A stretch of 64,000 nucleotides of DNA, taken from an uncultured Acidimicrobiales bacterium. Lineage in GTDB: Bacteria > Actinomycetota > Acidimicrobiia > Acidimicrobiales > SHLQ01. The position numbers were made by a program, and so were the translations under genes. The notes beneath the pieces were generated by a model. It was given only the letters and a program-made list of their open reading frames with translations. It was not told where the DNA came from and searched no databases. The stretch lies in the NCBI GenBank assembly GCA_938023735.1, contig CALJDK010000107.1:1-64000 (forward strand), given 5' to 3'. Positions 1 to 64,000 of the stretch are shown in pieces (position 1 is the first letter of the stretch; every line of letters begins with the position of its first letter).

Positions 1-296
1 TGGGCGATGGCGGCGTGCAGATCGAGCCGCTCGCTTCGTCCTTCGTCGTGTTCGCCGCTCGAAGCGCCGACGCCCCGAAAGTTGAACCGAAGCACCGAGA
101 TGCCAGCGTCGGGAAGTTCGCGAGCCAAGGTTGACGGGGCCGTGTTGTTCATGTCCCCGCCGTACAGCGGATGCGGATGGGTGGCTACCACCACGGCCCG
201 AGGCTGTCCCGGCGTGGGATGTCCCGTCGCCGGGTGCCAGGCCGCTTCAAGGGTGACGGCCTGGTCGGGGTGGGTTGCGCTGATGTCGATCTTCAT
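1..296 (-). CDS. alpha/beta hydrolase (partial, runs off the left edge)
   Basis: The minus strand encodes the N-terminal ~98 residues of an alpha/beta-hydrolase from an ATG at 296-294; the rest lies outside the window. Visible motifs are HPHPLYGGDMNN after a beta strand (AVVVATHPH) and FNFRGVGASSGEHD. In this family these form the oxyanion-region loop and the strand before the nucleophile elbow. They are typical of the small serine-hydrolase group that includes the KANL3/Tex30-like proteins. The nucleophile, acid and histidine are not in view. It is divergently transcribed from the GroES-like gene across a 66-bp gap that must hold both promoters. The fold is clear; the substrate cannot be inferred. 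Confidence 0.75.
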   Translation of the reverse strand, partial: MKIDISATHPDQAVTLEAAWHPATGHPTPGQPRAVVVATHPHPLYGGDMNNTAPSTLARELPDAGISVLRFNFRGVGASSGEHDEGRSERLDLHAAIA

Positions 297-362
297 AACG
301 TCGCTTGTGATTCGTTGGGAACGGGTGGTTGGAGGTGTCCTTCGTCCTCGGGGAAAGCTACC

Positions 363-743
363 GTGCCCCTCGTGAGCAAAGCTGACAAGACCGCCAAAGA
401 ATCCACCGATGAGCAGCAGGGAGCCTCCGAGGGCCTACCCATCAAAATGCTCAACGACCGCATCCTGGTATCGATCGACGGACCCGAAGGCGAGCGTCGC
501 TCAACCGGCGGAATCTTGATTCCCGCTACCGCACAGGTCGGCAAACGCCTCACGTGGGCTGAAGTCTTTGCCACTGGTCCCAACGTGCGGTCGATGGAAC
601 CCGGCGACCGGGTGCTGTTTAACCCCGAAGATCGCTACGAGGTTGAGGTGCGCGGGTGCGAGTACATCATCTTGCGAGAGCGCGATGTCCATGCGGTTGC
701 TGCGCCTCGGCTCGAGGGCGTATCGACCGGGCTCTACCTCTAG
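363..743 (+). CDS. GroES/Cpn10-like co-chaperone
   Basis: Predicted 126-residue protein with a charged N-terminal leader of about 30 residues followed by a Cpn10 fold: LNDRILVSID, a mobile-loop-like segment ending STGGILIPATAQ, AEVFATGPNV, then GDRVLFNPED. GroES rings cap GroEL and use the mobile loop (usually TxGGIxLP) to bind it. The loop here is well preserved. The C-terminus (HAVAAPRLEGVSTGLYL) is longer than in canonical GroES of ~97 residues, so this is probably a paralogue. GTG at 363 was chosen because GGGGAAAG lies about 5-8 nt upstream; GTG at 372 is the alternative. No groEL is adjacent. It is followed after 43 bp by hisI. Confidence 0.75.
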   Translation: MPLVSKADKTAKESTDEQQGASEGLPIKMLNDRILVSIDGPEGERRSTGGILIPATAQVGKRLTWAEVFATGPNVRSMEPGDRVLFNPEDRYEVEVRGCEYIILRERDVHAVAAPRLEGVSTGLYL

Positions 744-786
744 AAACTCCCGAACCACTCAACCCAAGGCACGGTACCCTTCCGCA

Positions 787-1194
787 ATGAGCACAGATCT
801 CGAAGAATCAACCGCCCTGCAACTCGACTTCGACAAGGTCGCAAAGATCGGTCGCGACGGCCATCAGGTGGTGCCGGTGGTGCTCCAGGATGCCGATTCG
901 GGCGACGTGTTGTTTATCGGTTACGCCAACGAAGAAGCTTTTCTGGCCACCCTCGAACGCAAGTCAGCGGTGCTGTACTCGACCTCTCGCGATGTGCTGT
1001 GGCATAAGGGCGCAACCTCGGGCGACACGCTCGAGTTGGTCGATGTTGCCATCAACTGCGAGCAGAACAGCCTGCTGTACAAGGTTCGCAAGGCTGGCAC
1101 CGGAGTGTGTCACACCAAAGGCGACGACGGCGTTGCTCGCCAGACGTGTTACTACCGGTCGGTTGTCGACGGTGACACGCTTCGCTTCGACTAG
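787..1194 (+). CDS. hisI: phosphoribosyl-AMP cyclohydrolase HisI
   Basis: 135 residues, the usual size of stand-alone HisI, which opens the adenine ring of PR-AMP in histidine biosynthesis. The family blocks are visible: GDVLFIGYANEEAF, YSTSRDVLWHKGATSGD, a late C-H-T-K region and CYYRSV. These carry the Zn-binding cysteines and the substrate loop. The segment that in classic HisI reads D-C-D-x-D (Mg-binding aspartates) is INCEQNSLLY here, so three aspartates are replaced by N/E/N. The ATG at 787 sits 43 bp after the GroES-like gene and the stop is 5 bp before trpE. This suggests co-transcription with the tryptophan genes. Confidence 0.88.
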   Translation: MSTDLEESTALQLDFDKVAKIGRDGHQVVPVVLQDADSGDVLFIGYANEEAFLATLERKSAVLYSTSRDVLWHKGATSGDTLELVDVAINCEQNSLLYKVRKAGTGVCHTKGDDGVARQTCYYRSVVDGDTLRFD

Positions 1195-1199
1195 TTCTG

Positions 1200-2723
1200 A
1201 TGACCGTCTCTGCGTCGCCGTCGTTTGAAGAGTTCGTGGCTCTCGCTGCCGAGCATCGGGTGATTCCGGTTTGGCAGCAACTCTTGGCCGATCTGGTCAC
1301 GCCGGTATCGATCTTTCAACGGCTGGTTGGCGACGACCCGGGCTTCCTGCTCGAGTCGGTTGCTGGCGGACAATGGTCACGTTGGTCGTTCGTTGGTCGC
1401 AATGCCGAGGCCACGCTGGTTCTGCGCGACGGTGAGCTCAACGTCGATGGCGAATTGCCCGCCACCGTTCCCACCGATCAGGGCATGCTGGCGGCGCTCG
1501 AAGCGCTCCTCGACGTGTACCACGCTCCCGAAAGCCCCGGCCTTCCACCACTGCACGGCGGGCTGATGGGCTACCTGGGCTACGACGTGGTGCGAGAAGT
1601 CGAAAACCTTCCCAACCAACCCACCGACGAGCTGGGCTATCCCGATGCGGTGATGTCGGTGGTGGGCGAACTGGCAGCCCTCGACCACTGGGAGCAACGG
1701 GTCACGCTCATCGCCAATGCGTTTGTGCCTGACGGCGCCGATGAGGCTGCGTTGCGGGTGATTTACGATAGTTGTGTTGCCCGGATCGCCCAGATGGCCG
1801 CCGACGGCGCAGCGCCGCTCGACGAGCCGCTCCTGCCGATTCCCTCGGCCGACGACCCGCTTCCTGAGGTCAGATCGAGCATGGGCGAAGAGCTCTACTG
1901 CAATGCGGTCGAAGCCGCACGCGAGTACATCTTTGCGGGAGACATTTTTCAGGTGGTGCTGTCGCAGCGGTTCGATTTCGACCTCGATGCCCATCCGTAT
2001 GACTTCTACCGGGTGTTACGTCAGGTCAACCCGAGCCCGTATATGTATTTCGTGCAACATCCCGAACTCACGTTGGTGGGTGGCTCTCCCGAGCCAATGG
2101 TGAAGCTCACCGATGGTCGAGTCATCAGCCGGCCAATCGCTGGCACCCGCAAACGCGGCGCCAACGATATCGAAGACCGCAAGATGGAGTCGGAGCTGCG
2201 CGAGGACCCCAAAGAGATCGCCGAACACGTGATGCTGCTCGATCTGGCCCGCAACGATGTTGGTCGAGTGGTGACGTTCGGAACCGAACAGGTCGACGAG
2301 CAGTTCATTCTCGAGCGCTACAGCCACGTGATGCACCTGACCTCCCAGGTGTCGGGCCAGCTCGCCGAGGGAAAGACCCCTATCGATGTACTTCGAGCCA
2401 CGCTGCCCGCCGGCACGCTCTCGGGTGCCCCCAAGGTGCGGGCCATGGAAATCATCGACGAACTCGAGCCGGTGAAGCGCGGTCCGTACGGGGGAGTGGT
2501 TGGTTATTTCGACTTCTCGGGCAATATCGATACAGCCATCACCATCCGAACCCTGTTCGTGCATGATGGAAAGGCATCGGTGCAGGCAGGCGCAGGCATC
2601 GTGGCCGACAGCATCGCCAAGCACGAGCACCTCGAATGCAAGAACAAAGCCAAAGCGTTGCTGGCCGCGGTGGAGACCGCTCGCCGGATGACCGCAGTGC
2701 GAAACGAAAGCAGCCCCTTATGA
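1200..2723 (+). CDS. trpE: anthranilate synthase component I TrpE
   Basis: 507 residues, full length. It uses chorismate and ammonia or glutamine nitrogen to make anthranilate, the first committed step of tryptophan synthesis. The N-terminal domain holds the tryptophan-feedback region (LLESVAGGQWSRWSFVG). The C-terminal chorismate-binding domain has the FQVVLSQRF, GGSPEPMVKL, RPIAGTRKRG, LLDLARNDVGRV, SHVMHLTSQV and LPAGTLSGAPKVRAME blocks. No trpG glutaminase gene is in the window, so the partner is encoded elsewhere. Its stop overlaps the next start as ATGA. Confidence 0.96.
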   Translation: MTVSASPSFEEFVALAAEHRVIPVWQQLLADLVTPVSIFQRLVGDDPGFLLESVAGGQWSRWSFVGRNAEATLVLRDGELNVDGELPATVPTDQGMLAALEALLDVYHAPESPGLPPLHGGLMGYLGYDVVREVENLPNQPTDELGYPDAVMSVVGELAALDHWEQRVTLIANAFVPDGADEAALRVIYDSCVARIAQMAADGAAPLDEPLLPIPSADDPLPEVRSSMGEELYCNAVEAAREYIFAGDIFQVVLSQRFDFDLDAHPYDFYRVLRQVNPSPYMYFVQHPELTLVGGSPEPMVKLTDGRVISRPIAGTRKRGANDIEDRKMESELREDPKEIAEHVMLLDLARNDVGRVVTFGTEQVDEQFILERYSHVMHLTSQVSGQLAEGKTPIDVLRATLPAGTLSGAPKVRAMEIIDELEPVKRGPYGGVVGYFDFSGNIDTAITIRTLFVHDGKASVQAGAGIVADSIAKHEHLECKNKAKALLAAVETARRMTAVRNESSPL

Positions 2724-3634
2724 CCCTTCCAGATTTGGCCGACAGCTATCGATTGCTCACCAGCGAGGCCTCGGCAGTGCGGCTGGCTCGCGATGCGGTT
2801 CGGGTGTCAGGCCCAGATGCTGCGTCATGGCTTCAAGGACAGGTGAGCCAGGATGTGCTTGGTTTGTCGGTCGGCGGCGAAGGTTCGTCGGCGTGGTCGT
2901 TCATTCTTGCACCGCAAGGAAAGGTTGATGCGTGGTTCCGGATAACCCGCGAGAGCGACGATTCGTTCCTGCTCGACCTTGACCCCGGCTTCGCGGAAGC
3001 GTTGGTAGAGCGACTGAACCGGTTCAAGCTTCGTATCAACGCCGATGTCGAGGTTCTGGCCGTCGAAATGGTGGCTGTGCGACAGGGCGGTACTTCCGTC
3101 GATGTCACGGGTTTGGTGACGGCTAACGGAGTCATCGCTGCGCATGCGCCGTTCTTCGGCGATGGCGTCGACCTGCTTGGCGTCGACCTGCTTGGCGAGG
3201 GGCAGACGATTCCCGAAGGGATCACCGAGGTATCGCCCGATGCGTATGAGGTTGCTCGGATCGAGGCCGGAATGCCTCGGATGGGCGTCGAGCTGACCGC
3301 CGAGACCATCCCGGCCGCTTCTGGCGTGGTCGATCTGTCGGCCAGCTTCACCAAGGGCTGCTACACCGGCCAAGAATTGGTGGCTCGGGTCGATTCGCGA
3401 GGCAACAACACTCCGACCCATCTTCGTGTGCTGCGCACCGACGGCAAGTTGGCAGTCGGCGATGTGCTCGGCGACGGACAGGGCACGGTCACCAGCGCCA
3501 CGGAGCACCCCGACGGCGGCAGCGTCGGACTTGGCTACGTGAAGCGCTCGGTCGAGGTGCCAGCAAGCCTTCCGGGGGCAAACAGCGACGTGGTGATCGC
3601 ACCGGTTCCCTCGGCTGCAAGTACCACCGACTAG
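2720..3634 (+). CDS. ygfZ: YgfZ/GcvT-like folate-binding protein
   Basis: 304 residues from an ATG overlapping the trpE stop (ATGA). It is a tetrahydrofolate-binding protein of the GcvT-fold YgfZ/IBA57 family, known to help maintain certain Fe-S enzymes. The N-terminal half has the strand pattern around SWLQGQVSQDVLG and ILAPQGKVDAWFRI. The diagnostic signature K-G-C-Y-x-G-Q-E is intact (FTKGCYTGQELVARVDSRG). A short internal duplication, GVDLLGVDL, appears in the protein, matched by a tandem repeat in the DNA near 3166-3197. Placement inside a trp/his run is probably translational coupling rather than a pathway link. Confidence 0.88.
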   Translation: MTLPDLADSYRLLTSEASAVRLARDAVRVSGPDAASWLQGQVSQDVLGLSVGGEGSSAWSFILAPQGKVDAWFRITRESDDSFLLDLDPGFAEALVERLNRFKLRINADVEVLAVEMVAVRQGGTSVDVTGLVTANGVIAAHAPFFGDGVDLLGVDLLGEGQTIPEGITEVSPDAYEVARIEAGMPRMGVELTAETIPAASGVVDLSASFTKGCYTGQELVARVDSRGNNTPTHLRVLRTDGKLAVGDVLGDGQGTVTSATEHPDGGSVGLGYVKRSVEVPASLPGANSDVVIAPVPSAASTTD

Positions 3635-3652
3635 AGCTCTACCATCACTTCT

Positions 3653-4156
3653 GTGGACCACTACGAGGCACTCGATGCCGATCCAACCGAGAGCGAAGCC
3701 GAGCTGCGACGCCGGTACCTCTCACTGGCCCGCAAATATCACCCTGACCAGCTTGTTTCGGCGTCTGAGGCGGCGAAGAACGAGGCGGGTGAACGCATGC
3801 GCGAGGTCAACGAGGCGTGGGCGGTGCTGGGCGACAAAGCCCGCCGGCTGCGGTACGACCAGACCTTGTTCGAGTCAAACATCGAAGAGGCGAAGGAAGA
3901 CTGGAAACCCTTCGATGACTCCTATGAGCCCGAGTACGAGGAACCGATCGTTCCTGGCCGGGCCAAGCCGCCAAAGTGGATGACGGCGGGTCCGCCTCTT
4001 CTGGTCGCCGCTGGCGTGGTTACCGCTGGCGTTGGAGGAATCCTTGGCGCCGGGGTGTTGGTGCTGGGGCTGGCGATGATCCTCATTGGAGCGATCTCCT
4101 TTGTGCTGGCGCCGGTAGCGGTGATGGTAATGAGCGCACAGAGCGAGAAACGATAG
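3653..4156 (+). CDS. J-domain protein with C-terminal membrane segments
   Basis: 167 residues from GTG at 3653. Residues 1-70 form a DnaJ domain, with YEALDADPTESEAELRRRYL, the catalytic loop RKYHPDQL (intact HPD, which stimulates Hsp70 ATPase) and the helix ending RRLRYDQ. A short acidic linker follows. Residues about 110-160 are strongly hydrophobic and Gly/Ala/Val-rich (two probable membrane helices), so the J-domain should be tethered on the cytoplasmic face. It lacks the G/F-rich, zinc-finger and peptide-binding domains of DnaJ, so it is a specialised (type III-like) co-chaperone. It lies between ygfZ and trpC, 16 bp before the latter. Confidence 0.85.
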   Translation: MDHYEALDADPTESEAELRRRYLSLARKYHPDQLVSASEAAKNEAGERMREVNEAWAVLGDKARRLRYDQTLFESNIEEAKEDWKPFDDSYEPEYEEPIVPGRAKPPKWMTAGPPLLVAAGVVTAGVGGILGAGVLVLGLAMILIGAISFVLAPVAVMVMSAQSEKR

Positions 4157-4172
4157 AGAGACAGCGAGCCAC

Positions 4173-4964
4173 ATGACCGCCACGTACCTCGACAAGATTC
4201 TCGACGATCACCGGGCGGCGGCTGCGGTCGATACGCGCCGCCTCGACACCCTCATCGATCAGGCGGGCGAAGCTGCGCCGACACGCGGGTTTCGGTCGGC
4301 GTTGGCCGCCGCATCGGGCTTGGCCGTGATTTCCGAGGTGAAACGACGCTCGCCCTCGAAGGGTGATTTGGCCGCCGATCTTGATCCGGCCACCGTGGCT
4401 TCGGAGTACGTGGCCGGTGGCGCAACCTGCTTGTCGGTGCTCACCGACACCGACTATTTCGGCGGTTCACCTGCCGACCTTCAGGCGGCCCGCGGTGCGG
4501 TAACAATTCCGGCGCTCCGGAAGGACTTCACGGTTTCGGCTCACGATGTGGTCGATGCCCGGCTGATGGGCGCCGACGCAGTGCTGCTGATCGTCGCAGC
4601 CCTCGACGATCACGAACTGGCCGATTTCGCCGCGCTCGCTGCCGAGCTCACCCTCGATGTGCTGGTCGAGATCCACGACGAAGCCGAGTTGGAACGAGCG
4701 CTGCGGTTCGATGCCGACCTCATCGGTGTGAACCAGCGCGACCTGGTGACCTTCGAGGTCGACACCGAGCGAGCGGTTCGTATGGCACCACAGCTCCCCG
4801 AAGGCGTGGTTCGGGTTGCCGAGTCTGGCGTGCAGGGCCCCGACGATGCGGCGTTGCTGGCCGAGGCCGGGTATCACGCTGTGCTGGTGGGCGAGTCGTT
4901 GGTGAAGGCCGGATCTCGGGCCGATGCGGTGGCCGCTCTCCGAGAAATTCCCCGCCAATCCTGA
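4173..4964 (+). CDS. trpC: indole-3-glycerol phosphate synthase TrpC
   Basis: 263 residues, full length. It converts CdRP to indole-3-glycerol phosphate in tryptophan synthesis. It has a TIM-barrel fold with the diagnostic VISEVKRRSPSKGDL (catalytic Lys and phosphate contact), LSVLTDTDYFGG, LRKDF, DAVLLIVAAL, LVEIHDEAEL, IGVNQRDLVTFEVD and VAESGVQGPDDAALL. All expected catalytic positions are visible. It is followed 87 bp later by trpF, the preceding step in the pathway, kept here as a separate gene. Confidence 0.96.
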   Translation: MTATYLDKILDDHRAAAAVDTRRLDTLIDQAGEAAPTRGFRSALAAASGLAVISEVKRRSPSKGDLAADLDPATVASEYVAGGATCLSVLTDTDYFGGSPADLQAARGAVTIPALRKDFTVSAHDVVDARLMGADAVLLIVAALDDHELADFAALAAELTLDVLVEIHDEAELERALRFDADLIGVNQRDLVTFEVDTERAVRMAPQLPEGVVRVAESGVQGPDDAALLAEAGYHAVLVGESLVKAGSRADAVAALREIPRQS

Positions 4965-5051
4965 CCCAGCGGCGATACCGTCAACAGCAGTTGCGCGGCC
5001 GTTGTAAGACCTGCGCACCAAGATGAAACCTGCCGCAATGGGGAGACGCTG

Positions 5052-5726
5052 GTGTTTGTAAAGATCTGTGGCATCACCACCGAAGAGGACGGGTTGCTTG
5101 CCGTTGCCTTGGGCGCCAATGCGGTCGGGTTTGTCTTCGCTCCCTCAAAACGCCAGGTCACAGCGATGGCGGCCCGCGATATTGCTCGAAGGCTGCCGCC
5201 CGAAACACTGACGGTTGGGGTGTTTCGCAACGAGACCGCGCAACGGGTGGTCGACATCACCCACGAGGCCGGCCTGAAAGCGGCACAGCTTCACGGCCAC
5301 GAGACCGCCGAGGATTCGATGTATGTGGCGCGCCATGTGCCGCTGATGGTGAAGGCGTTCGCTCCGGGAGCGATGGGGCTCGACAACGTGAACGACTACG
5401 GCGCTCACGCCGTGATGCTCGATGGGCCATCACCCGGTTCGGGCGAAGTGTTCGACTGGTCACTTACCGAAGGCATGCCTTCGAATACACGGATCATCTT
5501 GGCGGGTGGGCTTCACGCCGACAATGTGGCCGATGGCATTCGCACGGTTCGACCGTGGGGAGTCGATGTCAGCAGTGGCGTCGAGAAATCGCCGGGACGC
5601 AAAGATTCCACCAAGATGCGGCGCTTTATCGAGAACGCCCGCGCTGCGGGACGCCAGGTCGAGAAGCGACCCGGCCACGATGTCGACCCCGATGGAAACT
5701 TTCCTTACGACTGGATGGAAGAGTAG
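5052..5726 (+). CDS. trpF: phosphoribosylanthranilate isomerase TrpF
   Basis: 224 residues from GTG at 5052, preceded by GGGGAGA about 6 nt upstream. It isomerises PRA to CdRP. The N-terminal FVKICGITTEEDG carries the catalytic Cys of the KICG motif, and GLKAAQLHGHE and the late GVDVSSGVEKSPGRKD phosphate-binding/catalytic-Asp region are present. A short acidic tail ending YDWMEE is an extension over typical TrpF. It closes the trpE-trpC-trpF run. trpD, trpB and trpA are not in the window. Confidence 0.94.
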   Translation: MFVKICGITTEEDGLLAVALGANAVGFVFAPSKRQVTAMAARDIARRLPPETLTVGVFRNETAQRVVDITHEAGLKAAQLHGHETAEDSMYVARHVPLMVKAFAPGAMGLDNVNDYGAHAVMLDGPSPGSGEVFDWSLTEGMPSNTRIILAGGLHADNVADGIRTVRPWGVDVSSGVEKSPGRKDSTKMRRFIENARAAGRQVEKRPGHDVDPDGNFPYDWMEE

Positions 5727-5786
5727 CGGCGGCCATCGGGTTTCCCGAAGATGCACACTGCGATGGAAACGGCACAGGGCTAAGCG

Positions 5787-5990
5787 ATGGACATCGGCAC
5801 CTTCCTCCTCGATATTTTCCTCCCGCGCACCGATCGGATCGTGTTTATTCAGTGGGCCATCATGACGCCGTTCTGGCTTCTGGTGCTCGTCGTGACCTTC
5901 CGGCGCACTCCGGTGAAGGAATATCGCCAGTTCGCCGTAGGGCTCGCCGTGATGAACCTCGCGTGGTTTTGCGCCCGGATGATCCACTAG
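5787..5990 (+). CDS. small two-helix membrane protein
   Basis: 67 residues with two hydrophobic stretches: residues ~21-38 (IQWAIMTPFWLLVLVVTF) and ~46-62 (FAVGLAVMNLAWFCARM), joined by a basic loop (RRTPVKEYRQ). An inner-membrane hairpin is the likely topology. I do not recognise the family. It lies 61 bp after trpF and 59 bp before the flavoprotein reductase on the same strand. The ordinary codon pattern and clean hydrophobic periodicity argue that it is a real gene, but no function can be assigned. Confidence 0.6.
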   Translation: MDIGTFLLDIFLPRTDRIVFIQWAIMTPFWLLVLVVTFRRTPVKEYRQFAVGLAVMNLAWFCARMIH

Positions 5991-6048
5991 CCCTCTCCAC
6001 CTGGAAAATCCGGGTCCGAAAAGAAAAACAACAGAAGATGAGAAGTAG

Positions 6049-7407
6049 ATGACTGATCTAATCGTGATCGGCGGCGGCTCTGCCGGCCTGGGCGCCGCAA
6101 ATGCTGGCAACCGAGCCGGCAAGAACGTGTTGCTTGTCAACGATGGTGAGCCGGGTGGCGACTGCACCTTCTGGGGCTGTGTGCCGTCGAAGGCGCTTAT
6201 CGCCCAGTCGCGCAATGGTGCCAGCTTCGACGATGCTCTGGCCCACGTTCGTTCCGCCGTGAACCGCATCGGTGCGGCCGAGACGTTTTCGGTGCTCGAA
6301 TCTCATGGCATGAAGACCGCGAATGGTCGGGCGCGGTTCGTCGCCAACGACACCGTCGAGGTCGACGGCACCCGATATTCGGCGCCGAAGATCATCATCG
6401 CCACCGGATCCCGAGCGTTCGTGCCCCCCATCCCGGGCCTCGATACCGTCGATTTCGTCACCAATAAGGAAATCTTCAATCTTTCGACGAAGCCCACATC
6501 ACTCGCCGTGCTGGGCGGCGGGCCTATCGGCGTCGAGCTTGCTCAGGCTATGGCGGGTCTTGGGGTGGCCGTAACCATCTTTGAGATGGCCGATCGACTT
6601 CTGGCCCGTGAAGAGCCCGAAGCGTCGATCTGTGTGGCCGAGGCGCTGCGTGCCGACGGGATCGACCTAAGGTTAGGGGCTGCGGTGAGCAGCGTTGCTC
6701 CTGTCCCTACCGGCGGTGTACGCGTCGACACTGCCGACTCGAGCGACACGTTCGACCAACTGCTCGTGGCCACGGGGCGTCGCCCCAACTCTGAGGGCCT
6801 CGATCTCGAAGCAGCCGGGATAACCGCTACCGAGCGGGGCCACATCGAGACCAACGACAAACTTGAAACCACGGTCGATGGCATCTACGCCGCGGGCGAC
6901 GTCACCGGCAAACTTCCCTTTACCCACGCCGCCGACGAGATGGGTCGACTTGCCACGGCGCACGCCTTCGGGCTCATGCAGCGCTGGAAATTCAAGGAAC
7001 ACTGGGTTCCGTGGGCGACCTTCACCAACCCGGAGGTGGCTCGAGTCGGCCTTACCGAGGCCGAAGCTGCCGAGAAGGGCGGACGGGTTGCGTATCTCCC
7101 GATGGGCGAGTTTGATCGGGCCATCACCGACGGCGCAACCAACGGGTTCGTCAAAATCATCGCCGGGCCGAAACCGCTCACCCGTCGAGCCTTTGGCGGC
7201 GAGATCATCGGGGCAACCATCGTCGCGCCACGAGCTGGCGAGATGATCAACGAAATAGCATTGGCGATGCGAACCCGCATGTTTACTGGCCGGTTGGGAC
7301 AAAGCACCCACGCCTATCCGACATGGGGTTTCGCGATTCCCCAGACCGTTGCGCAGTTCTTCTTTGAGCAGAATGGCCGAACGGCTCGCCCCGCTAGGAA
7401 GAGCTAG
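6049..7407 (+). CDS. FAD-dependent pyridine nucleotide-disulfide oxidoreductase
   Basis: 452 residues. N-terminal FAD-binding IGGGSAGLGAANAG, then the redox-active pair in GDCTFWGCVPSKAL (C-x4-C), the second dinucleotide-binding motif VLGGGPIGVELAQAMAGLG, and the FAD motif GIYAAGDVTG. This is the architecture of dihydrolipoyl dehydrogenase, mercuric reductase and glutathione reductase. At the C-terminus, where lipoamide dehydrogenases have H-P-T-x-S-E (the catalytic His-Glu dyad), this protein reads HAYPTWGFA. There is also no C-terminal Cys pair as in MerA. The substrate is therefore open. An AGAAGATGAGAAG stretch upstream supports the ATG at 6049. Confidence 0.85.
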   Translation: MTDLIVIGGGSAGLGAANAGNRAGKNVLLVNDGEPGGDCTFWGCVPSKALIAQSRNGASFDDALAHVRSAVNRIGAAETFSVLESHGMKTANGRARFVANDTVEVDGTRYSAPKIIIATGSRAFVPPIPGLDTVDFVTNKEIFNLSTKPTSLAVLGGGPIGVELAQAMAGLGVAVTIFEMADRLLAREEPEASICVAEALRADGIDLRLGAAVSSVAPVPTGGVRVDTADSSDTFDQLLVATGRRPNSEGLDLEAAGITATERGHIETNDKLETTVDGIYAAGDVTGKLPFTHAADEMGRLATAHAFGLMQRWKFKEHWVPWATFTNPEVARVGLTEAEAAEKGGRVAYLPMGEFDRAITDGATNGFVKIIAGPKPLTRRAFGGEIIGATIVAPRAGEMINEIALAMRTRMFTGRLGQSTHAYPTWGFAIPQTVAQFFFEQNGRTARPARKS

Positions 7408-7438
7408 CGAGCGTTGGTCGGTAGCTCTGGACCGGCTA

Positions 7439-7750
7439 CTACTCGTTATCGCCAGACTCGGCGAGCTTGCGTCCAAAATCCTGAAGTCGGTCGAGTGAAC
7501 CCTTGTCGACGGGCTCTGCGGTCTGGCTGATCGCGAGCTTGATCTTGCGATACACATCGGCCTCAAGACCGCAGTCTTTGCAGGCTTCGAGGTGCGCGGA
7601 AAGGTCCTCGGCGGTCACGTTGGTTTCCTCGCCATCGAGGAACGATTGGAGGTCTTTCCCAACCTGTTGGCAAGAAAGTGGGAATTTTCCGGTCGTAGCC
7701 GAAATATTTTCCTGAACCGAATTTTTTCTGAATTTCCGCAAAAAGCTCAT
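7439..7750 (-). CDS. zinc-binding anti-sigma factor (RsrA-like)
   Basis: 103 residues. The core holds a zf-HC2/ZAS motif: an upstream Cys (PLSCQQVG) plus HLEACKDC (H-x3-C-x2-C). In RsrA-type anti-sigma factors this binds zinc and releases the sigma factor when the thiols are oxidised. The N-terminus is basic (SFLRKFRKNS) and there is no membrane segment, so it is cytosolic. Its ATG overlaps the stop of the ECF sigma gene (ATGA), the standard arrangement of a sigma/anti-sigma pair. The sensed signal is inferred from the family to be disulfide stress; it could be another stress. Confidence 0.85.
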   Translation of the reverse strand: MSFLRKFRKNSVQENISATTGKFPLSCQQVGKDLQSFLDGEETNVTAEDLSAHLEACKDCGLEADVYRKIKLAISQTAEPVDKGSLDRLQDFGRKLAESGDNE

Positions 7751-8295
7751 GATCGTCCCTTAGCAACCTCGCTCGAGGCCAGATGCTTCCGTATTTTTGC
7801 GCGAGCCCGATGAAGACGGCTCATCACGGTCCCAACCGGGACCCCTAAGGCATCGGCGGTCTCTTGGTAGGAGAGCCCGTTGAGATCAACCATTTCGATG
7901 ACTTCGATGAACTTGTCCGACAACGAATGCAGTGCCTTCTCTACATCGGCATCGAAGGTGCGATCGATAACTACGGCCTCAACATCGGCGGTGTCAGGGT
8001 CGGTGTCGGCGACCCGCTGCATCGTGAGGTCAGGGTCGCGCATGAGTTCGGGTCTTTTGCGTCGAACCCTGTTAATTGCAGCGTTTCTGAGGATTGTGAG
8101 CAGCCAAGCGCGAGGGTAACGGCCGTCGAATTTCTCGATGGAACGGTAGGCCCGAAGCATGGTGTCCTGCACCAAGTCTTCGGCGTCAGCCTTGTTGCGG
8201 GTGATCGACATCGCTACCCGAAACATCACTTCCGTTTCCGGAATAACGTACTTCTCGAAGAGCTCTTGTTGGGTAGCTGATTCAGCGCTGCTCAT
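7747..8295 (-). CDS. ECF RNA polymerase sigma factor (SigR-like)
   Basis: 182 residues. Region 2 has DAEDLVQDTMLRAYRSIEKFDG followed by PRAWLLTILRNAAINRVRRKR, and region 4 has LSDKFIEVIEMVDLNGLSYQETADALGVPVGTVMSRLHRARAKIRKHL, which binds the -35 element. Length and sequence match group ECF sigma factors of the SigR/SigH type paired with RsrA. The gene is immediately followed by the zinc anti-sigma gene, overlapping by 4 bp. It is divergent from the HU gene across 264 bp. Autoregulation is likely for this class, but I could not identify a clear GGGAAT/GTT promoter. Confidence 0.93.
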   Translation of the reverse strand: MSSAESATQQELFEKYVIPETEVMFRVAMSITRNKADAEDLVQDTMLRAYRSIEKFDGRYPRAWLLTILRNAAINRVRRKRPELMRDPDLTMQRVADTDPDTADVEAVVIDRTFDADVEKALHSLSDKFIEVIEMVDLNGLSYQETADALGVPVGTVMSRLHRARAKIRKHLASSEVAKGRS

Positions 8296-8559
8296 GCCCG
8301 ACCAATCCTATCGCTTCCGCTCAGGGTACTCCTGATCAGAAGAGGTCAGAATGGCCGACAGCGGCAGTGATCTCTGTTCACCGGAAACCCTGTTTCGTCC
8401 CGAAATCGGCCAGATTGTAATTTGCCGATCAAAGCACCGAAGTAAGCGTTTTGAACGAAGAATGTCCGAAATGCTTGACTTGGGCGCCGTTTTGAACTGG
8501 CGTTGTAGTTCGTAACCCGATCACAGGTGGTGTTCGGGTCAGACAAGGAGTGTTCCCAC

Positions 8560-8838
8560 ATGACTAAGAGCGAACTCGTCGCAGAGATTGCAGAACAGGC
8601 TGAAGTAAGCCAGGCCCAAGCTGGTGCTTGCGTCGATGCGTTCTTCCAGATCGTTTCAAAGCAGGTCGGCTCAGGAAACGAAGTTTCCGTCCCCGGCTTC
8701 ATCAAGTTCAGCCAGACCGAGCGCAAAGCCCGCAAGGGTCGCAACCCGCGCACCGGTGAGGTCATCAACGTGCCCGCAACTAAGGCCGTGAAGATCCAAG
8801 CTGGTTCGAAGCTCAAGGCTGCAGCCAAGGGCAACTAG
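8560..8838 (+). CDS. hup: HU-family DNA-binding protein
   Basis: 92 residues, the standard HU length. MTKSELVAEIAEQAEVSQAQ starts the helical dimerisation part. The beta-arm carries GFIKFSQTERKARKGRNPRTGE with the RNP motif that intercalates DNA, followed by VPATKAVKIQAGSKLK. It lacks the long Lys/Ala-rich tail of mycobacterial HupB. ATG at 8560 follows AAGGAG by about 9 nt. The 264 bp upstream (8296-8559) contain a TTGACT at about 8475 and a TTGAAC near 8494 as possible -35 elements, but no convincing -10, so the promoter is unassigned. Confidence 0.95.
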   Translation: MTKSELVAEIAEQAEVSQAQAGACVDAFFQIVSKQVGSGNEVSVPGFIKFSQTERKARKGRNPRTGEVINVPATKAVKIQAGSKLKAAAKGN

Positions 8839-8872
8839 TACCCGGCTACGCAAGTAGCGCAGTGCGAAACCC

Positions 8873-8905
8873 GGCGGTGATTTTGTTGCCCACAGAATCA
8901 CCGCC
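8873..8905 (+). terminator. hairpin after the HU gene, possible terminator
   Basis: GGCGGTGATT (8873-8882) pairs perfectly with AATCACCGCC (8896-8905) around a 13-nt loop, 35 bp downstream of the HU stop. There is no U-run after it, so it may be a 3'-stabilising structure rather than an intrinsic terminator. Confidence 0.4.
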
Positions 8906-8934
8906 CGGGTGAACCACCGCTAACGTGAGCCTCC

Positions 8935-9363
8935 ATGACAGGTTTCCCGAATCCCGTCGATGTCATTCCACATCGGCCCCCGTTCTTGTTTATCGACGAG
9001 ATCACCGCTCTGGAGCCGGGAGTGTCCGCACAAGGTCTCTGGCGCCTGTCGGGCGATGAATGGTTCTTCCCCGGACACTTCCCCGGTCGCCCAACGCTTC
9101 CGGGTGTCCTGATGTGCGAGGCCATTGCCCAACTCGGTGGAGTAGCCACACTCGGCGCCGACGCCTACCAGGGCAAGCTGGCGCTCTTTGGCGGGCTCGA
9201 TAAGGCCCGTTTCCGTCGCCAGGTCGTACCCGGCGACACGCTTACCATCGACATTGAGATGGGACGCATGTCGGCACGGGCCGGCAAAGGAAGCGGCAGA
9301 GCATCGGTCGATGGGGAGCTGGCGTGCTCCTGCGATCTGATGTTTGTACTGGTCGACGCCTAG
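8935..9363 (+). CDS. FabZ-like hotdog 3-hydroxyacyl-ACP dehydratase
   Basis: 142 residues. It has a hotdog-fold dehydratase pattern: DVIPHRPPFLFIDEI, WFFPGHFPGRPTLPGVLMCEAIAQLGG (catalytic His in PGHFPG and Glu in the long helix), and KARFRRQVVPGDTL. This is the FabZ signature, and the length is right. FabZ dehydrates 3-hydroxyacyl-ACP in fatty-acid elongation. It is single-copy in this window and about 4 kb from the FAS-II operon, on the opposite strand. It could alternatively act on a specialised acyl chain. Confidence 0.88.
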   Translation: MTGFPNPVDVIPHRPPFLFIDEITALEPGVSAQGLWRLSGDEWFFPGHFPGRPTLPGVLMCEAIAQLGGVATLGADAYQGKLALFGGLDKARFRRQVVPGDTLTIDIEMGRMSARAGKGSGRASVDGELACSCDLMFVLVDA

Positions 9364-9470
9364 CCCAGTGCTGAGTTTCCTCTGCACGCCGTTCGCTGAA
9401 TCCGCAGGTGACACCCCAATTCAGGGATTGTGAATTGGGTCGGGTTCCTCCGGAATCCGATGAACAAACT

Positions 9471-10472
9471 ATGTCCCTCTTGCAGCGGGTTTCTCAGCGA
9501 AGTGTGCCGAAGCCAACCCTGGCACCTCGACGGATCGTCATGATTGATGATCAGCCCTCCTATACCGAAGCGCTAGCGATGGCGTTTGGTTTTGAGGAGC
9601 GTCTTGAGCTGGTGGGAAAGGCCACGACAACGAATGCTGGCGTGAGGATTGCGCTTGAGCTGCAACCGGATTTGGTGCTGTGTGACTACCGAATGCCCGG
9701 AGACTCGTCGGGAACCGAGTGCGCTGCCCGGTTACGCGAGTACGGTTTCGACGGCCAGATCGTGATCCTCACGGGGGCTGTTGCCCCGCACGTGCATGCC
9801 GAGGCCGAACGCATCGCTGGTGTCGAGGTTCTCAGCAAGATGCTCAATGTCGATGAGATTATCGAAAACATCACCGCCGGTGACGCCTCGACGATGGTCG
9901 GCGACCCGTCGGCCAATAATGACCCGTGGACACTCGCGGCAATGGATGCTGGGCCCCCGAGCCCGCAGCGTTCTCCCCTGGTGCAGTTGATGTGTCTTGG
10001 CCTTATCACCATTGGGTTTCTTGCTGCCGCCGCTTTTCTGCTGAACGGCAGCCTGCAGAACGCGGGCTTTTTGAACGGCGGCGGGCAGAACGATCAGGAT
10101 GCCACCGAAACATCAACCCAGGTTTCTTCTCGAGTTACCTCGAGCGAGGTTTCCCCGGCCGACCCTGACGCCGGAACGTCGGTTGCGGGCACGGTTCTCG
10201 AACGTCCGTTTGTGATCATCGACGGCGATGGCGGCCCGCTTCGGGTTTCGGTATCTATCGACGGTGTGGAAGTTGACTCGTTCGTACCGTCGAACCTGCC
10301 TGCGACGGTGGCTTTGGAAGTTGCGGCATCGACCGCGGTTCGAGTTGCCGTGGAAAACGTGGGGGGCGGCGGAACCAAGAGCTGTTCGATCGGTGCGGCA
10401 CGTCGAGTGTTTGACACCAATCAGGTTGGGGCAGAAGGCCCGGCCGTGTGTTCGGCGGTCCTCGCCAACTAG
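9471..10472 (+). CDS. membrane-anchored receiver-domain protein
   Basis: 333 residues from ATG at 9471; an in-frame GTG at 9408 would add 21 residues and neither has a strong RBS. Residues ~20-145 are a response-regulator receiver: IVMIDDQPSYTEA (acidic pocket), LVLCDYRMPGDSSG (phosphoacceptor Asp), IVILTG (Thr) and VLSKML (Lys). In place of a DNA-binding output there is a linker and a single membrane helix (LMCLGLITIGFLAAAAFLLNG). After that come a Ser/Thr-rich stretch and an extracytoplasmic beta-rich domain with two Cys near the C-terminus (KSCSIGAARR, AVCSAVLAN). No histidine kinase is adjacent. A receiver tethered this way is unusual, and the output is unknown. Confidence 0.75.
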   Translation: MSLLQRVSQRSVPKPTLAPRRIVMIDDQPSYTEALAMAFGFEERLELVGKATTTNAGVRIALELQPDLVLCDYRMPGDSSGTECAARLREYGFDGQIVILTGAVAPHVHAEAERIAGVEVLSKMLNVDEIIENITAGDASTMVGDPSANNDPWTLAAMDAGPPSPQRSPLVQLMCLGLITIGFLAAAAFLLNGSLQNAGFLNGGGQNDQDATETSTQVSSRVTSSEVSPADPDAGTSVAGTVLERPFVIIDGDGGPLRVSVSIDGVEVDSFVPSNLPATVALEVAASTAVRVAVENVGGGGTKSCSIGAARRVFDTNQVGAEGPAVCSAVLAN

Positions 10473-10504
10473 CTGTAGATACCTACAGAGACGCGGCGAC
10501 CGCG

Positions 10505-11542
10505 TTACTGAACGGTGACGTCGGTGCGGTACGACGGCGTTCGGTCCGGTATCGGCTGAATCCCCGGTTCGTCCTCGTAGTGCTGAATCGTTGGGGTCAC
10601 CGGACGTTTCGGGTCGGTGGAAAGCCAAAGTCGCAGAAGATGCCGCGCTGGTTTGTCGGGTTCGTTTTCGAATGCGCCCCGAGCGTGCAGCACGGTGAAA
10701 TTGTTGGCGAAAACCGCTTCGCCAGACGCAAGCGTGAACTCATGGTGCAGTGTCGGGTCGGCAGCCAGCGTTTCAAGGAGGTCGAACGCTTCGCGGTCGA
10801 GCGCATCGAGGGTGATCGTTGGGTCTTCGGCGGCCGCTACCTCGATGTACTGCCGCACGTACCGGCAACTCGTGAACCCCTCGAATGCGCTGAAGACCGG
10901 GATGCGGTGGCCAGTAATGTCGGGTAACCCGGGTTGTTGCTCGCCGAGTCGGTGGTAGCGATAGCCGGTGGCAAGGCGCTCGAACAGGTCGGGGCGGGTC
11001 GATCGAATCTGTTCGGCGATGGTCATCGAGCTCACAAAGCGGCTGATACCACCGCGTGCCGCCGGGTGGAGGCACAGAAAGGCCAGCAGGTCAGCGGGGT
11101 CGGTATGGGGGGTGAGCTCGCTCTTGTTGCGGTAGGCGCGAGCATTGGGGTCGGTTTGGGTGACGTCGCGAACGTGGCCAAGTCGTTCGCCCATGACCGA
11201 TTGCGAAACCGGCTCGCCAAGGTGTCGCCCAATGATCCAGAACAGTCGCTCGGCCTCGTCGACCGACAGATCAGCAACGGGGAATCCGGCGACGATCCGG
11301 AATCCCGAGCCGTGTCGCAGTTCTTCGCTGAGAGCGTTGAGGGGCGATGCCAGCGGGCCGAGAACGGTCTCGGAGGAAATGAGCTCTTCCAGTGGGGTTG
11401 TCATCGATCGGCGGATGGCTTCGATGGCTGGCTCGAAGTGCTCGGCTCGCAGATGAACGCGGAAATCGGCAAGGTTGGTGTCGTCGCTGCGCCACAACGA
11501 CGACGGGGGAGGGGCGATCCAGGAAGTTGCGTGGCTCGACAT
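10505..11542 (-). CDS. TauD/TfdA-family Fe(II)/2-oxoglutarate dioxygenase
   Basis: 345 residues. The Fe-binding facial triad is recognisable: H146-T-D148 in LTPHTDPADLLAF, and a distal His in NNFTVLHARGAFEN. The 2-oxoglutarate-binding Arg lies in ARHLLRLWL near residue 315. This is the TauD/TfdA/clavaminate-synthase-like group (GFRIVAGFPV at ~80). Such enzymes hydroxylate small molecules with release of succinate and CO2. The neighbours are a receiver protein (convergent) and a DNA polymerase-like gene (same strand, 32 bp downstream), so context gives no substrate. Confidence 0.85.
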   Translation of the reverse strand: MSSHATSWIAPPPSSLWRSDDTNLADFRVHLRAEHFEPAIEAIRRSMTTPLEELISSETVLGPLASPLNALSEELRHGSGFRIVAGFPVADLSVDEAERLFWIIGRHLGEPVSQSVMGERLGHVRDVTQTDPNARAYRNKSELTPHTDPADLLAFLCLHPAARGGISRFVSSMTIAEQIRSTRPDLFERLATGYRYHRLGEQQPGLPDITGHRIPVFSAFEGFTSCRYVRQYIEVAAAEDPTITLDALDREAFDLLETLAADPTLHHEFTLASGEAVFANNFTVLHARGAFENEPDKPARHLLRLWLSTDPKRPVTPTIQHYEDEPGIQPIPDRTPSYRTDVTVQ

Positions 11543-11574
11543 GGCCAGATCGTACGCTGCGCTCTCGCGTGGGC

Positions 11575-13284
11575 CTATTTCGCTTCCGACCAGCGTTCGA
11601 TGACGCTGACGTCGGCGAGAAACCGAACCCGAGGGTCGGGCGACCAGTAGTTCGCCGCCTCAACCACCGCGTTCTGCACGACCTCGGCGACCTGGTTGGC
11701 GACCGAAGAGCGGCAGTGCACCAGCAACTCGTCGTGGAGGCACAGCACAACCTGGCCGTCGAGGGGACGAGCTCGGCGACGAACCGTGATGGCCCACACC
11801 TTGAAGAACTCGGCTGCGGCCCCCTGGATCATCGCGTTGCGGGCGTAGCGGCCGCGCGACGCCACATCGGACGCATCGGACGGAGTCTCGCTCGGTTGGG
11901 TGCTACTCCACATACGAATTCGGCGGCCTCCGCTGGTGAACACGTCATTCCCGGCTCTGCCCGCCTCGGCCGCCTTTTCAAGCAGGCCCATCGCAACGGG
12001 AAAATTGGCTTTGAGGCCAGGAAGCGCATTGGCGGATTCGCCGGTGGTGGCGCCGTACATGGCGCCCAGCACCGCCACTTTGGCGATGTCTCGTGGCACC
12101 CCGAGACGGTCGGCCACCGGCTGGTAGAGATCATCGCCCTGGGCGGCGGCGATAAACGCTTCATCGCCCGAGACGGCCGCCAATACCCGAGGCTCGATCT
12201 GGCCGAGGTCGGCTCGCACAAACACGTGGTCGGGCTCGGCGCGAACCACCGGTCGCATCACCGTCGGCAGATTGTGAAGCCCAGCCGACGCGGTCATCCG
12301 GCCCGCAGCGCCGTCGGAGCTCGACCAGTCGCCCCGAAGTCGGCCTTGGTCGACGTGTTCGTCGAGCCACCGGTACCCGTAGGTGGTAGCGATGCGTTCG
12401 GCTTTCCGCCAGCGAAGAAACGCATCGATCAGCGGGCTCGACTCGCGCAGCTCCTCGAGTCGCCATGCCTTGGTGTCGGGCAGGTCGAAACCGGCGTGGT
12501 TGAGCATGGTCTTCACGTCGGCGGGGTTACGGAGGTTCAGACTCACCGCCGCTCCGAGGTGCTCGAGCACGACCCGGTCGCGGGTTGCTCGAATTGCGTC
12601 TTCTTCGGCCGGCGACGTTGGTCGAGGACCCGCTGCGGTTTCGATGAGTCGAAGCGCTTCATCGGTATCGACGGGCAGCCCGGTGGCGGCCATCTCGGCG
12701 CACAGAAGCTCGGCTGCCGATTCTGACCGGGCGGTCGACTCGGCTCGTCGTGGGTCGGGCAGGTCATCGAGTTTTCGCAGTTGAGCCTGCGCTGCGGTAA
12801 GCGCCAAGGCCGCCCACTGGCCAAGGCGTTCGGGCGTTGATTTCCAGCCGCCGCTGGTCCATTCGGGACGAAGATGCCCGTCGGGACGCACGGGTTGGTC
12901 CAGGTCGCCCTCGTCGACCGGAGCGTCAAGCAGGCCCAGCTGGCCCATCTGCGGGATCGAATCGGCCGAAAGACCGTGCAGCACCGCCCAAGCCTCGGCG
13001 GTAGAGGCCCTCCAGCCGCCATACAGCAGCCGGTGAACCGCCTGAATGTCCCAACAGCGATCAAGCGGCAGCAGCCCCGTGGCGAGCAGCTGCGTGGTCT
13101 GGCGGCCCCACCACACCCACCGGGGCTTCAGTTCGGCATTGAGCGCGGCCAGAGCAGCCAGCGGGTCGTCGCTTTGTACGACTCGCTGACCGTTCGGCCA
13201 ATCTCGATCATCACACGCAAGACCCAACCCGAAATCGGGGTCGATGACGACCGCGACAAAGCCGGACGGCATCGGGGTGGGCAT
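11575..13284 (-). CDS. PolA-like 3'-5' exonuclease/DNA polymerase
   Basis: 569 residues from ATG at 13284; the open frame continues upstream into fabF but has no better start. It lacks a 5'-nuclease domain. The C-terminal half is an A-family polymerase: motif A RADLGQIEPRVLAAVSGD (usually DYSQIELR), motif B RDIAKVAVLGAMYGATTGES, and motif C CLHDELLVHC with the catalytic Asp. It also has the template contact region GRMTASAGLHNLPTVMRPVV. The N-terminal ~190 residues are poorly conserved and show no clear D-x-E exonuclease motif. Actinobacteria commonly carry such a stand-alone protein. It is last in the fab gene run, 38 bp after fabF. Confidence 0.82.
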   Translation of the reverse strand: MPTPMPSGFVAVVIDPDFGLGLACDDRDWPNGQRVVQSDDPLAALAALNAELKPRWVWWGRQTTQLLATGLLPLDRCWDIQAVHRLLYGGWRASTAEAWAVLHGLSADSIPQMGQLGLLDAPVDEGDLDQPVRPDGHLRPEWTSGGWKSTPERLGQWAALALTAAQAQLRKLDDLPDPRRAESTARSESAAELLCAEMAATGLPVDTDEALRLIETAAGPRPTSPAEEDAIRATRDRVVLEHLGAAVSLNLRNPADVKTMLNHAGFDLPDTKAWRLEELRESSPLIDAFLRWRKAERIATTYGYRWLDEHVDQGRLRGDWSSSDGAAGRMTASAGLHNLPTVMRPVVRAEPDHVFVRADLGQIEPRVLAAVSGDEAFIAAAQGDDLYQPVADRLGVPRDIAKVAVLGAMYGATTGESANALPGLKANFPVAMGLLEKAAEAGRAGNDVFTSGGRRIRMWSSTQPSETPSDASDVASRGRYARNAMIQGAAAEFFKVWAITVRRRARPLDGQVVLCLHDELLVHCRSSVANQVAEVVQNAVVEAANYWSPDPRVRFLADVSVIERWSEAK

Positions 13285-13322
13285 CGGAGAGACCGTCAGA
13301 GACCGCCAGAAACCGACAGGAA

Positions 13323-14498
13323 CTACCCTGCTGGACCCAGCACCAAGGTGCCGTTGTGGCCGCCGAAACCAAAGCTGTTGGACAACGAAGGGCCGGGCTC
13401 CCACGGAGCAGGCTCGTCGGTAACCAGGTTGATTTGTTCAAGCTCGGGATCGACTTCGCCGTACCCGGCGGTTGGCGGAACAAGCTTGTGATGCATGGCC
13501 AACAGGACCGCTGCTGCCTCGAGTGCACCGGCGGCACCCAACGCGTGACCGGTTACCCCTTTGGTCGAGGTAACCAGTGGACCCGGCTGCCCAAAGAGCT
13601 TGTTGATGGCGCCGGCTTCGGCAGCATCGTTTTTAGGGGTTGAGGTGCCGTGGGCGTTGATGTGCACGATGTCTTTGGCTTTGAGGCCCGCGTCGTCAAG
13701 CGCCAGATTCATACAGCTGATGGCGCCGACCCCGCCAGGGGCCGGAGCTGTGATGTGGTGAGCGTCGGCCGTGCTGGCCGACCCGAGAACCTCGCCGAGA
13801 ATGGTGGCGCCGCGTGCGTTGGCGGCATCCCATTCTTCAAGCACAAGCACCGCTGCGCCCTCGGCCATCATGAAGCCGTCCCGCCGAATATCGAACGGTC
13901 GACTCATGCCGCTGGTGCTGAAGGCGGTCATGTTGCTGAACCCCGCCATGGCGGTGGGGGTGAAGGGAGCTTCGGCGCCTCCGGCCAGTACCGCGTCGCA
14001 TCGGCCGTAGCGGATGAGGTTGGCGGCGTTGCCGATGGCATGGGTTCCGGCTGCGCACGCAGTAACCGTGTTCTCGCACGGGCCCTGCCAGCCGTGGCGC
14101 ATCGAGACGCTCGCCGCGGCGGCGTTGGGCATCATCATGGGCACCAAGAACGGTGAGACCCGCCGTTCGCCCTTTTCAGAACGAATGATGATCTGGTCTT
14201 CGAGGGTGTTGATGCCGCCGATTCCGGTGCCGATGAAAACACCTTTGCGAACGGGATCGGCATCGATCTCACCGGATTGCTCCAGCGCCATCTCGGCGGC
14301 GGCGAGCGCAAACTGGCTGTACCGGTCGCTGCGCCGAGCGTCTTTGGGTTTGTCGAAGTACGGGGCAGGATCGAAGTCGTGAATCCGGCGTTCGCCCTCG
14401 GGCGCGTCGCCGCACAGTCCCTCGAAGAAGGCCTGCGCGCCGAGACCACACGGAGATACGACGCCGATTCCGGTGACGGCGACCCGCTTGAGCGTCAT
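13323..14498 (-). CDS. fabF: beta-ketoacyl-ACP synthase II FabF
   Basis: 391 residues. It condenses malonyl-ACP with acyl-ACP in chain elongation. Thiolase-fold landmarks are RVAVTGIGVVSPCGLG at the N-terminus, the nucleophile loop NTVTACAAGTHAIGNA, the first active-site His in INAHGTSTPKND and the second in KGVTGHALGAAGALEAA, plus FGFGGHNGTLVLG at the C-terminus. The ATG overlaps the acpP stop (TAATG). It is somewhat shorter than E. coli FabF (412), but all catalytic residues are present. Confidence 0.95.
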   Translation of the reverse strand: MTLKRVAVTGIGVVSPCGLGAQAFFEGLCGDAPEGERRIHDFDPAPYFDKPKDARRSDRYSQFALAAAEMALEQSGEIDADPVRKGVFIGTGIGGINTLEDQIIIRSEKGERRVSPFLVPMMMPNAAAASVSMRHGWQGPCENTVTACAAGTHAIGNAANLIRYGRCDAVLAGGAEAPFTPTAMAGFSNMTAFSTSGMSRPFDIRRDGFMMAEGAAVLVLEEWDAANARGATILGEVLGSASTADAHHITAPAPGGVGAISCMNLALDDAGLKAKDIVHINAHGTSTPKNDAAEAGAINKLFGQPGPLVTSTKGVTGHALGAAGALEAAAVLLAMHHKLVPPTAGYGEVDPELEQINLVTDEPAPWEPGPSLSNSFGFGGHNGTLVLGPAG

Positions 14499-14737
14499 TA
14501 GAGCTTCGAGATAATGAGGTTGTAGGCGGCGCCTACGGTGTCGATTCCCTCAAGTTCTTCTTCTTCAACGCTGACGTTGAATTCTTCTTCGAGTGCCATG
14601 ACGAGCTCGACGAGGTCGAGGCTGTCGGAGTCGAGGTCATCGGCAAAGTTGGCTTCCATAGTGACCTGGGCCTCCTCGACGGAGAGCACCTCGACGGCGC
14701 ATTTGGTGAAACGCTCGAAATTTGCTTCGTCGCTCAT
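14498..14737 (-). CDS. acpP: acyl carrier protein
   Basis: 79 residues, acidic. The phosphopantetheine-attachment motif is D-S-D-S-L-D-L-V-E, with the modified Ser in ADDLDSDSLDLVELVM. Helix III follows (ALEEEFNVSVEEEELEGIDTVG). It carries the growing chain between the neighbouring FabD, FabH, FabG and FabF enzymes. AAAGAGAT lies just upstream of the ATG. Confidence 0.96.
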   Translation of the reverse strand: MSDEANFERFTKCAVEVLSVEEAQVTMEANFADDLDSDSLDLVELVMALEEEFNVSVEEEELEGIDTVGAAYNLIISKL

Positions 14738-14826
14738 TGGTAGATCTCTTTTCTTTCTTCGTTACCCGGACGGGCCGGGTGGGTAGTAGGTGTTCATTCT
14801 GCCCCGTGCTGCTGACCGATGTGTCA

Positions 14827-15564
14827 TCAGCCCATCGCCATCCCGCCGTCGACGGGCAGAACAGCTCCGGTAATGAAGCCAGCGTCGTCGGAGGCCAGGA
14901 AAGTAATGGCGGCAGCGATCTCATTTGCCTCGCCAACGCGCCCCATCGGCACGGCGCCGGTGATGGCTTCGCGCTGGGCGTCGTTGAGGGCATCGATCAT
15001 GTCGGTCTGGATTGGCCCGGGGGCCACAAGGTTCACGGTGATGTTGCGGCTGGCGAATTCGCGTGCGAGCGAGCGGGCTAGACCAAGGAGACCGGCCTTT
15101 GATGCCGCGTAGTTGGCTTGTCCGGCTTGTCCAGCCGAGCCAACGATGGATGAGGTGAAAATGATTCGTCCGAAACGGGCCCGCATCATCGACTTCACGG
15201 CTCTTTTCGCGACTCGGAAACCGCCGACCAGGTTGGTATCGAGCACGTCGGTGAAGTCATCTTCGCCCATTCGCAGCAGCAGGGTGTCTTTGGTGATTCC
15301 GGCGTTGGATACCAGAACCTCGACCGGGCCAAGGGCTTCCTCGACCTGGGTAAAGGCGGCGTCGACCTGCTCGGCATCGCTAACATCGCACTGCACCGCC
15401 AGGAGGTTGGTGGCGGTGTCGGGCGGGCTGGACCGGTAGGTCACGGCGACCTTGTGGCCGGCTGCGGCGAAGGCCTCGGCGGTGGCAAGACCGATTCCGC
15501 GGTTGCCTCCGGTGATGAAAACGACTCGCGATACCGGGCTGGAGACAGGGCTGGATTCAGTCAT
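14827..15564 (-). CDS. fabG: 3-oxoacyl-ACP reductase FabG
   Basis: 245 residues, classical short-chain dehydrogenase. It has the cofactor loop VVFITGGNRGIGLATAEAFA, the VSNAG motif, the catalytic S in IIFTSSIVG and Y-x3-K in ANYAASKAG. The C-terminal DDAGFITGAVLPVDGGMAMG is the FabG end signature. It reduces 3-ketoacyl-ACP with NADPH. It sits between fabH and acpP in the FAS-II operon. Confidence 0.93.
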   Translation of the reverse strand: MTESSPVSSPVSRVVFITGGNRGIGLATAEAFAAAGHKVAVTYRSSPPDTATNLLAVQCDVSDAEQVDAAFTQVEEALGPVEVLVSNAGITKDTLLLRMGEDDFTDVLDTNLVGGFRVAKRAVKSMMRARFGRIIFTSSIVGSAGQAGQANYAASKAGLLGLARSLAREFASRNITVNLVAPGPIQTDMIDALNDAQREAITGAVPMGRVGEANEIAAAITFLASDDAGFITGAVLPVDGGMAMG

Positions 15565-15612
15565 GATTCGTCGAGACTATTCGACTATTCGGAGTGTCGA
15601 TCATTTGGCGGA

Positions 15613-16536
15613 CTAGGCGTCCCACCGAATGATTGCGCTGCCCCAGGTCATGCCGGCACCGAAGCCGGTGAAGAGCACATTGTCGCCCGGTTTGATCCAG
15701 TCTTTGGCCAGCGCATCGGCAAGCGCAAGCGGTACCGAACCCGCCGACGTGTTGCCCGTACGGTCGAGAACCTTGGCGGCCTTTTCGATGGGAATTCCGA
15801 GCTTTGCGCATGCGCTGTCGAGGATGCGGATGTTTGCCTGATGCGGCACGATGACCGCAATGTCGTCGGGGTGAAGTCCAGCCTGATCGAGCGATTTCTG
15901 GCACGAATCGACCATGGCCCGCACCGCATGACGGAAGACTTCTTTGCCCTTCATCTTGAGGTGGCCACCGTGGTCGATATAGAGCAGATGCCGGGTGGAA
16001 CCGTCAGACCCGAGATCGCTGCCGAGCAGGGTGGTGGTTTCGGCTGGTTCGAGCATGACCGCTCCGGCGCCGTCGCCAAAAAGAATGGCCGTGCCGCGAT
16101 CGTCGAAGTCGAGATACGAGGTGAGAATGTCGGATCCGATGACCAGCACGCGCTCGTAACCAATAGCCGCCATGCCGAAGCCATTGATAAGGCCGTACAC
16201 AAAACCAGAGCAGGCAGCGTTGAGATCGAACGCGCCGCAGTTGAGACCCAACTCGTTCTGCACGGTTGGGCCGGTAGCGGGCATGATCTGATCGGCCGAA
16301 CTGGTGGCGAGAATCAAAAGATCGACGCTGGCCGGATCGACACCCGCTCTTTCAATAGCTTGCTGGCCGGCCTCGATGGCCAACGTGCTGGTGAGTCCGC
16401 CGATACGACGCTCGGAAATACCCGTGCGCTCGCGAATCCACTCGTCGCTGGTGTCCATCATCGATTCGAGGTCGACGTTGGAAAGAACCTTGTCGGGAAG
16501 GGCGGTGCCCCAGCCGGTAATGCGGGCGCCCGTCAT
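15613..16536 (-). CDS. fabH: beta-ketoacyl-ACP synthase III FabH
   Basis: 307 residues from an ATG that overlaps the fabD stop (ATGA); an in-frame start 7 codons upstream lies inside fabD and is unlikely. It initiates FAS-II by condensing acyl-CoA with malonyl-ACP. The catalytic Cys is in FDLNAACSGFVYGL, His in IVPHQANIRIL and Asn in RTGNTSAGSVPLAL. The early ERTGISERRI motif is typical. Confidence 0.95.
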   Translation of the reverse strand: MTGARITGWGTALPDKVLSNVDLESMMDTSDEWIRERTGISERRIGGLTSTLAIEAGQQAIERAGVDPASVDLLILATSSADQIMPATGPTVQNELGLNCGAFDLNAACSGFVYGLINGFGMAAIGYERVLVIGSDILTSYLDFDDRGTAILFGDGAGAVMLEPAETTTLLGSDLGSDGSTRHLLYIDHGGHLKMKGKEVFRHAVRAMVDSCQKSLDQAGLHPDDIAVIVPHQANIRILDSACAKLGIPIEKAAKVLDRTGNTSAGSVPLALADALAKDWIKPGDNVLFTGFGAGMTWGSAIIRWDA

Positions 16537-17729
16537 CAGTGAGCGACCTGGAGCCACGCCAGGGGCTGACGGGAGGTGACCCGCTCGCCTTCGAGCGCAA
16601 GAAAGCCCTTGATCTGGCCAGCGAACGGCGACCGCACCTCGGCAGTGCCCACAAAGCCCACAAGATCTCCGGGCGAAATCGAGGCGTCATCTTCGATACC
16701 TTCAGCCCGCTTGAACACGCCAGCTTTTGGGCTGACGACCAGTCGCTCGATCGCAAAGAGATGCTCGCCTTCGACCGCTCGTTCGGAAAGAGCACCGACC
16801 TCTGATGCCGGTGATCCGGCAAGGGTCTCGAGAAGATTGTCGATATCGAGTGGCGAACTGACCGACAGGGTCCGCGAGCCTTTGATGGTGCGCTTTGCCA
16901 TTCCCGTGAGAACGGTGCCCGGGCCCAGTTCTACAAAGGTGCCAAAGCCAAGATCGGCGAGGGTGTGCAGCGAGTGTTTCCAGCGTACGGGGCTGCAAAG
17001 CTGCGCATTGAGAAGATCAGCCCAGTCGCCGCCTTCGGTGTGGGCTGCTGCATCGACATTGGCAACGACCGTGCTGTCGCTATCGCGAATCTCGGCCTGA
17101 TCGATGGCCTTGGCAAGGCGTTCGCGGGCGGGCGCCATCAGCGGGGTATGAAACGCGCCTCCGACGGGAAGCGACATCGCCCGCTTCGCGCCAAGTTCCT
17201 TCGCAACAACACCCGCCTGTTCGACCGCCTCGGCGGTTCCGGCGATGACGACCTGGCCAGGAGCGTTGTAGTTGGCAACCCAAACATCGTTGGCTACCCG
17301 AGCACAGGCAATATCGACCTGATCGTCGTCGAGGCCCAGGATGGCCGACATGGCGCCAGGACGCTCGTCGGCAGCCGCCTGCATGGCGTCGCCCCGTTCG
17401 GTAACCAAACGAACCGCATCGCCAAAGTCGAGCACACCCGCTGCGGTAAGCGCGCTGTACTCGCCGAGTGAGTGACCGGCATACCCTGCGGCTTCAGCAC
17501 CGACACGACTCACGGCATCGAGGGTGACCATGCTCAGAACAAACGTTGCCAACTGTGCGTTGCGGGTTTCTTTGAGCTCGTCGGCGTCGGCGGTGAGTAG
17601 GAGATCGGCAACGTCGCGGCCCGCAGCGTCAGACGCTTCGGCCACAAGCTCCCACGACGGGTGGTCGGCCCAAGGTTCGCCCATGCCGGGTTTCTGAGAC
17701 CCCTGACCGGGGAAAGTGAAAACGATCAT
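16536..17729 (-). CDS. fabD: malonyl-CoA:ACP transacylase FabD with C-terminal biotinyl-like domain
   Basis: 397 residues, about 90 longer than usual FabD. Residues 1-~300 are a complete transacylase: FTFPGQGSQKPGMG, the nucleophile GHSLGEYSALTAAG, and the His in LPVGGAFHTPLMAPARE. Residues ~320-397 resemble a biotin/lipoyl carrier fold (VVSPKAGVFKR, ISPGDLVGFV, EVRSPFAGQIKGFLALEGE, QPLAWL). Against BCCP the hairpin that carries the biotinylated Lys (AMKM) is missing. The domain therefore cannot be biotinylated in the usual way and may be a docking or dimerisation module. First large gene of the FAS-II operon. Confidence 0.9.
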   Translation of the reverse strand: MIVFTFPGQGSQKPGMGEPWADHPSWELVAEASDAAGRDVADLLLTADADELKETRNAQLATFVLSMVTLDAVSRVGAEAAGYAGHSLGEYSALTAAGVLDFGDAVRLVTERGDAMQAAADERPGAMSAILGLDDDQVDIACARVANDVWVANYNAPGQVVIAGTAEAVEQAGVVAKELGAKRAMSLPVGGAFHTPLMAPARERLAKAIDQAEIRDSDSTVVANVDAAAHTEGGDWADLLNAQLCSPVRWKHSLHTLADLGFGTFVELGPGTVLTGMAKRTIKGSRTLSVSSPLDIDNLLETLAGSPASEVGALSERAVEGEHLFAIERLVVSPKAGVFKRAEGIEDDASISPGDLVGFVGTAEVRSPFAGQIKGFLALEGERVTSRQPLAWLQVAH

Positions 17730-17836
17730 GTGCGTCGAGGCCTCCTGTTGGCCTTGGTGAGCTGCTCAGGACTCTGACCAACTCGATCCCAAAAGGGTTT
17801 CATCAAAGTCTTGCAGTCTTCGCAGTGCTGTTCCAT
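17726..17836 (-). CDS. possible 36-residue leader ORF upstream of fabD
   Basis: A 36-residue ORF beginning MEQHCEDCKTLMKPFWD and ending in a basic tail (KANRRPRRT). Its TGA overlaps the fabD ATG (ATGA), the same coupling used by other gene pairs in this operon. That is the main argument for translation. It has one C-x-x-C pair that could ligate metal. A longer in-frame ORF from 17947 would run into the tRNA-side promoter region and is less likely. No strong RBS is visible. I recognise no family. Confidence 0.4.
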   Translation of the reverse strand: MEQHCEDCKTLMKPFWDRVGQSPEQLTKANRRPRRT

Positions 17837-17839
17837 GTA

Positions 17840-17909
17840 CCCGCCGGTAACAACCTCATGTCCCCGCCGGTAACAACCCGAATCGCGCACCCCGGGTGCT
17901 ACCGGTAGC
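17840..17909 (-). promoter_or_regulatory. operator-like repeats upstream of the fabD operon
   Basis: A 16-bp sequence, CCCGCCGGTAACAACC, occurs twice as an exact direct repeat (17840-17855 and 17863-17878), 23 bp apart, about two helical turns. Thirty bp further upstream is a perfect 12-bp palindrome GCTACCGGTAGC (17898-17909) sharing the ACCGGT core. All lie between the tRNA-Leu gene and the fab operon. They look like regulator-binding sites; the regulator is unknown. Confidence 0.45.
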
Positions 17910-17957
17910 GAGCGCGCCGCTACACTCTCCAGTCGCAGAGTTCTCACGAACCCACCC

Positions 17958-18042
<85 letters not shown>

Positions 18043-18223
18043 AACGAAGTACGTGCTCATTTTGGTTTCAACATCACTTTGAATGATCCGACTGGTCGAG
18101 CTGCCGGATCGGGGGCGTGCAGAAGTGCCATTCGCCGAGTGGCTATGCCCGGTGAGAATTGTCGGTGCTGTCTGCGGAGGTGGCGAATTCGCTCATCTCG
18201 AGGCGAGTCGAGCGGCGACCCAA

Positions 18224-18247
18224 TAGACGCTCCCGCGGGAGCGTCTA
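18224..18247. repeat. perfect 24-bp palindrome
   Basis: TAGACGCTCCCG followed directly by its reverse complement CGGGAGCGTCTA, centred at 18235/18236. It has a GC-rich core (CCCGCGGG) and no following T-run in the plus direction, so it is more like a regulator-binding dyad or a stable hairpin than a classic terminator. Confidence 0.7.
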
Positions 18248-18283
18248 AAGAGCACAAAGTGACGTTCTCAACACTGTCAGTCA

Positions 18284-18309
18284 CCAGATGCGTCCGCGGG
18301 CGCATCTGG
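18284..18309. repeat. near-perfect 26-bp palindrome related to the previous one
   Basis: CCAGATGCGTCCG faces CGGGCGCATCTGG with one mismatch, centred at 18296/18297. The centre is 61 bp from that of the first palindrome, close to six helical turns. Both share a GA(C/T)GC arm and a CCGCGG core. Confidence 0.65.
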
Positions 18310-18401
18310 CTAGCACAGTGTGAAGGACCAGCCACCCAAGTGAGTGATTTCGGCTCGTATCGTTCAGGGTGAAACCGACCCAAACGAGGAGACTTGGCCG
18401 T

Positions 18402-18770
18402 TTATATGGGCGCTGTCGGCGGCACATGCTTTCGGCTATTGGTCGGCGTTGAGGTCGAATCTGACGCTGATGAGTTTGACGGTCCCGTCTGTGTCAGTTT
18501 GACGGTCCCGTCTGTGTCAAGGACGCCCGTTACGAGGACTCGGGGTACGAGTGTGCCGACGAGGAGCGCTGCGCGGTAGTCGGGCCGGTCGGGGATTGGT
18601 GTCATTAGCTGTTCGAATCCTGTAGCGAACAGATCGGCAATGGGTGGGAGATCGACGAGGAGGAAGTCTGTTGCTGAGGGCTCGCCGTTGGGTCCGCGGT
18701 GCTCGCCGAGTTGTTGGTCGAGAAGTTCTAGGAAGCGGTCATCGACCTTGACGGGTCGGCGGTCGGTCAC
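18402..18770 (-). CDS. second gene of a small two-gene cassette, C-terminus frameshifted
   Basis: 122 residues as it reads now. The body (DRFLELLDQQLGEHRGPNGE, ATDFLLVDLPPIADLFATGF, ALLVGTLVPRVLVTGVLDTDGTVKL) resembles a small uncharacterised bacterial protein family I know only by pattern. After GTVKL the sequence becomes a low-complexity Ser/Thr/Pro tail. A perfect tandem 23-bp duplication (18474-18519) lies exactly there. Removing one copy restores the frame to GTVKLISVRFDLNADQ and a TAG at 18438-18436, a natural-looking strand ending. It starts in an ATGA overlap with the upstream 61-residue gene. A toxin-antitoxin-like role is possible from the layout, but unproven. Confidence 0.6.
   Translation of the reverse strand: MTDRRPVKVDDRFLELLDQQLGEHRGPNGEPSATDFLLVDLPPIADLFATGFEQLMTPIPDRPDYRAALLVGTLVPRVLVTGVLDTDGTVKLTQTGPSNSSASDSTSTPTNSRKHVPPTAPI
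18474..18519. repeat. 23-bp perfect tandem duplication
   Basis: Two exact adjacent copies of a 23-bp unit (18474-18496, 18497-18519), beginning GTTTGACGGTCCCG on the plus strand. Because 23 is not a multiple of three, the duplication shifts the reading frame of the minus-strand gene it lies in. Confidence 0.95.
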
Positions 18771-18952
18771 GACTCGGTCGTGGTGGCTTCGTTCGCTGCG
18801 ATGTGCGCCCGGATGTCGGCTTTGGCCAGGTCCAGGAGCTCTCCGGGAATCTCGTCGATATCTGTAACGAGACCAGAGCGAACGAGTTCGTCTCGTTCGT
18901 TAGGTGTCATCGCCAGCAGCTCTTCGGCGTTCCAGGTCTTTCCGTTTGCCAT
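18767..18952 (-). CDS. small acidic protein, first gene of the two-gene cassette
   Basis: 61 residues from ATG at 18952. Pattern: TWNAEELLAMTPNERDELVR, then SGLVTDIDEIPGELLDLAK and DIRAHIAANEATTTES. It is helical and acidic with no membrane segment. A later in-frame extension to 19060 is basic and low in protein-like pattern, so the shorter start is preferred. The stop overlaps the next start (ATGA). Small acidic helical protein plus slightly larger partner fits an antitoxin-toxin layout, but I recognise neither family with certainty. Confidence 0.55.
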   Translation of the reverse strand: MANGKTWNAEELLAMTPNERDELVRSGLVTDIDEIPGELLDLAKADIRAHIAANEATTTES

Positions 18953-19097
18953 GCAGACACGATAGCTCCTGGGGCTGACAGCCAGATACCGGCGGCGGGT
19001 CTCAGTGCGGGCATCATCAGCATCAGGCCACGCATAACGACACAAAGGAAATCGCCACAAACCCGATCACAACCGGCAATATTCGCTACCTCAGCGA

Positions 19098-19269
19098 CCG
19101 AGACGGCGAATCAGTTCGTGAGTCTCGGGGTTCAAGAAAGGTTCGCTCAAATGCACCTGTCGTTCGTCACCCTCTTGCGGGGATTCCCCACTTGGCGAGG
19201 TTTTCATTCTCGCTCTGCTCGAACGAAAACCTCGGGGCTGGTCTCTGAGCTGGTGAGTCTGTGAGACTC
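19098..19269 (+). promoter_or_regulatory. structured leader upstream of the ahcY-like gene
   Basis: Three hairpins stand in a row in the 217-bp gap before the start codon. They are CCGAGAC/GTCTCGG (19098-19104 with 19122-19128), CGAGGTTTTC/GAAAACCTCG (19196-19205 with 19225-19234, 10 perfect pairs) and GAGTCT/AGACTC (19255-19260 with 19264-19269). The last ends 8 nt before the ATG and could occlude the ribosome site. The layout suggests an RNA-level control element. It does not match the SAH riboswitch core as I know it. Confidence 0.35.
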
Positions 19270-19277
19270 CATCCTCT

Positions 19278-20486
19278 ATGGGTGGAGATCTTTCTACTGA
19301 CGGTTCTGTTGCTTTCGGGCGGATTGCTTGGGCTCGGCGGCATATGCCGGTTTTGGTTGCGGCTGGAGCTGAGTTTGAGGTCAGTCGGCCGTTCGCGGGG
19401 CTGACGATTGGGTTTCGGCTGCATATCGAACCGAAGACTGCGGTGCTGATCGAGGCGCTAGTAGCCGGAGGCGCGCAGATCATTGCGATGGGGAACGAGG
19501 GCACCACCCAGTTCGGAACCGTCGAAGTCCTTACTCAGGACGCCACAACAGCCGGAAGCTGTGAGATTCTCGATCGCCCGGGTGACGGACCTAGCGAAAC
19601 GGCGGCAAACCTGCGACGGATCGCTGCGACCAAACCCGATCTGGTGCTTGACAACGGTGCCGAACTGATCGCCGCGTGCCTGGCCGGCGGCCATCGGCCG
19701 GTGGGCGCTACCGAGGAAACCACCTCGGGGGCGTTCCGGCTCCGCGAAGAGCACGCCGGCAACGTGTCGTTCCCGGTGATCGTTATCAACGACAGCCCGT
19801 TGAAATCGATCGTTGAAAACAAGCACGGGGTTGGCGAATCGGTCGTCGATACCGTCGTGCGAGTCACCAACATGTCGCTCCACAAGAAACGAATCGCGGT
19901 GTTTGGCTACGGCTGGTGTGGCCGAGGGATCGCGCTCTACGCCCGCCAGCGAGGCGCCGACGTCGTGGTGGTCGAAATCGACCCCATCAAAGCTCTGGAA
20001 GCGGCAATGGATGGGTTCGATGTGGCCGGAACTTCGCAGGTTACCGACACCGCCGACGTGGTGATCACCGCAACCGGTCGCCCCGATGTGGTGAACCTTG
20101 CCACCATCCAACAACTGCCCGACGGTGCGCTGCTGGTGAATGCCGGACACGACGATAACGAGATCGACATTCGGGGTTTGGAACTCGTTGCTCCTGGGTC
20201 GGAGCTCTCGCCATCGCTCAAGCGGCACGACCTTCCATCGGGAGCCGAAATCTTCTCGATCGCCGACGGGCGGATCGTCAACCTTGCTGCGGTTGGCGGC
20301 AACGGAAACCCCATCGAGGCGATGGACCTGGGGCTCACGCTGCAGGCCCGCTCTCTGGCGGCGCTGGTAGACACGGGTAGCGACCTGGCCGCCGGCCCAC
20401 AGCCGGTGCCTGATGTCATAAACGACAATGTCGCAACCGCAATGCTGCAGAGCATGGGCCAGATGGGCCGAACATACCGAACATAA
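19278..20486 (+). CDS. ahcY: adenosylhomocysteinase-like hydrolase (archaeal/thermophile type)
   Basis: 402 residues, the length of the short archaeal/Thermotoga type rather than the 470-490 of mycobacterial AhcY. It cleaves S-adenosylhomocysteine (or the inosyl analogue in some archaea) using tightly bound NAD. Visible features are LDNGAELIAACL, GATEETTSGAFRL, the Lys in INDSPLKSIVENKHG, the NAD-binding FGYGWCGRGIALYARQRGA and VNAGHDDNEID with the active-site His. The usual K-x3-D-N segment reads K-S-I-V-E-N, an Asp-to-Glu change at a position that contacts substrate in characterised enzymes. The activity is therefore probable, not certain. Confidence 0.82.
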   Translation: MGGDLSTDGSVAFGRIAWARRHMPVLVAAGAEFEVSRPFAGLTIGFRLHIEPKTAVLIEALVAGGAQIIAMGNEGTTQFGTVEVLTQDATTAGSCEILDRPGDGPSETAANLRRIAATKPDLVLDNGAELIAACLAGGHRPVGATEETTSGAFRLREEHAGNVSFPVIVINDSPLKSIVENKHGVGESVVDTVVRVTNMSLHKKRIAVFGYGWCGRGIALYARQRGADVVVVEIDPIKALEAAMDGFDVAGTSQVTDTADVVITATGRPDVVNLATIQQLPDGALLVNAGHDDNEIDIRGLELVAPGSELSPSLKRHDLPSGAEIFSIADGRIVNLAAVGGNGNPIEAMDLGLTLQARSLAALVDTGSDLAAGPQPVPDVINDNVATAMLQSMGQMGRTYRT

Positions 20487-20498
20487 GGGAGAAACTCA

Positions 20499-21542
20499 AT
20501 GACACTGTCGATCGGCGTATGGGCGATGCCCATCGATCAGGCCGGGCTCGACTACGTGGTCGAGGCCGAGCGGCTTGGCGTGAGGACCGCGTGGGTGCCC
20601 GAGGCGTGGGCGTATGACGCCATGACCCCGCTGGGTGCGGCAGCGGCCGTGACCGACAAGATCCGCTTGGGAAGCGCTATCGCCCAGATCGGCACCCGGA
20701 CTCCGGCGATGTTGGCGATGACGGCCATGACTCTTCAGAAGTTGTCGGACGGCCGTTTTCTGCTGGGGCTCGGTACCAGCGGCCCGCAGGTGATGGAGGG
20801 ATTTCACGGCGTGAAGTTCGATCGGCCTATTGCCCGCACTCGCGAGACCATCGAGATCGTCCGAATGGCCGCCAGCGGCGAGCGGTTGTCCTATGACGGT
20901 GCGCACTATCAGCTTCCGCTGCCGGGCGGCGCTGGCAAACCGATTCGGTCGGCGGCCTCGCCAACCGAGGTACCCATATATGTTGCGTCGCTCGGGCCGG
21001 CCAACCTTCGTCTCACCGGCGCGATGGCCGACGGTTGGATCGGCAACTCGTTCTTCTGCGAGACCGCCGACGCGTTCTTTGACGAACTGCGAGCCGGAGC
21101 CGATTCGGCTGGTCGCTCGTTTGACGACATCGACATCACCGTGTCGGTAGGCGTTGAGTTTACCGACGACGTCGAAACCGCTGCTCGGCGACACGCCGAC
21201 GGGTTTGCCTTCACTTTTGGGGCCATGGGTTCCAAGGACGACAACTTCTACAACAACGCCTTCGCAAAGCAGGGCTGGGCCGACGATGTGGCTGCGGTCC
21301 AGAGTCTGTGGCTGGCCGGTGATCGAGCTGGTGCTGCCGCTCGGGTGCCCATCGAGATTGGGCTCGGGCAGAATCTGATCGGTTCACCCGACGATGTTCG
21401 TCGCCGACTTCGCGAGTACCGGGACTGCGGTGTTGACGAGCTTCGGGTGGGTCCGATGGGCGAAACCCTCGACGACCAGGTTGCTGGCCTGGGGCAACTG
21501 ATGGATCTCGTGGCCGAGGTCAATGGCGAGGCGGGTCAATAA
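20499..21542 (+). CDS. LLM-class F420-dependent oxidoreductase
   Basis: 347 residues, luciferase-like TIM barrel. It has the N-terminal MTLSIGVWAMPIDQAGLDYV, the LGVRTAWVPEAWAYDA segment, DKIRLGSAIAQIGTRTPAMLAMTA, SDGRFLLGLGTSGPQVMEGFHG and the C-terminal DDVRRRLREYRDCGVDELRV. This is the actinobacterial F420-dependent (rather than FMN) pattern. The substrate is unknown. AAGGGAGAA lies 5-8 nt before the ATG, and only 12 bp separate it from ahcY, so the two are probably co-transcribed. Confidence 0.88.
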   Translation: MTLSIGVWAMPIDQAGLDYVVEAERLGVRTAWVPEAWAYDAMTPLGAAAAVTDKIRLGSAIAQIGTRTPAMLAMTAMTLQKLSDGRFLLGLGTSGPQVMEGFHGVKFDRPIARTRETIEIVRMAASGERLSYDGAHYQLPLPGGAGKPIRSAASPTEVPIYVASLGPANLRLTGAMADGWIGNSFFCETADAFFDELRAGADSAGRSFDDIDITVSVGVEFTDDVETAARRHADGFAFTFGAMGSKDDNFYNNAFAKQGWADDVAAVQSLWLAGDRAGAAARVPIEIGLGQNLIGSPDDVRRRLREYRDCGVDELRVGPMGETLDDQVAGLGQLMDLVAEVNGEAGQ

Positions 21543-21605
21543 GAGGCGGGGTAGCTCACGCCGATTACTAGTTGGGTGCGAATCGACACCAGCTCCTAGA
21601 GTGGA

Positions 21606-21887
21606 GTGGTGTCCAAGTCGCTGGTGGAACGCCGCCTTATCGAAGTATCGACCGAGCTCAAGAAGCTCCGTTCCGAACTTCACGTCGCAAACGAGCAACT
21701 CGCGCACTTCGCCGACGAAGCCGAAGACGCCCGAATGCGATCTCTGGTGTCGGAAACGCCGGGCGCCGGACGCGATCATCGCGAGGCAGAGAAGCATGTG
21801 GCGGCGATGAGTCGCCATCGAGACGAGCTCCAAGCAAAGGTCTCGACGCTCGAGCAGAGCCAGGATGAGCTGCTCGATCGGCTCTGA
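21606..21887 (+). CDS. small coiled-coil protein
   Basis: 93 residues from GTG at 21606 (a second GTG is at 21609). Nearly the whole chain is heptad-like and charged (RRLIEVSTELKKLRSELHVA, then HRDELQAKVSTLEQSQDELL), predicting a long coiled coil or helical hairpin. There is no membrane segment. It sits between the LLM oxidoreductase and pdtaR on the same strand. I recognise no characterised family; a scaffold or adaptor role is speculation. Confidence 0.6.
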   Translation: MVSKSLVERRLIEVSTELKKLRSELHVANEQLAHFADEAEDARMRSLVSETPGAGRDHREAEKHVAAMSRHRDELQAKVSTLEQSQDELLDRL

Positions 21888-21969
21888 CCGCTTCTCCCAG
21901 CTACCCGATCTTCTAAGAACTCTTACCCAGAACCCCTTCGAACGAACGCAGAACGAGAACTCTTGCCTC

Positions 21970-22575
21970 ATGGCTGACGAAAAATCATCATCACCTGCTT
22001 CGGTGCGAGTGGTCATTGCCGAAGATGAAGCGATCATTCGACTCGACCTGAAGGAGACCCTTGAGGCTGAAGGATATGACGTGGTCGGCGACACGGGCCG
22101 TGGCGACGAAGCGGTTCGACTGGTGCGCGAACTCAACCCCGACGTTGCAATCCTCGATATCAAGATGCCGGGAATGGATGGCATCGAAACCGCCCGCGAA
22201 ATCAGTCAGGAGCGGGGCGCCGCGGTGGTCATACTCACGGCGTTCAGCCAGCGTGACTTGATCGAAAAGGCCCGCGATGCCGGCGTGTTGGCCTATCTCA
22301 TCAAACCATTTCAGAGCAGCGAGCTGGTTCCTGCGGTCGAGATAGCGCTGGCCCGTCATCGCGAATACCAGGCGATCTCCGACCAGGTCGACCAACTCGA
22401 AGAGCGGCTTGAGGTACGCAAGCTCGTCGACCGGGCCAAGGGCAAAATCATGGACGAGCAGTCGATGACCGAGAGCGAGGCCTTCGATTTCATTCAGAAG
22501 TCGGCGATGGCCGAACGGAAATCGATGCGGGCTATTGCTCAGGAACTGCTCGATGGCCGAGAAATCGCCACCTGA
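21970..22575 (+). CDS. pdtaR: ANTAR-domain response regulator PdtaR
   Basis: 201 residues from ATG at 21970. Receiver domain: VVIAEDEAIIRLDL, phosphoacceptor in VAILDIKMPGMDG, ILTAFSQ and IKPF. The C-terminal ANTAR RNA-binding domain contains RKLVDRAKGKIMDEQSMTESEAFDFIQKSAM, which binds dual-stem RNA to prevent transcription termination. Actinobacterial PdtaR is phosphorylated by PdtaS. No PdtaS-like kinase is in the window. Confidence 0.94.
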   Translation: MADEKSSSPASVRVVIAEDEAIIRLDLKETLEAEGYDVVGDTGRGDEAVRLVRELNPDVAILDIKMPGMDGIETAREISQERGAAVVILTAFSQRDLIEKARDAGVLAYLIKPFQSSELVPAVEIALARHREYQAISDQVDQLEERLEVRKLVDRAKGKIMDEQSMTESEAFDFIQKSAMAERKSMRAIAQELLDGREIAT

Positions 22576-22583
22576 TCTTCGCC

Positions 22584-23516
22584 ATGGCAGCCACAATTCA
22601 TAAGCATCAGGTCGGGGTACCTCCCATAACCCTGTCAGTCACCGAGCAAGGCCAGGGGCCCGCGGTGCTGATGCTGCACGGTTTTCCCGAGATCGGTTAC
22701 TCGTGGCGCCATCAACTGCCGGTGCTCGCCGATGCCGGCTACCGGGTGATCTGTCCCGATCAGCGCGGCTTCGGCTGGAGCGACTGTCCCGACGACGTCG
22801 AGGATTACGACATCTTTGCCATCACCGGCGATGCGGTTGCCCTGCTCGATCGGCTCGGCATCGATGAAGCGGTGGTGGTGGGGCACGACTGGGGTTCCAT
22901 CGTGGCGTGGCACCTTGCCCTGTTTCGGCCCGACCGGGTGCGTGGTCTGGCACTGATGAGCGTGCCGTATCAGCCACGCGGCGATCGAAGCTTCCTGTCG
23001 ACCATCGAGGCCGAGAACCCCGATGGGCCGTTCGGGTACATGCTTGCGTTTCAGACCACCGATCCGCCGAGGGAGCAGGCGCTCGACGCCGACCCAATCG
23101 CCACGCTTCGTGGAATGTATTGGGGCGGAGGTAGCGAAGAGCGCGAATCCGATGCTCCCGCGGCTGCGCTGCCGTCGTTCCTGTCTGCTGGCGAATTCGA
23201 GAACTACTGCCGAGCGTTTGCCCGGACCGGTTTTGGTGGCGGCATCAACTGGTACCGAAACCTCGAACGGAACTGGTTGCTCACCAAACCCTGGCACGAG
23301 GCCACGCTTTCTATGCCGGCGATGTTCCTTGGCGGCACCGCCGACTTTGTTGTCGACAACGCCGACCGGGATCTCAGCTGTCGGACCGACCCGATAGCCG
23401 ACCGGTTCGACGACCTACGGTTCGATGTGCGCGTCGATGGCGCTGGCCATTGGGTACAACAGGAAGCGCCCGATGCCGTCAACGACGCGTTGCTGGAGTT
23501 TCTCGCGTCACTTTGA
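22584..23516 (+). CDS. alpha/beta hydrolase, epoxide-hydrolase-like
   Basis: 310 residues. HGFPEIGYSWRHQL (oxyanion HG motif and W), DQRGFGWSD, the nucleophile elbow VVGHDWGSIVAW (Asp nucleophile as in epoxide hydrolases and dehalogenases), and a late His in GAGHWVQQEAPD. The D-H pair plus the cap region fits soluble epoxide hydrolase; haloalkane dehalogenase is a less likely alternative. It starts 9 bp after pdtaR. Its stop overlaps the convergent membrane-protein gene by 9 bp. Confidence 0.85.
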   Translation: MAATIHKHQVGVPPITLSVTEQGQGPAVLMLHGFPEIGYSWRHQLPVLADAGYRVICPDQRGFGWSDCPDDVEDYDIFAITGDAVALLDRLGIDEAVVVGHDWGSIVAWHLALFRPDRVRGLALMSVPYQPRGDRSFLSTIEAENPDGPFGYMLAFQTTDPPREQALDADPIATLRGMYWGGGSEERESDAPAAALPSFLSAGEFENYCRAFARTGFGGGINWYRNLERNWLLTKPWHEATLSMPAMFLGGTADFVVDNADRDLSCRTDPIADRFDDLRFDVRVDGAGHWVQQEAPDAVNDALLEFLASL

Positions 23517-24782
23517 TCCGTCGCCCTCGGTGTCGGAATTCCTCTCGTCGGCATTTCTTTCGTCGGATTGGGACTCGTGGGCGTATATATCGTTCAGGTA
23601 GAGCGCCCGCACAGCGAGGACATTGCGCACGTCGTTGGCCGCGTCGTTGAAAAACTCTTCGCGGTAGGTGTCGTCGGTTATCAGCGACACCGAAAACTGG
23701 AGCGCCGAGAACGCAGCGATAAAGCCCGACACCGCAAGTAACTCCCAGGTGAGCGCCACCTCGGTTCCGAACAGCACCATCTCATAGATCGACCGGTCGG
23801 CGAAGGTCGCCTCGGTAAGTTCGGTCCACTGGAGGATGGTTTCTTTGCGAACCGTGAAGAGGCCGAACAAGATGTAGAACGCGCCGATGACCATCGCAAC
23901 CAGGAACACCTGCACCGCCTGGCGCATGAAGAGCAGAACACCGATATTGAGCCGGTCGACCCAGGCCAGCGGGTCGGGCTTTGGGGGGTCGTGCAACGCT
24001 TTTCGCTTGTGGGTTTCAACCGGGGCTCCGCAGGTGAATGCCCGGTGGCAGACGTCTTCCCAGGTGTCGAACCCGGCAAGCGACGCGGTCTCGGCCGGAA
24101 TCCGGAGCGCGAGGAAGACAAACGCTATCGCCGCCACGAAGCCGACAGAAATTGTGTAGAACACCGGAGTGAATCCGTGCGCTACCTGCCACATCTCGGC
24201 GTTGAGAAACAAGAACGTGGCAAAGAGCAGCAGGAGTGGCAGCGACTTGAGCATGAGTCGCCCCAAACCGCCGACTTCTCGGACAATGTGGCGGGCGCCG
24301 GATCGAAACATGGGGATCATCCCGAAACTCACGACCATGTAGGTGACACCCAGAAGAACGATGTTGAACAGGGCCAGGAGCAGGAAGCCCGAACCGTCGC
24401 CCAGAAACAGCAGCGGCAAGAATGGCGGCCCAAAAACGAACAGCGCGGTCTCGGCCAGTCCAATGGTGTTCGGGAGCGCAAACTTGGGCCGCTTGCGGTA
24501 GGTGTTGAGCAGTGCCACACCTGCGAGCAGGACGGCGACCGCCAGCACAAAAACAAGTGCCTGGCTCCAACCCGAGAACTGATCGCCAAAACTTGCCGTG
24601 GCTTCCAGCAGGAAGACCAGGCTCAGAAAAGGCGCTGCTCGAGTGAGGACGTCGGTGCTGGCCGCATAGTCATGGATGGCATGGGGCAGGCCCTGCCGAA
24701 TAAACCACCGCTCGACCGCATCTTGGCCGAGTCGATCCGAGCCAGAAAGGTTCTGTCCCGTTGCGTTCTGGTTCTGCACCAT
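23508..24782 (-). CDS. polytopic membrane protein of unknown function
   Basis: 424 residues from ATG at 24782. The minus-strand frame stays open upstream to 25592 only because it shadows polA. At least eight hydrophobic segments are visible, including SQALVFVLAVAVLLAGVALL, ALFVFGPPFLPLLFLG, SLPLLLLFATFLFLN, FYTISVGFVAAIAFVFLAL and VFLVAMVIGAFYILFGLF. A cytoplasmic-looking loop carries CHRAFTC. The C-terminus is acidic (ESQSDERNADERNSDTEG). No family is recognised. It is divergent from polA with 51 bp between starts. Confidence 0.75.
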   Translation of the reverse strand: MVQNQNATGQNLSGSDRLGQDAVERWFIRQGLPHAIHDYAASTDVLTRAAPFLSLVFLLEATASFGDQFSGWSQALVFVLAVAVLLAGVALLNTYRKRPKFALPNTIGLAETALFVFGPPFLPLLFLGDGSGFLLLALFNIVLLGVTYMVVSFGMIPMFRSGARHIVREVGGLGRLMLKSLPLLLLFATFLFLNAEMWQVAHGFTPVFYTISVGFVAAIAFVFLALRIPAETASLAGFDTWEDVCHRAFTCGAPVETHKRKALHDPPKPDPLAWVDRLNIGVLLFMRQAVQVFLVAMVIGAFYILFGLFTVRKETILQWTELTEATFADRSIYEMVLFGTEVALTWELLAVSGFIAAFSALQFSVSLITDDTYREEFFNDAANDVRNVLAVRALYLNDIYAHESQSDERNADERNSDTEGDGSK

Positions 24783-24833
24783 AGAAGTATCGCCCGGGTC
24801 GGGCCTGTCGTGGTGGAGGACTACTGTTCGGAC

Positions 24834-27527
24834 GTGGCTAAGACGTACATGCTCATCGACGGAAACTCGCTTACCTACCGGGCGTTCTTTGCGCTGCCCA
24901 CCGATATGGCTACCAAGTCTGGGCAGGTCACCAATGCCGTGTTCGGGTTCACGTCGATGCTCATCAACCTCATTCGCGATCACAAGCCCGACGGCGTGGT
25001 GGTTACGTTCGATCGACCCGAGCCAACCTTCCGGCACAAGATGGTCGACACCTATAAGGCCGGCCGTGAAGCTGCGCCCGACATTCTGCGACAGCAAATG
25101 GGCATCGTTCGTGAGGTGGCCGAGGTGTTGCAGCTCCCCATCGTCGATATGGCGGGCTACGAGGCCGACGACATCCTTGCCACCTTCGCCACCGAGCTTC
25201 GCGACCGGGGCGATACCTCCATCATCGTTACCGGCGACCGCGACGCCTACCAGCTGGTCGAGGATCCCCACATCAAGGTTCTCTACAACAAGCGTGGCGT
25301 GTCCGACTACGTGCTGTACGACGAGGCGGGCATCGTCGAGCGCACCGGCGTGCACCCCACCAGCTATGTGGCGTATGCGTCGATGCGGGGCGACAAGAGC
25401 GACAACCTTCCGGGAGTTCCGGGGGTCGGCGAGAAAACCGCCGCCAAGCTCATCAACAAATACGGCGGCATCGACGGCATCTACGAACACCTCGACGAAC
25501 AAACGCCGAAGCTGCGCGAGAACCTGGGCGAGAACGAGGCCAACGTTCGGTCCAACCTTGAGATGATGAAGCTTCTTCGCGAGGTGCCCCACGGGGTCGA
25601 TCTCGACTCGCTGGTCATGGGCGAGGTCGACATCGAAGAAGTGCGCAAGCTCTTCGAGTTCCTCGAGTTCCGTTCGTTGTTCGACCGCCTCAACGAGGTT
25701 CTCGAAGGCCGCCTTGGCGACGACGCTGGCACCGCCGAGGTGCTCGAAGCAGAGCTGGTGGTCATCGAATCGGCGGCCGATGCCGTGACGCTGCTGGGTG
25801 AGTTGGCGGCATCATCGGAGTTGCTGGCAATGGCCGAGGGCGAAGACCCGGTCGCCGGTGGCCTTGCCATCGTCACCAACGCAACCGACTGCGAAGTCAC
25901 CTGGCTGTCGCCCGATATCGTCAGCGATCCTTCGGTGGTCGAGGCACTTACCGCGCTCACGCAAAGTGGTGGGAGGCCGTTGGCAACCCACGATGCGAAG
26001 ACGCTTTCGCATACCTTTCTCGATCGCGGCATCGACCCCCGGTCGTTGCGGCTCGACACGATGCTGGCGGCGTATCTGCTCGACCCGGCCGAGACCCGCT
26101 ACGTCCTGCCCGACCTGCTCCGTCGTTACGCCGACTTTGCGTTTCCCGACGACGAAGATGGCGAGCCAGCCGTAGCCGAGGGGCAACTCGACTTTGGTGC
26201 CACCGACGGTGAATCGGCTGGTGCGAATCCAGCCTTGTTGGCGGCTCGCCGAGCGCTTGCCGTCGACCGGCTTATCGCGCCAATGACCGAAGCGCTCGAC
26301 GCGCAGGGCCTTCGCGAGCTCAACGACACCATCGAAGTGCCGCTTGTTCGAGTGCTCGCCAAGATGGAGAACGTCGGTGTCGGCGTCGACCGGGCCGAAC
26401 TCACCCGCCTTCGCGATCAACTCAAAGCCGATACCGAGCGGCTGCGGGCAGCGGTTATCGAAGAGGCCGGCGAAGATTTCAACGTCAACTCCACCAAGCA
26501 GCTCCGCGAGATTCTGTTCGAGAAGCTCGAGCTCAAGCCACAGAAGAAAACCAAGACCGGCTACAGCACCGACGCCGCATCGCTCGAGAAGCTTCGGGGC
26601 GAACACCCGATCATCGATCACCTGCTCGACTACCGCGAGGTCGAAAAGCTGCGGTCCACCTACGGCGAAGGTCTCCTCGCTGCCGTGCAGCCCGACGACC
26701 GGATTCGGGCCACCTTTAACCAGACCGTGGCGCGCACCGGGCGGCTCTCGTCAGACGCCCCGAACCTTCACAACATTCCCGTCCGCACCGAGGCGGGCAA
26801 GAGTTTCCGGAAAGCGTTCATCCCCGGCGATGGCGTCGACTTTCTCATCGCCGACTACAACCAGATCGAGTTGCGCTGTATCGCCCATCTTGCTGAGGAT
26901 CCGGGCCTGATCACCGCCTTCGAGAACGGCGACGACATCCACAACGCCACGGCATCGCGGGTATTCGATGTTGCGTCTGATGCCGTCACCACCGAGCAGC
27001 GATCCAAGGCCAAGATGGTGTCCTACGGGTTGGCCTACGGCATGGAGGCCTACGGTCTCGGCCAGCGACTTGCCATCCCCACCAGCGAAGCGGCCGACAT
27101 CCTCGATGCCTACTTCGCAGCGTTTCCTGCGGTGAAGGCCTATATGGACGACACGGTGAAAGAAGCTCGACAGCGCGGCTACACCGAAACACTCTTTGGT
27201 CGGCGCCGCCAGATCCCCGAGCTTTCATCATCGAACTTCCGCATCCGCCAGGCCGGCGAGCGGCAGGCCATGAACGCCGGCATCCAGGGGCTCGCTGCCG
27301 ACATCTTCAAGGTGGCGCTGGTGAACCTCGACGAGCAGCTCGAAGCCTCCGATCTTGAGTCGCGAATCATCTTGCAGGTGCACGACGAGATCGTGGTCGA
27401 GGTCCCCGAGGGCGAGCGCGACACGATGGAAACGATGACCACCAACGTCATGGGCGAAGCCTTTGAGCTGCGAGTTCCCCTCGAAGTGAACCTCACGTTC
27501 GCCAAGACGTGGGCCGACGCAAAATAG
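24834..27527 (+). CDS. polA: DNA polymerase I
   Basis: 897 residues from GTG at 24834; the frame is open further upstream but that part is a shadow of the divergent membrane gene. Residues 1-~290 are the 5'-nuclease (LIDGNSLTYRAFFALP, YEADDILAT, VTGDRDAYQLV, GDKSDNLPGVPGVGEKTA). The central 3'-5' exonuclease-like region lacks the D-x-E metal motif, so proofreading is probably absent, as in Taq and mycobacterial Pol I. The polymerase domain has motif A ADYNQIELR, motif B RSKAKMVSYGLAYG and motif C VHDEIVVE, all intact. It acts in Okazaki fragment processing and excision repair. Confidence 0.96.
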   Translation: MAKTYMLIDGNSLTYRAFFALPTDMATKSGQVTNAVFGFTSMLINLIRDHKPDGVVVTFDRPEPTFRHKMVDTYKAGREAAPDILRQQMGIVREVAEVLQLPIVDMAGYEADDILATFATELRDRGDTSIIVTGDRDAYQLVEDPHIKVLYNKRGVSDYVLYDEAGIVERTGVHPTSYVAYASMRGDKSDNLPGVPGVGEKTAAKLINKYGGIDGIYEHLDEQTPKLRENLGENEANVRSNLEMMKLLREVPHGVDLDSLVMGEVDIEEVRKLFEFLEFRSLFDRLNEVLEGRLGDDAGTAEVLEAELVVIESAADAVTLLGELAASSELLAMAEGEDPVAGGLAIVTNATDCEVTWLSPDIVSDPSVVEALTALTQSGGRPLATHDAKTLSHTFLDRGIDPRSLRLDTMLAAYLLDPAETRYVLPDLLRRYADFAFPDDEDGEPAVAEGQLDFGATDGESAGANPALLAARRALAVDRLIAPMTEALDAQGLRELNDTIEVPLVRVLAKMENVGVGVDRAELTRLRDQLKADTERLRAAVIEEAGEDFNVNSTKQLREILFEKLELKPQKKTKTGYSTDAASLEKLRGEHPIIDHLLDYREVEKLRSTYGEGLLAAVQPDDRIRATFNQTVARTGRLSSDAPNLHNIPVRTEAGKSFRKAFIPGDGVDFLIADYNQIELRCIAHLAEDPGLITAFENGDDIHNATASRVFDVASDAVTTEQRSKAKMVSYGLAYGMEAYGLGQRLAIPTSEAADILDAYFAAFPAVKAYMDDTVKEARQRGYTETLFGRRRQIPELSSSNFRIRQAGERQAMNAGIQGLAADIFKVALVNLDEQLEASDLESRIILQVHDEIVVEVPEGERDTMETMTTNVMGEAFELRVPLEVNLTFAKTWADAK

Positions 27528-27563
27528 CGATCAACCGAAGCCGAGTTGGAGGATAGTAGGGGA

Positions 27564-28322
27564 GTGAATTCCGCCGATTCGGGTTCGTCCAAAGCCGACC
27601 ACTGGTTCGAACCACTCGCCGACCACATGGGCGACGCATACCTGAAGTACTCCTTTACCCGCGGTACCGCTCAGGAGGTGGGCTTTCTCGTCGACGCGCT
27701 AGGTTTGCAGCCGGGGCAGCGGGTGCTCGATGTGGGATGTGGCCCGGGACGCCACGCGTATGCCCTGGCCGAGTTGGGGTTCGAGGTGCATGGCATCGAT
27801 ATCTCGCAGAAGTTTGTCGACATAGCCAATGAGGGCGCTCCGCCGGGTGCCACGTTCACTCGGGTCGATGCCCGAGCGATGGCGTTCGACAAGGAATTCG
27901 ATGCCGTGATCTCGCTTTGCCAGGGAGCGTTTGGCCTTGCCGGGGGGCCGGGAGGAGACCAGGCGGCGCTTGACCCCGACACCGAAGTGCTCGCCGGTAT
28001 GAGCCGAGCGCTCAAGCCCGGCGGAACCTTGGCGGTCTCGGCGTTCTCCGCGTACTTCCAAGTGCAATTCCTTGAAGATCATGACACCTTCGATGCGGCG
28101 AGAGGCGTGAACAGCGAGACAACCGTGGTGCGCGATATCCCCGGCAACGAGGTCGAGGCCGAGCTGTGGACGAGCTGTTTCACGCCTCGCGAACTGCGTC
28201 TTCTGGCCGCGTCCGTCGGGTTGAAAGCCGAACAGGTGTGGTCGGTGTCACCGGGCGCATATGGCCGCAACGAACCCACGCTCACGAGCCACGAGTTCCT
28301 GTTGCTTGCCCGCCGTGGATAG
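27564..28322 (+). CDS. class I SAM-dependent methyltransferase
   Basis: 252 residues from GTG at 27564, with GGAGG 11 nt upstream (TTG at 27546 is the alternative). Rossmann methyltransferase motif I VLDVGCGPGRHAYALAELG, motif II VHGIDISQKFVDIA, a DARAM acidic motif, and the motif IV-like FDAVISLCQGAFGL. The C-terminal half is typical of the UbiE/type-11 group acting on small molecules. The substrate is unknown. It overlaps the following transporter start by 8 bp. Confidence 0.82.
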   Translation: MNSADSGSSKADHWFEPLADHMGDAYLKYSFTRGTAQEVGFLVDALGLQPGQRVLDVGCGPGRHAYALAELGFEVHGIDISQKFVDIANEGAPPGATFTRVDARAMAFDKEFDAVISLCQGAFGLAGGPGGDQAALDPDTEVLAGMSRALKPGGTLAVSAFSAYFQVQFLEDHDTFDAARGVNSETTVVRDIPGNEVEAELWTSCFTPRELRLLAASVGLKAEQVWSVSPGAYGRNEPTLTSHEFLLLARRG

Positions 28323-29556
28323 CGCACGACGGTCGCGGCCAACCTTCAACCTGATCGGCATTATCTCCGAGGTTCCGATCTGGGCGTTCTACCTGGTCGC
28401 CATCGTGTGGTGGGTTGAAGAGCTCGAGCTCAGCGCGTACCAGCTCATTATGTTGGGAGCTGCGCTTGAGCTTGCGGTGCTGGTTTCGGAAATTCCAACC
28501 GGCGTCATCGCAGATCGGTTCAGTCGTGCCGGTTCGGTGATGCTCTCGTTCCTCCTGGTCGGTGGCTCGATGTTGCTCCACGCAATCAGCGACGCCTACT
28601 GGGTGCTTTTGTTGAGTTCGGCCGTGCTGGGGTTGGGCTGGACGTTTCGCAGTGGAGCCGACATCGCATGGCTCACCGATCAGTTTTCCGAAACCGACGA
28701 CCGCGACGAGGTGGTCGGGGCAATGATCGTCCGGCGACAGCTTCTGGTGCTGCTGGTCACCGCGGCTTCGGTGCCAGTTGTGGTGTTGGTCGGCATGTGG
28801 TCGCTTCGCGGAGCGATCGTCGCGTGCGGCGTGGTCGCCATTGTCGGCGGCGTTCTTGTGTCGACTCGGCTGAGCGACGATGCTCGCGCCGGTAACCCTT
28901 CGGACCCGAGCGCGCCCAGCGATGCTCCGCCGGCAACGATGGCATCGATCTTTCGTGGTGGGCGCAAGGTGGCGGGCCGAAACCCCGTGATTCGTCGTTT
29001 GCTCGTGGTGGTTTTTGTGGTGGGACTGGGCGAAGAGGTCATCGACCGCCTCGGGTATGCACGGTTTCTCACCCAAGGCGACTTTGGTGATGGTTCGCTG
29101 GCCTTTACCGGTGCGCTGTTTGTGGTGGTTGCGCTCACCGGGGCCGGAGCGACGCGTTTGGTCGAGCGAAAGGTCGATGGTGGCTCAGGATTGGGAGTGC
29201 TTGCTGCCGGGTTGATCTTCACCACTTCGGTGGGACTCGCGATGGTTGCGATACTGCCCATCGTCGGCATCGCCATCGGCCTGATGATCGCCGATTCGGC
29301 CCGCGAAACGCTCTATCCGGTGGTGTTTGCTTGGGCGAATCCGCACACCGACCAGGAAAGCCGAGCCACCGTTCACTCGTTTCTAAGTCTGGCCAATGGC
29401 ATCGGCGTTGTCGGTGGAAGTCTGGCCGCAGCGGCAATTGCACTGGTGGGCGGTGTAACCCCTGCGCTCTGGTGGGGCGCCGCCGCGTTCCTGGTTGGGT
29501 CGGTGCTGGCTAGCGCAGCCGATCGACTGGACAGCACATTCAGAGAGAGGCGTTAG
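28315..29556 (+). CDS. MFS transporter
   Basis: 413 residues from GTG at 28315. About 12 membrane helices. The major-facilitator loop 2-3 motif is recognisable (SEIPTGVIADRFSRAGSVML), and the midpoint cytosolic loop is charged (RLSDDARAGNPSDPSAPSDA). Drug-efflux-like MFS proteins share this layout. The start overlaps the methyltransferase stop, so the pair may be functionally linked, for example modification and export. The stop overlaps the convergent coaE stop by 4 bp. Confidence 0.85.
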   Translation: MDSARRSRPTFNLIGIISEVPIWAFYLVAIVWWVEELELSAYQLIMLGAALELAVLVSEIPTGVIADRFSRAGSVMLSFLLVGGSMLLHAISDAYWVLLLSSAVLGLGWTFRSGADIAWLTDQFSETDDRDEVVGAMIVRRQLLVLLVTAASVPVVVLVGMWSLRGAIVACGVVAIVGGVLVSTRLSDDARAGNPSDPSAPSDAPPATMASIFRGGRKVAGRNPVIRRLLVVVFVVGLGEEVIDRLGYARFLTQGDFGDGSLAFTGALFVVVALTGAGATRLVERKVDGGSGLGVLAAGLIFTTSVGLAMVAILPIVGIAIGLMIADSARETLYPVVFAWANPHTDQESRATVHSFLSLANGIGVVGGSLAAAAIALVGGVTPALWWGAAAFLVGSVLASAADRLDSTFRERR

Positions 29557-30209
29557 CCGGCGCCTTCGCTGGTGCCCTTGCGCAGCGTCTCAATCCACTC
29601 CCAACACGTATCGATCTGCGGATCGAGGTCGTCCATGGTTCCAGAGTTGTCGACCACGAAGTCGGCAACCGCTTTGCGTTGCTCGCGGCTGGCTTGACTG
29701 GCGATGCGGGCCTCGGCGTCGCTCTTTTCGAAACCTCGGAACTCCACCAAACGGGCAACCGCTACCTCCACCGGCACATCGACGACGATGATTCCCTTGA
29801 ACCGGTCGTACTCGGGACGTTCGCTCTTTCCGTCCTTGTTGACCAGCAGCGGGATGTCATTGATGACGACGGTGTTCGAACCACTGGCGGCATCGGCGTC
29901 GGCGAATTCCTTCATCAGGTCAGCGATCTTGGTGACCACCGAAGGATGCACAATGCCGTTGAGCGCATCGAGCTCGTCGGTGTCGCCAAAGACGATGTCG
30001 GCAACGGCCGCACGGTTGAGGTTGCCGTCGTCGCCGACGATCTTGGCGCCCCAGCGTTCAACCATGGCTACAAACACGGGTGCTCCGGGCGCCTGGAGAT
30101 CTCGAACGATCTGATCGGCATCGATCAACTTGGCGCCCTTGTCGACCAACTTCTGAGCGACCGTCGATTTTCCGCTTCCGATTCCGCCGGTCAATCCAAG
30201 CTCAAGCAT
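29553..30209 (-). CDS. coaE: dephospho-CoA kinase CoaE
   Basis: 218 residues from ATG at 30209 (upstream frame is open but carries no domain). Phosphorylates the 3'-OH of dephospho-CoA, the last step of CoA synthesis. P-loop LGLTGGIGSGKSTVAQKL, LIDADQIVRDLQAPG, VVINDIPLLVN (catalytic Asp region) and the DAEARIASQASREQRKAVADFVVDNSG block are diagnostic. It lacks the C-terminal UPF0157 extension seen in mycobacterial CoaE. Confidence 0.95.
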   Translation of the reverse strand: MLELGLTGGIGSGKSTVAQKLVDKGAKLIDADQIVRDLQAPGAPVFVAMVERWGAKIVGDDGNLNRAAVADIVFGDTDELDALNGIVHPSVVTKIADLMKEFADADAASGSNTVVINDIPLLVNKDGKSERPEYDRFKGIIVVDVPVEVAVARLVEFRGFEKSDAEARIASQASREQRKAVADFVVDNSGTMDDLDPQIDTCWEWIETLRKGTSEGAG

Positions 30210-30330
30210 CGGCGCAACGTAGCGCAGCTGGACAGCATTCCGCATCTTCGACCGATTGATTCTGGGAGCCCTTGGCCGATAGGTCAAACGGATCACCTCG
30301 CTCCTACGGGCGGGGCATCCAACTACCTCA

Positions 30331-32211
30331 ATGCCAACACCACACGCTGACGACGACGAACCAACCACGGCCGACGCGGCACTCGAGCCCTATGACCGGC
30401 CCGACGATGCTGTCCCTGCGGGCGCCCGGCGTGGCGCGCTTCGTCTTCGGCAAAGCCGAGCGGGTTCACGAGCGGTGAGCCGCGCCACCTTTGGCACGCC
30501 ACTTCGAGAAACCAGCGGCAGTGACCTGGAAATGAACGATCGCGTCGCCGCATTCCGGCCCGCAATCCTTGCCATTCGATGGGGAACCACCGCCGTTTCC
30601 TTAGCGCTTTCGATTCCGGGCTTTCTCACCTCGGCTTGGCGGGTTGTCGCGGTCTGCGGCGCATTGGTTGGTTACACGATCTTTCGAACGATCAGCCCCA
30701 TCCGCTACACGGGGGAGCTCCGAGGGTTCTTCCTCCTCCTCGGTGAGGTGGGCATTCACGTAGCCGCCGTCGTCATCACCGGAAAGTGGGACTCGCCGTT
30801 CGTGTTCTCGCTGCTCACGGCAGTGATCGTGGCCGGATTCGCCCGTGGGTTCTCCTTTGCGCTTCGGATCGGGGCGCTTGCCGGTGGAGCTATCAGTTTT
30901 GCGGCCTTCGTGGGGGTAAGTCCGGTCGATGCCGACTTCCGAAACGCCGCCCAGTGGACGATGATTCTGCTCCTGGTAGCCCTTGTCGCTGGCTATTCAC
31001 GCAGTATCTCCGGCGAAGCTGACCGTCAGCGAACCATCGCTCTCAACCGCCTGGAGCGACTGTCGGACGCCAACGCGTTGTTGTTCTCGCTGCACCGAAT
31101 CGCCCAGACGCTGCCGGCTTCGCTCGATATGTCCGAGGTGCTCGATACCACCATGGCGCGGCTTCGCAGCCTCTTTGACTTCGACGCTGTCGTTCTGCTG
31201 CTCTTCGACGAGACCGACGCCACTTGGCAGGTCCTGCGCCGAGAGGGAGCAAAGGGGCCAAGCCGTCTTGGCCCAACCGAACTCCCCGCGCCGCTTCGTC
31301 GAGCCATGACCGTGAGCCGACTCGTCCACGTCAACGATCTTCATTCCAGCCAAGGTCCCGGGCTTGCCGGCGCGTCGCGATCGGGCCTGTACACCGTCCT
31401 CGAAGCTCGCGGCTCGGTGATCGGCCTGCTCGCCATCGAACATCGAGAGCCCAACGTCTACTCGGACCGCGAGGTCGAACTCCTCGATGGCTTTATTGAC
31501 CCGGTTGCTCTGGCTGTTGACAATGCCCGGTGGTTCGGTCGACTCCGAACCGTTGGCGCCGATGAAGAACGCACCCGAATCGCACGCGATCTGCACGACC
31601 GCATCGGCCAATCGTTGGCCTACCTGGCATTCGAACAGGACCGAATTATCTCGCGAGATACCAAGGGTCTCGAGGTTGGCGCCGACCTTCAGAAGCTTCG
31701 TGAAGACACGCGTGAGGTAATCCGAGAAGTCCGGGACACGCTCTATGACCTCCGGACCGATGTCAGCGAAGCGGCCGACATGCTCACCACTCTCGAAGCA
31801 TTTGCCGATCGCATCCGCGAACGATCCGATCTTCACATCGAGGTAACAAGCGAAGACAGCGGCAAGCGGTTGCCGATCCGCCAAGAGCGTGAGATGTGGC
31901 GTATCGCCCAGGAGGCCCTGGTGAATGTTGAACGCCACGCCGAGGCGACAACGGCTTCGGTGCACTGGAAATCCAACGGCGGTGAGGCCGAGATCACGAT
32001 CACCGACGACGGCAAGGGCTTCCCGATCGGCGCCGGCCGCGTCGACAGCTACGGAATCATGGGAATGCGTGAACGCGCCGCCAGTATCGGGGCCTCGCTC
32101 GAGATCGTGAGCGAACCAGGCGAGGGGTCGACCCTCCGATGCGTTTTGATGCCTGACCAGGACGCCACGACCCGCCAATCGGCGGTTCCGAGCGGTCGCC
32201 GAAGCCGATAG
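30331..32211 (+). CDS. NarL-type sensor histidine kinase with GAF domain
   Basis: 626 residues. A basic N-terminal tail precedes about five membrane helices (residues ~80-225, e.g. GFFLLLGEVGIHVAAVVITG). Then come a coiled linker (LNRLERLSDANALLFSLHRI), a GAF domain (~260-400, DFDAVVLLLFDETDATW) and a HisKA_3 dimerisation motif with phospho-His about residue 422 (RIARDLHDRIGQSLAYLAFE). The HATPase_c domain follows, with N-box WRIAQEALVNVERHAEATTA, DDGKGF and YGIMGMRERAASIG. It pairs with the NarL-type regulator 90 bp downstream. Confidence 0.93.
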   Translation: MPTPHADDDEPTTADAALEPYDRPDDAVPAGARRGALRLRQSRAGSRAVSRATFGTPLRETSGSDLEMNDRVAAFRPAILAIRWGTTAVSLALSIPGFLTSAWRVVAVCGALVGYTIFRTISPIRYTGELRGFFLLLGEVGIHVAAVVITGKWDSPFVFSLLTAVIVAGFARGFSFALRIGALAGGAISFAAFVGVSPVDADFRNAAQWTMILLLVALVAGYSRSISGEADRQRTIALNRLERLSDANALLFSLHRIAQTLPASLDMSEVLDTTMARLRSLFDFDAVVLLLFDETDATWQVLRREGAKGPSRLGPTELPAPLRRAMTVSRLVHVNDLHSSQGPGLAGASRSGLYTVLEARGSVIGLLAIEHREPNVYSDREVELLDGFIDPVALAVDNARWFGRLRTVGADEERTRIARDLHDRIGQSLAYLAFEQDRIISRDTKGLEVGADLQKLREDTREVIREVRDTLYDLRTDVSEAADMLTTLEAFADRIRERSDLHIEVTSEDSGKRLPIRQEREMWRIAQEALVNVERHAEATTASVHWKSNGGEAEITITDDGKGFPIGAGRVDSYGIMGMRERAASIGASLEIVSEPGEGSTLRCVLMPDQDATTRQSAVPSGRRSR

Positions 32212-32301
32212 CCGAATGCTAATGACCCTCCCCATTTGACCGATGGAAGTGGGTGCCACCGGTGTGTGGCGCTCAAGGGATTCACAGAGGAACTCGTTGT
32301 T

Positions 32302-32946
32302 ATGACCATCAGACTGTTGATTGCAGACGATCACCGAATGCTCCGCGAGGGGCTTAGCCGCTCGATGTCCGAGCAGGGATTCGATGTTGTTGGCGAAGCC
32401 CGGGACGGCGCCGAAGCCGTATCCCTCGCCTCCAGCCTTCGCCCTGAAGTCATTCTTATGGATGTCACCATGCCCGAGCTCGACGGTGTCGAGGCTTGTA
32501 AGGCGATCCGCTCAGACTTCTCCGAGATCGCCATCGTCATGTTGACGATGCACGCTGACCAAGAAGTCCTGACCTCGGCTATCCGGGCCGGAGCCAGCGG
32601 TTACCTCGTCAAGGACTGCTCGACCGAAGAAATCGCCGAAGCAGTTCGCATGGCAGCACGCGGTGACACCGCACTTTCGCCCCAGCTTGCGGCATCGATG
32701 CTCGACGAAGTTCGTCGGCTCGACCAGCCAGCACCGGAAACCGAACGTGTCGTTACCCGCCGCGAAGAGGAAGTGCTTCAGCTCATCGCCGATGGTTGCT
32801 CCACACCCGAGGTTGCCGAGCAGCTGTACATTAGTCAGAAGACGGTGAAGAACCACCTCGCCTCGATCTACCAGAAGCTCGATGCCCGAGACCGCACCCA
32901 AGCGGTACTGCGTGCCGTGCGTATGGGGATCGTTTCGCTCGACTAG
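32302..32946 (+). CDS. NarL/LuxR-type response regulator
   Basis: 214 residues from ATG at 32302, preceded by AGAGGA. Receiver IRLLIADDHRMLREGL, phospho-Asp in VILMDVTMPELDGV, VMLTMHAD, YLVKD. C-terminal LuxR-type helix-turn-helix: RREEEVLQLIADGCSTPEVAEQLYISQKTVKNHLASIYQKL. This is the cognate partner of the upstream HisKA_3 kinase. An Flp pilin is the next gene, so control of pilus expression is a reasonable but untested guess. Confidence 0.94.
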   Translation: MTIRLLIADDHRMLREGLSRSMSEQGFDVVGEARDGAEAVSLASSLRPEVILMDVTMPELDGVEACKAIRSDFSEIAIVMLTMHADQEVLTSAIRAGASGYLVKDCSTEEIAEAVRMAARGDTALSPQLAASMLDEVRRLDQPAPETERVVTRREEEVLQLIADGCSTPEVAEQLYISQKTVKNHLASIYQKLDARDRTQAVLRAVRMGIVSLD

Positions 32947-33028
32947 CACGAGACTCGCTCGGCTAACGAGTATCCGGCCCGCTGAGTGCTCTGGCTCAGC
33001 CGCCGCACCTTCCAGATCTGCGATCAAC

Positions 33029-33061
33029 CATCGAGGCCTCGGCCTCGATGTTGTTCGTTTT
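33029..33061 (+). terminator. intrinsic terminator after the response regulator
   Basis: CATCGAGGCC (33029-33038) pairs with GGCCTCGATG (33041-33050), followed by TTGTTCGTTTT. It lies 83 bp after the regulator stop and separates the two-component operon from flp. Confidence 0.7.
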
Positions 33062-33304
33062 GCGCTAACGGAAGCGCCTCGGTGGCGGATTCGGGCAAAT
33101 CGGCGACTGCGACGATAGGTCCTAGATCGTTGCCGTTGCAACGTTTTTGGCCGGTTTCTAGTCCAGTAGCCCTAGCGGCGCTGGCCCGAATGATCCGAAT
33201 ACCCCATACAGAAACCGGCTTGGTCTCCCGATCACTGTTTTGACACACAGCAACCCCTCCGAAATTCGGCGGGATCGAAAACCCCCTTAGGGAGCAAACC
33301 TAAA
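33062..33304 (+). promoter_or_regulatory. upstream region of the Flp pilin gene
   Basis: No ORF here is convincing. TTGACA at 33240-33245 is a good -35 match, but the -10 position (AATTCG) is weak. GGGAGC about 8 nt before the flp ATG is the likely ribosome site. Confidence 0.35.
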
Positions 33305-33493
33305 ATGATGACTCAGTACAACTTCCTCGCAACCTGGCTTAAGGCTCACACCAAGACCGAACGTGGTGCCTCGCTCGTCGAGTACGCCCTCCTCGTTGCA
33401 CTTATCGCCGTCGTATGTATCGCAGCAGTAACCCTGCTCGGTAAGAGCGCCTCGAAGTCCTTCTCCGAGATCGCCTCGAAGGTTGACAACTAA
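33305..33493 (+). CDS. flp: Flp-family type IVb pilin
   Basis: 62 residues. Leader of 21 residues ending ...KTERG, then mature ASLVEYALLVALIAVVCIAA. A Gly at -1, Glu at +5 and Tyr at +6 match the Flp prepilin peptidase (TadV-type) site, and the hydrophobic helix forms the fibre core. The short hydrophilic tail is typical of Flp. It should be assembled by the Tad machinery encoded about 4-11 kb further on. No TadE/TadF pseudopilin or prepilin peptidase is in the window. It is flanked by terminators on both sides, so it is a single-gene unit, as often seen for a highly expressed major pilin. Confidence 0.95.
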   Translation: MMTQYNFLATWLKAHTKTERGASLVEYALLVALIAVVCIAAVTLLGKSASKSFSEIASKVDN

Positions 33494-33524
33494 GCCATTC
33501 GCTCTTAGCGAAAGCTTCTAAAGC

Positions 33525-33562
33525 AAAGGCCGGCCCGAAAGGGCCGGCCTTTCGCCATTTTT
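33525..33562 (+). terminator. strong intrinsic terminator after flp
   Basis: AAAGGCCGGCCC (33525-33536), GAAA loop, GGGCCGGCCTTT (33541-33552), followed by CGCCATTTTT. Twelve perfect pairs with a stable tetraloop 32 bp after the flp stop. Confidence 0.92.
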
Positions 33563-33814
33563 GGTCGTTCGCTCGCTAGCTCGCTCTCTCTCTTCGCTTC
33601 GCTACCGGGCACTGGTTTCTACCTCGGCCTTCGCTGGCGCTGCGGCACGACTCCCTGCTTCTCCCCAGGTCGCGACACTGGTGTCTGACACGAGTGTCGC
33701 GGCCTCGCGGCTGTCTTGTGGTCTGACACCTGGTCTGACCCTACCGTCTGCACTTCGTTGCTACGAAGCGGTTCTCGCGAACTTGCGCGCGTATCGCCCC
33801 ACGTAGAGCGCTAT
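33563..33814. other. intergenic spacer with nested inverted repeat
   Basis: Between the flp terminator and the convergent nat gene there is a CT-rich stretch (33570-33600). A nested dyad follows at 33671-33701: CGCGACACT/AGTGTCGCG around an inner GTGTC-T-GACAC. The TCTGAC motif recurs at about 33720-33740 (GGTCTGACAC, GGTCTGACCC) and becomes the 12-bp repeat at the end of nat. ORFs here are low-complexity and not supported. Confidence 0.5.
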
Positions 33815-34684
33815 TTAGTCTGACCCTTCGTCTGACCCTTCGTCTGACCCTTCGTCTGACCCTTCGTCTGACCCTTCGTCTGACCCCTGGGCTGACATTG
33901 GTTCTAGTTCGATGGCGAACCACGTCTTTAGGGTTGCTGGCCAGTCTTGTTGGGAGACTGGGGTTACCTCTTCTTCGCCGGGGCCGGAGATCTTAAGCCG
34001 GTCCTTCAACAGCGTTACCCGCTTGGGGCCACCTTCGATAAGGCGAGTTGCGAATGGCTTGTTGCTCCAGTGCAGCTCGGGATTGCCCTGCAGCGCGTCG
34101 CTTGCCGGAGTGAAGTCCTCTAACGAGTGCGCCACACGTTTGAAGCGGTACTGCGCAGCCGGCACACCATCGTCGTCATGACGAGTGAGTGTGGTGCCCT
34201 GCGGACTGGCAATGAGCTGATAGACGCCGGTGCCGCCATCCTGGGCGTCGCCGCTGTTCAACCGCAACGGGGTGGAGAAGCTGTCGCCGAAGCCCACATC
34301 GACCAGGAAAGGCTCGTCGACGACCACTTCCAACGTGAGATGGTCGATGACTTTCGACGGGCCATCGAGCAGCACAGCAGCGCCAAGCAGACTCACCTGG
34401 AACCCAATCGCTTCCAGCAGCGCAGCGAAAGCGCCATTGACTTCGAAACACCATCCGCCCCGGTTGAGATCGAGGATCTTGGAAACGGAGTGGTCGAGGT
34501 CGGTCGTGACCCGCAGGCCAGCGACCACGTCGAGGTTCTCAAATGGCACCGAGCTGAGGTGTGCCTGCTGAAGACGAGTGAGCCAATCAAGGTGTACCTG
34601 TGGCGCTTCGGAGATGCCGATCCGGTCAAGGTAGCGGCGAATGTCATCACCGGATAGATGAGAGGAGTCAGCGGGAGGAGTCAC
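33815..34684 (-). CDS. nat: arylamine N-acetyltransferase with GSDE-repeat tail
   Basis: 289 residues. Transfers acetyl from acetyl-CoA to arylamines or hydrazines. The Cys-His-Asp catalytic triad is intact: Cys in NRGGWCFEVNGAF, His in VIDHLTLEV and Asp in FLVDVGFGDSF. The N-terminal YLDRIGI and SVPFENLDV motifs are diagnostic. After the normal C-terminal domain (about residue 262) the chain ends in six GSDE-type units encoded by a 12-bp tandem repeat. This makes an acidic, disordered tail not usual in the family. ATG at 34684 is followed by the Ser/Asp-rich start MTPPADSSHLSGDDIRRYL. Confidence 0.92.
   Translation of the reverse strand: MTPPADSSHLSGDDIRRYLDRIGISEAPQVHLDWLTRLQQAHLSSVPFENLDVVAGLRVTTDLDHSVSKILDLNRGGWCFEVNGAFAALLEAIGFQVSLLGAAVLLDGPSKVIDHLTLEVVVDEPFLVDVGFGDSFSTPLRLNSGDAQDGGTGVYQLIASPQGTTLTRHDDDGVPAAQYRFKRVAHSLEDFTPASDALQGNPELHWSNKPFATRLIEGGPKRVTLLKDRLKISGPGEEEVTPVSQQDWPATLKTWFAIELEPMSAQGSDEGSDEGSDEGSDEGSDEGSD
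33818..33889. repeat. 12-bp tandem repeat at the nat 3' end
   Basis: Five exact copies of GTCTGACCCTTC plus one diverged copy (33878-33889). Being a multiple of three it keeps frame and encodes repeated Gly-Ser-Asp-Glu in nat. Slippage here would change tail length without breaking the gene. Confidence 0.95.
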
Positions 34685-34693
34685 ATGGCGAAC

Positions 34694-35513
34694 CTAGCAA
34701 CGGGTGGCGAACAGCGCCTCGGCCTTGGCGATCTTGGCGTCTCGGTTCTTTGCGAGCTTGCGGACTTTGCGGGCCAGTTTCTTTGGTCGGTCCTCGAGCC
34801 GATCCACGGCCCGTTCGACCTTCTTGGCGTACTGCGTGTGAGCGTTGCTGATCTTTTTGTCTCGAATGCGGTCGAACCGGCCGCCCTCGTCGCATGGGCC
34901 CCGTCCGGCGGCATCGGTTGTGAAGGTCGTGCTGGGGCGCTTCTGGCGCCTTGCTGTGGCGCACCGTGCAGCCCTTGTCGCCAAGAGAGATCGTGGTACC
35001 GGTTCGGCTCGAACCGCTTGGCCCATTCCAAACAAACCGAAGCTCGTCGGGATACTGGGTCACCTGAATGTTGGGGCAGTGGTTGTTTGCCCCGCATTCG
35101 CCGGGGGCAAGCGGAGCGATCTCGATGGTGTCGAGAATCTTGGTGCCAACTCCCGCACGATTTCGCGCCAGTACCGCAGTCCCGCCCACATTCCCGGTGT
35201 TGAAGATGGAGCATCCCTGCACCGCCGAGGGACGATGACCGGTCCGAACTGCGCAGGCCTTGCCGTCAAACGTGACGGTGAACTCGTCTCCGCTGACGGC
35301 GTTGATAGGGCGAAAGCTGAACGATGATTGATCCCACGACTGGTGAAGGCCGAAGTTGACCGGCGGCTCGGTGGTCGGCGGGGGTGGCTCGGCGCTGGCT
35401 GCCGGAGCCCAGACCGCCCCAACGAGTACCGCAAAGACCACCGTGGTGATGACCCTGGCGATGTAGAACCGAGTGCGAGAAGCAGAGGAAACGGACAGTG
35501 GTTTTGTAGACAT
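34694..35513 (-). pseudogene. secreted protein interrupted by a single-base frameshift
   Basis: ATG at 35513 starts a clear signal peptide (basic SRTRFYIAR, hydrophobic VITTVVFAVLVGAVWAP, cleavage near ASA-EP). A beta-rich domain follows with paired cysteines (GKACAVRTG, VQGCSIF, APGECGANNHCPN, DKGCTVRHS). After ...KAPEAP the original frame becomes Arg/Gln-rich and unlike protein. The +1 frame instead continues PSTTFTTDAAGRGPCDEGG and a Lys-rich helical tail (YAKKVERAVDRLEDRPKKLA, ending ALFATRC). Dropping one G from the GGGG run at 34934-34937 joins the two into a ~272-residue protein. This is either a real lesion or a homopolymer sequencing error. Function unknown. Confidence 0.65.
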
Positions 35514-35545
35514 TGGTTTGGCTTTCTTCCCTGATGGTGTGCGGA

Positions 35546-35585
35546 ATCGGGGTAGCTCGAAGCGGGGAACTTCGGCTACCCCGAT
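35546..35585. promoter_or_regulatory. long hairpin between the secreted-protein gene and the selenoprotein ORF
   Basis: ATCGGGGTAGC (35546-35556) pairs perfectly with GCTACCCCGAT (35575-35585). Inside it CGAAG/CTTCG closes a CGGGGAA loop with one bulged T: 16 pairs in 40 nt. There is no T-run on either side, so it is not a simple terminator. It lies 33 bp upstream of the minus-strand start and 111 bp upstream of the plus-strand start. Confidence 0.6.
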
Positions 35586-35695
35586 GTGAAGGGCCGCCGC
35601 CCACCGCCAAACATAAGGATCGAGTCCTGTCCTGGGAACGGGGCGCTGTCCCCTGGGGAGAGCTCCCCACACGCTCGGGCGAGTTACACTTTCCC

Positions 35696-35959
35696 ATGCA
35701 CGAGATCAGCATTACCTACTGCGTCCCTTGAGATTATTCGAGCCGCGCCGTGAGCGCCGCCGCCGATCTCCTCAGTAACTACCAACACATCATCGCCTCG
35801 CTCAACCTGGTGACCGGTGGTAGCGGTGTCTACGACGTGACGGTCGACGGCACGTCGCTGTATTCAAAGCACGAGACCGGACGTCACGCGAACGACGGCG
35901 AGATTCTCGAACTCTTTACCGCCGCGTATGGCGAAGGCGTTGCCCGCTACGGAACCTGA
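35696..35959 (+). CDS. predicted Rdx/SelW-like selenoprotein (in-frame TGA = Sec)
   Basis: ATG at 35696 opens MHEISITYCVP, then TGA at 35729-35731, then DYSSRAVSAAADLLSNY in the same frame through to GEGVARYGT at 35959. Reading TGA as selenocysteine gives an 87-residue protein with Y-C-V-P-U. This is the C-x-x-U/C redox motif after the first beta strand in the thioredoxin-like Rdx (SelW/SelT/SelH) family. The rest fits that family: a helix, then GVYDVTVDGTSLYSKHETGRH and a C-terminal helix. If translation began at GTG 35750 the protein would lack strand 1 and the redox motif. A candidate SECIS hairpin follows the TGA. The family is a redox protein of poorly defined substrate. No selA, selB or tRNA-Sec is in the window. 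Confidence 0.8.
35730..35770 (+). promoter_or_regulatory. candidate bacterial SECIS element
   Basis: Starting within the TGA, GAGAT (35730-35734) can pair with ATCTC (35766-35770). Inside, GCGC (35745-35748) pairs with GCGC (35754-35757) around a CGTGA loop that begins 18 nt after the TGA. Bacterial SECIS elements are short stem-loops about 16-37 nt after UGA with a G in the apical loop, so position and loop fit. The inner stem is short, so pairing needs folding analysis. Confidence 0.5.
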
Positions 35960-35975
35960 CCCTGGGGCTCGAGTT

Positions 35976-37502
35976 CTAGGAATCGGCCGGGCAGGCGTTG
36001 TTCCGGCAACTGATGATCCAGTCGTCGTCCGCATAGGCGGTGGTCCACTGGGCTGACTCATCGAGTGCTTTGGCGAGGTCTGATCCCTCGGTCCACAGAA
36101 CGATGTCGAGGTCGTAGCGGTCGAGGCCCGCCTGCCAATCATCCTCGGCGAAGAAGAGCGCTAGGTAGTCGTTGACGAGTTCGAGTGAGTGGAACTCGTA
36201 CCGGTCGTCGATGAACACTGGCACCTCGGCGTCGTATCGCAACTCGATGAAGTTTCCGGCGAAGTCGGGGTGAGCGAACCGCACGGGGTCATCGGTGTCG
36301 AGGATGGCTTCGGTTTCCATCCAGTCGAGGGCGTCGATGGGATAGCGGTCGAGCGACCACGTTGGCTGGGTGAACACACTGGCGAGGGCAAGAAACACTG
36401 CCGCGACGCCGGTGAGCACCGTCATCTTTTCGGTCCACTCGGAGCGACTGGAATCGGGGGTCTTGCCGACTCCGTGAAATCCCTGCGCAATGATCGGTAC
36501 GAACACGATGGCGGCAACACTCATGTTGCGCACGCTCATGATGGCCAGGCCCAGGAACGTAAGGCCCACCAGCGCAGTGCGGAAGGAACGAACCCGCAGC
36601 AACGAGACCAGCATCAAGACCGCGCCAACCAGAAAGAGTTGCGCCAGGAACGACCCCGGGTTGAGCGGTTTCCATTCGGCGATGTGGCCGAGAACCTCGC
36701 CCCGTTGCAGAAGTTCGAGGGGAAACAGAAGAAGTTTGGGGCCGTAGGGGTTGACGACACCGCCAGCCAGCATGCCTGCGGTAAGCCAGAGCAACGCCCG
36801 AAGCTCGCGGTCGGGGCGGCGGCCATCGAGTCGGGTGCCAACCGTCAATGCCGCCAGAAGCGCAATGCCCAGCGGAAAGGAGCCGTGGCTCCACACCCAA
36901 ATCAAGCCGACGACAGCGAGTGGTTTCGGCGAGACGTCGTTGTTCGCGACATAAAGCGCCGCAGCAATACCGGCCAAACCAAACAACAGCGGACGCTCAG
37001 ACCACATGATGAGACCGAGAAACACGGCCGGGGCTACCGAGGCGATGCGGGCAAGCATCATGTTGGGCTTGTCGGTAATGCCGGCGGTACTGCTGAGGCC
37101 CCAGACAAGCCAGGCAAGTGCTGCGGTAAGCACGGCTCGGAACAGCTGCAGGGCGATGCCGCCGCCAAGCTGGTTCAACCCGCCATACACCAACGATGCG
37201 AGCCACGACTGCACAACAACCGGGGAGTCAGCTTCGCCGGTGAACGTGTAGGGGTCGGTGGTGAAGAACCCGTCTCGAAGGAACAGCTCACCGGTTTGAA
37301 GGTGAGTAAGGAAGCTGTTGTCGCCGAGGCTCTTGAAGCCGATCAGCACACCAACGGCAGCGAAGAGGCAGCCAACTGCCGTGCCGGCGGTCGGAGCTGT
37401 CGGGTGCTCAATATGAGCATCAGGACGATCGTCGGCCTCGTCGACGTCGGTGTCGACATCAGAAAGATCCGTATCGGCAGCGACTACCTGTTCAGACGGC
37501 AT
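35976..37502 (-). CDS. polytopic membrane protein, GT-C-like
   Basis: 508 residues. An acidic N-terminal ~40 residues (DTDLSDVDTDVDEADDR) precedes about ten membrane helices. An extracytoplasmic loop after helix 1 contains FFTTDPYTFTGEADSPVVVQSWLASLVYGG, and a soluble ~110-residue C-terminal domain (YPIDALDWMETEAILDTDDP ... FIDDRYEFHSLELVNDY) ends with two Cys (ISCRNNACPADS). The early acidic loop and topology resemble GT-C glycosyltransferase-like proteins, but no catalytic motif is certain. It lies 43 bp downstream of tadC and may be the last gene of that operon. Confidence 0.7.
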   Translation of the reverse strand: MPSEQVVAADTDLSDVDTDVDEADDRPDAHIEHPTAPTAGTAVGCLFAAVGVLIGFKSLGDNSFLTHLQTGELFLRDGFFTTDPYTFTGEADSPVVVQSWLASLVYGGLNQLGGGIALQLFRAVLTAALAWLVWGLSSTAGITDKPNMMLARIASVAPAVFLGLIMWSERPLLFGLAGIAAALYVANNDVSPKPLAVVGLIWVWSHGSFPLGIALLAALTVGTRLDGRRPDRELRALLWLTAGMLAGGVVNPYGPKLLLFPLELLQRGEVLGHIAEWKPLNPGSFLAQLFLVGAVLMLVSLLRVRSFRTALVGLTFLGLAIMSVRNMSVAAIVFVPIIAQGFHGVGKTPDSSRSEWTEKMTVLTGVAAVFLALASVFTQPTWSLDRYPIDALDWMETEAILDTDDPVRFAHPDFAGNFIELRYDAEVPVFIDDRYEFHSLELVNDYLALFFAEDDWQAGLDRYDLDIVLWTEGSDLAKALDESAQWTTAYADDDWIISCRNNACPADS

Positions 37503-37545
37503 GTGAAGAGGATCCAGTCGTTTGCTTCCACTGGGGAGCAGTGCG

Positions 37546-38478
37546 CTAGAACGCTTTGGAGATGTTGATCATCGCAGGGCCAAGAATGACCACGAAGATC
37601 GAGGGGAAGATGCAGAACACCATGGGGATAAGCATCTTCACTGGCGCCTTCTGCGCCTTCTCCTGAGCAACCTGACGGCGCTTGATACGCATTTCTTCAG
37701 CCTGGGCACGAAGCACGCGACCGATCGAAACACCGAAGGTGTCGGCCTGAATAATGGCCAGAATGAACGAGCGAACCTCGGGCACGTTGATACGAGCATC
37801 CATGTTCCGAAGGGCCTCGGCACGGGCTGCACCAGCGCGGGTTTCACCGAGCATGCGGGCAAACTCGTCGGAAAGCGCACCGGGCACGTTCTCGATACAG
37901 CGATCGAGTGCCTGTTCGAAACCAAGACCTGCTTCCACCGAAATGGTGAGCAGGTCGAGCACGTCGGGCAGACCCGAAAGAATCTCGGTCTGGCGAGCCT
38001 CGACCTTACGGTTCAGCGAGCTGTCTGGTCCCATAAGCATCGCCGCAGCGAACACCAGGAACATACCGACCTTCAACAAGCCGCCCAGTCCGAGCGGGTT
38101 GAGGATCATCACGATGTAGAACATCGGAAGCACACCGATGGCCAGCATGACCTTGGTTGCCAGGAACCGGTCGACCGCTTCGGCTTCGAAGATGCCGGCA
38201 GACTGATGCTTGGTTCGGGTCTGTTCGATGTAGCCGTGTGGCGTGAATCGACGGCCGAGTTTACTGAAGACGGCGCCCAAGGGGCCCATCAAACGGCTCA
38301 GAAGCGACTCTTCGAGCCGTTCGTCGCTGAAGTCCTCGGCATCTTCGGGGCCGTCGAGCTGGCGAAGCGATTCGCGAACGACCGACTTTTCCTCAGCCTG
38401 CGAGAGAAAGGCGTAGATGACCATCGCCAAGGCAAGGCCAACGCCGCCAACCGCTAGTTCTGGTGGAATGGTTTCCAT
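37546..38478 (-). CDS. tadC: TadC-like type II/IV secretion inner-membrane protein
   Basis: 310 residues, T2SSF (GspF) domain. A membrane helix at the start (VGGVGLALAMVIYAFLSQ), a charged cytoplasmic part, two mid helices (KVMLAIGVLPMFYIVMILNP, LLKVGMFLVFAAAMLMGP), then the T2SSF core LPDVLDLLTISVEAGLGFEQALDR and a C-terminal helix pair ending PMVFCIFPSIFVVILGPAM. It forms the Tad platform with TadB and lies 16 bp downstream of it. Confidence 0.92.
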   Translation of the reverse strand: METIPPELAVGGVGLALAMVIYAFLSQAEEKSVVRESLRQLDGPEDAEDFSDERLEESLLSRLMGPLGAVFSKLGRRFTPHGYIEQTRTKHQSAGIFEAEAVDRFLATKVMLAIGVLPMFYIVMILNPLGLGGLLKVGMFLVFAAAMLMGPDSSLNRKVEARQTEILSGLPDVLDLLTISVEAGLGFEQALDRCIENVPGALSDEFARMLGETRAGAARAEALRNMDARINVPEVRSFILAIIQADTFGVSIGRVLRAQAEEMRIKRRQVAQEKAQKAPVKMLIPMVFCIFPSIFVVILGPAMINISKAF

Positions 38479-38494
38479 AAGAAATCTCCTGGCC

Positions 38495-40558
38495 TCAGAT
38501 CCTGATCTCGATGAGTTTCTTCATCCATAGGAAGCCAATGGTGATGGCTGTGAACGCCACACCGATGAGGATGAATCCAATCGTTTCGGTGAAGAGCACA
38601 CCGATGTATTCCGGGTTGATGGCGTACATCGCCAAGCCGAGAAGAATTGGCATGGCGCCAAGCACCATGGCACTGACTCGACCTTCAGCGGTGAGTGCGG
38701 CAACCTCGCGGGCCAGACGCTCGCGGGCGGTCATCGTGTCTGAAACCGTCATGAGGAGCTCGGCCAAGTTACCGCCAACCTCTCGCTGAATGTTCACGGC
38801 CATAACCGCCCAGGCGAAGTCGGGGCTTTCCATACGCTCGGCGGCGGCGGACATTGCTTCTTCCACCGGCTTTCCAAGCTGGGCCTCGGTGACCACGATG
38901 CGAAGCTCGTCGCCCATTGGGGCTTCGGCTTCGTTCGAGACAGCCTCGATGCCCTGCATGAAGGAGTAACCGGCTTTCAAGGTACCGGCTAGCAGCTGCA
39001 GCATGTCGGGAAGTTGAGCGTTGAATTTCTTCTGACGCTTGTTGCCGAGGTAGTTCACGACCAGGTTGGGGAGTAGGGCACCGACGATAAGTCCAATGAC
39101 GGCACCGATCAGTCCTCGGAACATCAGGCCGAGAATGGCACCGACAACGATGGCGCCGAAGTACATGGTCATTGCTTCGGCAGGTCGAAGGGCCAGGTTG
39201 GCCTTTTCGAGTTTTGCTTCGGCAGCTTCGAGAAGTCCACGCTTGTCGGCGAAATCCTCGGTGAAGTCGACGGCCTTTGAAACAAGGGCGTTCGAGGCGA
39301 AGGCGCTTTCCTCAATGTCGTCGAAGTTGTCATCGAATCCGGCGTCTTCGTCGTAGGGCTGAAGAAGCGAACCAATGCTGGATTCACGCTTCTGGAACAG
39401 CAGGAAGACGGCGAAGGTTCCCATGGCGATCGCCAAGCCACCCATGACGATTCCGAGCATGCGGGCAAACCCGCCGTTCACTAGCGCAAAGCGGTTGCGC
39501 TCGGGAACCGGAATTGGGTTGAGGGCGGGTCCGGCGGTGATCGAGCCCTTGATGAAGGCCAGGTTGTTGTCGCGGCCATCAACATTGATGGCCATGTTGC
39601 CGCCGTTGGGGAGTTCGGCGTTGGTGAAGTTGGCGATCCAGGTTCCGGTAGCCGAGGTCCGAAGGGCCAGCGATGCTTCGTCGAGTCCGTCGGGGAAGGC
39701 CTCTTGACCAACGACGTTGATTGAACCCTTCGATTCGGCTGCGAATCGGTTGAGCGAGTTCACGTCGACGCCGTCACGGTTCATGACCAATGCGTGACCA
39801 ATAGCGTTGACCGACAGCATCTCACCGCGAGCTGCAGCTGCAGTAGTGGTGGAGGTGACATCGGCGGTAGCGGTAAGAACAACAACGTTGCGAACGGTTC
39901 CGCGGGCGGTGTTTGAAAGCAGGCGAGCGGCTTCGTCGACGCCATCCCAGAGATACAACGCACCTTTGGATTCGAGCTGGCTGACCCGCTGGAGGAGCTT
40001 GCCCTGGTCACGGGTGAGGGTGGACCGGACATTTACTGCAGAACCGGTGGAGATGAGTGCCATCTGTTCGCCGGGTGCTTTGTTGGCGATCAGGTCGCTG
40101 GCGATGGCTTGGAAGTGCTCAAAGCCGGTATCGCCGAGCACCGAGGTGTCGATGACGATAACGGTGGCGACGTCGACGTCGCTCTCGTTTGCTCGTTGGA
40201 CAACCACGTTGTCCGAGTCGACGCCGTTTACCGACACCGAAACATCGGGTGCGGTATCGGCGGCCTGCACGATGGTGACGACACCGTTGGAGCCGTCGGT
40301 CGAGCGGATCATCTGCACGACGCCTGCGGCGCGTGCCTCTTCGGCCTCGACGGGGGCGTCGGCGTCTTGAGCCAAGGCCGCAGGGGCGGCAAGGACCAGG
40401 ACGAGCATGCTGATCAACAAAAAGGCGATCGACTGCTGCCAGATGGCAATCTGCGCTCGCTGCTGCCGCGAGGCAACAGCGACGCTTGGCGTGTGACGGT
40501 GCCGCGCGTCGATGCGGCCTTGGGGGCGAGCCCTCCGAGTTTCGTTTCCTACAGACAC
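38495..40558 (-). CDS. tadB: TadB-like platform protein fused to an N-terminal vWA domain
   Basis: 687 residues, roughly twice a normal TadB. A membrane/signal segment (AFLLISMLVLVLAAPAALAQ) precedes an extracytoplasmic region, residues ~75-330, with a von Willebrand A-like fold (DVATVIVIDTSVLGDTGF; NVVVLTATADV). The metal site D-x-S-x-S reads D-T-S-V-L, so it is degenerate. After a membrane helix (~360) comes the T2SSF part (LPDMLQLLAGTLKAGYSFMQGIEAV) with C-terminal helices. The vWA part would sit outside the membrane and could touch pilin or peptidoglycan. Such vWA-TadB fusions are known in Actinobacteria. Confidence 0.9.
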   Translation of the reverse strand: MSVGNETRRARPQGRIDARHRHTPSVAVASRQQRAQIAIWQQSIAFLLISMLVLVLAAPAALAQDADAPVEAEEARAAGVVQMIRSTDGSNGVVTIVQAADTAPDVSVSVNGVDSDNVVVQRANESDVDVATVIVIDTSVLGDTGFEHFQAIASDLIANKAPGEQMALISTGSAVNVRSTLTRDQGKLLQRVSQLESKGALYLWDGVDEAARLLSNTARGTVRNVVVLTATADVTSTTTAAAARGEMLSVNAIGHALVMNRDGVDVNSLNRFAAESKGSINVVGQEAFPDGLDEASLALRTSATGTWIANFTNAELPNGGNMAINVDGRDNNLAFIKGSITAGPALNPIPVPERNRFALVNGGFARMLGIVMGGLAIAMGTFAVFLLFQKRESSIGSLLQPYDEDAGFDDNFDDIEESAFASNALVSKAVDFTEDFADKRGLLEAAEAKLEKANLALRPAEAMTMYFGAIVVGAILGLMFRGLIGAVIGLIVGALLPNLVVNYLGNKRQKKFNAQLPDMLQLLAGTLKAGYSFMQGIEAVSNEAEAPMGDELRIVVTEAQLGKPVEEAMSAAAERMESPDFAWAVMAVNIQREVGGNLAELLMTVSDTMTARERLAREVAALTAEGRVSAMVLGAMPILLGLAMYAINPEYIGVLFTETIGFILIGVAFTAITIGFLWMKKLIEIRI

Positions 40559-40560
40559 GT

Positions 40561-41937
40561 TTACTTCCCTCGTGCTGGTCGGCGAGGACCGTCGGGTTGG
40601 AAGACCTCTGGGCCAAGACGGATGCCCTGGTCGGCAAGCTTCTCGGCGAACTTCGGCCGCACACCAACCGGCTTCAGCTGGCCCTTGTAGCGTCCGTTTT
40701 CGTCCATTCCGGCTGCCCAGTCGAACAGGAAGATGTCTTGGAGGGTGATAATTTCACCTTCCATGCCCTGCACCTCGGAGATGTAGGTGATCTTTCGAGA
40801 ACCGTCACGAAGACGGCTGCACTGCACGATGAGGTCGATGGCCGATGACATCTGCTGGCGGATAGCGCCGATCGGCAGGTCGTAGCCGGCCATCATCACC
40901 AGGGTTTCAAGACGGGCAAGGCTGTCTCGAGGGGTGTTGGCGTGAACGGTGGTGAGTGAGCCATCGTGACCCGTGTTCATGGCCTGGAGCATGTCCAAGG
41001 CCTCACCTGCACGACACTCACCAACAACGATGCGGTCGGGACGCATACGCAGCGAGTTCTTCACCAGGTCACGAATGTGAATGGCGCCCTTGCCTTCGAT
41101 GTTTGGCGGGCGGGACTCGAGCGAAAGCACGTGCTCCTGGTGCATCTGGATTTCTTTCGCATCCTCAACGGTGACGATTCGTTCGCCTTCGGGGATGAAC
41201 GACGAGAGCACGTTCAGGGTGGTGGTCTTACCGGTACCGGTACCACCGGCAACCACAACGTTGAGCTTTCCGACGATGCAGGCCTGCAAGAAGCGGGCCG
41301 CCTGAGCGTTGAGCGTTCCGAAGCGGATCAGGTCGTCGATCTGGAGCGGATCGGCCTTGAACTTACGAATGGTGAGGAAGGGGCCACCAACCGCAAGGGG
41401 AGCAATAACCGCGTTCACACGAGAGCCGTCGGGAAGACGAGCATCACAAAGCGGGGTGGATTCGTCGATTCGACGACCAACCTGGGCGACGATCTTGTCG
41501 ATAATTCGACGAAGATGCATGTCGTCGACGAAGGTGACGTCGGAGAGCGTGAGCTTTCCGCCCTTTTCCATGTACACCTGGTTCGGGCCGTTGCACATGA
41601 TTTCTGAGCAGTCGTCGTCAGACAGAAGCTGTTCGATTGGTCCGTATCCCAAGATGTCATCGGCGACGTCCTGGATCAGCTGCGCCTTGTCAGCGGCCGA
41701 CAGCGGAGCGCGCTCGGCAGCGAGGGCAGCGTGAAGCTGCTCGTGGACCTTCTTGCGAAGATCTTCCGGCGCAAGGCGGTTGTCGTAGAGGATCGGACCG
41801 AGGTCGTCGATCAGGACGTGGTGAATCTTCGAACGAAGATCATCAAGAACCGGATCGCGGCCTGGCTTGCCACCGGGTGCTCCGGGGGCTCCTTCTTCGC
41901 CGCCTTGGGCTTGGTGGAGACGCTGGTACAAAGACAT
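40561..41937 (-). CDS. tadA: TadA/CpaF secretion ATPase
   Basis: 458 residues. Hexameric ATPase that powers Flp pilus assembly. Walker A VVAGGTGTGKTTTLNVLSSFI, Asp box VTVEDAKEIQ, Walker B RMRPDRIVVGECRGEA-like segment (RIVVGECRAGEALDML) and His box GHDGSLTTVHANTPRDSL are all present. The N-terminal region (YGPIEQLLSDDDCSEIMCNG) is typical of CpaF. A Gly/Pro-rich linker near the N-terminus is seen. It lies 2 bp upstream of tadB. Confidence 0.96.
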   Translation of the reverse strand: MSLYQRLHQAQGGEEGAPGAPGGKPGRDPVLDDLRSKIHHVLIDDLGPILYDNRLAPEDLRKKVHEQLHAALAAERAPLSAADKAQLIQDVADDILGYGPIEQLLSDDDCSEIMCNGPNQVYMEKGGKLTLSDVTFVDDMHLRRIIDKIVAQVGRRIDESTPLCDARLPDGSRVNAVIAPLAVGGPFLTIRKFKADPLQIDDLIRFGTLNAQAARFLQACIVGKLNVVVAGGTGTGKTTTLNVLSSFIPEGERIVTVEDAKEIQMHQEHVLSLESRPPNIEGKGAIHIRDLVKNSLRMRPDRIVVGECRAGEALDMLQAMNTGHDGSLTTVHANTPRDSLARLETLVMMAGYDLPIGAIRQQMSSAIDLIVQCSRLRDGSRKITYISEVQGMEGEIITLQDIFLFDWAAGMDENGRYKGQLKPVGVRPKFAEKLADQGIRLGPEVFQPDGPRRPARGK

Positions 41938-41959
41938 GGGGGTTTAGACCTTCGGGTCG

Positions 41960-43225
41960 TTACTTACGTTTGCGGTTGCCTTCGACGGAAATGAAGTCGT
42001 TGGCGAGCTCTTCGAGGGCACGGGCCACACCACTGCGTGGCGAGGCGTGGACGACGGGGATTCCCTTGTTGATGGACTGCGGAACAACGACGTCGCTGGG
42101 GAGCAACGAGTCGGCGCTGACTTGAAGGGTGCGTTCCACCTCGGACACATCGAGCTTCACTTTGGAGTTGGCTCGGTTGAGTACGAGACGGATCTTTTCC
42201 ATCGGGGTGTTGAGGAGTCGAAGGGTCTGAAGACCGATCTTGACGTTCTTGATGTTGGGGATATCCATCCCGGCGATCAGCAGAACGTCGTCGCTCATTT
42301 CGATCATGCCGAGCACGACGTCGTTGAAGTACGCCGGCGTATCGATGATGACGTGTGAGCAGAAGCGGCGGAGCGCTTCGATGATCATGACCATCTCGGG
42401 GGCACCGATCTGATCGGCGAATGCTGGTTCGAGTGGAGCAGGCATCACCAGCAGGCCGGATGGCTCGTGGACGGTGAGAAGGCTGCGAAGCATTCCCTCA
42501 TCGAGGCGATCGGCGTTTGCTACCGCATCGACCAGCGTGTGAGCTGGAGCAAGCTTGAGCATGACGGCGATGTCACCGAACTGAAGGTCGGCGTCGACGA
42601 GTGCCACGGGGCGTTCGCTGCGCTGAGCAAGCACCACACCGAGGTTCGATGCAAGCATCGACTTGCCGGCGCCACCTTTGGTGGAGAACACGGTTACAAC
42701 CTGGCCGGACTCGCCAGTGCCGAACTCGTCATAGAGCTCGTCGGATCCAACGGAATGGCTGCTGGAAGGTGCTGGTGCAAGGCTCGAACCAACCCGGTCG
42801 ACGGCTTCCAGAAGCTGGAGGTTGTCGATCGGAGCGGCAAGAACATCCTTCACGCCCGACCGCAGCGCAAGCTGTAGGAGGGAGGTTGAGAGTTCCTGAG
42901 CGATCAGGATGGTTCCAAGCTCGTGGTGAGTTTGGAGCATGTGCGAGGCGGCGCTGAGGCTTGCATCATCAGAGATGCTCGGGCCGAGAACGGCCACAAC
43001 GGGTGCGCCAGTCAGGCGTGCTGAAAGCTCGGGAAGCGAACCAAAGGCGGCGATGTTGCCACCGAGTTGGTTAACGATCTCGGCTTGGGTGGCGCCGTCG
43101 GCGTCGACAACAACGACGGTGACACCCTCTGGAGATGAGGCTGCGGGAGCCTCCGACGGTTCTGATTCTTCCGAGCCGAAGGGCTCGTCGAACCAGTTTC
43201 CGTCATCTTCGAAGAATGATGACAT
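41960..43225 (-). CDS. TadZ/CpaE-like ParA-family ATPase
   Basis: 421 residues. An acidic N-terminus (NWFDEPFGSEESEPSEAP) leads into a receiver-like domain (VTVVVVDADGATQAEIVNQLGG) without an obvious phospho-Asp site. Then comes a deviant-Walker ATPase: VVTVFSTKGGAGKSMLASNL, ALVDADLQFGDIAVML and HVIIDTPAYFNDVVLGMI. TadZ/CpaE proteins recruit and position the Tad apparatus, often at a pole. It lies between cpaB and tadA in the same operon. Confidence 0.93.
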   Translation of the reverse strand: MSSFFEDDGNWFDEPFGSEESEPSEAPAASSPEGVTVVVVDADGATQAEIVNQLGGNIAAFGSLPELSARLTGAPVVAVLGPSISDDASLSAASHMLQTHHELGTILIAQELSTSLLQLALRSGVKDVLAAPIDNLQLLEAVDRVGSSLAPAPSSSHSVGSDELYDEFGTGESGQVVTVFSTKGGAGKSMLASNLGVVLAQRSERPVALVDADLQFGDIAVMLKLAPAHTLVDAVANADRLDEGMLRSLLTVHEPSGLLVMPAPLEPAFADQIGAPEMVMIIEALRRFCSHVIIDTPAYFNDVVLGMIEMSDDVLLIAGMDIPNIKNVKIGLQTLRLLNTPMEKIRLVLNRANSKVKLDVSEVERTLQVSADSLLPSDVVVPQSINKGIPVVHASPRSGVARALEELANDFISVEGNRKRK

Positions 43226-43228
43226 GGG

Positions 43229-44293
43229 TTACTCTCCCTGGTCTTCGTCAGCGTTGGCATCGTCGCCGCCGCCACCGAACGGGTTGTTCTCGTCGGAATC
43301 GGCTGGTTCGCTGTTGCCGCCGCTGTCACCGGTGCTGCCGCTGCTTGGGCCACCGATGTCGTTGCCGTCTTCGTCGAAGGCGATTGCAGCACCATCGGTG
43401 TTGCCATCGATGAAGGCGTCGTAGCCACCTGGGCCGTATGGCGTCAGGTAGTTCTCGTCTTCACCAGGAAGAAGGTCGGTGATGATCTCGTCACTGGTCA
43501 GTTCGGTCCAGACCTGGGCTTCGTAGCCGTCGGGAAGAAGCGTGAACACGATTGCCGATGAGGGGACCGACATGATTCGGAGGATGGCGTCCGGGGGAGC
43601 AGCGATGGTGATGATTCCGCCGCCGGTCACGGTAACGCCCGTATCGACAACTTCTTCACCTGCACGAGGGGCAAGACGATCTTCGATCGCAAGGATCTTG
43701 ACCTTCTGGTAGAACCAGCGGGCGGGCTGCTGGAACACCGTTGCTTCGGCGGCGTTGTTGTATTCGATGGCCTCAGGGGTCAGCGGAACCTCGTTGCCGT
43801 CGGCGTCGACCTGTTTCTCGATCTCGGCCCAACCGTCCTGCAGAACCATCATGTTCACTTCGTCGCCGGGTGCGAGGAAGCCACCAGCGGCGCGGACACG
43901 GTCGATGTTGATCGATGCCGTGACCATTCCTTCGGGCAGAAGGTCGGAGAACGAGGTCTGCTTGACGCTCGGGTCGATGAAGTCGCCGACCTTGAGGATC
44001 TCGTTGGTGACCATGTTGCTCAGCGCAACCTTGCCGGTGATCTGAGAAAGATCGGTCACGGCGTTGGCCGGCTTGATGTTGTTCGGGATCTGGCGGACTT
44101 CGATCGAGGTGCGCTGAGCGTCCTCACCCCGAGTGCCTTCCGGAATGTCGGTGGTGACCATGAAGACGTCGGCTTGTTGTGCGCCTTCGTTCAGGTCATC
44201 TTTGACGCCCTGGATGTAACTCCAGAGAACATAAGCAGCGACGGTGCCAATGGCGATCGCTGCGATCAGGATAAGGGTTTTGCGTGATGTCAC
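43229..44293 (-). CDS. cpaB: CpaB/RcpC-like pilus assembly protein
   Basis: 354 residues. One N-terminal membrane helix (TLILIAAIAIGTVAAYVLWS), then a SAF domain (VFMVTTDIPEGTRGEDAQ, ATVINNEILKVGDF-like VTNEILKVGDFID) and the RcpC/CpaB core (VTASINIDRVRAAGGFLAPGDEVNMMV). In Gram-negatives CpaB contacts the secretin; here, with no outer membrane, it probably acts in the cell wall. The last ~90 residues are Gly/Ser/Asp/Glu-rich and disordered. It is the first gene of the Tad operon, 3 bp before cpaE. Confidence 0.9.
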   Translation of the reverse strand: MTSRKTLILIAAIAIGTVAAYVLWSYIQGVKDDLNEGAQQADVFMVTTDIPEGTRGEDAQRTSIEVRQIPNNIKPANAVTDLSQITGKVALSNMVTNEILKVGDFIDPSVKQTSFSDLLPEGMVTASINIDRVRAAGGFLAPGDEVNMMVLQDGWAEIEKQVDADGNEVPLTPEAIEYNNAAEATVFQQPARWFYQKVKILAIEDRLAPRAGEEVVDTGVTVTGGGIITIAAPPDAILRIMSVPSSAIVFTLLPDGYEAQVWTELTSDEIITDLLPGEDENYLTPYGPGGYDAFIDGNTDGAAIAFDEDGNDIGGPSSGSTGDSGGNSEPADSDENNPFGGGGDDANADEDQGE

Positions 44294-44426
44294 GGCTCTG
44301 CGTTTCCTCGTGAGACAAGTGAGTCAAGTGGTCATATGTCTGATCGGAATCTGAGGGGGCACCTTGAGCTGGATTCGAGAAGTGGTCCGAACGGCCTACA
44401 GATGCTGACAGTCGCAATGAATATGA

Positions 44427-44452
44427 AAGGGCCGCCCAAATGGGCGGCCCTT
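44427..44452 (-). terminator. second intrinsic terminator of rpsA
   Basis: On the minus strand AAGGGCCGCCCA-TT-TGGGCGGCCCTT is followed by TCATATT. Twelve pairs around a 2-nt gap (effectively a small loop). Together with the hairpin at 44472-44490 it isolates the Tad operon from rpsA transcription. The rest of 44294-44426 must hold the Tad promoter, but I cannot assign one. Confidence 0.8.
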
Positions 44453-44471
44453 CGCAGATTCTGTTGAAAAT

Positions 44472-44490
44472 TCGGGGGAGTTTCCCCCGA
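44472..44490 (-). terminator. first intrinsic terminator of rpsA
   Basis: TCGGGGGA-AAC-TCCCCCGA on the minus strand, followed by ATTTTC, 17 bp after the rpsA stop. Confidence 0.8.
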
Positions 44491-44506
44491 TTATCGGGTT
44501 GAGGCG

Positions 44507-45964
44507 CTATGCCTCAGCTTCTGGTTCAGCGGCCTCAGCGACGGCCGCTTCTTCGGCTGCAGGAGCTTCAGGTGCCGGGGCTTCAGCTGGTGCTTCTTCA
44601 GCAGCGGGTGCGGCTTCGGCTGGTGCTGCTTCGGCAACAGGGGCGTCTGCGGCGGTTGCTTCGCCTTCGGCTGCGGGTGCGGCTGCGCCCTCTTCGGCGT
44701 ACAGTTCGGCCCATGCCTCTTGGCCCTCGGACGTCTCGTCGCCTCCGATGTAGTTTCCTTCATCGTCGTAGGCGTGCTCGCCGAAGTGCTCTTGGTACTC
44801 GGCAGCTACGACGCCACCCTCGGCAGCCTGCTTGATCGACAGGCTGATGCGACGGCGTTGAAGGTCGAGATCGATGATCTTGACCCAGAGCTCTTCGCCG
44901 GGGGTTACGACTTGCTCGGGAAGGTCGACGTGGTGGGCCGACATTTCCGAGATGTGGACGAGGCCTTCGATGCCGTCGCCGACCTGAACGAACGAGCCGA
45001 ACGGTACGAGTTTGGTGACTCGGCCGTAGACGAGCTCGCCGACCTGGTGGTTGCTGGCGAACTCTTGCCACGGATCCTGCTGGGTGGCTTTGAGCGACAG
45101 GCTGATGCGTTCGCGGTCGAGGTCGACTTCGAGGACCTGGACGTCGATTTCGTCGCCGACAGCCACGATGGAGCCAGGGTGATCGACGTGCTTCCAGCTG
45201 AGTTCGGAGACGTGAACGAGTCCGTCCATGCCGCCGAGATCGACGAAGGCGCCGAAGTTGACGACCGAGCTGACAACACCCTTGCGACGTTCGCCGGGTT
45301 TGAGGTTGTGTAGGAAGTCTTCGCGCTGTTCCTTCTGGGTCTCTTCGAGCCATGCTCGACGTGACAGCACCACGTTGTTGCGGTTCTTGTCGAGTTCGAT
45401 GATCTTGGCTGACAGGGTCTGGCCGACGTAGGGCTGGAGGTCGCGGACTCGGCGGAGCTCGACCAGCGACGCTGGGAGGAAGCCGCGGAGGCCGATGTCC
45501 ATGATGAGGCCGCCCTTGACGACCTCGATGCAGAGGCCTTCGACCGGCTCGTCGGCTTCTTTCTTGTCTTCGATGCTGCCCCAGGCGCGCTCGTACTGCG
45601 CACGCTTCTTGGAAAGAAGAAGACGTCCTTCTTTGTCTTCTTTGGTGAGGACAAGCGCTTCGATCTTTTCGCCGAGCTTGACGACCTCGTCGGGGTTCAC
45701 GTCGTTGCGGATCGAGAGTTCGCGCGACGGGATGACGCCCTCGGACTTGTAGCCGATGTCGAGAAGTACTTCGTCCTGGTCGACCTTGACTACGGTTCCC
45801 TCGACGAGCTGGCCGTCTTCGACCGACACCATGCTGTTGTCGTAGGCCTCATCGATGGAGATGCCACCGAGATCATCGTCGATGATCTTGCGGGGAATGT
45901 AGTTTCCTTCGTCATCGAAGGTACCCATTGGTTCTTGGTGCGGGGTTTGAATGGTGTCGGACAT
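44507..45964 (-). CDS. rpsA: 30S ribosomal protein S1
   Basis: 485 residues. Four S1 (OB-fold) repeats at about residues 50-120, 140-205, 225-295 and 310-380. They are marked by GQLVEGTVVKVDQDEVLLDI, KGGLIMDIGLRGFLPASLVE, GVVSSVVNFGAFVDLGGMDGLVHVSELSW and GRVTKLVPFGSFVQVGDGIEGLVHISEM. The last ~65 residues are an Ala/Glu/Pro-rich tail (shadowed in other frames by Arg- or Ala-rich ORFs). S1 promotes translation initiation on structured mRNA; four-domain forms are usual in Actinobacteria. Confidence 0.96.
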   Translation of the reverse strand: MSDTIQTPHQEPMGTFDDEGNYIPRKIIDDDLGGISIDEAYDNSMVSVEDGQLVEGTVVKVDQDEVLLDIGYKSEGVIPSRELSIRNDVNPDEVVKLGEKIEALVLTKEDKEGRLLLSKKRAQYERAWGSIEDKKEADEPVEGLCIEVVKGGLIMDIGLRGFLPASLVELRRVRDLQPYVGQTLSAKIIELDKNRNNVVLSRRAWLEETQKEQREDFLHNLKPGERRKGVVSSVVNFGAFVDLGGMDGLVHVSELSWKHVDHPGSIVAVGDEIDVQVLEVDLDRERISLSLKATQQDPWQEFASNHQVGELVYGRVTKLVPFGSFVQVGDGIEGLVHISEMSAHHVDLPEQVVTPGEELWVKIIDLDLQRRRISLSIKQAAEGGVVAAEYQEHFGEHAYDDEGNYIGGDETSEGQEAWAELYAEEGAAAPAAEGEATAADAPVAEAAPAEAAPAAEEAPAEAPAPEAPAAEEAAVAEAAEPEAEA

Positions 45965-46136
45965 AAATAGTGCTCTCGTGGATAGTTGGTAGACGATAGG
46001 TCGGTAGGAAACTAGATAGGTAGGAAATAGAGATACGAAAAACTCGTATTTTTCAGCCTATCCGCAGGATTCGTTGCGCGTACTAGCGGGGAGTCGCCGT
46101 TCTTGCGCTGAGAACAGCGTTGGCTATCGTGCCCAA

Positions 46137-47630
46137 ATGCCTGTCGATCACCTGACCCACTGGGCCACCGTTGCACCCGAGTCGACGGCGGTTATCGATC
46201 AGCGGTCCGACGGCGAGCCAGGCACAACCCGGTCGATGACCTATGTCGAGTTCGAGGCCGAGGTCAACCGTTGGGGTAACGCCATTCTCGACGCAGGTTT
46301 GGCCCTGGAGTCAAAGGTTGGATGGTGCGGTCCCAACAGCCTCGAGGCGCTGGCCATCACCCATGCGGCCCGTCGCACCGGAATGATCGCTGTGCCGGTG
46401 CCGTACAAGCTCACGGTCGAGGAGGCGAACTTCATCGCCACGCATAGCGAGGCCGCAGTTGCGTGGTGCGATGACGGTTACGACCATCTCGTTCCCGACG
46501 CGATTCCACGACTGCGAAAGTCCGACGATGCAGCGCCAACCGATCCGAGTCTGGCCGATGAAGCAACCCGTATGTTGTTGTACACGAGCGGCACCACCGG
46601 CGTGCCGAAGGGGGCGCTACGCAAGATCGGCGGGGCGCCCGGACAGTTTGGGGCGCTGCTTGAAATGATTTGGGGCGGCGACACCGACCACGTGTATCTC
46701 ACCACCGGTCCGCTGTATCACTCGGGCCCCAGTGCTTTTGCGCTCCGGTCGCACCTGCTCGGTGCCGCCGTGATTACCCAACCGGCGTTCGACAGCGAGC
46801 GTTGGTTGCAAGCCGTGCAGGAGTATGGGGTTACTTCGACCTTTTCGGCCCCTACCTCGATGCGCCGAGTCACGTCGCTTCCGGCCGACGTGCTCGCAAA
46901 GTACGACACGTCGTCGATGCGGGCCTACATCGCCAACGCTGCGCCGTGGACGATGGCATTGAAACGGGCATATCTCGATCACTTCCCAACCGATTCGCTT
47001 TGGGAGGTCTACGGCTCGACCGAGCTGTCGATTTCGGCGGTGATGAAGCCGGCCGATCACCTCCGGAAGCCTGGCTCATGTGGCGAGTTGGCCCCCGGGG
47101 TCGAGATGGCGCTGTTCGATGGCGATGGAGTACGGATCACCACCTCGCATACCGAAGGCACCCTGTACGTGCGCTCGGCCGGGGTGTTCGACACCTATTT
47201 CAAGAATGACGAGCAGTTCGCGGCCAACCGCCTCGACGACTGGCAGACGGTTGGCGATATTGCGTACTACGACGACGACGGCTTCTGGTACATCTGCGAC
47301 CGTCGCAACGATCTGGTGGTGTCGGGCGGCGTCAACGTCTACCCGGCCGAGATCGAAAACGTGCTCGACGATCATCCGGCCGTGGGGGAGATCGCCGTAT
47401 TTGGCGTGCCCGACGAGGAGTGGGGTCACGCCGTCCACGCCTGCATCACCGTCGCTGGTGGCGCCGACGAACCAACACTCGACGACCTACGTGAGTTCGG
47501 CCGCGAACGGTTAGCGGGCTACAAGCTGCCCAAAGGACTGACCGTGCTGGCCGAGCTGCCAAGGACCGGGTCAGGCAAAGTGCTGAAGCGAGAGCTGCAG
47601 ACCCAGGTTGCGGCCGAGTTGGGTGGTTAG
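46137..47630 (+). CDS. AMP-dependent acyl-CoA synthetase
   Basis: 497 residues from ATG at 46137 (an earlier in-frame start at 46074 has no support). Adenylate-forming motifs are P-loop MLLYTSGTTGVPKGALRK, SDSLWEVYGSTELS-like LWEVYGSTELSIS, WQTVGDIAYYDDDGFWYICDR (A8 hinge Asp) and PRTGSGKVLKREL (catalytic Lys). It activates a carboxylic acid to acyl-AMP and then acyl-CoA; chain preference is not evident. It is convergent with the carboxyltransferase gene, overlapping by 4 bp at the stops. Confidence 0.92.
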   Translation: MPVDHLTHWATVAPESTAVIDQRSDGEPGTTRSMTYVEFEAEVNRWGNAILDAGLALESKVGWCGPNSLEALAITHAARRTGMIAVPVPYKLTVEEANFIATHSEAAVAWCDDGYDHLVPDAIPRLRKSDDAAPTDPSLADEATRMLLYTSGTTGVPKGALRKIGGAPGQFGALLEMIWGGDTDHVYLTTGPLYHSGPSAFALRSHLLGAAVITQPAFDSERWLQAVQEYGVTSTFSAPTSMRRVTSLPADVLAKYDTSSMRAYIANAAPWTMALKRAYLDHFPTDSLWEVYGSTELSISAVMKPADHLRKPGSCGELAPGVEMALFDGDGVRITTSHTEGTLYVRSAGVFDTYFKNDEQFAANRLDDWQTVGDIAYYDDDGFWYICDRRNDLVVSGGVNVYPAEIENVLDDHPAVGEIAVFGVPDEEWGHAVHACITVAGGADEPTLDDLREFGRERLAGYKLPKGLTVLAELPRTGSGKVLKRELQTQVAAELGG

Positions 47631-49486
47631 AACGTGTCGATCATTGGGCGCTTTTTGCCTCGGCGCGCTGGTACCGGTGGACTGGCTTTGAGCGCGGCCA
47701 AGACCCAGTCGCGGCTGGTGGCCGGGTCGATGACTTCGTCGATTTCGAAGTGGCTGGCCGCGCTGAGTGCTTTGCCGTGTTCGTACATGCGGTCGACGAG
47801 TTCGTCGTAAAGCTTTGCGGCGGCTTCGGGGCCGCCCTCGGCTTCGGCCTCATCGAGCTCTCGTTTGTAGCCGAGCTTCACGAAGCCTTCGAGGCCCATG
47901 CCGCCGAACTCGCCGGTGGGCCACGACACGGTGAACACGCCCATCTTGAAGCCGCCGCCCGCCATCGCTTGCGCGCCAAGGCCGTAGCCCTTGCGGGTGA
48001 CGATGGTGAAAAACGGCACCGACAGGCTGCCGGCGGTAACAAACAGTCGTCCGGCGTGGCGAACCATTCCCGCTTCCTCGGATTCGGGGCCCACCATGAA
48101 GCCGGGTGTGTCGCAGAGGAAAAGAATGGGGATGTCGAATCCATCGCAGAGCTGCATGAACCGTGAGGACTTGTCGGCGGCGTCGGCATCGATGGCCCCC
48201 GACAGGTGGTGGTTGTCGTTGGCGATGATGCCGATGGGGCGGCCCTCGATGCGAGCGAAAGAGGTGATCATTCCCGGCGCCCAGCCTTTGCGGATTTCCA
48301 GCACCGAATCGGTGTCGGCAATGGCGTCGACCGCTTCGCGCATTTCGTAGCCGCGCAACCGGTTTTCGGGAACCACGTGACGCAGAATGCGTTGGTCGGC
48401 GCACTCCCAGTCGTCGACGGGACCCTGGAAGTAGCTGAGGTATTGCTTGGCCAGGGCGACCGCGTGCGCTTCGTCGTCGGCTACCAGGTCGACGGTTCCG
48501 TTGGCCGATTGCACCTCGATGGGGCCGATCTGGGTCGGCTCATACACGCCCAGACCGCCACCCTCGATCATCGCCGGGCCGGCCATGCCGATGTAGGAAT
48601 CCTTGGTGGCGATGATGACATCACACACCGCCAAGATGGCGGCGTTGCCAGCAAAGCAGAATCCCGAGTTGATACCGATGAGCGGCACCAGACCGCTGAG
48701 GCGGCCCCAGTAGGCGAAGGCGAAACAGTCGAGCCCGGCGATGCCTAGACCGTCGGTGTCTCCGGGGCGTCCGCCACCGCCTTCGGTGAAGAACACCACC
48801 GGGAGTTCAAGCTGCTCGGCGATTTCGAACAGGCGGTCCTTCTTGCGGTGGTTCTGTTGGCCTTGCGTTCCGGCCAGCACCATGTAGTCGTAGGACAGCA
48901 CGGCGCAGCGCGACTGTGCTTCGTCGAACAGATCGCCGTTGATGTGGCCCAAACCACCGACCAGTCCGTCGGCGGGCGTGCGCTCGATGAGTTCTTGGAG
49001 CTCGCGGCGCCGACGTTGCGCAGCCACAACCAGGGGCGCGTATTCGGTGAACGAACCCTCGTCGACCAAGTCGGCCACGTTTTCGCGGGCGGTGCGCTGA
49101 CCACGGGAATGGACCTTGGCGACCGAGTCGGGTCGTGCCGCATCGAGGCCGATGTTGTGGCGGTCGAGCACTTCGGCAAGGTCGGGCCGAATGTGGTCGA
49201 GGTCGATACTGTCGTCGGACTCTTCGCTGATCGCCAGGTCGGCGGCGGCTTCACCAAGGGTTACCAATGACTGCCCTTTGGCCACCTGTTCGCCCGCAGC
49301 TACCAGAATCTCGGCCACCACGCCGCCTGCGGGCGCCTTCACCACATGCTCCATTTTCATCGACTCGATGATGATCAGCTCGGCGCCAGCGGCGACCGTA
49401 TCGCCGACCGATGCTCGGGTCATGACGATGGTGCCCTGAAGCGGGGAGAGTACGGCTTGAGTTTCGGTGCTGCTGTTATCGCTCAC
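47627..49486 (-). CDS. biotinyl domain-carboxyltransferase fusion (acyl-CoA carboxylase)
   Basis: 619 residues from GTG at 49486, preceded by GAGG 8 nt away (an upstream in-frame GTG at 49510 is weaker). Residues ~10-80 are a biotin carrier domain with the biotinylation motif E-S-M-K-M (Lys ~44). Residues ~110-619 are a two-half carboxyltransferase (GLGHINGDLFDEAQ..., PVVFFTEGGGGRPGDTD, INSGFCFAGNAAILAVCD, CDTPGFMVGPESEEAG, MAGGGFKMGVFTVSWPTGEFGG). It transfers CO2 from biotin to an acyl-CoA. Carrier and CT in one chain, carrier first, differ from the usual actinobacterial AccA/AccD split. No biotin carboxylase gene is in the window. Confidence 0.9.
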   Translation of the reverse strand: MSDNSSTETQAVLSPLQGTIVMTRASVGDTVAAGAELIIIESMKMEHVVKAPAGGVVAEILVAAGEQVAKGQSLVTLGEAAADLAISEESDDSIDLDHIRPDLAEVLDRHNIGLDAARPDSVAKVHSRGQRTARENVADLVDEGSFTEYAPLVVAAQRRRRELQELIERTPADGLVGGLGHINGDLFDEAQSRCAVLSYDYMVLAGTQGQQNHRKKDRLFEIAEQLELPVVFFTEGGGGRPGDTDGLGIAGLDCFAFAYWGRLSGLVPLIGINSGFCFAGNAAILAVCDVIIATKDSYIGMAGPAMIEGGGLGVYEPTQIGPIEVQSANGTVDLVADDEAHAVALAKQYLSYFQGPVDDWECADQRILRHVVPENRLRGYEMREAVDAIADTDSVLEIRKGWAPGMITSFARIEGRPIGIIANDNHHLSGAIDADAADKSSRFMQLCDGFDIPILFLCDTPGFMVGPESEEAGMVRHAGRLFVTAGSLSVPFFTIVTRKGYGLGAQAMAGGGFKMGVFTVSWPTGEFGGMGLEGFVKLGYKRELDEAEAEGGPEAAAKLYDELVDRMYEHGKALSAASHFEIDEVIDPATSRDWVLAALKASPPVPARRGKKRPMIDTF

Positions 49487-49593
49487 GATTGCATCCTCGC
49501 GCAGCGGCACTCAGATTCAAGATTTTCAGGGTTCCTGCCGAAGCCTTCGTTGCCCCATACAAGCCTGTCAGTGGTGGCATCTAAGATGCATCC

Positions 49594-51645
49594 ATGCCGC
49601 TCGAACGTTCCATGGTGCCCTTCAAGGTTGTGTCCGACTTTGAGCCGGCTGGCGATCAGCCGGCGGCTATTGCCGCGCTGAGCGAGGGGCTCGAGCGAGG
49701 CGACCGGTTTCAAACCCTGCTCGGCATCACGGGGTCGGGAAAGAGCGCCACGATGGCGTGGACCATCGAGGCCGTGCAGCGGCCAACGCTGGTGCTGGCG
49801 CCCAACAAGTCACTGGCGGCGCAGCTGGCCAACGAGCTGCGCGAGTTCTTTCCCGACAATCGGGTCGAGTACTTCGTGTCGTACTACGACTACTACCAGC
49901 CCGAGGCATACATGCCCACGAGCGACACCTACATCGAGAAGGATTCGTCGGTCAACGACGAGATCGATCGCCTTCGGCACTCGTCAACCTCGGCCCTGCT
50001 CACCCGGCGCGACACCATCATCGTGGCCTCGGTGAGCTGCATTTATGGCCTCGGCGCGCCCGAAGAGTACGAGACGCAGATGCTGCTGGTCCGCAAAGGC
50101 ACGGCAATGGACCAGCGCGAGATCCTGGGCCGTCTGGTCGACATGCAGTACGAGCGCAACGACATGAACCTGGTCCGGGCCAAGTTTCGGGTTCGGGGCG
50201 ACACCATCGAGGTGCATCCGGCATACGACGAAACCGTGGTGCGAATCGAGTTGTTCGGCGACGACATCGAACAGATCACCCGGGTCGACCCGCTCACCGG
50301 CGAACGTATTGAGTCACTTGACGAAATCGTCATCTTTGCCGCCACGCACTATGTGGCCGGTCAGGAACGTATGGCCCGAGCGGTAAAGGGTATCGAGGAA
50401 GAGCTGCAAACCCAGCTCGAAACCTTCCAAGAAGAGGGCAAGCTGCTCGAAGCACAGCGCCTCCGCATGCGCACCGAGTACGACCTTGAGATGATGCAGG
50501 AGATCGGGTTTTGTAACGGCATCGAGAACTACTCGATGCATATCGACGGCCGCACCTACGGCGAGGCGCCCAGCACCCTGATCGACTACTTCCCCGACGA
50601 CTTTCTCCTGGTGGTCGACGAGTCGCATGTGGCCATCCCGCAGCTGCACGGTCAGTACATGGGCGACAAGAGCCGTAAAGAGATGCTCATCGAGCACGGG
50701 TTCCGGTTGCCGTCAGCTGCCGACAACCGTCCGCTTCGTTTCGACGAGGTGCTCGAACGCATCGGGCAGGCCATCTTTCTGTCGGCCACACCCGGCGATT
50801 TCGAGGTGGGCAACAGCGCACAAATCGTCGAGCAGATCGTGCGTCCAACCGGGCTCATCGATCCCGAGATCATGGTTCGGCCAACCAAGGGCCAAATCGA
50901 CGACCTGTTGGCCGAGATCGACAAGCGGGTCAAAGAGGACAGCCGTGTCCTGGTGACCACGCTTACCAAGAAGATGTCCGAGGACCTCACCGACTACCTG
51001 CTCGAAATGGGCGTGCGGGTCCGCTATCTCCATAGCGAGATCGACACTATCGAACGCATCGAGATCCTCCGCGACCTGCGGCTCGGCGAGTTCGATGTGC
51101 TCGTGGGCATCAACCTGCTCCGCGAGGGTCTCGACCTTCCCGAGGTGTCGTTGGTGGCCATTCTCGACGCCGACAAAGAGGGCTTTCTCCGCAGCGTCAC
51201 GTCGCTCGTGCAGACCATCGGCCGTGCTGCTCGAAACGTCGACGGTCAGGTCATCATGTACGCCGACGTCATGACCGACTCCATGCAGAAGGCCATCAGC
51301 GAGACCAATCGGCGTCGCGGCTTGCAGCAGAAGTACAACGATGAGAACAACATCAACCCGCAGACCATCAAGAAAGCAGTCACCGACATCTTGGCGTTCC
51401 TGCGGCCGGCGTCCGAGACGGCACCGGTGCCCGAGAAATTGTCGACCCTAGCGGCCGACCGAGCCCGACCGCAGATCGATACGGCCGATATGGCAGGCGA
51501 CGACATCGAGCGGCTCATTCTCACCCTCGAAGCCGAGATGAGCGACGCGTCGCGCGATCTTCGCTTCGAGTACGCCGCTCGTTTACGCGACGAGATCAAA
51601 GAGATGAAACGCGAACTTCGCGACATAAAGGGAGCATCCCGGTAG
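49594..51645 (+). CDS. uvrB: excinuclease ABC subunit UvrB
   Basis: 683 residues. Helicase-like damage-verification subunit. Walker [16 protein letters not shown] (Lys retained), the beta-hairpin region [17 protein letters not shown], and [34 protein letters not shown] with helicase motifs IV-VI. The C-terminal UVR domain binds UvrC ([36 protein letters not shown]). UvrA is encoded 2 kb downstream, and no uvrC is in the window. Confidence 0.97.
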
Positions 51646-51700
51646 CGCACCGCATGCGGTCAGCGCTTAGACCCGCCGTGGTTGTGCCGATTGGATAGCC

Positions 51701-53446
51701 ATGTCGATTATCAGCGCGCCATTGGCGTCCGATCAGCCGAGTTCTGACGCGCCTGCTTCGGTTCCGGCTTTGTCATCGCCGGCTTGGATGGTCCCGGTCG
51801 CCGCCGCTGTGGTGTTGGCGATCTACGTTGCGCTTTCGCTGCTGAACCCGGCTGCCGCCGGATACCTCAGCACCGATACCGGTGGCAAGACAGCGACACT
51901 CGAATACATGGCCCGCGAGGGCACACTGTCGCCATCGGTTGGCTACTGGGCCGAGGAGTGGGATCCCGAGGGTCAGGTGCACCCGTTCTGGTTTACCGAT
52001 CGGGTGGGCGATGCGTGGGTCAACGTGACCACGTTGCCGGTGCTCTACGCCGCTCTTCCGCTGTATGAGATCGGCGGTTATCACCTTGCTCTTCTCCTGC
52101 CGATGCTCGGTGGTCTGGCGTCTGCGTTCGCCGCTCGATCGATCGCCCGTCGGCTCGCTGGCGGCGATCAATGGCTGGTGTTCTGGATCGCTGCCCTGGC
52201 GTCGCCACTCACGGTCTACTCACTCGATTTCTGGGAACACACCATCGGTGCGGCATTCGTGTTGTGGGGTGTTCGTGCGCTGTTAGAAGTGTGGGAGCGG
52301 CCCACTTCCTCCGCCGTGAGGCTGCTGCCGTTGCTTGCTGGCGCCGCCTTTGGTGCTGGTGCCTCAATGCGCACCGAAGTGGTCGTGTTCGGTTTCGCCG
52401 CGGTCGGCGTGCTCTGCGTTGGGTTGCTCGCTCGGAAGCTGCTTCTGACGGCGGTGCTTTACGGTGTGCTCGCTGCCGTTGGCTTTGGTGCACTCGCCGC
52501 TTTGAATTCGCTTCTGGAAAAGGCGGTGCTCGACGAGGTGCGTCGTGCGGGCCGTGCCGCAACGACCGCATCGGTTGGCGGTGGAAAGGTGGGGCTCCGG
52601 GTGGAGGAGTCGTTCATCACTGGCTTCGGGTTGTTCCCCACCGATGACCCCATCCGGATTGCCATGGGCGTTGCGTTCTTCATGCTGCTGGTCGGTGCTG
52701 TGGTGCTTGCACGGCAGGGTTCTGAACACGCCCCGGTAGCAATGATCCTCGCTGGCGCCCTACTTCTCGTGCGGCTCATCGATGGCCTCGGGTTTGTTCC
52801 CGGCGCCGCCGCAACCGTCCCCCTCGTTGCTGCCGCGGTGGCCCTTGGTTGGCGGACCGTACCGCTTCGGATCCCGTTGCTGATGGCGCTGGTTGCAACG
52901 CCGATGGTGTGGGCATTCCAGTTCACCGGGGGAGCGATTCCCCAATGGGGCGGCCGCTACCTGCTACCTGGCAGCATTCTGTTACTCGCCGTTGGTGCGG
53001 TGGCGTTGCAGCAGCTCGGCAATGAGGTGTTGTTGAAGGGGTTTGCCGCTCTGTCGATCGTCGTCACGCTCATCGGTATTGCGTGGACTCATCAGCGAAC
53101 CAACGACTTCAGCGATGCTCTGCACGAACTGGCCGACCGGCCCGAGCCCGCCTTGATCTTCCAGCCGGCGTTTATGGCCCGCGAGGCCGGTCCGCTGATG
53201 CTTGACGAGCAGTGGCTTACCGCGTTAACCGGCGACGATCTTGCGTATGCCACGCAGGTGCTCGAACGGGCGCGTATCGGCGAGTTCGGCTACGTGGAAA
53301 TCTCTGGCGCACCCGACGCCAGCTTCAACCTCGATGACGCGCTCGTCGACGCCGAAGAGATCGACGGCTACACACCCAGCAACATTGGCTTCGTCGAGTT
53401 AACCGGCGGCGCCTACTTTCGGGTCACGACCTATCGAGCCGGTTAG
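51701..53446 (+). CDS. polytopic membrane protein, GT-C-like
   Basis: 581 residues with 11-12 hydrophobic helices (MVPVAAAVVLAIYVALSLL, ALLLPMLGGLASAFAARSIA, VAFFMLLVGAVVLA, LRIPLLMALVATPMVWAF). A large extracytoplasmic loop after helix 1 contains STDTGGKTATLEYMAREGTL and WAEEWDPEGQVHPFWF. The last ~110 residues are soluble. This topology resembles glycosyltransferase-C or mannosyl-transferase-like proteins, but no D-D/E-D catalytic pair is certain. The Ser/Ala/Pro-rich N-terminus is cytosolic. It lies between uvrB and uvrA on the same strand. Confidence 0.68.
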   Translation: MSIISAPLASDQPSSDAPASVPALSSPAWMVPVAAAVVLAIYVALSLLNPAAAGYLSTDTGGKTATLEYMAREGTLSPSVGYWAEEWDPEGQVHPFWFTDRVGDAWVNVTTLPVLYAALPLYEIGGYHLALLLPMLGGLASAFAARSIARRLAGGDQWLVFWIAALASPLTVYSLDFWEHTIGAAFVLWGVRALLEVWERPTSSAVRLLPLLAGAAFGAGASMRTEVVVFGFAAVGVLCVGLLARKLLLTAVLYGVLAAVGFGALAALNSLLEKAVLDEVRRAGRAATTASVGGGKVGLRVEESFITGFGLFPTDDPIRIAMGVAFFMLLVGAVVLARQGSEHAPVAMILAGALLLVRLIDGLGFVPGAAATVPLVAAAVALGWRTVPLRIPLLMALVATPMVWAFQFTGGAIPQWGGRYLLPGSILLLAVGAVALQQLGNEVLLKGFAALSIVVTLIGIAWTHQRTNDFSDALHELADRPEPALIFQPAFMAREAGPLMLDEQWLTALTGDDLAYATQVLERARIGEFGYVEISGAPDASFNLDDALVDAEEIDGYTPSNIGFVELTGGAYFRVTTYRAG

Positions 53447-53578
53447 TCGCGGCAGAGTCTCGCCCGCGAGCTGCTGCACAAGTTGCCCGATATCGAGATG
53501 GTTGGCGAGCCCGACTACCTGCGCTCCAACTTCATCAACGGCATCAAACACATGACCGCCGAGTTCACTCCGGCCTAG
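53447..53578 (+). pseudogene. cytochrome P450 C-terminal remnant
   Basis: Directly after the previous gene's stop, in the same frame, 43 codons read SRQSLARELLHK, then LPDIEMVGEPDYLRSNFING and IKHMTAEFTPA to a TAG. This is the terminal segment of a bacterial cytochrome P450 (family pattern R-R-L-P-D-I-x-x-x-G-x-P-x-x-L-R-S-N-F-I-N-G-I-K). The heme-binding Cys loop and everything before it are missing, so it is a relic. No P450 is elsewhere in the window. Confidence 0.75.
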
Positions 53579-53664
53579 CCGGAAGATGAGCGGGCGTTGC
53601 GTAACGTCACGAATCGAACGTCCGTTCGCAACCTGGCGAAAAAGCGCGACTATGCTCGCCGCCG

Positions 53665-56547
53665 ATGGCTGATCAACTGATTGTTCGTGGTGCTCGCGAA
53701 CACAACCTCACCAACGTCGACATCGACTTACCGCGCGACAAACTCATCGTGTTCACCGGCCTGTCCGGTTCGGGTAAATCTTCGCTGGCGTTCGACACGA
53801 TCTATGCCGAGGGTCAGCGCCGCTATGTCGAGTCGCTGTCGGCGTACGCTCGTCAGTTTTTGGGCCAGATGGATAAGCCCGACGTCGACTTTATCGAGGG
53901 CCTTTCGCCGGCGATCTCCATCGATCAAAAGAGCGCGTCTCGCAACCCCCGCTCCACGGTCGGAACCATCACCGAGGTTTACGACTACCTCCGTTTGCTG
54001 TTTGCCCGCATCGGCGTCCCGCATTGCCCCAACGATGGCAACGTCATTAGCCGGCAAACCCCGCAGCAGATCGTCGACAAGGTGTTGGAGTTGCCCGAAG
54101 GCACCCGCTTTCAGGTGCTGGCACCAATCGTTCGCGGTCGCAAAGGCACCTACGACACGCTGCTCACCGACCTGGCCAACGACGGCTTTGCCCGTGCCAT
54201 CGTCGATGGCGAATTGGTCGAGTTGGGTGCCGAGTTAGAGATCGAACTCGAGCGTTACGAGATGCACGACATTCAGGTGGTTGTCGACCGTCTGGTGCTT
54301 CGCGACGGTATCGAGCGCCGTCTCACCGACTCGATGGAAACCGCGCTCGGTTTGGCCGACGGTGTCGCCCAAATCGAAATCGTGCCTCGCCCCGAAGATA
54401 TCGTCCCCGATGATTCAGAAGAGGGTGCCGAGGAAGGTGAGGCCGGAGCGCAGATGCTCACCTTCAGCCAGCATCTGGCGTGCGACGAATGCGGGTCGTC
54501 CTACGAGGCGCTGGCACCCCGTAACTTCTCGTTCAACTCGCCCTATGGCGCCTGCCAAGCCTGCGACGGCTTAGGTACCCGCTTCGAAGTCGACCCCAAC
54601 TTGGTGGTGCCGAACCCCGAGCTCAGCCTCGACGAAGGGGCTATCGCCCCGTGGTCGAGCGGCACCAGCAAGTACTTCAAGCGCTTGGTCGAAGCGGTCG
54701 CCGACGATAACGGCATCGACATCAACGCGCCGTGGCACGACATTCCGAAGGCCAAACAGAAACTGCTGCTGTACGGAGGGGCCAAGAAGCGGGTCGAGGT
54801 TCGCTACAAGAACCGCTACGGACGCACCCGCAACTACATGGCGCAGTACGAGGGCGCCATTCCGTACCTCAAGCGGATGCAGACCGAAACCGATAGCGAC
54901 TCGCGACGTGAGCAGCTCGAGGGCTACATGCGCGAGGTCGCCTGCGACACCTGTGGCGGCGGGCGCCTTAACACCTTGTCGTCGATGGTCACCATCGACG
55001 ACTTCACCGTGGCCGATATCTCGTCGATGTCCATCGGTGAAGCAGCAAAGACCCTCGACGGGTTAGAGCTCTCCGACCGCGACCAAATCATTGCCGAACA
55101 GGTCGTGAAGGAGATCAACGCTCGCATGGGCTTCTTGCTCGATGTGGGTCTCGACTACCTCTCGCTCGGTCGATCGGCCGGCACCTTGTCGGGCGGCGAG
55201 GCGCAGCGAATCCGTTTGGCCAGCCAGATCGGTAGCGGTCTGGTCGGGGTGTTGTATGTGCTCGATGAGCCCTCGATCGGGCTGCACCAGCGCGACAATC
55301 AGCGGCTTATCGAAACCCTCAAGCGGCTTCGTGAGCTCGGCAATACCGTCATCGTGGTCGAGCACGACGAGGACACCATCAAGGTCGCCGACCATGTCGT
55401 CGACATCGGCCCAGGTGCCGGCGAACATGGCGGTCAGATCGTTCACAGCGGTTCGGTTTCCAAGCTGCTCAAGAACAAGAAGTCGATGACCGGTCAGTAC
55501 CTGTCGGGCAAGAAGCTCATTCCGGTTCCCGAGTCGCGGCGCTCTGGCTCTGGCGAGTCGTTGGTGGTACGAGGCGCACGCGAAAACAACCTCAAAAACA
55601 TCGATGTTGCGTTTCCGCTTGGCACGTTCGTGGCGGTCACCGGCGTGTCCGGATCGGGCAAGTCCACCCTGGTCAACAGCATTCTGTACCGCTCTCTTAT
55701 GCAGCAGGTCTACCGGTCGAAGACCCCGCCGGGGCTCCACACTGCGGTTGATGGCATCGACAACATCGACAAGGTCATCAATATCGATCAATCGCCGATT
55801 GGCCGCACGCCGCGCTCGAATCCGGCCACCTACACCGGCGTCTTCGATCACGTTCGCAAGCTGTTTGCCCGCACCAATGAGGCCAAGGTCCGGGGCTATC
55901 TTCCCGGCCGGTTCTCGTTCAACGTGAAGGGCGGACGCTGCGAAGCTTGCGCCGGCGACGGCACCATCAAGATCGAGATGCACTTTCTTCCCGACGTGTA
56001 TGTGCCGTGCGAGATCTGTAAGGGCAAGCGGTACAACCGCGACACGCTCGAAATCACCTTCAAGGGCAAAAACATCAGCGATGTGCTCGACATGCCAATC
56101 GCCGAAGCGCTCGAGTTCTTCGGGAACCAGCCGCCCATCGCCCGCCATATGCAAACGCTGGTCGACGTTGGTCTTGGCTACGTGCGCCTGGGGCAGTCGG
56201 CACCCACCTTGTCGGGCGGCGAGGCGCAGCGAGTGAAGCTGGCCAGCGAGTTGGCCAAACGGTCAACCGGCCACACCATCTACATCCTCGACGAACCCAC
56301 CACGGGCCTGCATTTCGAAGATATCCGCAAGCTGTTGGGCGTGTTGAGCCGCCTGGTCGATCAGGGCAACTCGGTGCTGGTGATCGAGCACAACCTCGAC
56401 GTCATCAAAACCGCCGACTGGGTTATCGACCTCGGGCCCGAGGGAGGCGTGGGTGGCGGAACGGTTCTGGCCGAGGGAACCCCCGAGACCATCGCCAAGA
56501 AGAAAAGCAGCTACACCGGCCGTTTCCTGAAGCCGCTGCTTGGTTAG
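53665..56547 (+). CDS. uvrA: excinuclease ABC subunit UvrA
   Basis: 960 residues. Damage-recognition ATPase of nucleotide excision repair. Two ABC modules: Walker A1 [15 protein letters not shown] and A2 [15 protein letters not shown]; signatures [16 protein letters not shown] and [16 protein letters not shown]; Walker [11 protein letters not shown] and [10 protein letters not shown]. Zinc modules [11 protein letters not shown]...CQAC, CDTCGGG and CEACAGDG...CEIC. All expected elements are present. It loads UvrB, encoded upstream. Confidence 0.98.
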
Positions 56548-57653
56548 GCGATCGCCATCGCAGCTTCGAGTACCGCCTCGACGACCGCGTCGAGCTGCTG
56601 ATCTGTCATACCCGGGAACATCGGCACCGAGAGCACCTCGGTTGCGAGTTGTTCGGTGACGGTGAGCGAGCCGTGGATGCGTTGGCGATACACCGGGAGC
56701 ATGTGGAGCGGCGTGGGGTAGTACACCGCAGTGCTCACGCCCCGCTCGTTGATGGCTTCGGCCAAGGCTTCGCGGCGTCCGTCGAGTACCCGCATCGTGT
56801 ACTGGCCAAAGACGTGTCGGTCGCGCTCGGGGAACGGCGGCACGACGATTCCGCGCAGGTCGCCGAAGGCCTCGTTGTAGGCGGCGGCGATGGTCCGGCG
56901 GCGTTCGTTGTTTGACTGCACGTACGGCAGTTTCACGTTGAGGATGGCTGCCTGGAGCGAGTCGAGTCGGCTGTTGTAGCCGAAGACCTCGTTCTCGTAG
57001 CGCTTGATCGAACCGTGATTCCGAAGCCGGATCGCCTCTTCAGCGATGGCCGGGTCGTCGGTGGTGATTGCTCCACCGTCACCAAAGCCTCCGAGGTTCT
57101 TTGAGGGGAAGAAGGAAAAAGCTCCGACCTGACCGATCGAACCGGTCATGCGGCCTTCGCTTGCGGCGCCAAAGGACTGCGCACAGTCTTCCAGCAAGAT
57201 GAGTCCGGCGGAACTGGCGATGGCGTTGATGGCGGTCATCTCGGCGGGTCGCCCAAAAATATGCACCGGCACGATTGCCGTGGTTCGCTCGGTGATTGCC
57301 TGGCGAACCATGGCCGGGTCGAGATTCATGGTCACCGGATCGACGTCGACGAATATCGGCGTAGCGCCGATGAGGTCGATGGCTTCGCCGGTGGCAAAGA
57401 ACGTGAACGACGAGGTGATGACTTCATCGCCGGGTTTCACACCTGCGGCGCGGAGTCCAATGATGAGCGCGTCGGTTCCCGAGTTCACACCAATGCAGTG
57501 CTCGACACCGATGAACTCGGCCATCGATGCTTCGAACTCGGTGACCTCGGGGCCAAGAATGAATGACCCGCTGTCGAGTACACCGGCGATGCGGGCATCA
57601 AACTCGGCGCGTTGGGCCGCGATCTCGGGCTTTGGGTCGTACACGGGAATCAT
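56544..57653 (-). CDS. DegT/DnrJ/EryC1/StrS-family sugar aminotransferase
   Basis: 369 residues. PLP-dependent aminotransferase acting on keto-sugar nucleotides. [69 protein letters not shown] and the Lys in [18 protein letters not shown] are diagnostic. The late region [10 protein letters not shown] is conserved for the sugar pocket. Its stop overlaps the uvrA stop by 4 bp (convergent), and it is divergent from the flippase. Confidence 0.92.
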
Positions 57654-57733
57654 GGGTCTCCATCGGCATCCGAGACCACCGGTTGACCCCGGCTGCCCTG
57701 AAATTTCAGTGATCTCGACCGATTGGAAGGCTC

Positions 57734-59200
57734 ATGTCTTCGACCGATACCTCGACGCGCCCGAGCGAGGCTTCGCCGCGCCGCGAGGCCGGGTTCCGGG
57801 CGTTCTTTCGCCGGTCGATCATCTTCACGCTGGGGCCGATTGTTGGTAAGGCCCTTGGCATCGCTGTCGTTCCTTTTGTGGTCGATGCCCTCGGGCCGGA
57901 GGACTTCGGGCGATTCGAGTTGCTGTCGACGGCTGCGTCGGCGCTTGCTTCGCTCTTGCTGGTTGGCCTCGACCTGTCGTCGATAAGTCTGTTTCATCGT
58001 CCTGAGAAGCACGAGGTCCAACGGGTGTTTCCGTCGGCGCTTGCAGTTGCGGTGGTGCTGGGTCTGATCGTTGCTGTGGTCGTTGGAATCGGCCGGTCAT
58101 CGTTGTCGTCGATCGTTCTCGATTCGTCGAGCTACGGTCTGGCGGTGGCCATGGTCGGCTTGTACGGCCTGGTTTCGGTGGTTGGGCTCGTTGGCCGTGC
58201 CGCGCTGCGTGCCGATGAACGAGCCGTGCAACATTCGGTGGTGGCCGCCGTCAGTTCGATCGTTACGACCCTGTTGGTGATCGGCGTGATCGTTGCCGAT
58301 GGCACGATTGCCCAGGTGATGATGGCGCACGTCGGCGGTGCCGCGATTGGTGCTGGGCTCGTGCTGTGGTTGGCTCGCGACCTTTTCGATGCTGCTCCCG
58401 AACCGCAGACTGGTCGTTCGTTGGTCGTGCTGGGAGTGCCGCAGCTTGTGGCCGTGGCCGCGATCTGGGGTGGAGAAGTCATGCATCGTGCGCTGCTCAA
58501 CGAACTTGTGGGCCCCGAAGCGGTCGGCGCTCTGGGAATCGGCGCCCGCATTGGGTTGGCGCTGTTGTTTGTTGTGGTCGGTCTGCAATCGGCGTGGCAT
58601 CCGCGTGTGTTTGATTTACTGAACCGCCCTGACGGCATGAATATCGTCGCGAAAGACGCAACCCGCATCGGCGTGTTGCTTTCGGCTGGAGCGGTTGCCC
58701 TTTCGGTGATCGCCGCTCCCGCCGTCGAGTACCTGGGTCGGGGGCGATTCACGACCGACACTGCGGCTATCGCGGGTTGGATGATCGTGATGGTGGCCGG
58801 AACCGGCTTCCTGCACATGGCCACGCTGCATTCGGTAACCGAGCGTAAGTTTGGCGACACGACCGTCGCGTTGCTGGCGGGCCTGGCGGTGAGCCTTTTG
58901 ATAGCGGTGATTCTTGTACCTAGCTCGGGCGACTTTGGCGGCGGGGTTGGCTCGGCAGTGGCGATGGCATCGTCGCAGTGGATCGCGGCCGCGGTGGGTT
59001 GGAGTCTCGCCTCTCGCAGCACGAGTCTTCGGCTTCCGCTTGGCGTCGTGTTTCCCGCCATTTTTGCCATGCCAGCTTGTCTCGCCATCACCTCAGGCGC
59101 CTCGCTGAGCATAAAGCTCGGCCTTGGAGTTCTTGCTGCTGCGGTTTGCGCTAGGCAGCTTTGGGCAACTCGTCCGCCGGCGAGCCAAGCGACGCCGTAG
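57734..59200 (+). CDS. polysaccharide flippase (Wzx/MATE-like)
   Basis: 488 residues with about 12-14 helices and little else. The N-terminus (RRSIIFTLGPIVGKALGIAVVPFVVDALGPEDFGRFELLSTA) is the typical start of O-antigen/polysaccharide transporters of the MVF superfamily. An exported lipid-linked oligosaccharide is the usual substrate. It lies amid sugar-modifying genes, which supports that role. The 3' end overlaps the convergent glycosyltransferase gene by 50 bp. Confidence 0.85.
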   Translation: MSSTDTSTRPSEASPRREAGFRAFFRRSIIFTLGPIVGKALGIAVVPFVVDALGPEDFGRFELLSTAASALASLLLVGLDLSSISLFHRPEKHEVQRVFPSALAVAVVLGLIVAVVVGIGRSSLSSIVLDSSSYGLAVAMVGLYGLVSVVGLVGRAALRADERAVQHSVVAAVSSIVTTLLVIGVIVADGTIAQVMMAHVGGAAIGAGLVLWLARDLFDAAPEPQTGRSLVVLGVPQLVAVAAIWGGEVMHRALLNELVGPEAVGALGIGARIGLALLFVVVGLQSAWHPRVFDLLNRPDGMNIVAKDATRIGVLLSAGAVALSVIAAPAVEYLGRGRFTTDTAAIAGWMIVMVAGTGFLHMATLHSVTERKFGDTTVALLAGLAVSLLIAVILVPSSGDFGGGVGSAVAMASSQWIAAAVGWSLASRSTSLRLPLGVVFPAIFAMPACLAITSGASLSIKLGLGVLAAAVCARQLWATRPPASQATP

Positions 59201-60425
59201 CGGCCAGCACCGAGGCGACAGCACGTCGTCCAGCGGTATCGACGCCGTGGTGTTTGGCTATCCAGGTGCGGCTCATTGCGCCGAGTTGACGGAGCTGTTC
59301 GCGGTCGTTCGCTAGGGCGCGAAGTCGTTCGACCAGTTGCGGAGCGCCTTGCGCGTGGATCCAAGGATGGTCGGCGCCATAGAGTTTGGCGACTACCGCT
59401 TCGTCGATACGGCTAATGACGGGCACACCACACGACATCGATTCGAGGGCCACCCAGCCAAACCAGCCAGCACCAAACTCGTTGACGGTTACGTCTGCCA
59501 GGGCGTAGAGGTGCACCATTTCTGTCCGGTGAAATCCGGTCGGTCGTGGGGGAGCGGCCCAGACGACCGAGTCTTCGATCCCGAGTTCGGCGATGCGTTG
59601 TCGGGCCGCGTCTCGTTCGGGCGATGCCGGGTTATCGGGAAGCAGGAGCATTGGTTTCTCGGCGACTCCAGAAGCAACAAAGGAGGCAAAGCCGTCGAGC
59701 AGCACGCCGCTCCCTTTGGTTTGCCCGCTTCGGAGCATGAGCGGTGACTCATCGAGCACCAGCCGCGAGGGGTGGAACACCACAAAGTCGGCTTCAGGAA
59801 CGAGGGTCGTCGCCCAGTCCGGAACGGGCTTGGGATCGGGACCGAAGAGTTCGGTATCGACGATGAGCGGAAAGTAGGTGTCCGCGATGCGTTCGGGGTC
59901 GACGTCGAGTCGATCCAACGCCTCGAGAAACGGACGGAAGGGCTGGGTCCAGATTTGCGACATTCGTCGGATCGCTCGCCGCTGCCAGAATCCCAACGCC
60001 CCGTGCCCAGCCTGGTGCGCCAGGTTGCCGCGCCGCTCACGAAACGCCAGCGGAAACGGTCGGACCGTAAGATCGCCACCGGTGGTGTAGAACGCAACGG
60101 GTGGCTCAGCAAACTGGGTGACGGTGGGTGAGGTGCCGCTGGCGACGATCAGGTCAAAGCCGTTGAGGATTGGCAGGATTGGCGATCGCCAGGGGGCGAG
60201 CGTGTGGATCGGCTGAAGCCACGGACCCTCATGAATCCAGTCGGGATAGTTGGGGGCCCCGTTCTCAGACCGCAGCGTTGGGTCGTCGGTTTCGGGACGC
60301 CACGCCGCAGGGTCGCGATCGTTCACAAAGAGATGCGCATCGATCCCGTGGCCTCGGAGCGCCCGCACCACCGGGTAGTGGGCGTTCGCGATGTTGCCCC
60401 AGAACGCGATGCGGGCTGCGGTCAT
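59151..60425 (-). CDS. GT-B-type glycosyltransferase
   Basis: 424 residues. The N-terminal half has IAFWGNIANAHYPVVRALRGHGIDAHLF and a Rossmann-like pattern. The C-terminal half has the family-1/4-like MVHLYALADVTVNEFGAGWFGWVALESMSCGVPVISRIDEA, with the Glu of the donor-binding E-x7-E-type motif near V-A-L-E-S. The donor sugar is not inferable. It is last in the minus-strand sugar operon. Confidence 0.8.
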   Translation of the reverse strand: MTAARIAFWGNIANAHYPVVRALRGHGIDAHLFVNDRDPAAWRPETDDPTLRSENGAPNYPDWIHEGPWLQPIHTLAPWRSPILPILNGFDLIVASGTSPTVTQFAEPPVAFYTTGGDLTVRPFPLAFRERRGNLAHQAGHGALGFWQRRAIRRMSQIWTQPFRPFLEALDRLDVDPERIADTYFPLIVDTELFGPDPKPVPDWATTLVPEADFVVFHPSRLVLDESPLMLRSGQTKGSGVLLDGFASFVASGVAEKPMLLLPDNPASPERDAARQRIAELGIEDSVVWAAPPRPTGFHRTEMVHLYALADVTVNEFGAGWFGWVALESMSCGVPVISRIDEAVVAKLYGADHPWIHAQGAPQLVERLRALANDREQLRQLGAMSRTWIAKHHGVDTAGRRAVASVLAATASLGSPADELPKAA

Positions 60426-60431
60426 CGGTGG

Positions 60432-61430
60432 TTACCGGTTGTCGCCGAAGCGATCGACGTACCATGCCAGGGTGTTCGACAGGCCTTCGTCGAATGGCGT
60501 GATGTTGAAGTCGATCAGTGATTGCAGTTTTGCGTTCGACGCGTGATGGCAGGCAACGTCAGCGGCTCGGGCGGGCTGTTGCAGAATCTCGCCGGTGTAG
60601 TTGAGCTGCTCGCAGATCATGTGAATGAGGTCGGCGATAGCGACTTCGTTATCGGTCGAGATGTTTACCGACTCGCCGCTGGGGAGTTTGGCAAAGGCGT
60701 CGAGTGCGGCCTTGACGGTATCGGTGACAAACACGAAGTCTCGGGTTTGGGTTCCGCCACCGTGGATTTCGGGGGTGCCGTTGTTCAGAATCCGGTTTGC
60801 GGTGAGCGGAATGATGCCGGCGAGCGGTGGCAGATGGTTTTGGCGTGGTCCGTAGTTGTTGAATGGCCGGACGATGCAGGCGTCGACATCGAACATGTTC
60901 ACGTAACTTTCGACGGCCAGGTCGGCAGCGACCTTTCCGGCGGCGTAGGTGGTGGTCGGGTGACGCGGATGGTCTTCGTCCATCGGCTCATACACCGCGG
61001 TGCCGTACACCTCCGATGTCGAGAAGTGGCACATGCTCCCGAAGGTGCCGCGCCGTTGATGATCGAGCAGGTTGAGCACCACATTGACGTTGGTGGCGAA
61101 GGCGTTAGCCGGGTTGGTGAACGAGTAGTTCAGCGCCTTGGTGGCCATGTTGAACACGATGTCGATGTCGTGCTGTTCGAAGATGGCGTCGATCGATGAC
61201 GCGATCTCGGCATCGTCTTTAAACAGCGTCACCTTGCCCGCGGCGTGCCCATCGGCGAGGTGCTCGGGGTTGCCGACAAACAGGTTGTCGACAACAACAA
61301 CTTCAGAGGCCCCACGAACCAGCAGTTCGTCCACAAGATGACTGCCGATAAAGCCAGCGCCACCAGTGACAAGCACAGCACGGTTTTCGATGGAGCGAGA
61401 CGAGAGACGAGAGACGGAAGAAGCGGACAT
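60432..61430 (-). CDS. NAD-dependent nucleotide-sugar epimerase/dehydratase
   Basis: 332 residues, extended SDR. VLVTGGAGFIGSHLVDELL (NAD), VVDNLFVGNPEHL, the Ser in CHFSTSEVYGTAVYEPMDED, Tyr-x3-Lys in TTYAAGKVAADLAV, and VRPFNNYGPRQNHLPPLAGIIP. It resembles UDP-glucose 4-epimerase / dTDP-glucose 4,6-dehydratase-like proteins; the exact reaction is not clear. It sits 9 bp after the acetyltransferase gene. The true start may be a few codons in. Confidence 0.88.
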   Translation of the reverse strand: MSASSVSRLSSRSIENRAVLVTGGAGFIGSHLVDELLVRGASEVVVVDNLFVGNPEHLADGHAAGKVTLFKDDAEIASSIDAIFEQHDIDIVFNMATKALNYSFTNPANAFATNVNVVLNLLDHQRRGTFGSMCHFSTSEVYGTAVYEPMDEDHPRHPTTTYAAGKVAADLAVESYVNMFDVDACIVRPFNNYGPRQNHLPPLAGIIPLTANRILNNGTPEIHGGGTQTRDFVFVTDTVKAALDAFAKLPSGESVNISTDNEVAIADLIHMICEQLNYTGEILQQPARAADVACHHASNAKLQSLIDFNITPFDEGLSNTLAWYVDRFGDNR

Positions 61431-61438
61431 AGAGGCTC

Positions 61439-62047
61439 CTAGGAAGCAGTTCGAAGATCAGAAGACTGAGTAGAAGAGGTAGAAGAAGAGGAGTGAACGA
61501 TGTGGGTGTCGGCACCGTCGCCAACGACGCGGCCGATGGGTTTGGCCGGCGTGCCGGCTACCACCGTGTTGTCGGCGATATCGGCGTTGACAAAACTGTT
61601 GGCGCCCACGATGCAGCGCCGGCCGATCGTGATGCCCGGTTTGATAATTGATTGGCTGCCCACGTAGGTGCCATCGCCGATTGAGATCGCGCCGGCAACG
61701 AGGTCGAGTGCTCCGAAGGACACGCATCGAAGCGCACTGTCGTGGGTGTAGATCTGTACGCCAGCAGAAATGTTGCAGTGGCTTCCGATGTCGAGCCGAC
61801 CTCCGCTGCCATCAAGAAGAGTGTTGGGGCCGATCCAGGTGTGCTCGCCAACGGTCACGTCACCAAAGATGGCCGACGAGTCATACATGCTCGTGCCGTC
61901 GCCAAAGCCGAGACGCTGCGCCCGCTCCCAGCGGTCAAAAAGCGTGTCGGCAAATGGCAGACTCCGATCCCAGGAGTCCCGCAGAGCGGTGTCGGTGGCG
62001 ACACGCAGATCTTGAAGACGCTGGTTCAGGTCATCGCGTGCACTCAT
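61439..62047 (-). CDS. hexapeptide-repeat acetyltransferase
   Basis: 202 residues from ATG at 62047. Left-handed beta-helix repeats ([LIV]-G-x4) run through SSAIFGDVTVGEHTWIGPNTLL, IGSHCNISAGVQIYTHDS, ISIGDGTYVGSQSIIKPGITI and GRRCIVGANSFVNADIADNTVVAGTPAKPIG. An acceptor His in YTHDSA is typical. It probably acetylates an amino-sugar made by the adjacent aminotransferase. The Ser/Thr-rich tail is atypical. Confidence 0.88.
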   Translation of the reverse strand: MSARDDLNQRLQDLRVATDTALRDSWDRSLPFADTLFDRWERAQRLGFGDGTSMYDSSAIFGDVTVGEHTWIGPNTLLDGSGGRLDIGSHCNISAGVQIYTHDSALRCVSFGALDLVAGAISIGDGTYVGSQSIIKPGITIGRRCIVGANSFVNADIADNTVVAGTPAKPIGRVVGDGADTHIVHSSSSTSSTQSSDLRTAS

Positions 62048-62051
62048 CTGA

Positions 62052-63209
62052 CTACGCCGCCTCTGCCGTCGATCGGCTGAGGTCAAGTGCCTCGCCGAGG
62101 CCAGAAACAACCCGTTCGATCTCGGCGGTGGTCATCGATGGCACCAGTGGGAGTGTGAGTGCCTGGTTCCCGAATCGGGCCGAGTTCGGTAGGTCTGCTC
62201 CCTGAAGGAACGGCTTGTACGCATCGTGTTGGTGGCAGGCGTAGGTGCCGATCGTCGACTCCACGTTGCAGGACCCAAGATGCGCGACGACTCCGGCTCG
62301 GTCGATGTTCTCGTCAAGCACCACCACGAAGCTCTGGTAGGACCAGGTGGCGTCGGCTGGACTCTCGGGAACGGTGACGCCTTCGAGCGGGCGGATCCGT
62401 TGCTCGAGTTTTGCGGCAGTGGCGCGGCGATCGTCGAGAATCTCGTCGATCCGTCTCATCTGGGAGATTCCCAGTACGGCCTGAAGTTCGCTGAGGCGAT
62501 AGTTGAAGCCCGCTTCATTGAAGACGATTCCGGCGTCAGTCCGTTCGGCACCGTGCGACCGGAGCCGTCGGGCGCGCTCGGCGAGCTCTTCATCGTCGGT
62601 GGTGAGCATTCCGCCTTCGCCGCAGGTGATGGTCTTTCTGGGGTGAAAGCTGAAGCAACCTACGTCGCCGTGGGCGCCGGCACGCCGGCCATCGCGGGAC
62701 GCTCCGAGCGAGCACGCAGCGTCGGCGATCAGAAGCAGACCAGCCGAGTCAGCAATGGCTTCCAAGGTGGTGTGATCGGCCGGCTGTCCGAACGGGTCGA
62801 CGGCGATGATGGCGCTGGTTGCGGGGGTGATGCGAGACAGCAGATCATCGCAGTCGAGTTCGAAACCGTCGGGACGCGAGTCGACAAGTATGGGTCGTGC
62901 TCCCTGCTGCACGACCACATTGGCCGTTGCCGGGAAGGTGAAGTCCGAGACGAGTACGTCGTCGCCGGGCTGCACGCCACCGCACACGAGAGCGAGGTGT
63001 AGCGCTGTGGTTGCCGAGGTGACGGCAACCGCGTGTTGCGTGCCGACGTAGTCGGCGACCATCTGTTCGAACTCGGCAACGAAGCGGCCACTGGTGAGCT
63101 GTCCCGATGCCAGCACGGCGCGGATATCGGCCTCGACGTCATCGAAGGGAACATCAGGGCGGATCAGCGGCAGCCGGTTACCTGATGAAAGCTGGGTCGG
63201 TTCAGTCAT
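62052..63209 (-). CDS. DegT/DnrJ/EryC1/StrS-family sugar aminotransferase (second copy)
   Basis: 385 residues. HAVAVTSATTALHLALVCGGVQPGDDVLVSDFTFPATANVVVQ, VDPFGQPADHTTL, LIADAACSLGAS and Lys in CFSFHPRKTITCGEGGML mark this family. Start ATG 63209 overlaps the upstream dehydrogenase stop (ATGA). Together with the dehydrogenase and acetyltransferase it forms an oxidation-transamination-acetylation series. Confidence 0.92.
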   Translation of the reverse strand: MTEPTQLSSGNRLPLIRPDVPFDDVEADIRAVLASGQLTSGRFVAEFEQMVADYVGTQHAVAVTSATTALHLALVCGGVQPGDDVLVSDFTFPATANVVVQQGARPILVDSRPDGFELDCDDLLSRITPATSAIIAVDPFGQPADHTTLEAIADSAGLLLIADAACSLGASRDGRRAGAHGDVGCFSFHPRKTITCGEGGMLTTDDEELAERARRLRSHGAERTDAGIVFNEAGFNYRLSELQAVLGISQMRRIDEILDDRRATAAKLEQRIRPLEGVTVPESPADATWSYQSFVVVLDENIDRAGVVAHLGSCNVESTIGTYACHQHDAYKPFLQGADLPNSARFGNQALTLPLVPSMTTAEIERVVSGLGEALDLSRSTAEAA

Positions 63210-64000
63210 GCGGCCTTGGCCTCGGTCGACGTGGGTTTGGGAATTGATCGGGACTGCTCGAGGAGTTGCTGGATCGTCCAGACAGATCGAAGCGCTTCAA
63301 GTGCCGCGAGTCCGGTGATCTTCGGTTCAGCGACGCCGCGGCAGACATCGACGAAGTGGTTGAGCTCCTCGGCCAGCGGTTCGATGCGACGCACGAAGAC
63401 CTTTTCGGTGTTCACGTCGAGGCGGTATTTCTGGTCGACCTCTCCCGTTGCCTCGATACGGCCTTGCCGGTAAATGAAGAGTTCCTGGCTGGCGTAATCG
63501 ATCACGTAGAAGTGGTCGTTGGTGGTGACTTCGAGGTGTCGGATCTTGTTCTGGGTGATTCGGCTGGCAGTGAGGGTTCCCTGGGCGCCGTTGTCGAGGC
63601 TGAGTAGCGCGATCACGTGATCCGAACCGTTCGGTCCGTCAATGCCTCGGGCCACGATGTCCGAGACCGACTTGCCGGTGAGTCCGAGCACAATATCGAG
63701 ATCATGGACCATGAGGTCGAGCACCACGTCGACGTCGTCGATTCGGCCGCTCACCGCACTCATTCTTCGGGCGGCGACGGCAACGATCTCTTCGCTGTTC
63801 ACGATCTCAGCCAACTGCTGAACGGCTGGGTTGAATCGTTCGATATGGCCGACTAGCAGCTTTGCGTTTCCCTGCTCGGCAGCTGTCATGAGGGCAAGGC
63901 AGTCGGCCTCGGTGGTGGCCAACGGCTTTTCGATCAGGCAGTGCACGCCGGCTTGAAGAAGTGGGATTCCGACGGCGGCATGCAGGCTGGACGGCACCGC
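63206..64000 (-). CDS. Gfo/Idh/MocA-family dehydrogenase, UDP-HexNAc 3-dehydrogenase-like (partial)
   Basis: Its 5' end is cut by the window edge; about 265 C-terminal residues are visible. The LIEKPLATT motif (E-K-P of the family), the region KLLVGHIERFNPAVQQLAE, and VLDLMVHDLDIVLGLTG with the catalytic-site H-D are present. The G-H-x-E-R-F-N-P pattern is typical of dehydrogenases that oxidise C3 of UDP-HexNAc (WbpB/WlbA-like). The N-terminal NAD fold is outside the window. Confidence 0.85.
   Translation of the reverse strand, partial: AVPSSLHAAVGIPLLQAGVHCLIEKPLATTEADCLALMTAAEQGNAKLLVGHIERFNPAVQQLAEIVNSEEIVAVAARRMSAVSGRIDDVDVVLDLMVHDLDIVLGLTGKSVSDIVARGIDGPNGSDHVIALLSLDNGAQGTLTASRITQNKIRHLEVTTNDHFYVIDYASQELFIYRQGRIEATGEVDQKYRLDVNTEKVFVRRIEPLAEELNHFVDVCRGVAEPKITGLAALEALRSVWTIQQLLEQSRSIPKPTSTEAKAA

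Follow-up and report, generated by a model that had tools for sequence, protein, structure and literature searches.

Proteins of the SelW-like CxxU type form a well-known bacterial selenoprotein family (PMC2398784, PMC1794560, PMC13188914). They rank with the commonest bacterial selenoproteins of marine metagenomes: no prokaryotic family is larger in the GOS table, with 427 Sec (selenocysteine) forms set against 56 Cys forms (PMC2398784), and a 2026 review lists SELENOW-like CxxU proteins among the bacterial selenoproteins, along with Prx TxxU, Prx-like UxxC/UxxU, AhpD-like CxxU, UGC TlpA and DUF3179 UxxC proteins (PMC13188914). The established bacterial mechanism for inserting Sec is delivery of Sec-tRNA by SelB via a hairpin (PMC1794560). 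The largest selenoproteomes known comprise 57 selenoproteins, in the Olavius algarvensis Delta 1 symbiont, and 63, in a Methylomirabilota MAG, and the selenoprotein-rich groups named by the 2026 review are mainly anaerobic, with Actinobacteria unmentioned (PMC13188914); an older survey treated the Actinobacteria, a phylum that then took in Symbiobacterium and Rubrobacter, as one of the selenoprotein-rich phyla (PMC1794560).

The bacterial SelW-like selenoproteins described from the Sargasso Sea and GOS metagenomes resemble the protein discussed here in size, in their thioredoxin-like fold, in the CxxU motif and in having a SECIS directly after the UGA. Unlike that metagenome set, the present gene has a chromosomal context in the Acidimicrobiales, and no Cys form accompanies it among the 114 genomes of the class (Acidimicrobiia) in which the gene was found. 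Similar proteins with Cys have been solved structurally, namely Agrobacterium Atu0228 (2fa8), Streptomyces SAV_2001 (3dex) and a Pseudomonas protein (2oka/2obk). These are alike in fold and in the position of the motif, although identity to the present protein is only 23-28%. Alignments place Cys at the Sec position in Atu0228 and in Pseudomonas 2oka (motif YCTQC), where the present protein has Sec.

The SelW-like reading frame and its predicted fold

The window, a stretch of 64,000 nucleotides from the genome of an uncultured Acidimicrobiales bacterium, contains the gene in the position given in Table 1. The initial annotation had described a frame of 87 residues opening with ATG and crossed by an in-frame TGA, and all of these elements are confirmed in the sequence. 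With the TGA read as Sec, the translated product is MHEISITYCVPUDYSSRAVSAAADLLSNYQHIIASLNLVTGGSGVYDVTVDGTSLYSKHETGRHANDGEILELFTAAYGEGVARYGT. The standard ORF list has only the 69-aa ORF in place of the full gene, and residues 1-11 appear there as the C-terminal end of another ORF, of 72 aa, for which TGA 35729 is the stop.

Table 1 Features at and around the SelW-like locus (positions in the window)
Feature	Position	Strand	Details
Predicted Rdx/SelW-like selenoprotein gene	35696..35959	+	87 residues; start ATG 35696-35698; Sec = residue 12; frame open from the in-frame TGA to stop TGA 35957-35959
C-V-P-U redox motif	35720..35731	+	Cys codon TGC 35720-35722; Sec codon TGA 35729-35731
Predicted bacterial SECIS core	35743..35759	+	stem 35743-35748 with 35754-35759; apical loop CGTGA 35749-35753; conserved G 35750
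Shortened 69-aa ORF, GTG start	35750..35959	+	from the ORF list; GTG inside the SECIS loop
Retained neighbour, further upstream	33815..34684
Retained neighbour, downstream	35976..37502
Flp-type pilin and tad/cpa-like pilus assembly cluster	33305..33493 and 37546..43225		identified by eye

The Pfam Rdx family (PF10262) matches residues 3-73, a span that includes the TGA (2.9e-15; 56.7 bits against a cut-off of 22.6), and TIGR02174 (CXXU_selWTH) is likewise above its cut-off, at 42.6 bits against 34.2. The score for the NF041051 equivalog (SelTWH_Campy), 70.5 bits, falls below the curated cut-off of 88, and the SelW-like protein is therefore not assigned to this Campylobacterota equivalog. The pattern seen at this gene is far above chance.

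An AlphaFold2 model built with nine relatives as input (pLDDT 94) predicts a strand at residues 2-9, a helix at 15-32, three further strands and a C-terminal helix. The model has a thioredoxin-like fold in which C9-V-P-U12 follows strand 1, the placement expected of Rdx/SelW proteins. When the PDB was searched with the model using Foldseek, 2fa8, 3dex, 2oka and 2obk ranked top (TM about 0.8, rmsd 1.3-1.5), with MIEN1 and mouse SelW ranking next.

The gene stands isolated, with the genes around it on the opposite strand. Two of its neighbours (Table 1) are retained beside it in both of the same-genus genomes compared, which points to an inherited chromosomal position for the selenoprotein gene. 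The pilus assembly cluster that lies to either side of it appears, by eye, to encode TadC/TadB-like membrane proteins, a CpaF-like ATPase and a CpaE-like protein.

Conservation of the TGA and the SECIS hairpin

Evidence that the TGA is a lasting feature of the gene comes from whole-genome protein searches. Within its own family, the gene is present in 17 of 19 genomes with one internal TGA in all 17 matches; across the class, it is present in 114 of 296 sampled genomes, with a TGA inside every match and no Cys form in any of the 114. Reading base by base, all 70 distinct homologous stretches have TGA at the Sec codon; these were picked by a pattern containing TGA, and the whole-genome searches, which are free of that bias, agree. 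The motif itself varies amongst homologues (CVPU, CVSU, CIVU, CAQU and others), and the codons 5' of the TGA (ISITYCVP) are kept across families. On the 3' side, same-genus comparison finds 9/9/40 differences at codon positions 1/2/3 (dN 0.14 against dS 1.49); together with the family comparisons, this shows that purifying selection acts on the codons that follow the TGA. In one homologue, from genome G270 (L059:1520-1535), the motif is U-x-x-U (ITYUVPUDYS), with TGA also at the Cys codon where its genus mates have CVPU; this would be a double-Sec SelW, or else the result of a base error.

Replacement of the TGA by a Cys codon is seen outside the class, in the haloarchaeal homologue on a Halorussus plasmid (EIEYCVPCGML) as well as in Atu0228 and the Pseudomonas protein. 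Together with the Rdx match across the TGA, these distant homologues bear out the earlier proposal that the TGA occupies the redox Cys/Sec position of C-x-x-C/U. A search of plasmids returned distant relatives only, the single one read being a Cys form, and no relatives were found on viral contigs.

The region just 3' of the UGA is predicted to form a bacterial SECIS hairpin with a G within the first two positions of its apical loop. We aligned 64 sequences without gaps from the UGA, the stem being formed by columns 15-20 with 26-31. The common structure is a six-pair stem with a five-base loop (CGUGA here), the second base of which is G in 63 of the 64 sequences. Pairing holds in 88.8% of cells, with changes on both sides in five of the six pairs; 36 cells are changed on both sides against 14.1 in shuffles and at most 17 in slid controls, and none of the 500 shuffles or of the slid controls reaches the covariation score observed. 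The inner four pairs were recovered independently in an RNAalifold consensus. The window genome has these inner four as in the family, with the outermost replaced by a shifted pairing.

A synonymous-codon test, which needs no assumed structure, points the same way. The codon for Ser20 is AGY in 51 sequences and TCN in none, against 57 AGY and 241 TCN for the other serines of the same genes (p 3e-31), and codon bias is also found at Val19 (GTG, p 4e-16) and Ala18 (GCC, p 4e-10); the aligned sequences are kin, so these p-values overstate independence. Folded alone, the window sequence is modestly more stable than shuffles (z -1.7), and with so modest a single-sequence fold it is the comparative evidence that bears the weight for the SECIS. 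No family was found in an Rfam scan of 35600-36100. A covariance model of the SelW SECIS, searched in the genome, matched only its own gene; the hairpin is therefore family-specific and unsuited as a general selenoprotein finder.

Decoding of the UGA

The initial annotation had also held that the organism uses selenocysteine, and selA, selB, selD and a tRNA-Sec are all present in the same genome. The tRNA scores 71 bits and is called tRNA-SeC by ARAGORN, with anticodon tca (UCA); selA (395 bits) and selB (283 bits), both above cut-off, are adjacent on contig C10; and selD (376 bits) has a catalytic-site TGA of its own (HGAGUGCK). Only above-cut-off matches were counted, the selB and selD profiles matching 14 of 14 control genomes and being above cut-off in two. 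The assembly is incomplete, at 90.8% in 211 contigs, and none of the Sec genes shares the contig of the window, so contamination during binning is formally possible. Across the class, selA is above the curated cut-off in 200 of the 296 sampled genomes. It is found in 71 of 72 good genomes with the SelW gene, against 76 of 138 without (Fisher about 5e-13, counts made by hand), and a clear selA is lacking in eight of the 114 gene-bearing genomes, seven of them at most 84% complete and one 90%.

How else might the TGA be explained? The window comes from a single MAG and Cys-form Rdx proteins occur elsewhere, so the gene could in principle be a plain CxxC one whose TGA arose by recent nonsense mutation or through faulty sequencing or assembly. 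However, all relatives found, each assembled independently, share the TGA and have a conserved hairpin after it; an error shared by all class relatives is ruled out, and we reject error and pseudogene alike as vanishingly improbable. That the TGA is a real stop, with the functional protein being the 69-aa ORF, gains something from the existence of an in-frame GTG. This is extremely unlikely, given that the ISITYCVP segment before the TGA is conserved across families and forms, in the model, the first strand with the redox Cys. Moreover, the GTG lies within the SECIS loop and encodes Val19, for which other members use GTT or GTC, and on these grounds the downstream-start ORF was rejected.

A different possibility is that the UGA is read, but as another amino acid: Trp through a change of code, or Cys through an opal tRNA. 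The Cys-form relatives imply that Cys would work at that place. Against this, the genome has a complete Sec system, and 3' of the TGA lies a covarying hairpin such as SelB-dependent decoding requires. The SelW-like gene and several of its homologues also end in TGA, from which it follows that UGA is not globally reassigned; reassignment of that kind was rejected, and insertion of a different amino acid is in our view very unlikely.

Decoding as selenocysteine is the reading that we favour. Taken at the level of the sequence (gene structure, family, predicted fold, conserved UGA, SECIS covariation and full Sec gene set), 35696-35959 is almost certainly a SelW-like (Rdx) selenoprotein gene with the UGA at 35729 decoded by the standard bacterial pathway; the conserved TGA, the SECIS, the Cys homologues and the Sec genes thus uphold the original prediction of an Rdx/SelW-like selenoprotein in a Sec-using organism. 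Sec insertion itself, the redox chemistry and the partner of the protein are what we infer from this. SelA and SelD, acting with tRNA-Sec, would yield Sec-tRNA, and SelB would bind the hairpin just 3' of the UGA and deliver the Sec-tRNA to the ribosome. The C-V-P-U pair at the end of strand 1 would be the selenol/thiol redox centre, and by analogy with the family the Cys-Sec pair may cycle between the selenol/thiol and selenenylsulfide states, cellular thiols reducing the selenenylsulfide. Bacterial SelW-like proteins are not known to have an established physiological substrate or reductant. The usual guess at their role is in thiol/peroxide balance, which fits the other TGA genes of the same genome.

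The probable wider selenoproteome and its implications

Catalytic-position TGAs occur in at least 19 genes of the genome, namely 13 of the AhpC/TSA family, two AhpD-like, FdhA, SelD, a DUF3179 protein and SelW. This count is a lower bound, obtained from a few targeted family searches and a scan of about 0.9 Mb. An internal TGA is present in 13 of the 20 AhpC/TSA-family genes (contigs C102, C208, C68, C42, C123, C33, C191 (two), C55, C157, C190, C127 and C62), in two of the seven CMD/AhpD-like genes and in the gene for the formate dehydrogenase alpha subunit (C136:31097-33004, - strand). The redox or catalytic motifs of the genes in these three groups are TPGU, WUPYC, WUGC, HULPC, WUPTC, CDVU, CLTU and NRTUH and, where folded, the additional TGA genes generally have a hairpin 3' of the TGA. 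A TlpA-like lipoprotein gene (C190:7179-7538, - strand) encodes WUPFU, with two TGAs three codons apart, followed by a strong hairpin that both could share.

The DUF3179 protein (contig C29; L149:9751-11526, - strand) has a TGA at the UxxC position (VSWUPLC), a Pfam match of 3.3e-51 and the hairpin cggcgatgGTCcatcgccg downstream. It came from the 0.9 Mb scan, in which redox-motif and hairpin filters returned two known cases and this new one amid false candidates. A codon-usage scan for more in-frame TGA genes gave no discrimination. AhpC/TSA genes with TGA are also numerous elsewhere in the family, although some of its genomes list none.

The families checked are of kinds already published, and what is new is thus the organism and the number rather than the families. 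On the sequence evidence, the locus is a true selenoprotein gene; its protein type is known, and the Sec-using lineage to which it belongs is under-described. The initial annotation had stated that selenoproteins are rarely reported in this group. As a statement about the literature this stands, in that our search for selenoproteins in Acidimicrobiia found no paper (weak evidence, subscription journals being largely outside its reach); as a statement about the genomes it does not, the trait being common there, as the distribution of selA attests. We lean, by a modest degree, towards a broader proposition: that SelW-like is effectively Sec-fixed across the Acidimicrobiia, and that the family around this genome has an unusually large selenoproteome centred on thioredoxin and peroxiredoxin proteins.

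If true, selenoprotein richness would extend to a lineage that is not among the anaerobic groups ranked highest in reviews. There is a practical consequence too: gene callers that take TGA as a stop only would shorten or miss SelW and at least 18 other proteins, many of them catalytic redox enzymes, and so produce wrong functional profiles. The results make the Acidimicrobiia, a class hardly present in the selenium literature covered, one of the regular selenocysteine users, and provide a clean orthologue set in which replacement of Sec by Cys is never seen, useful for asking why.
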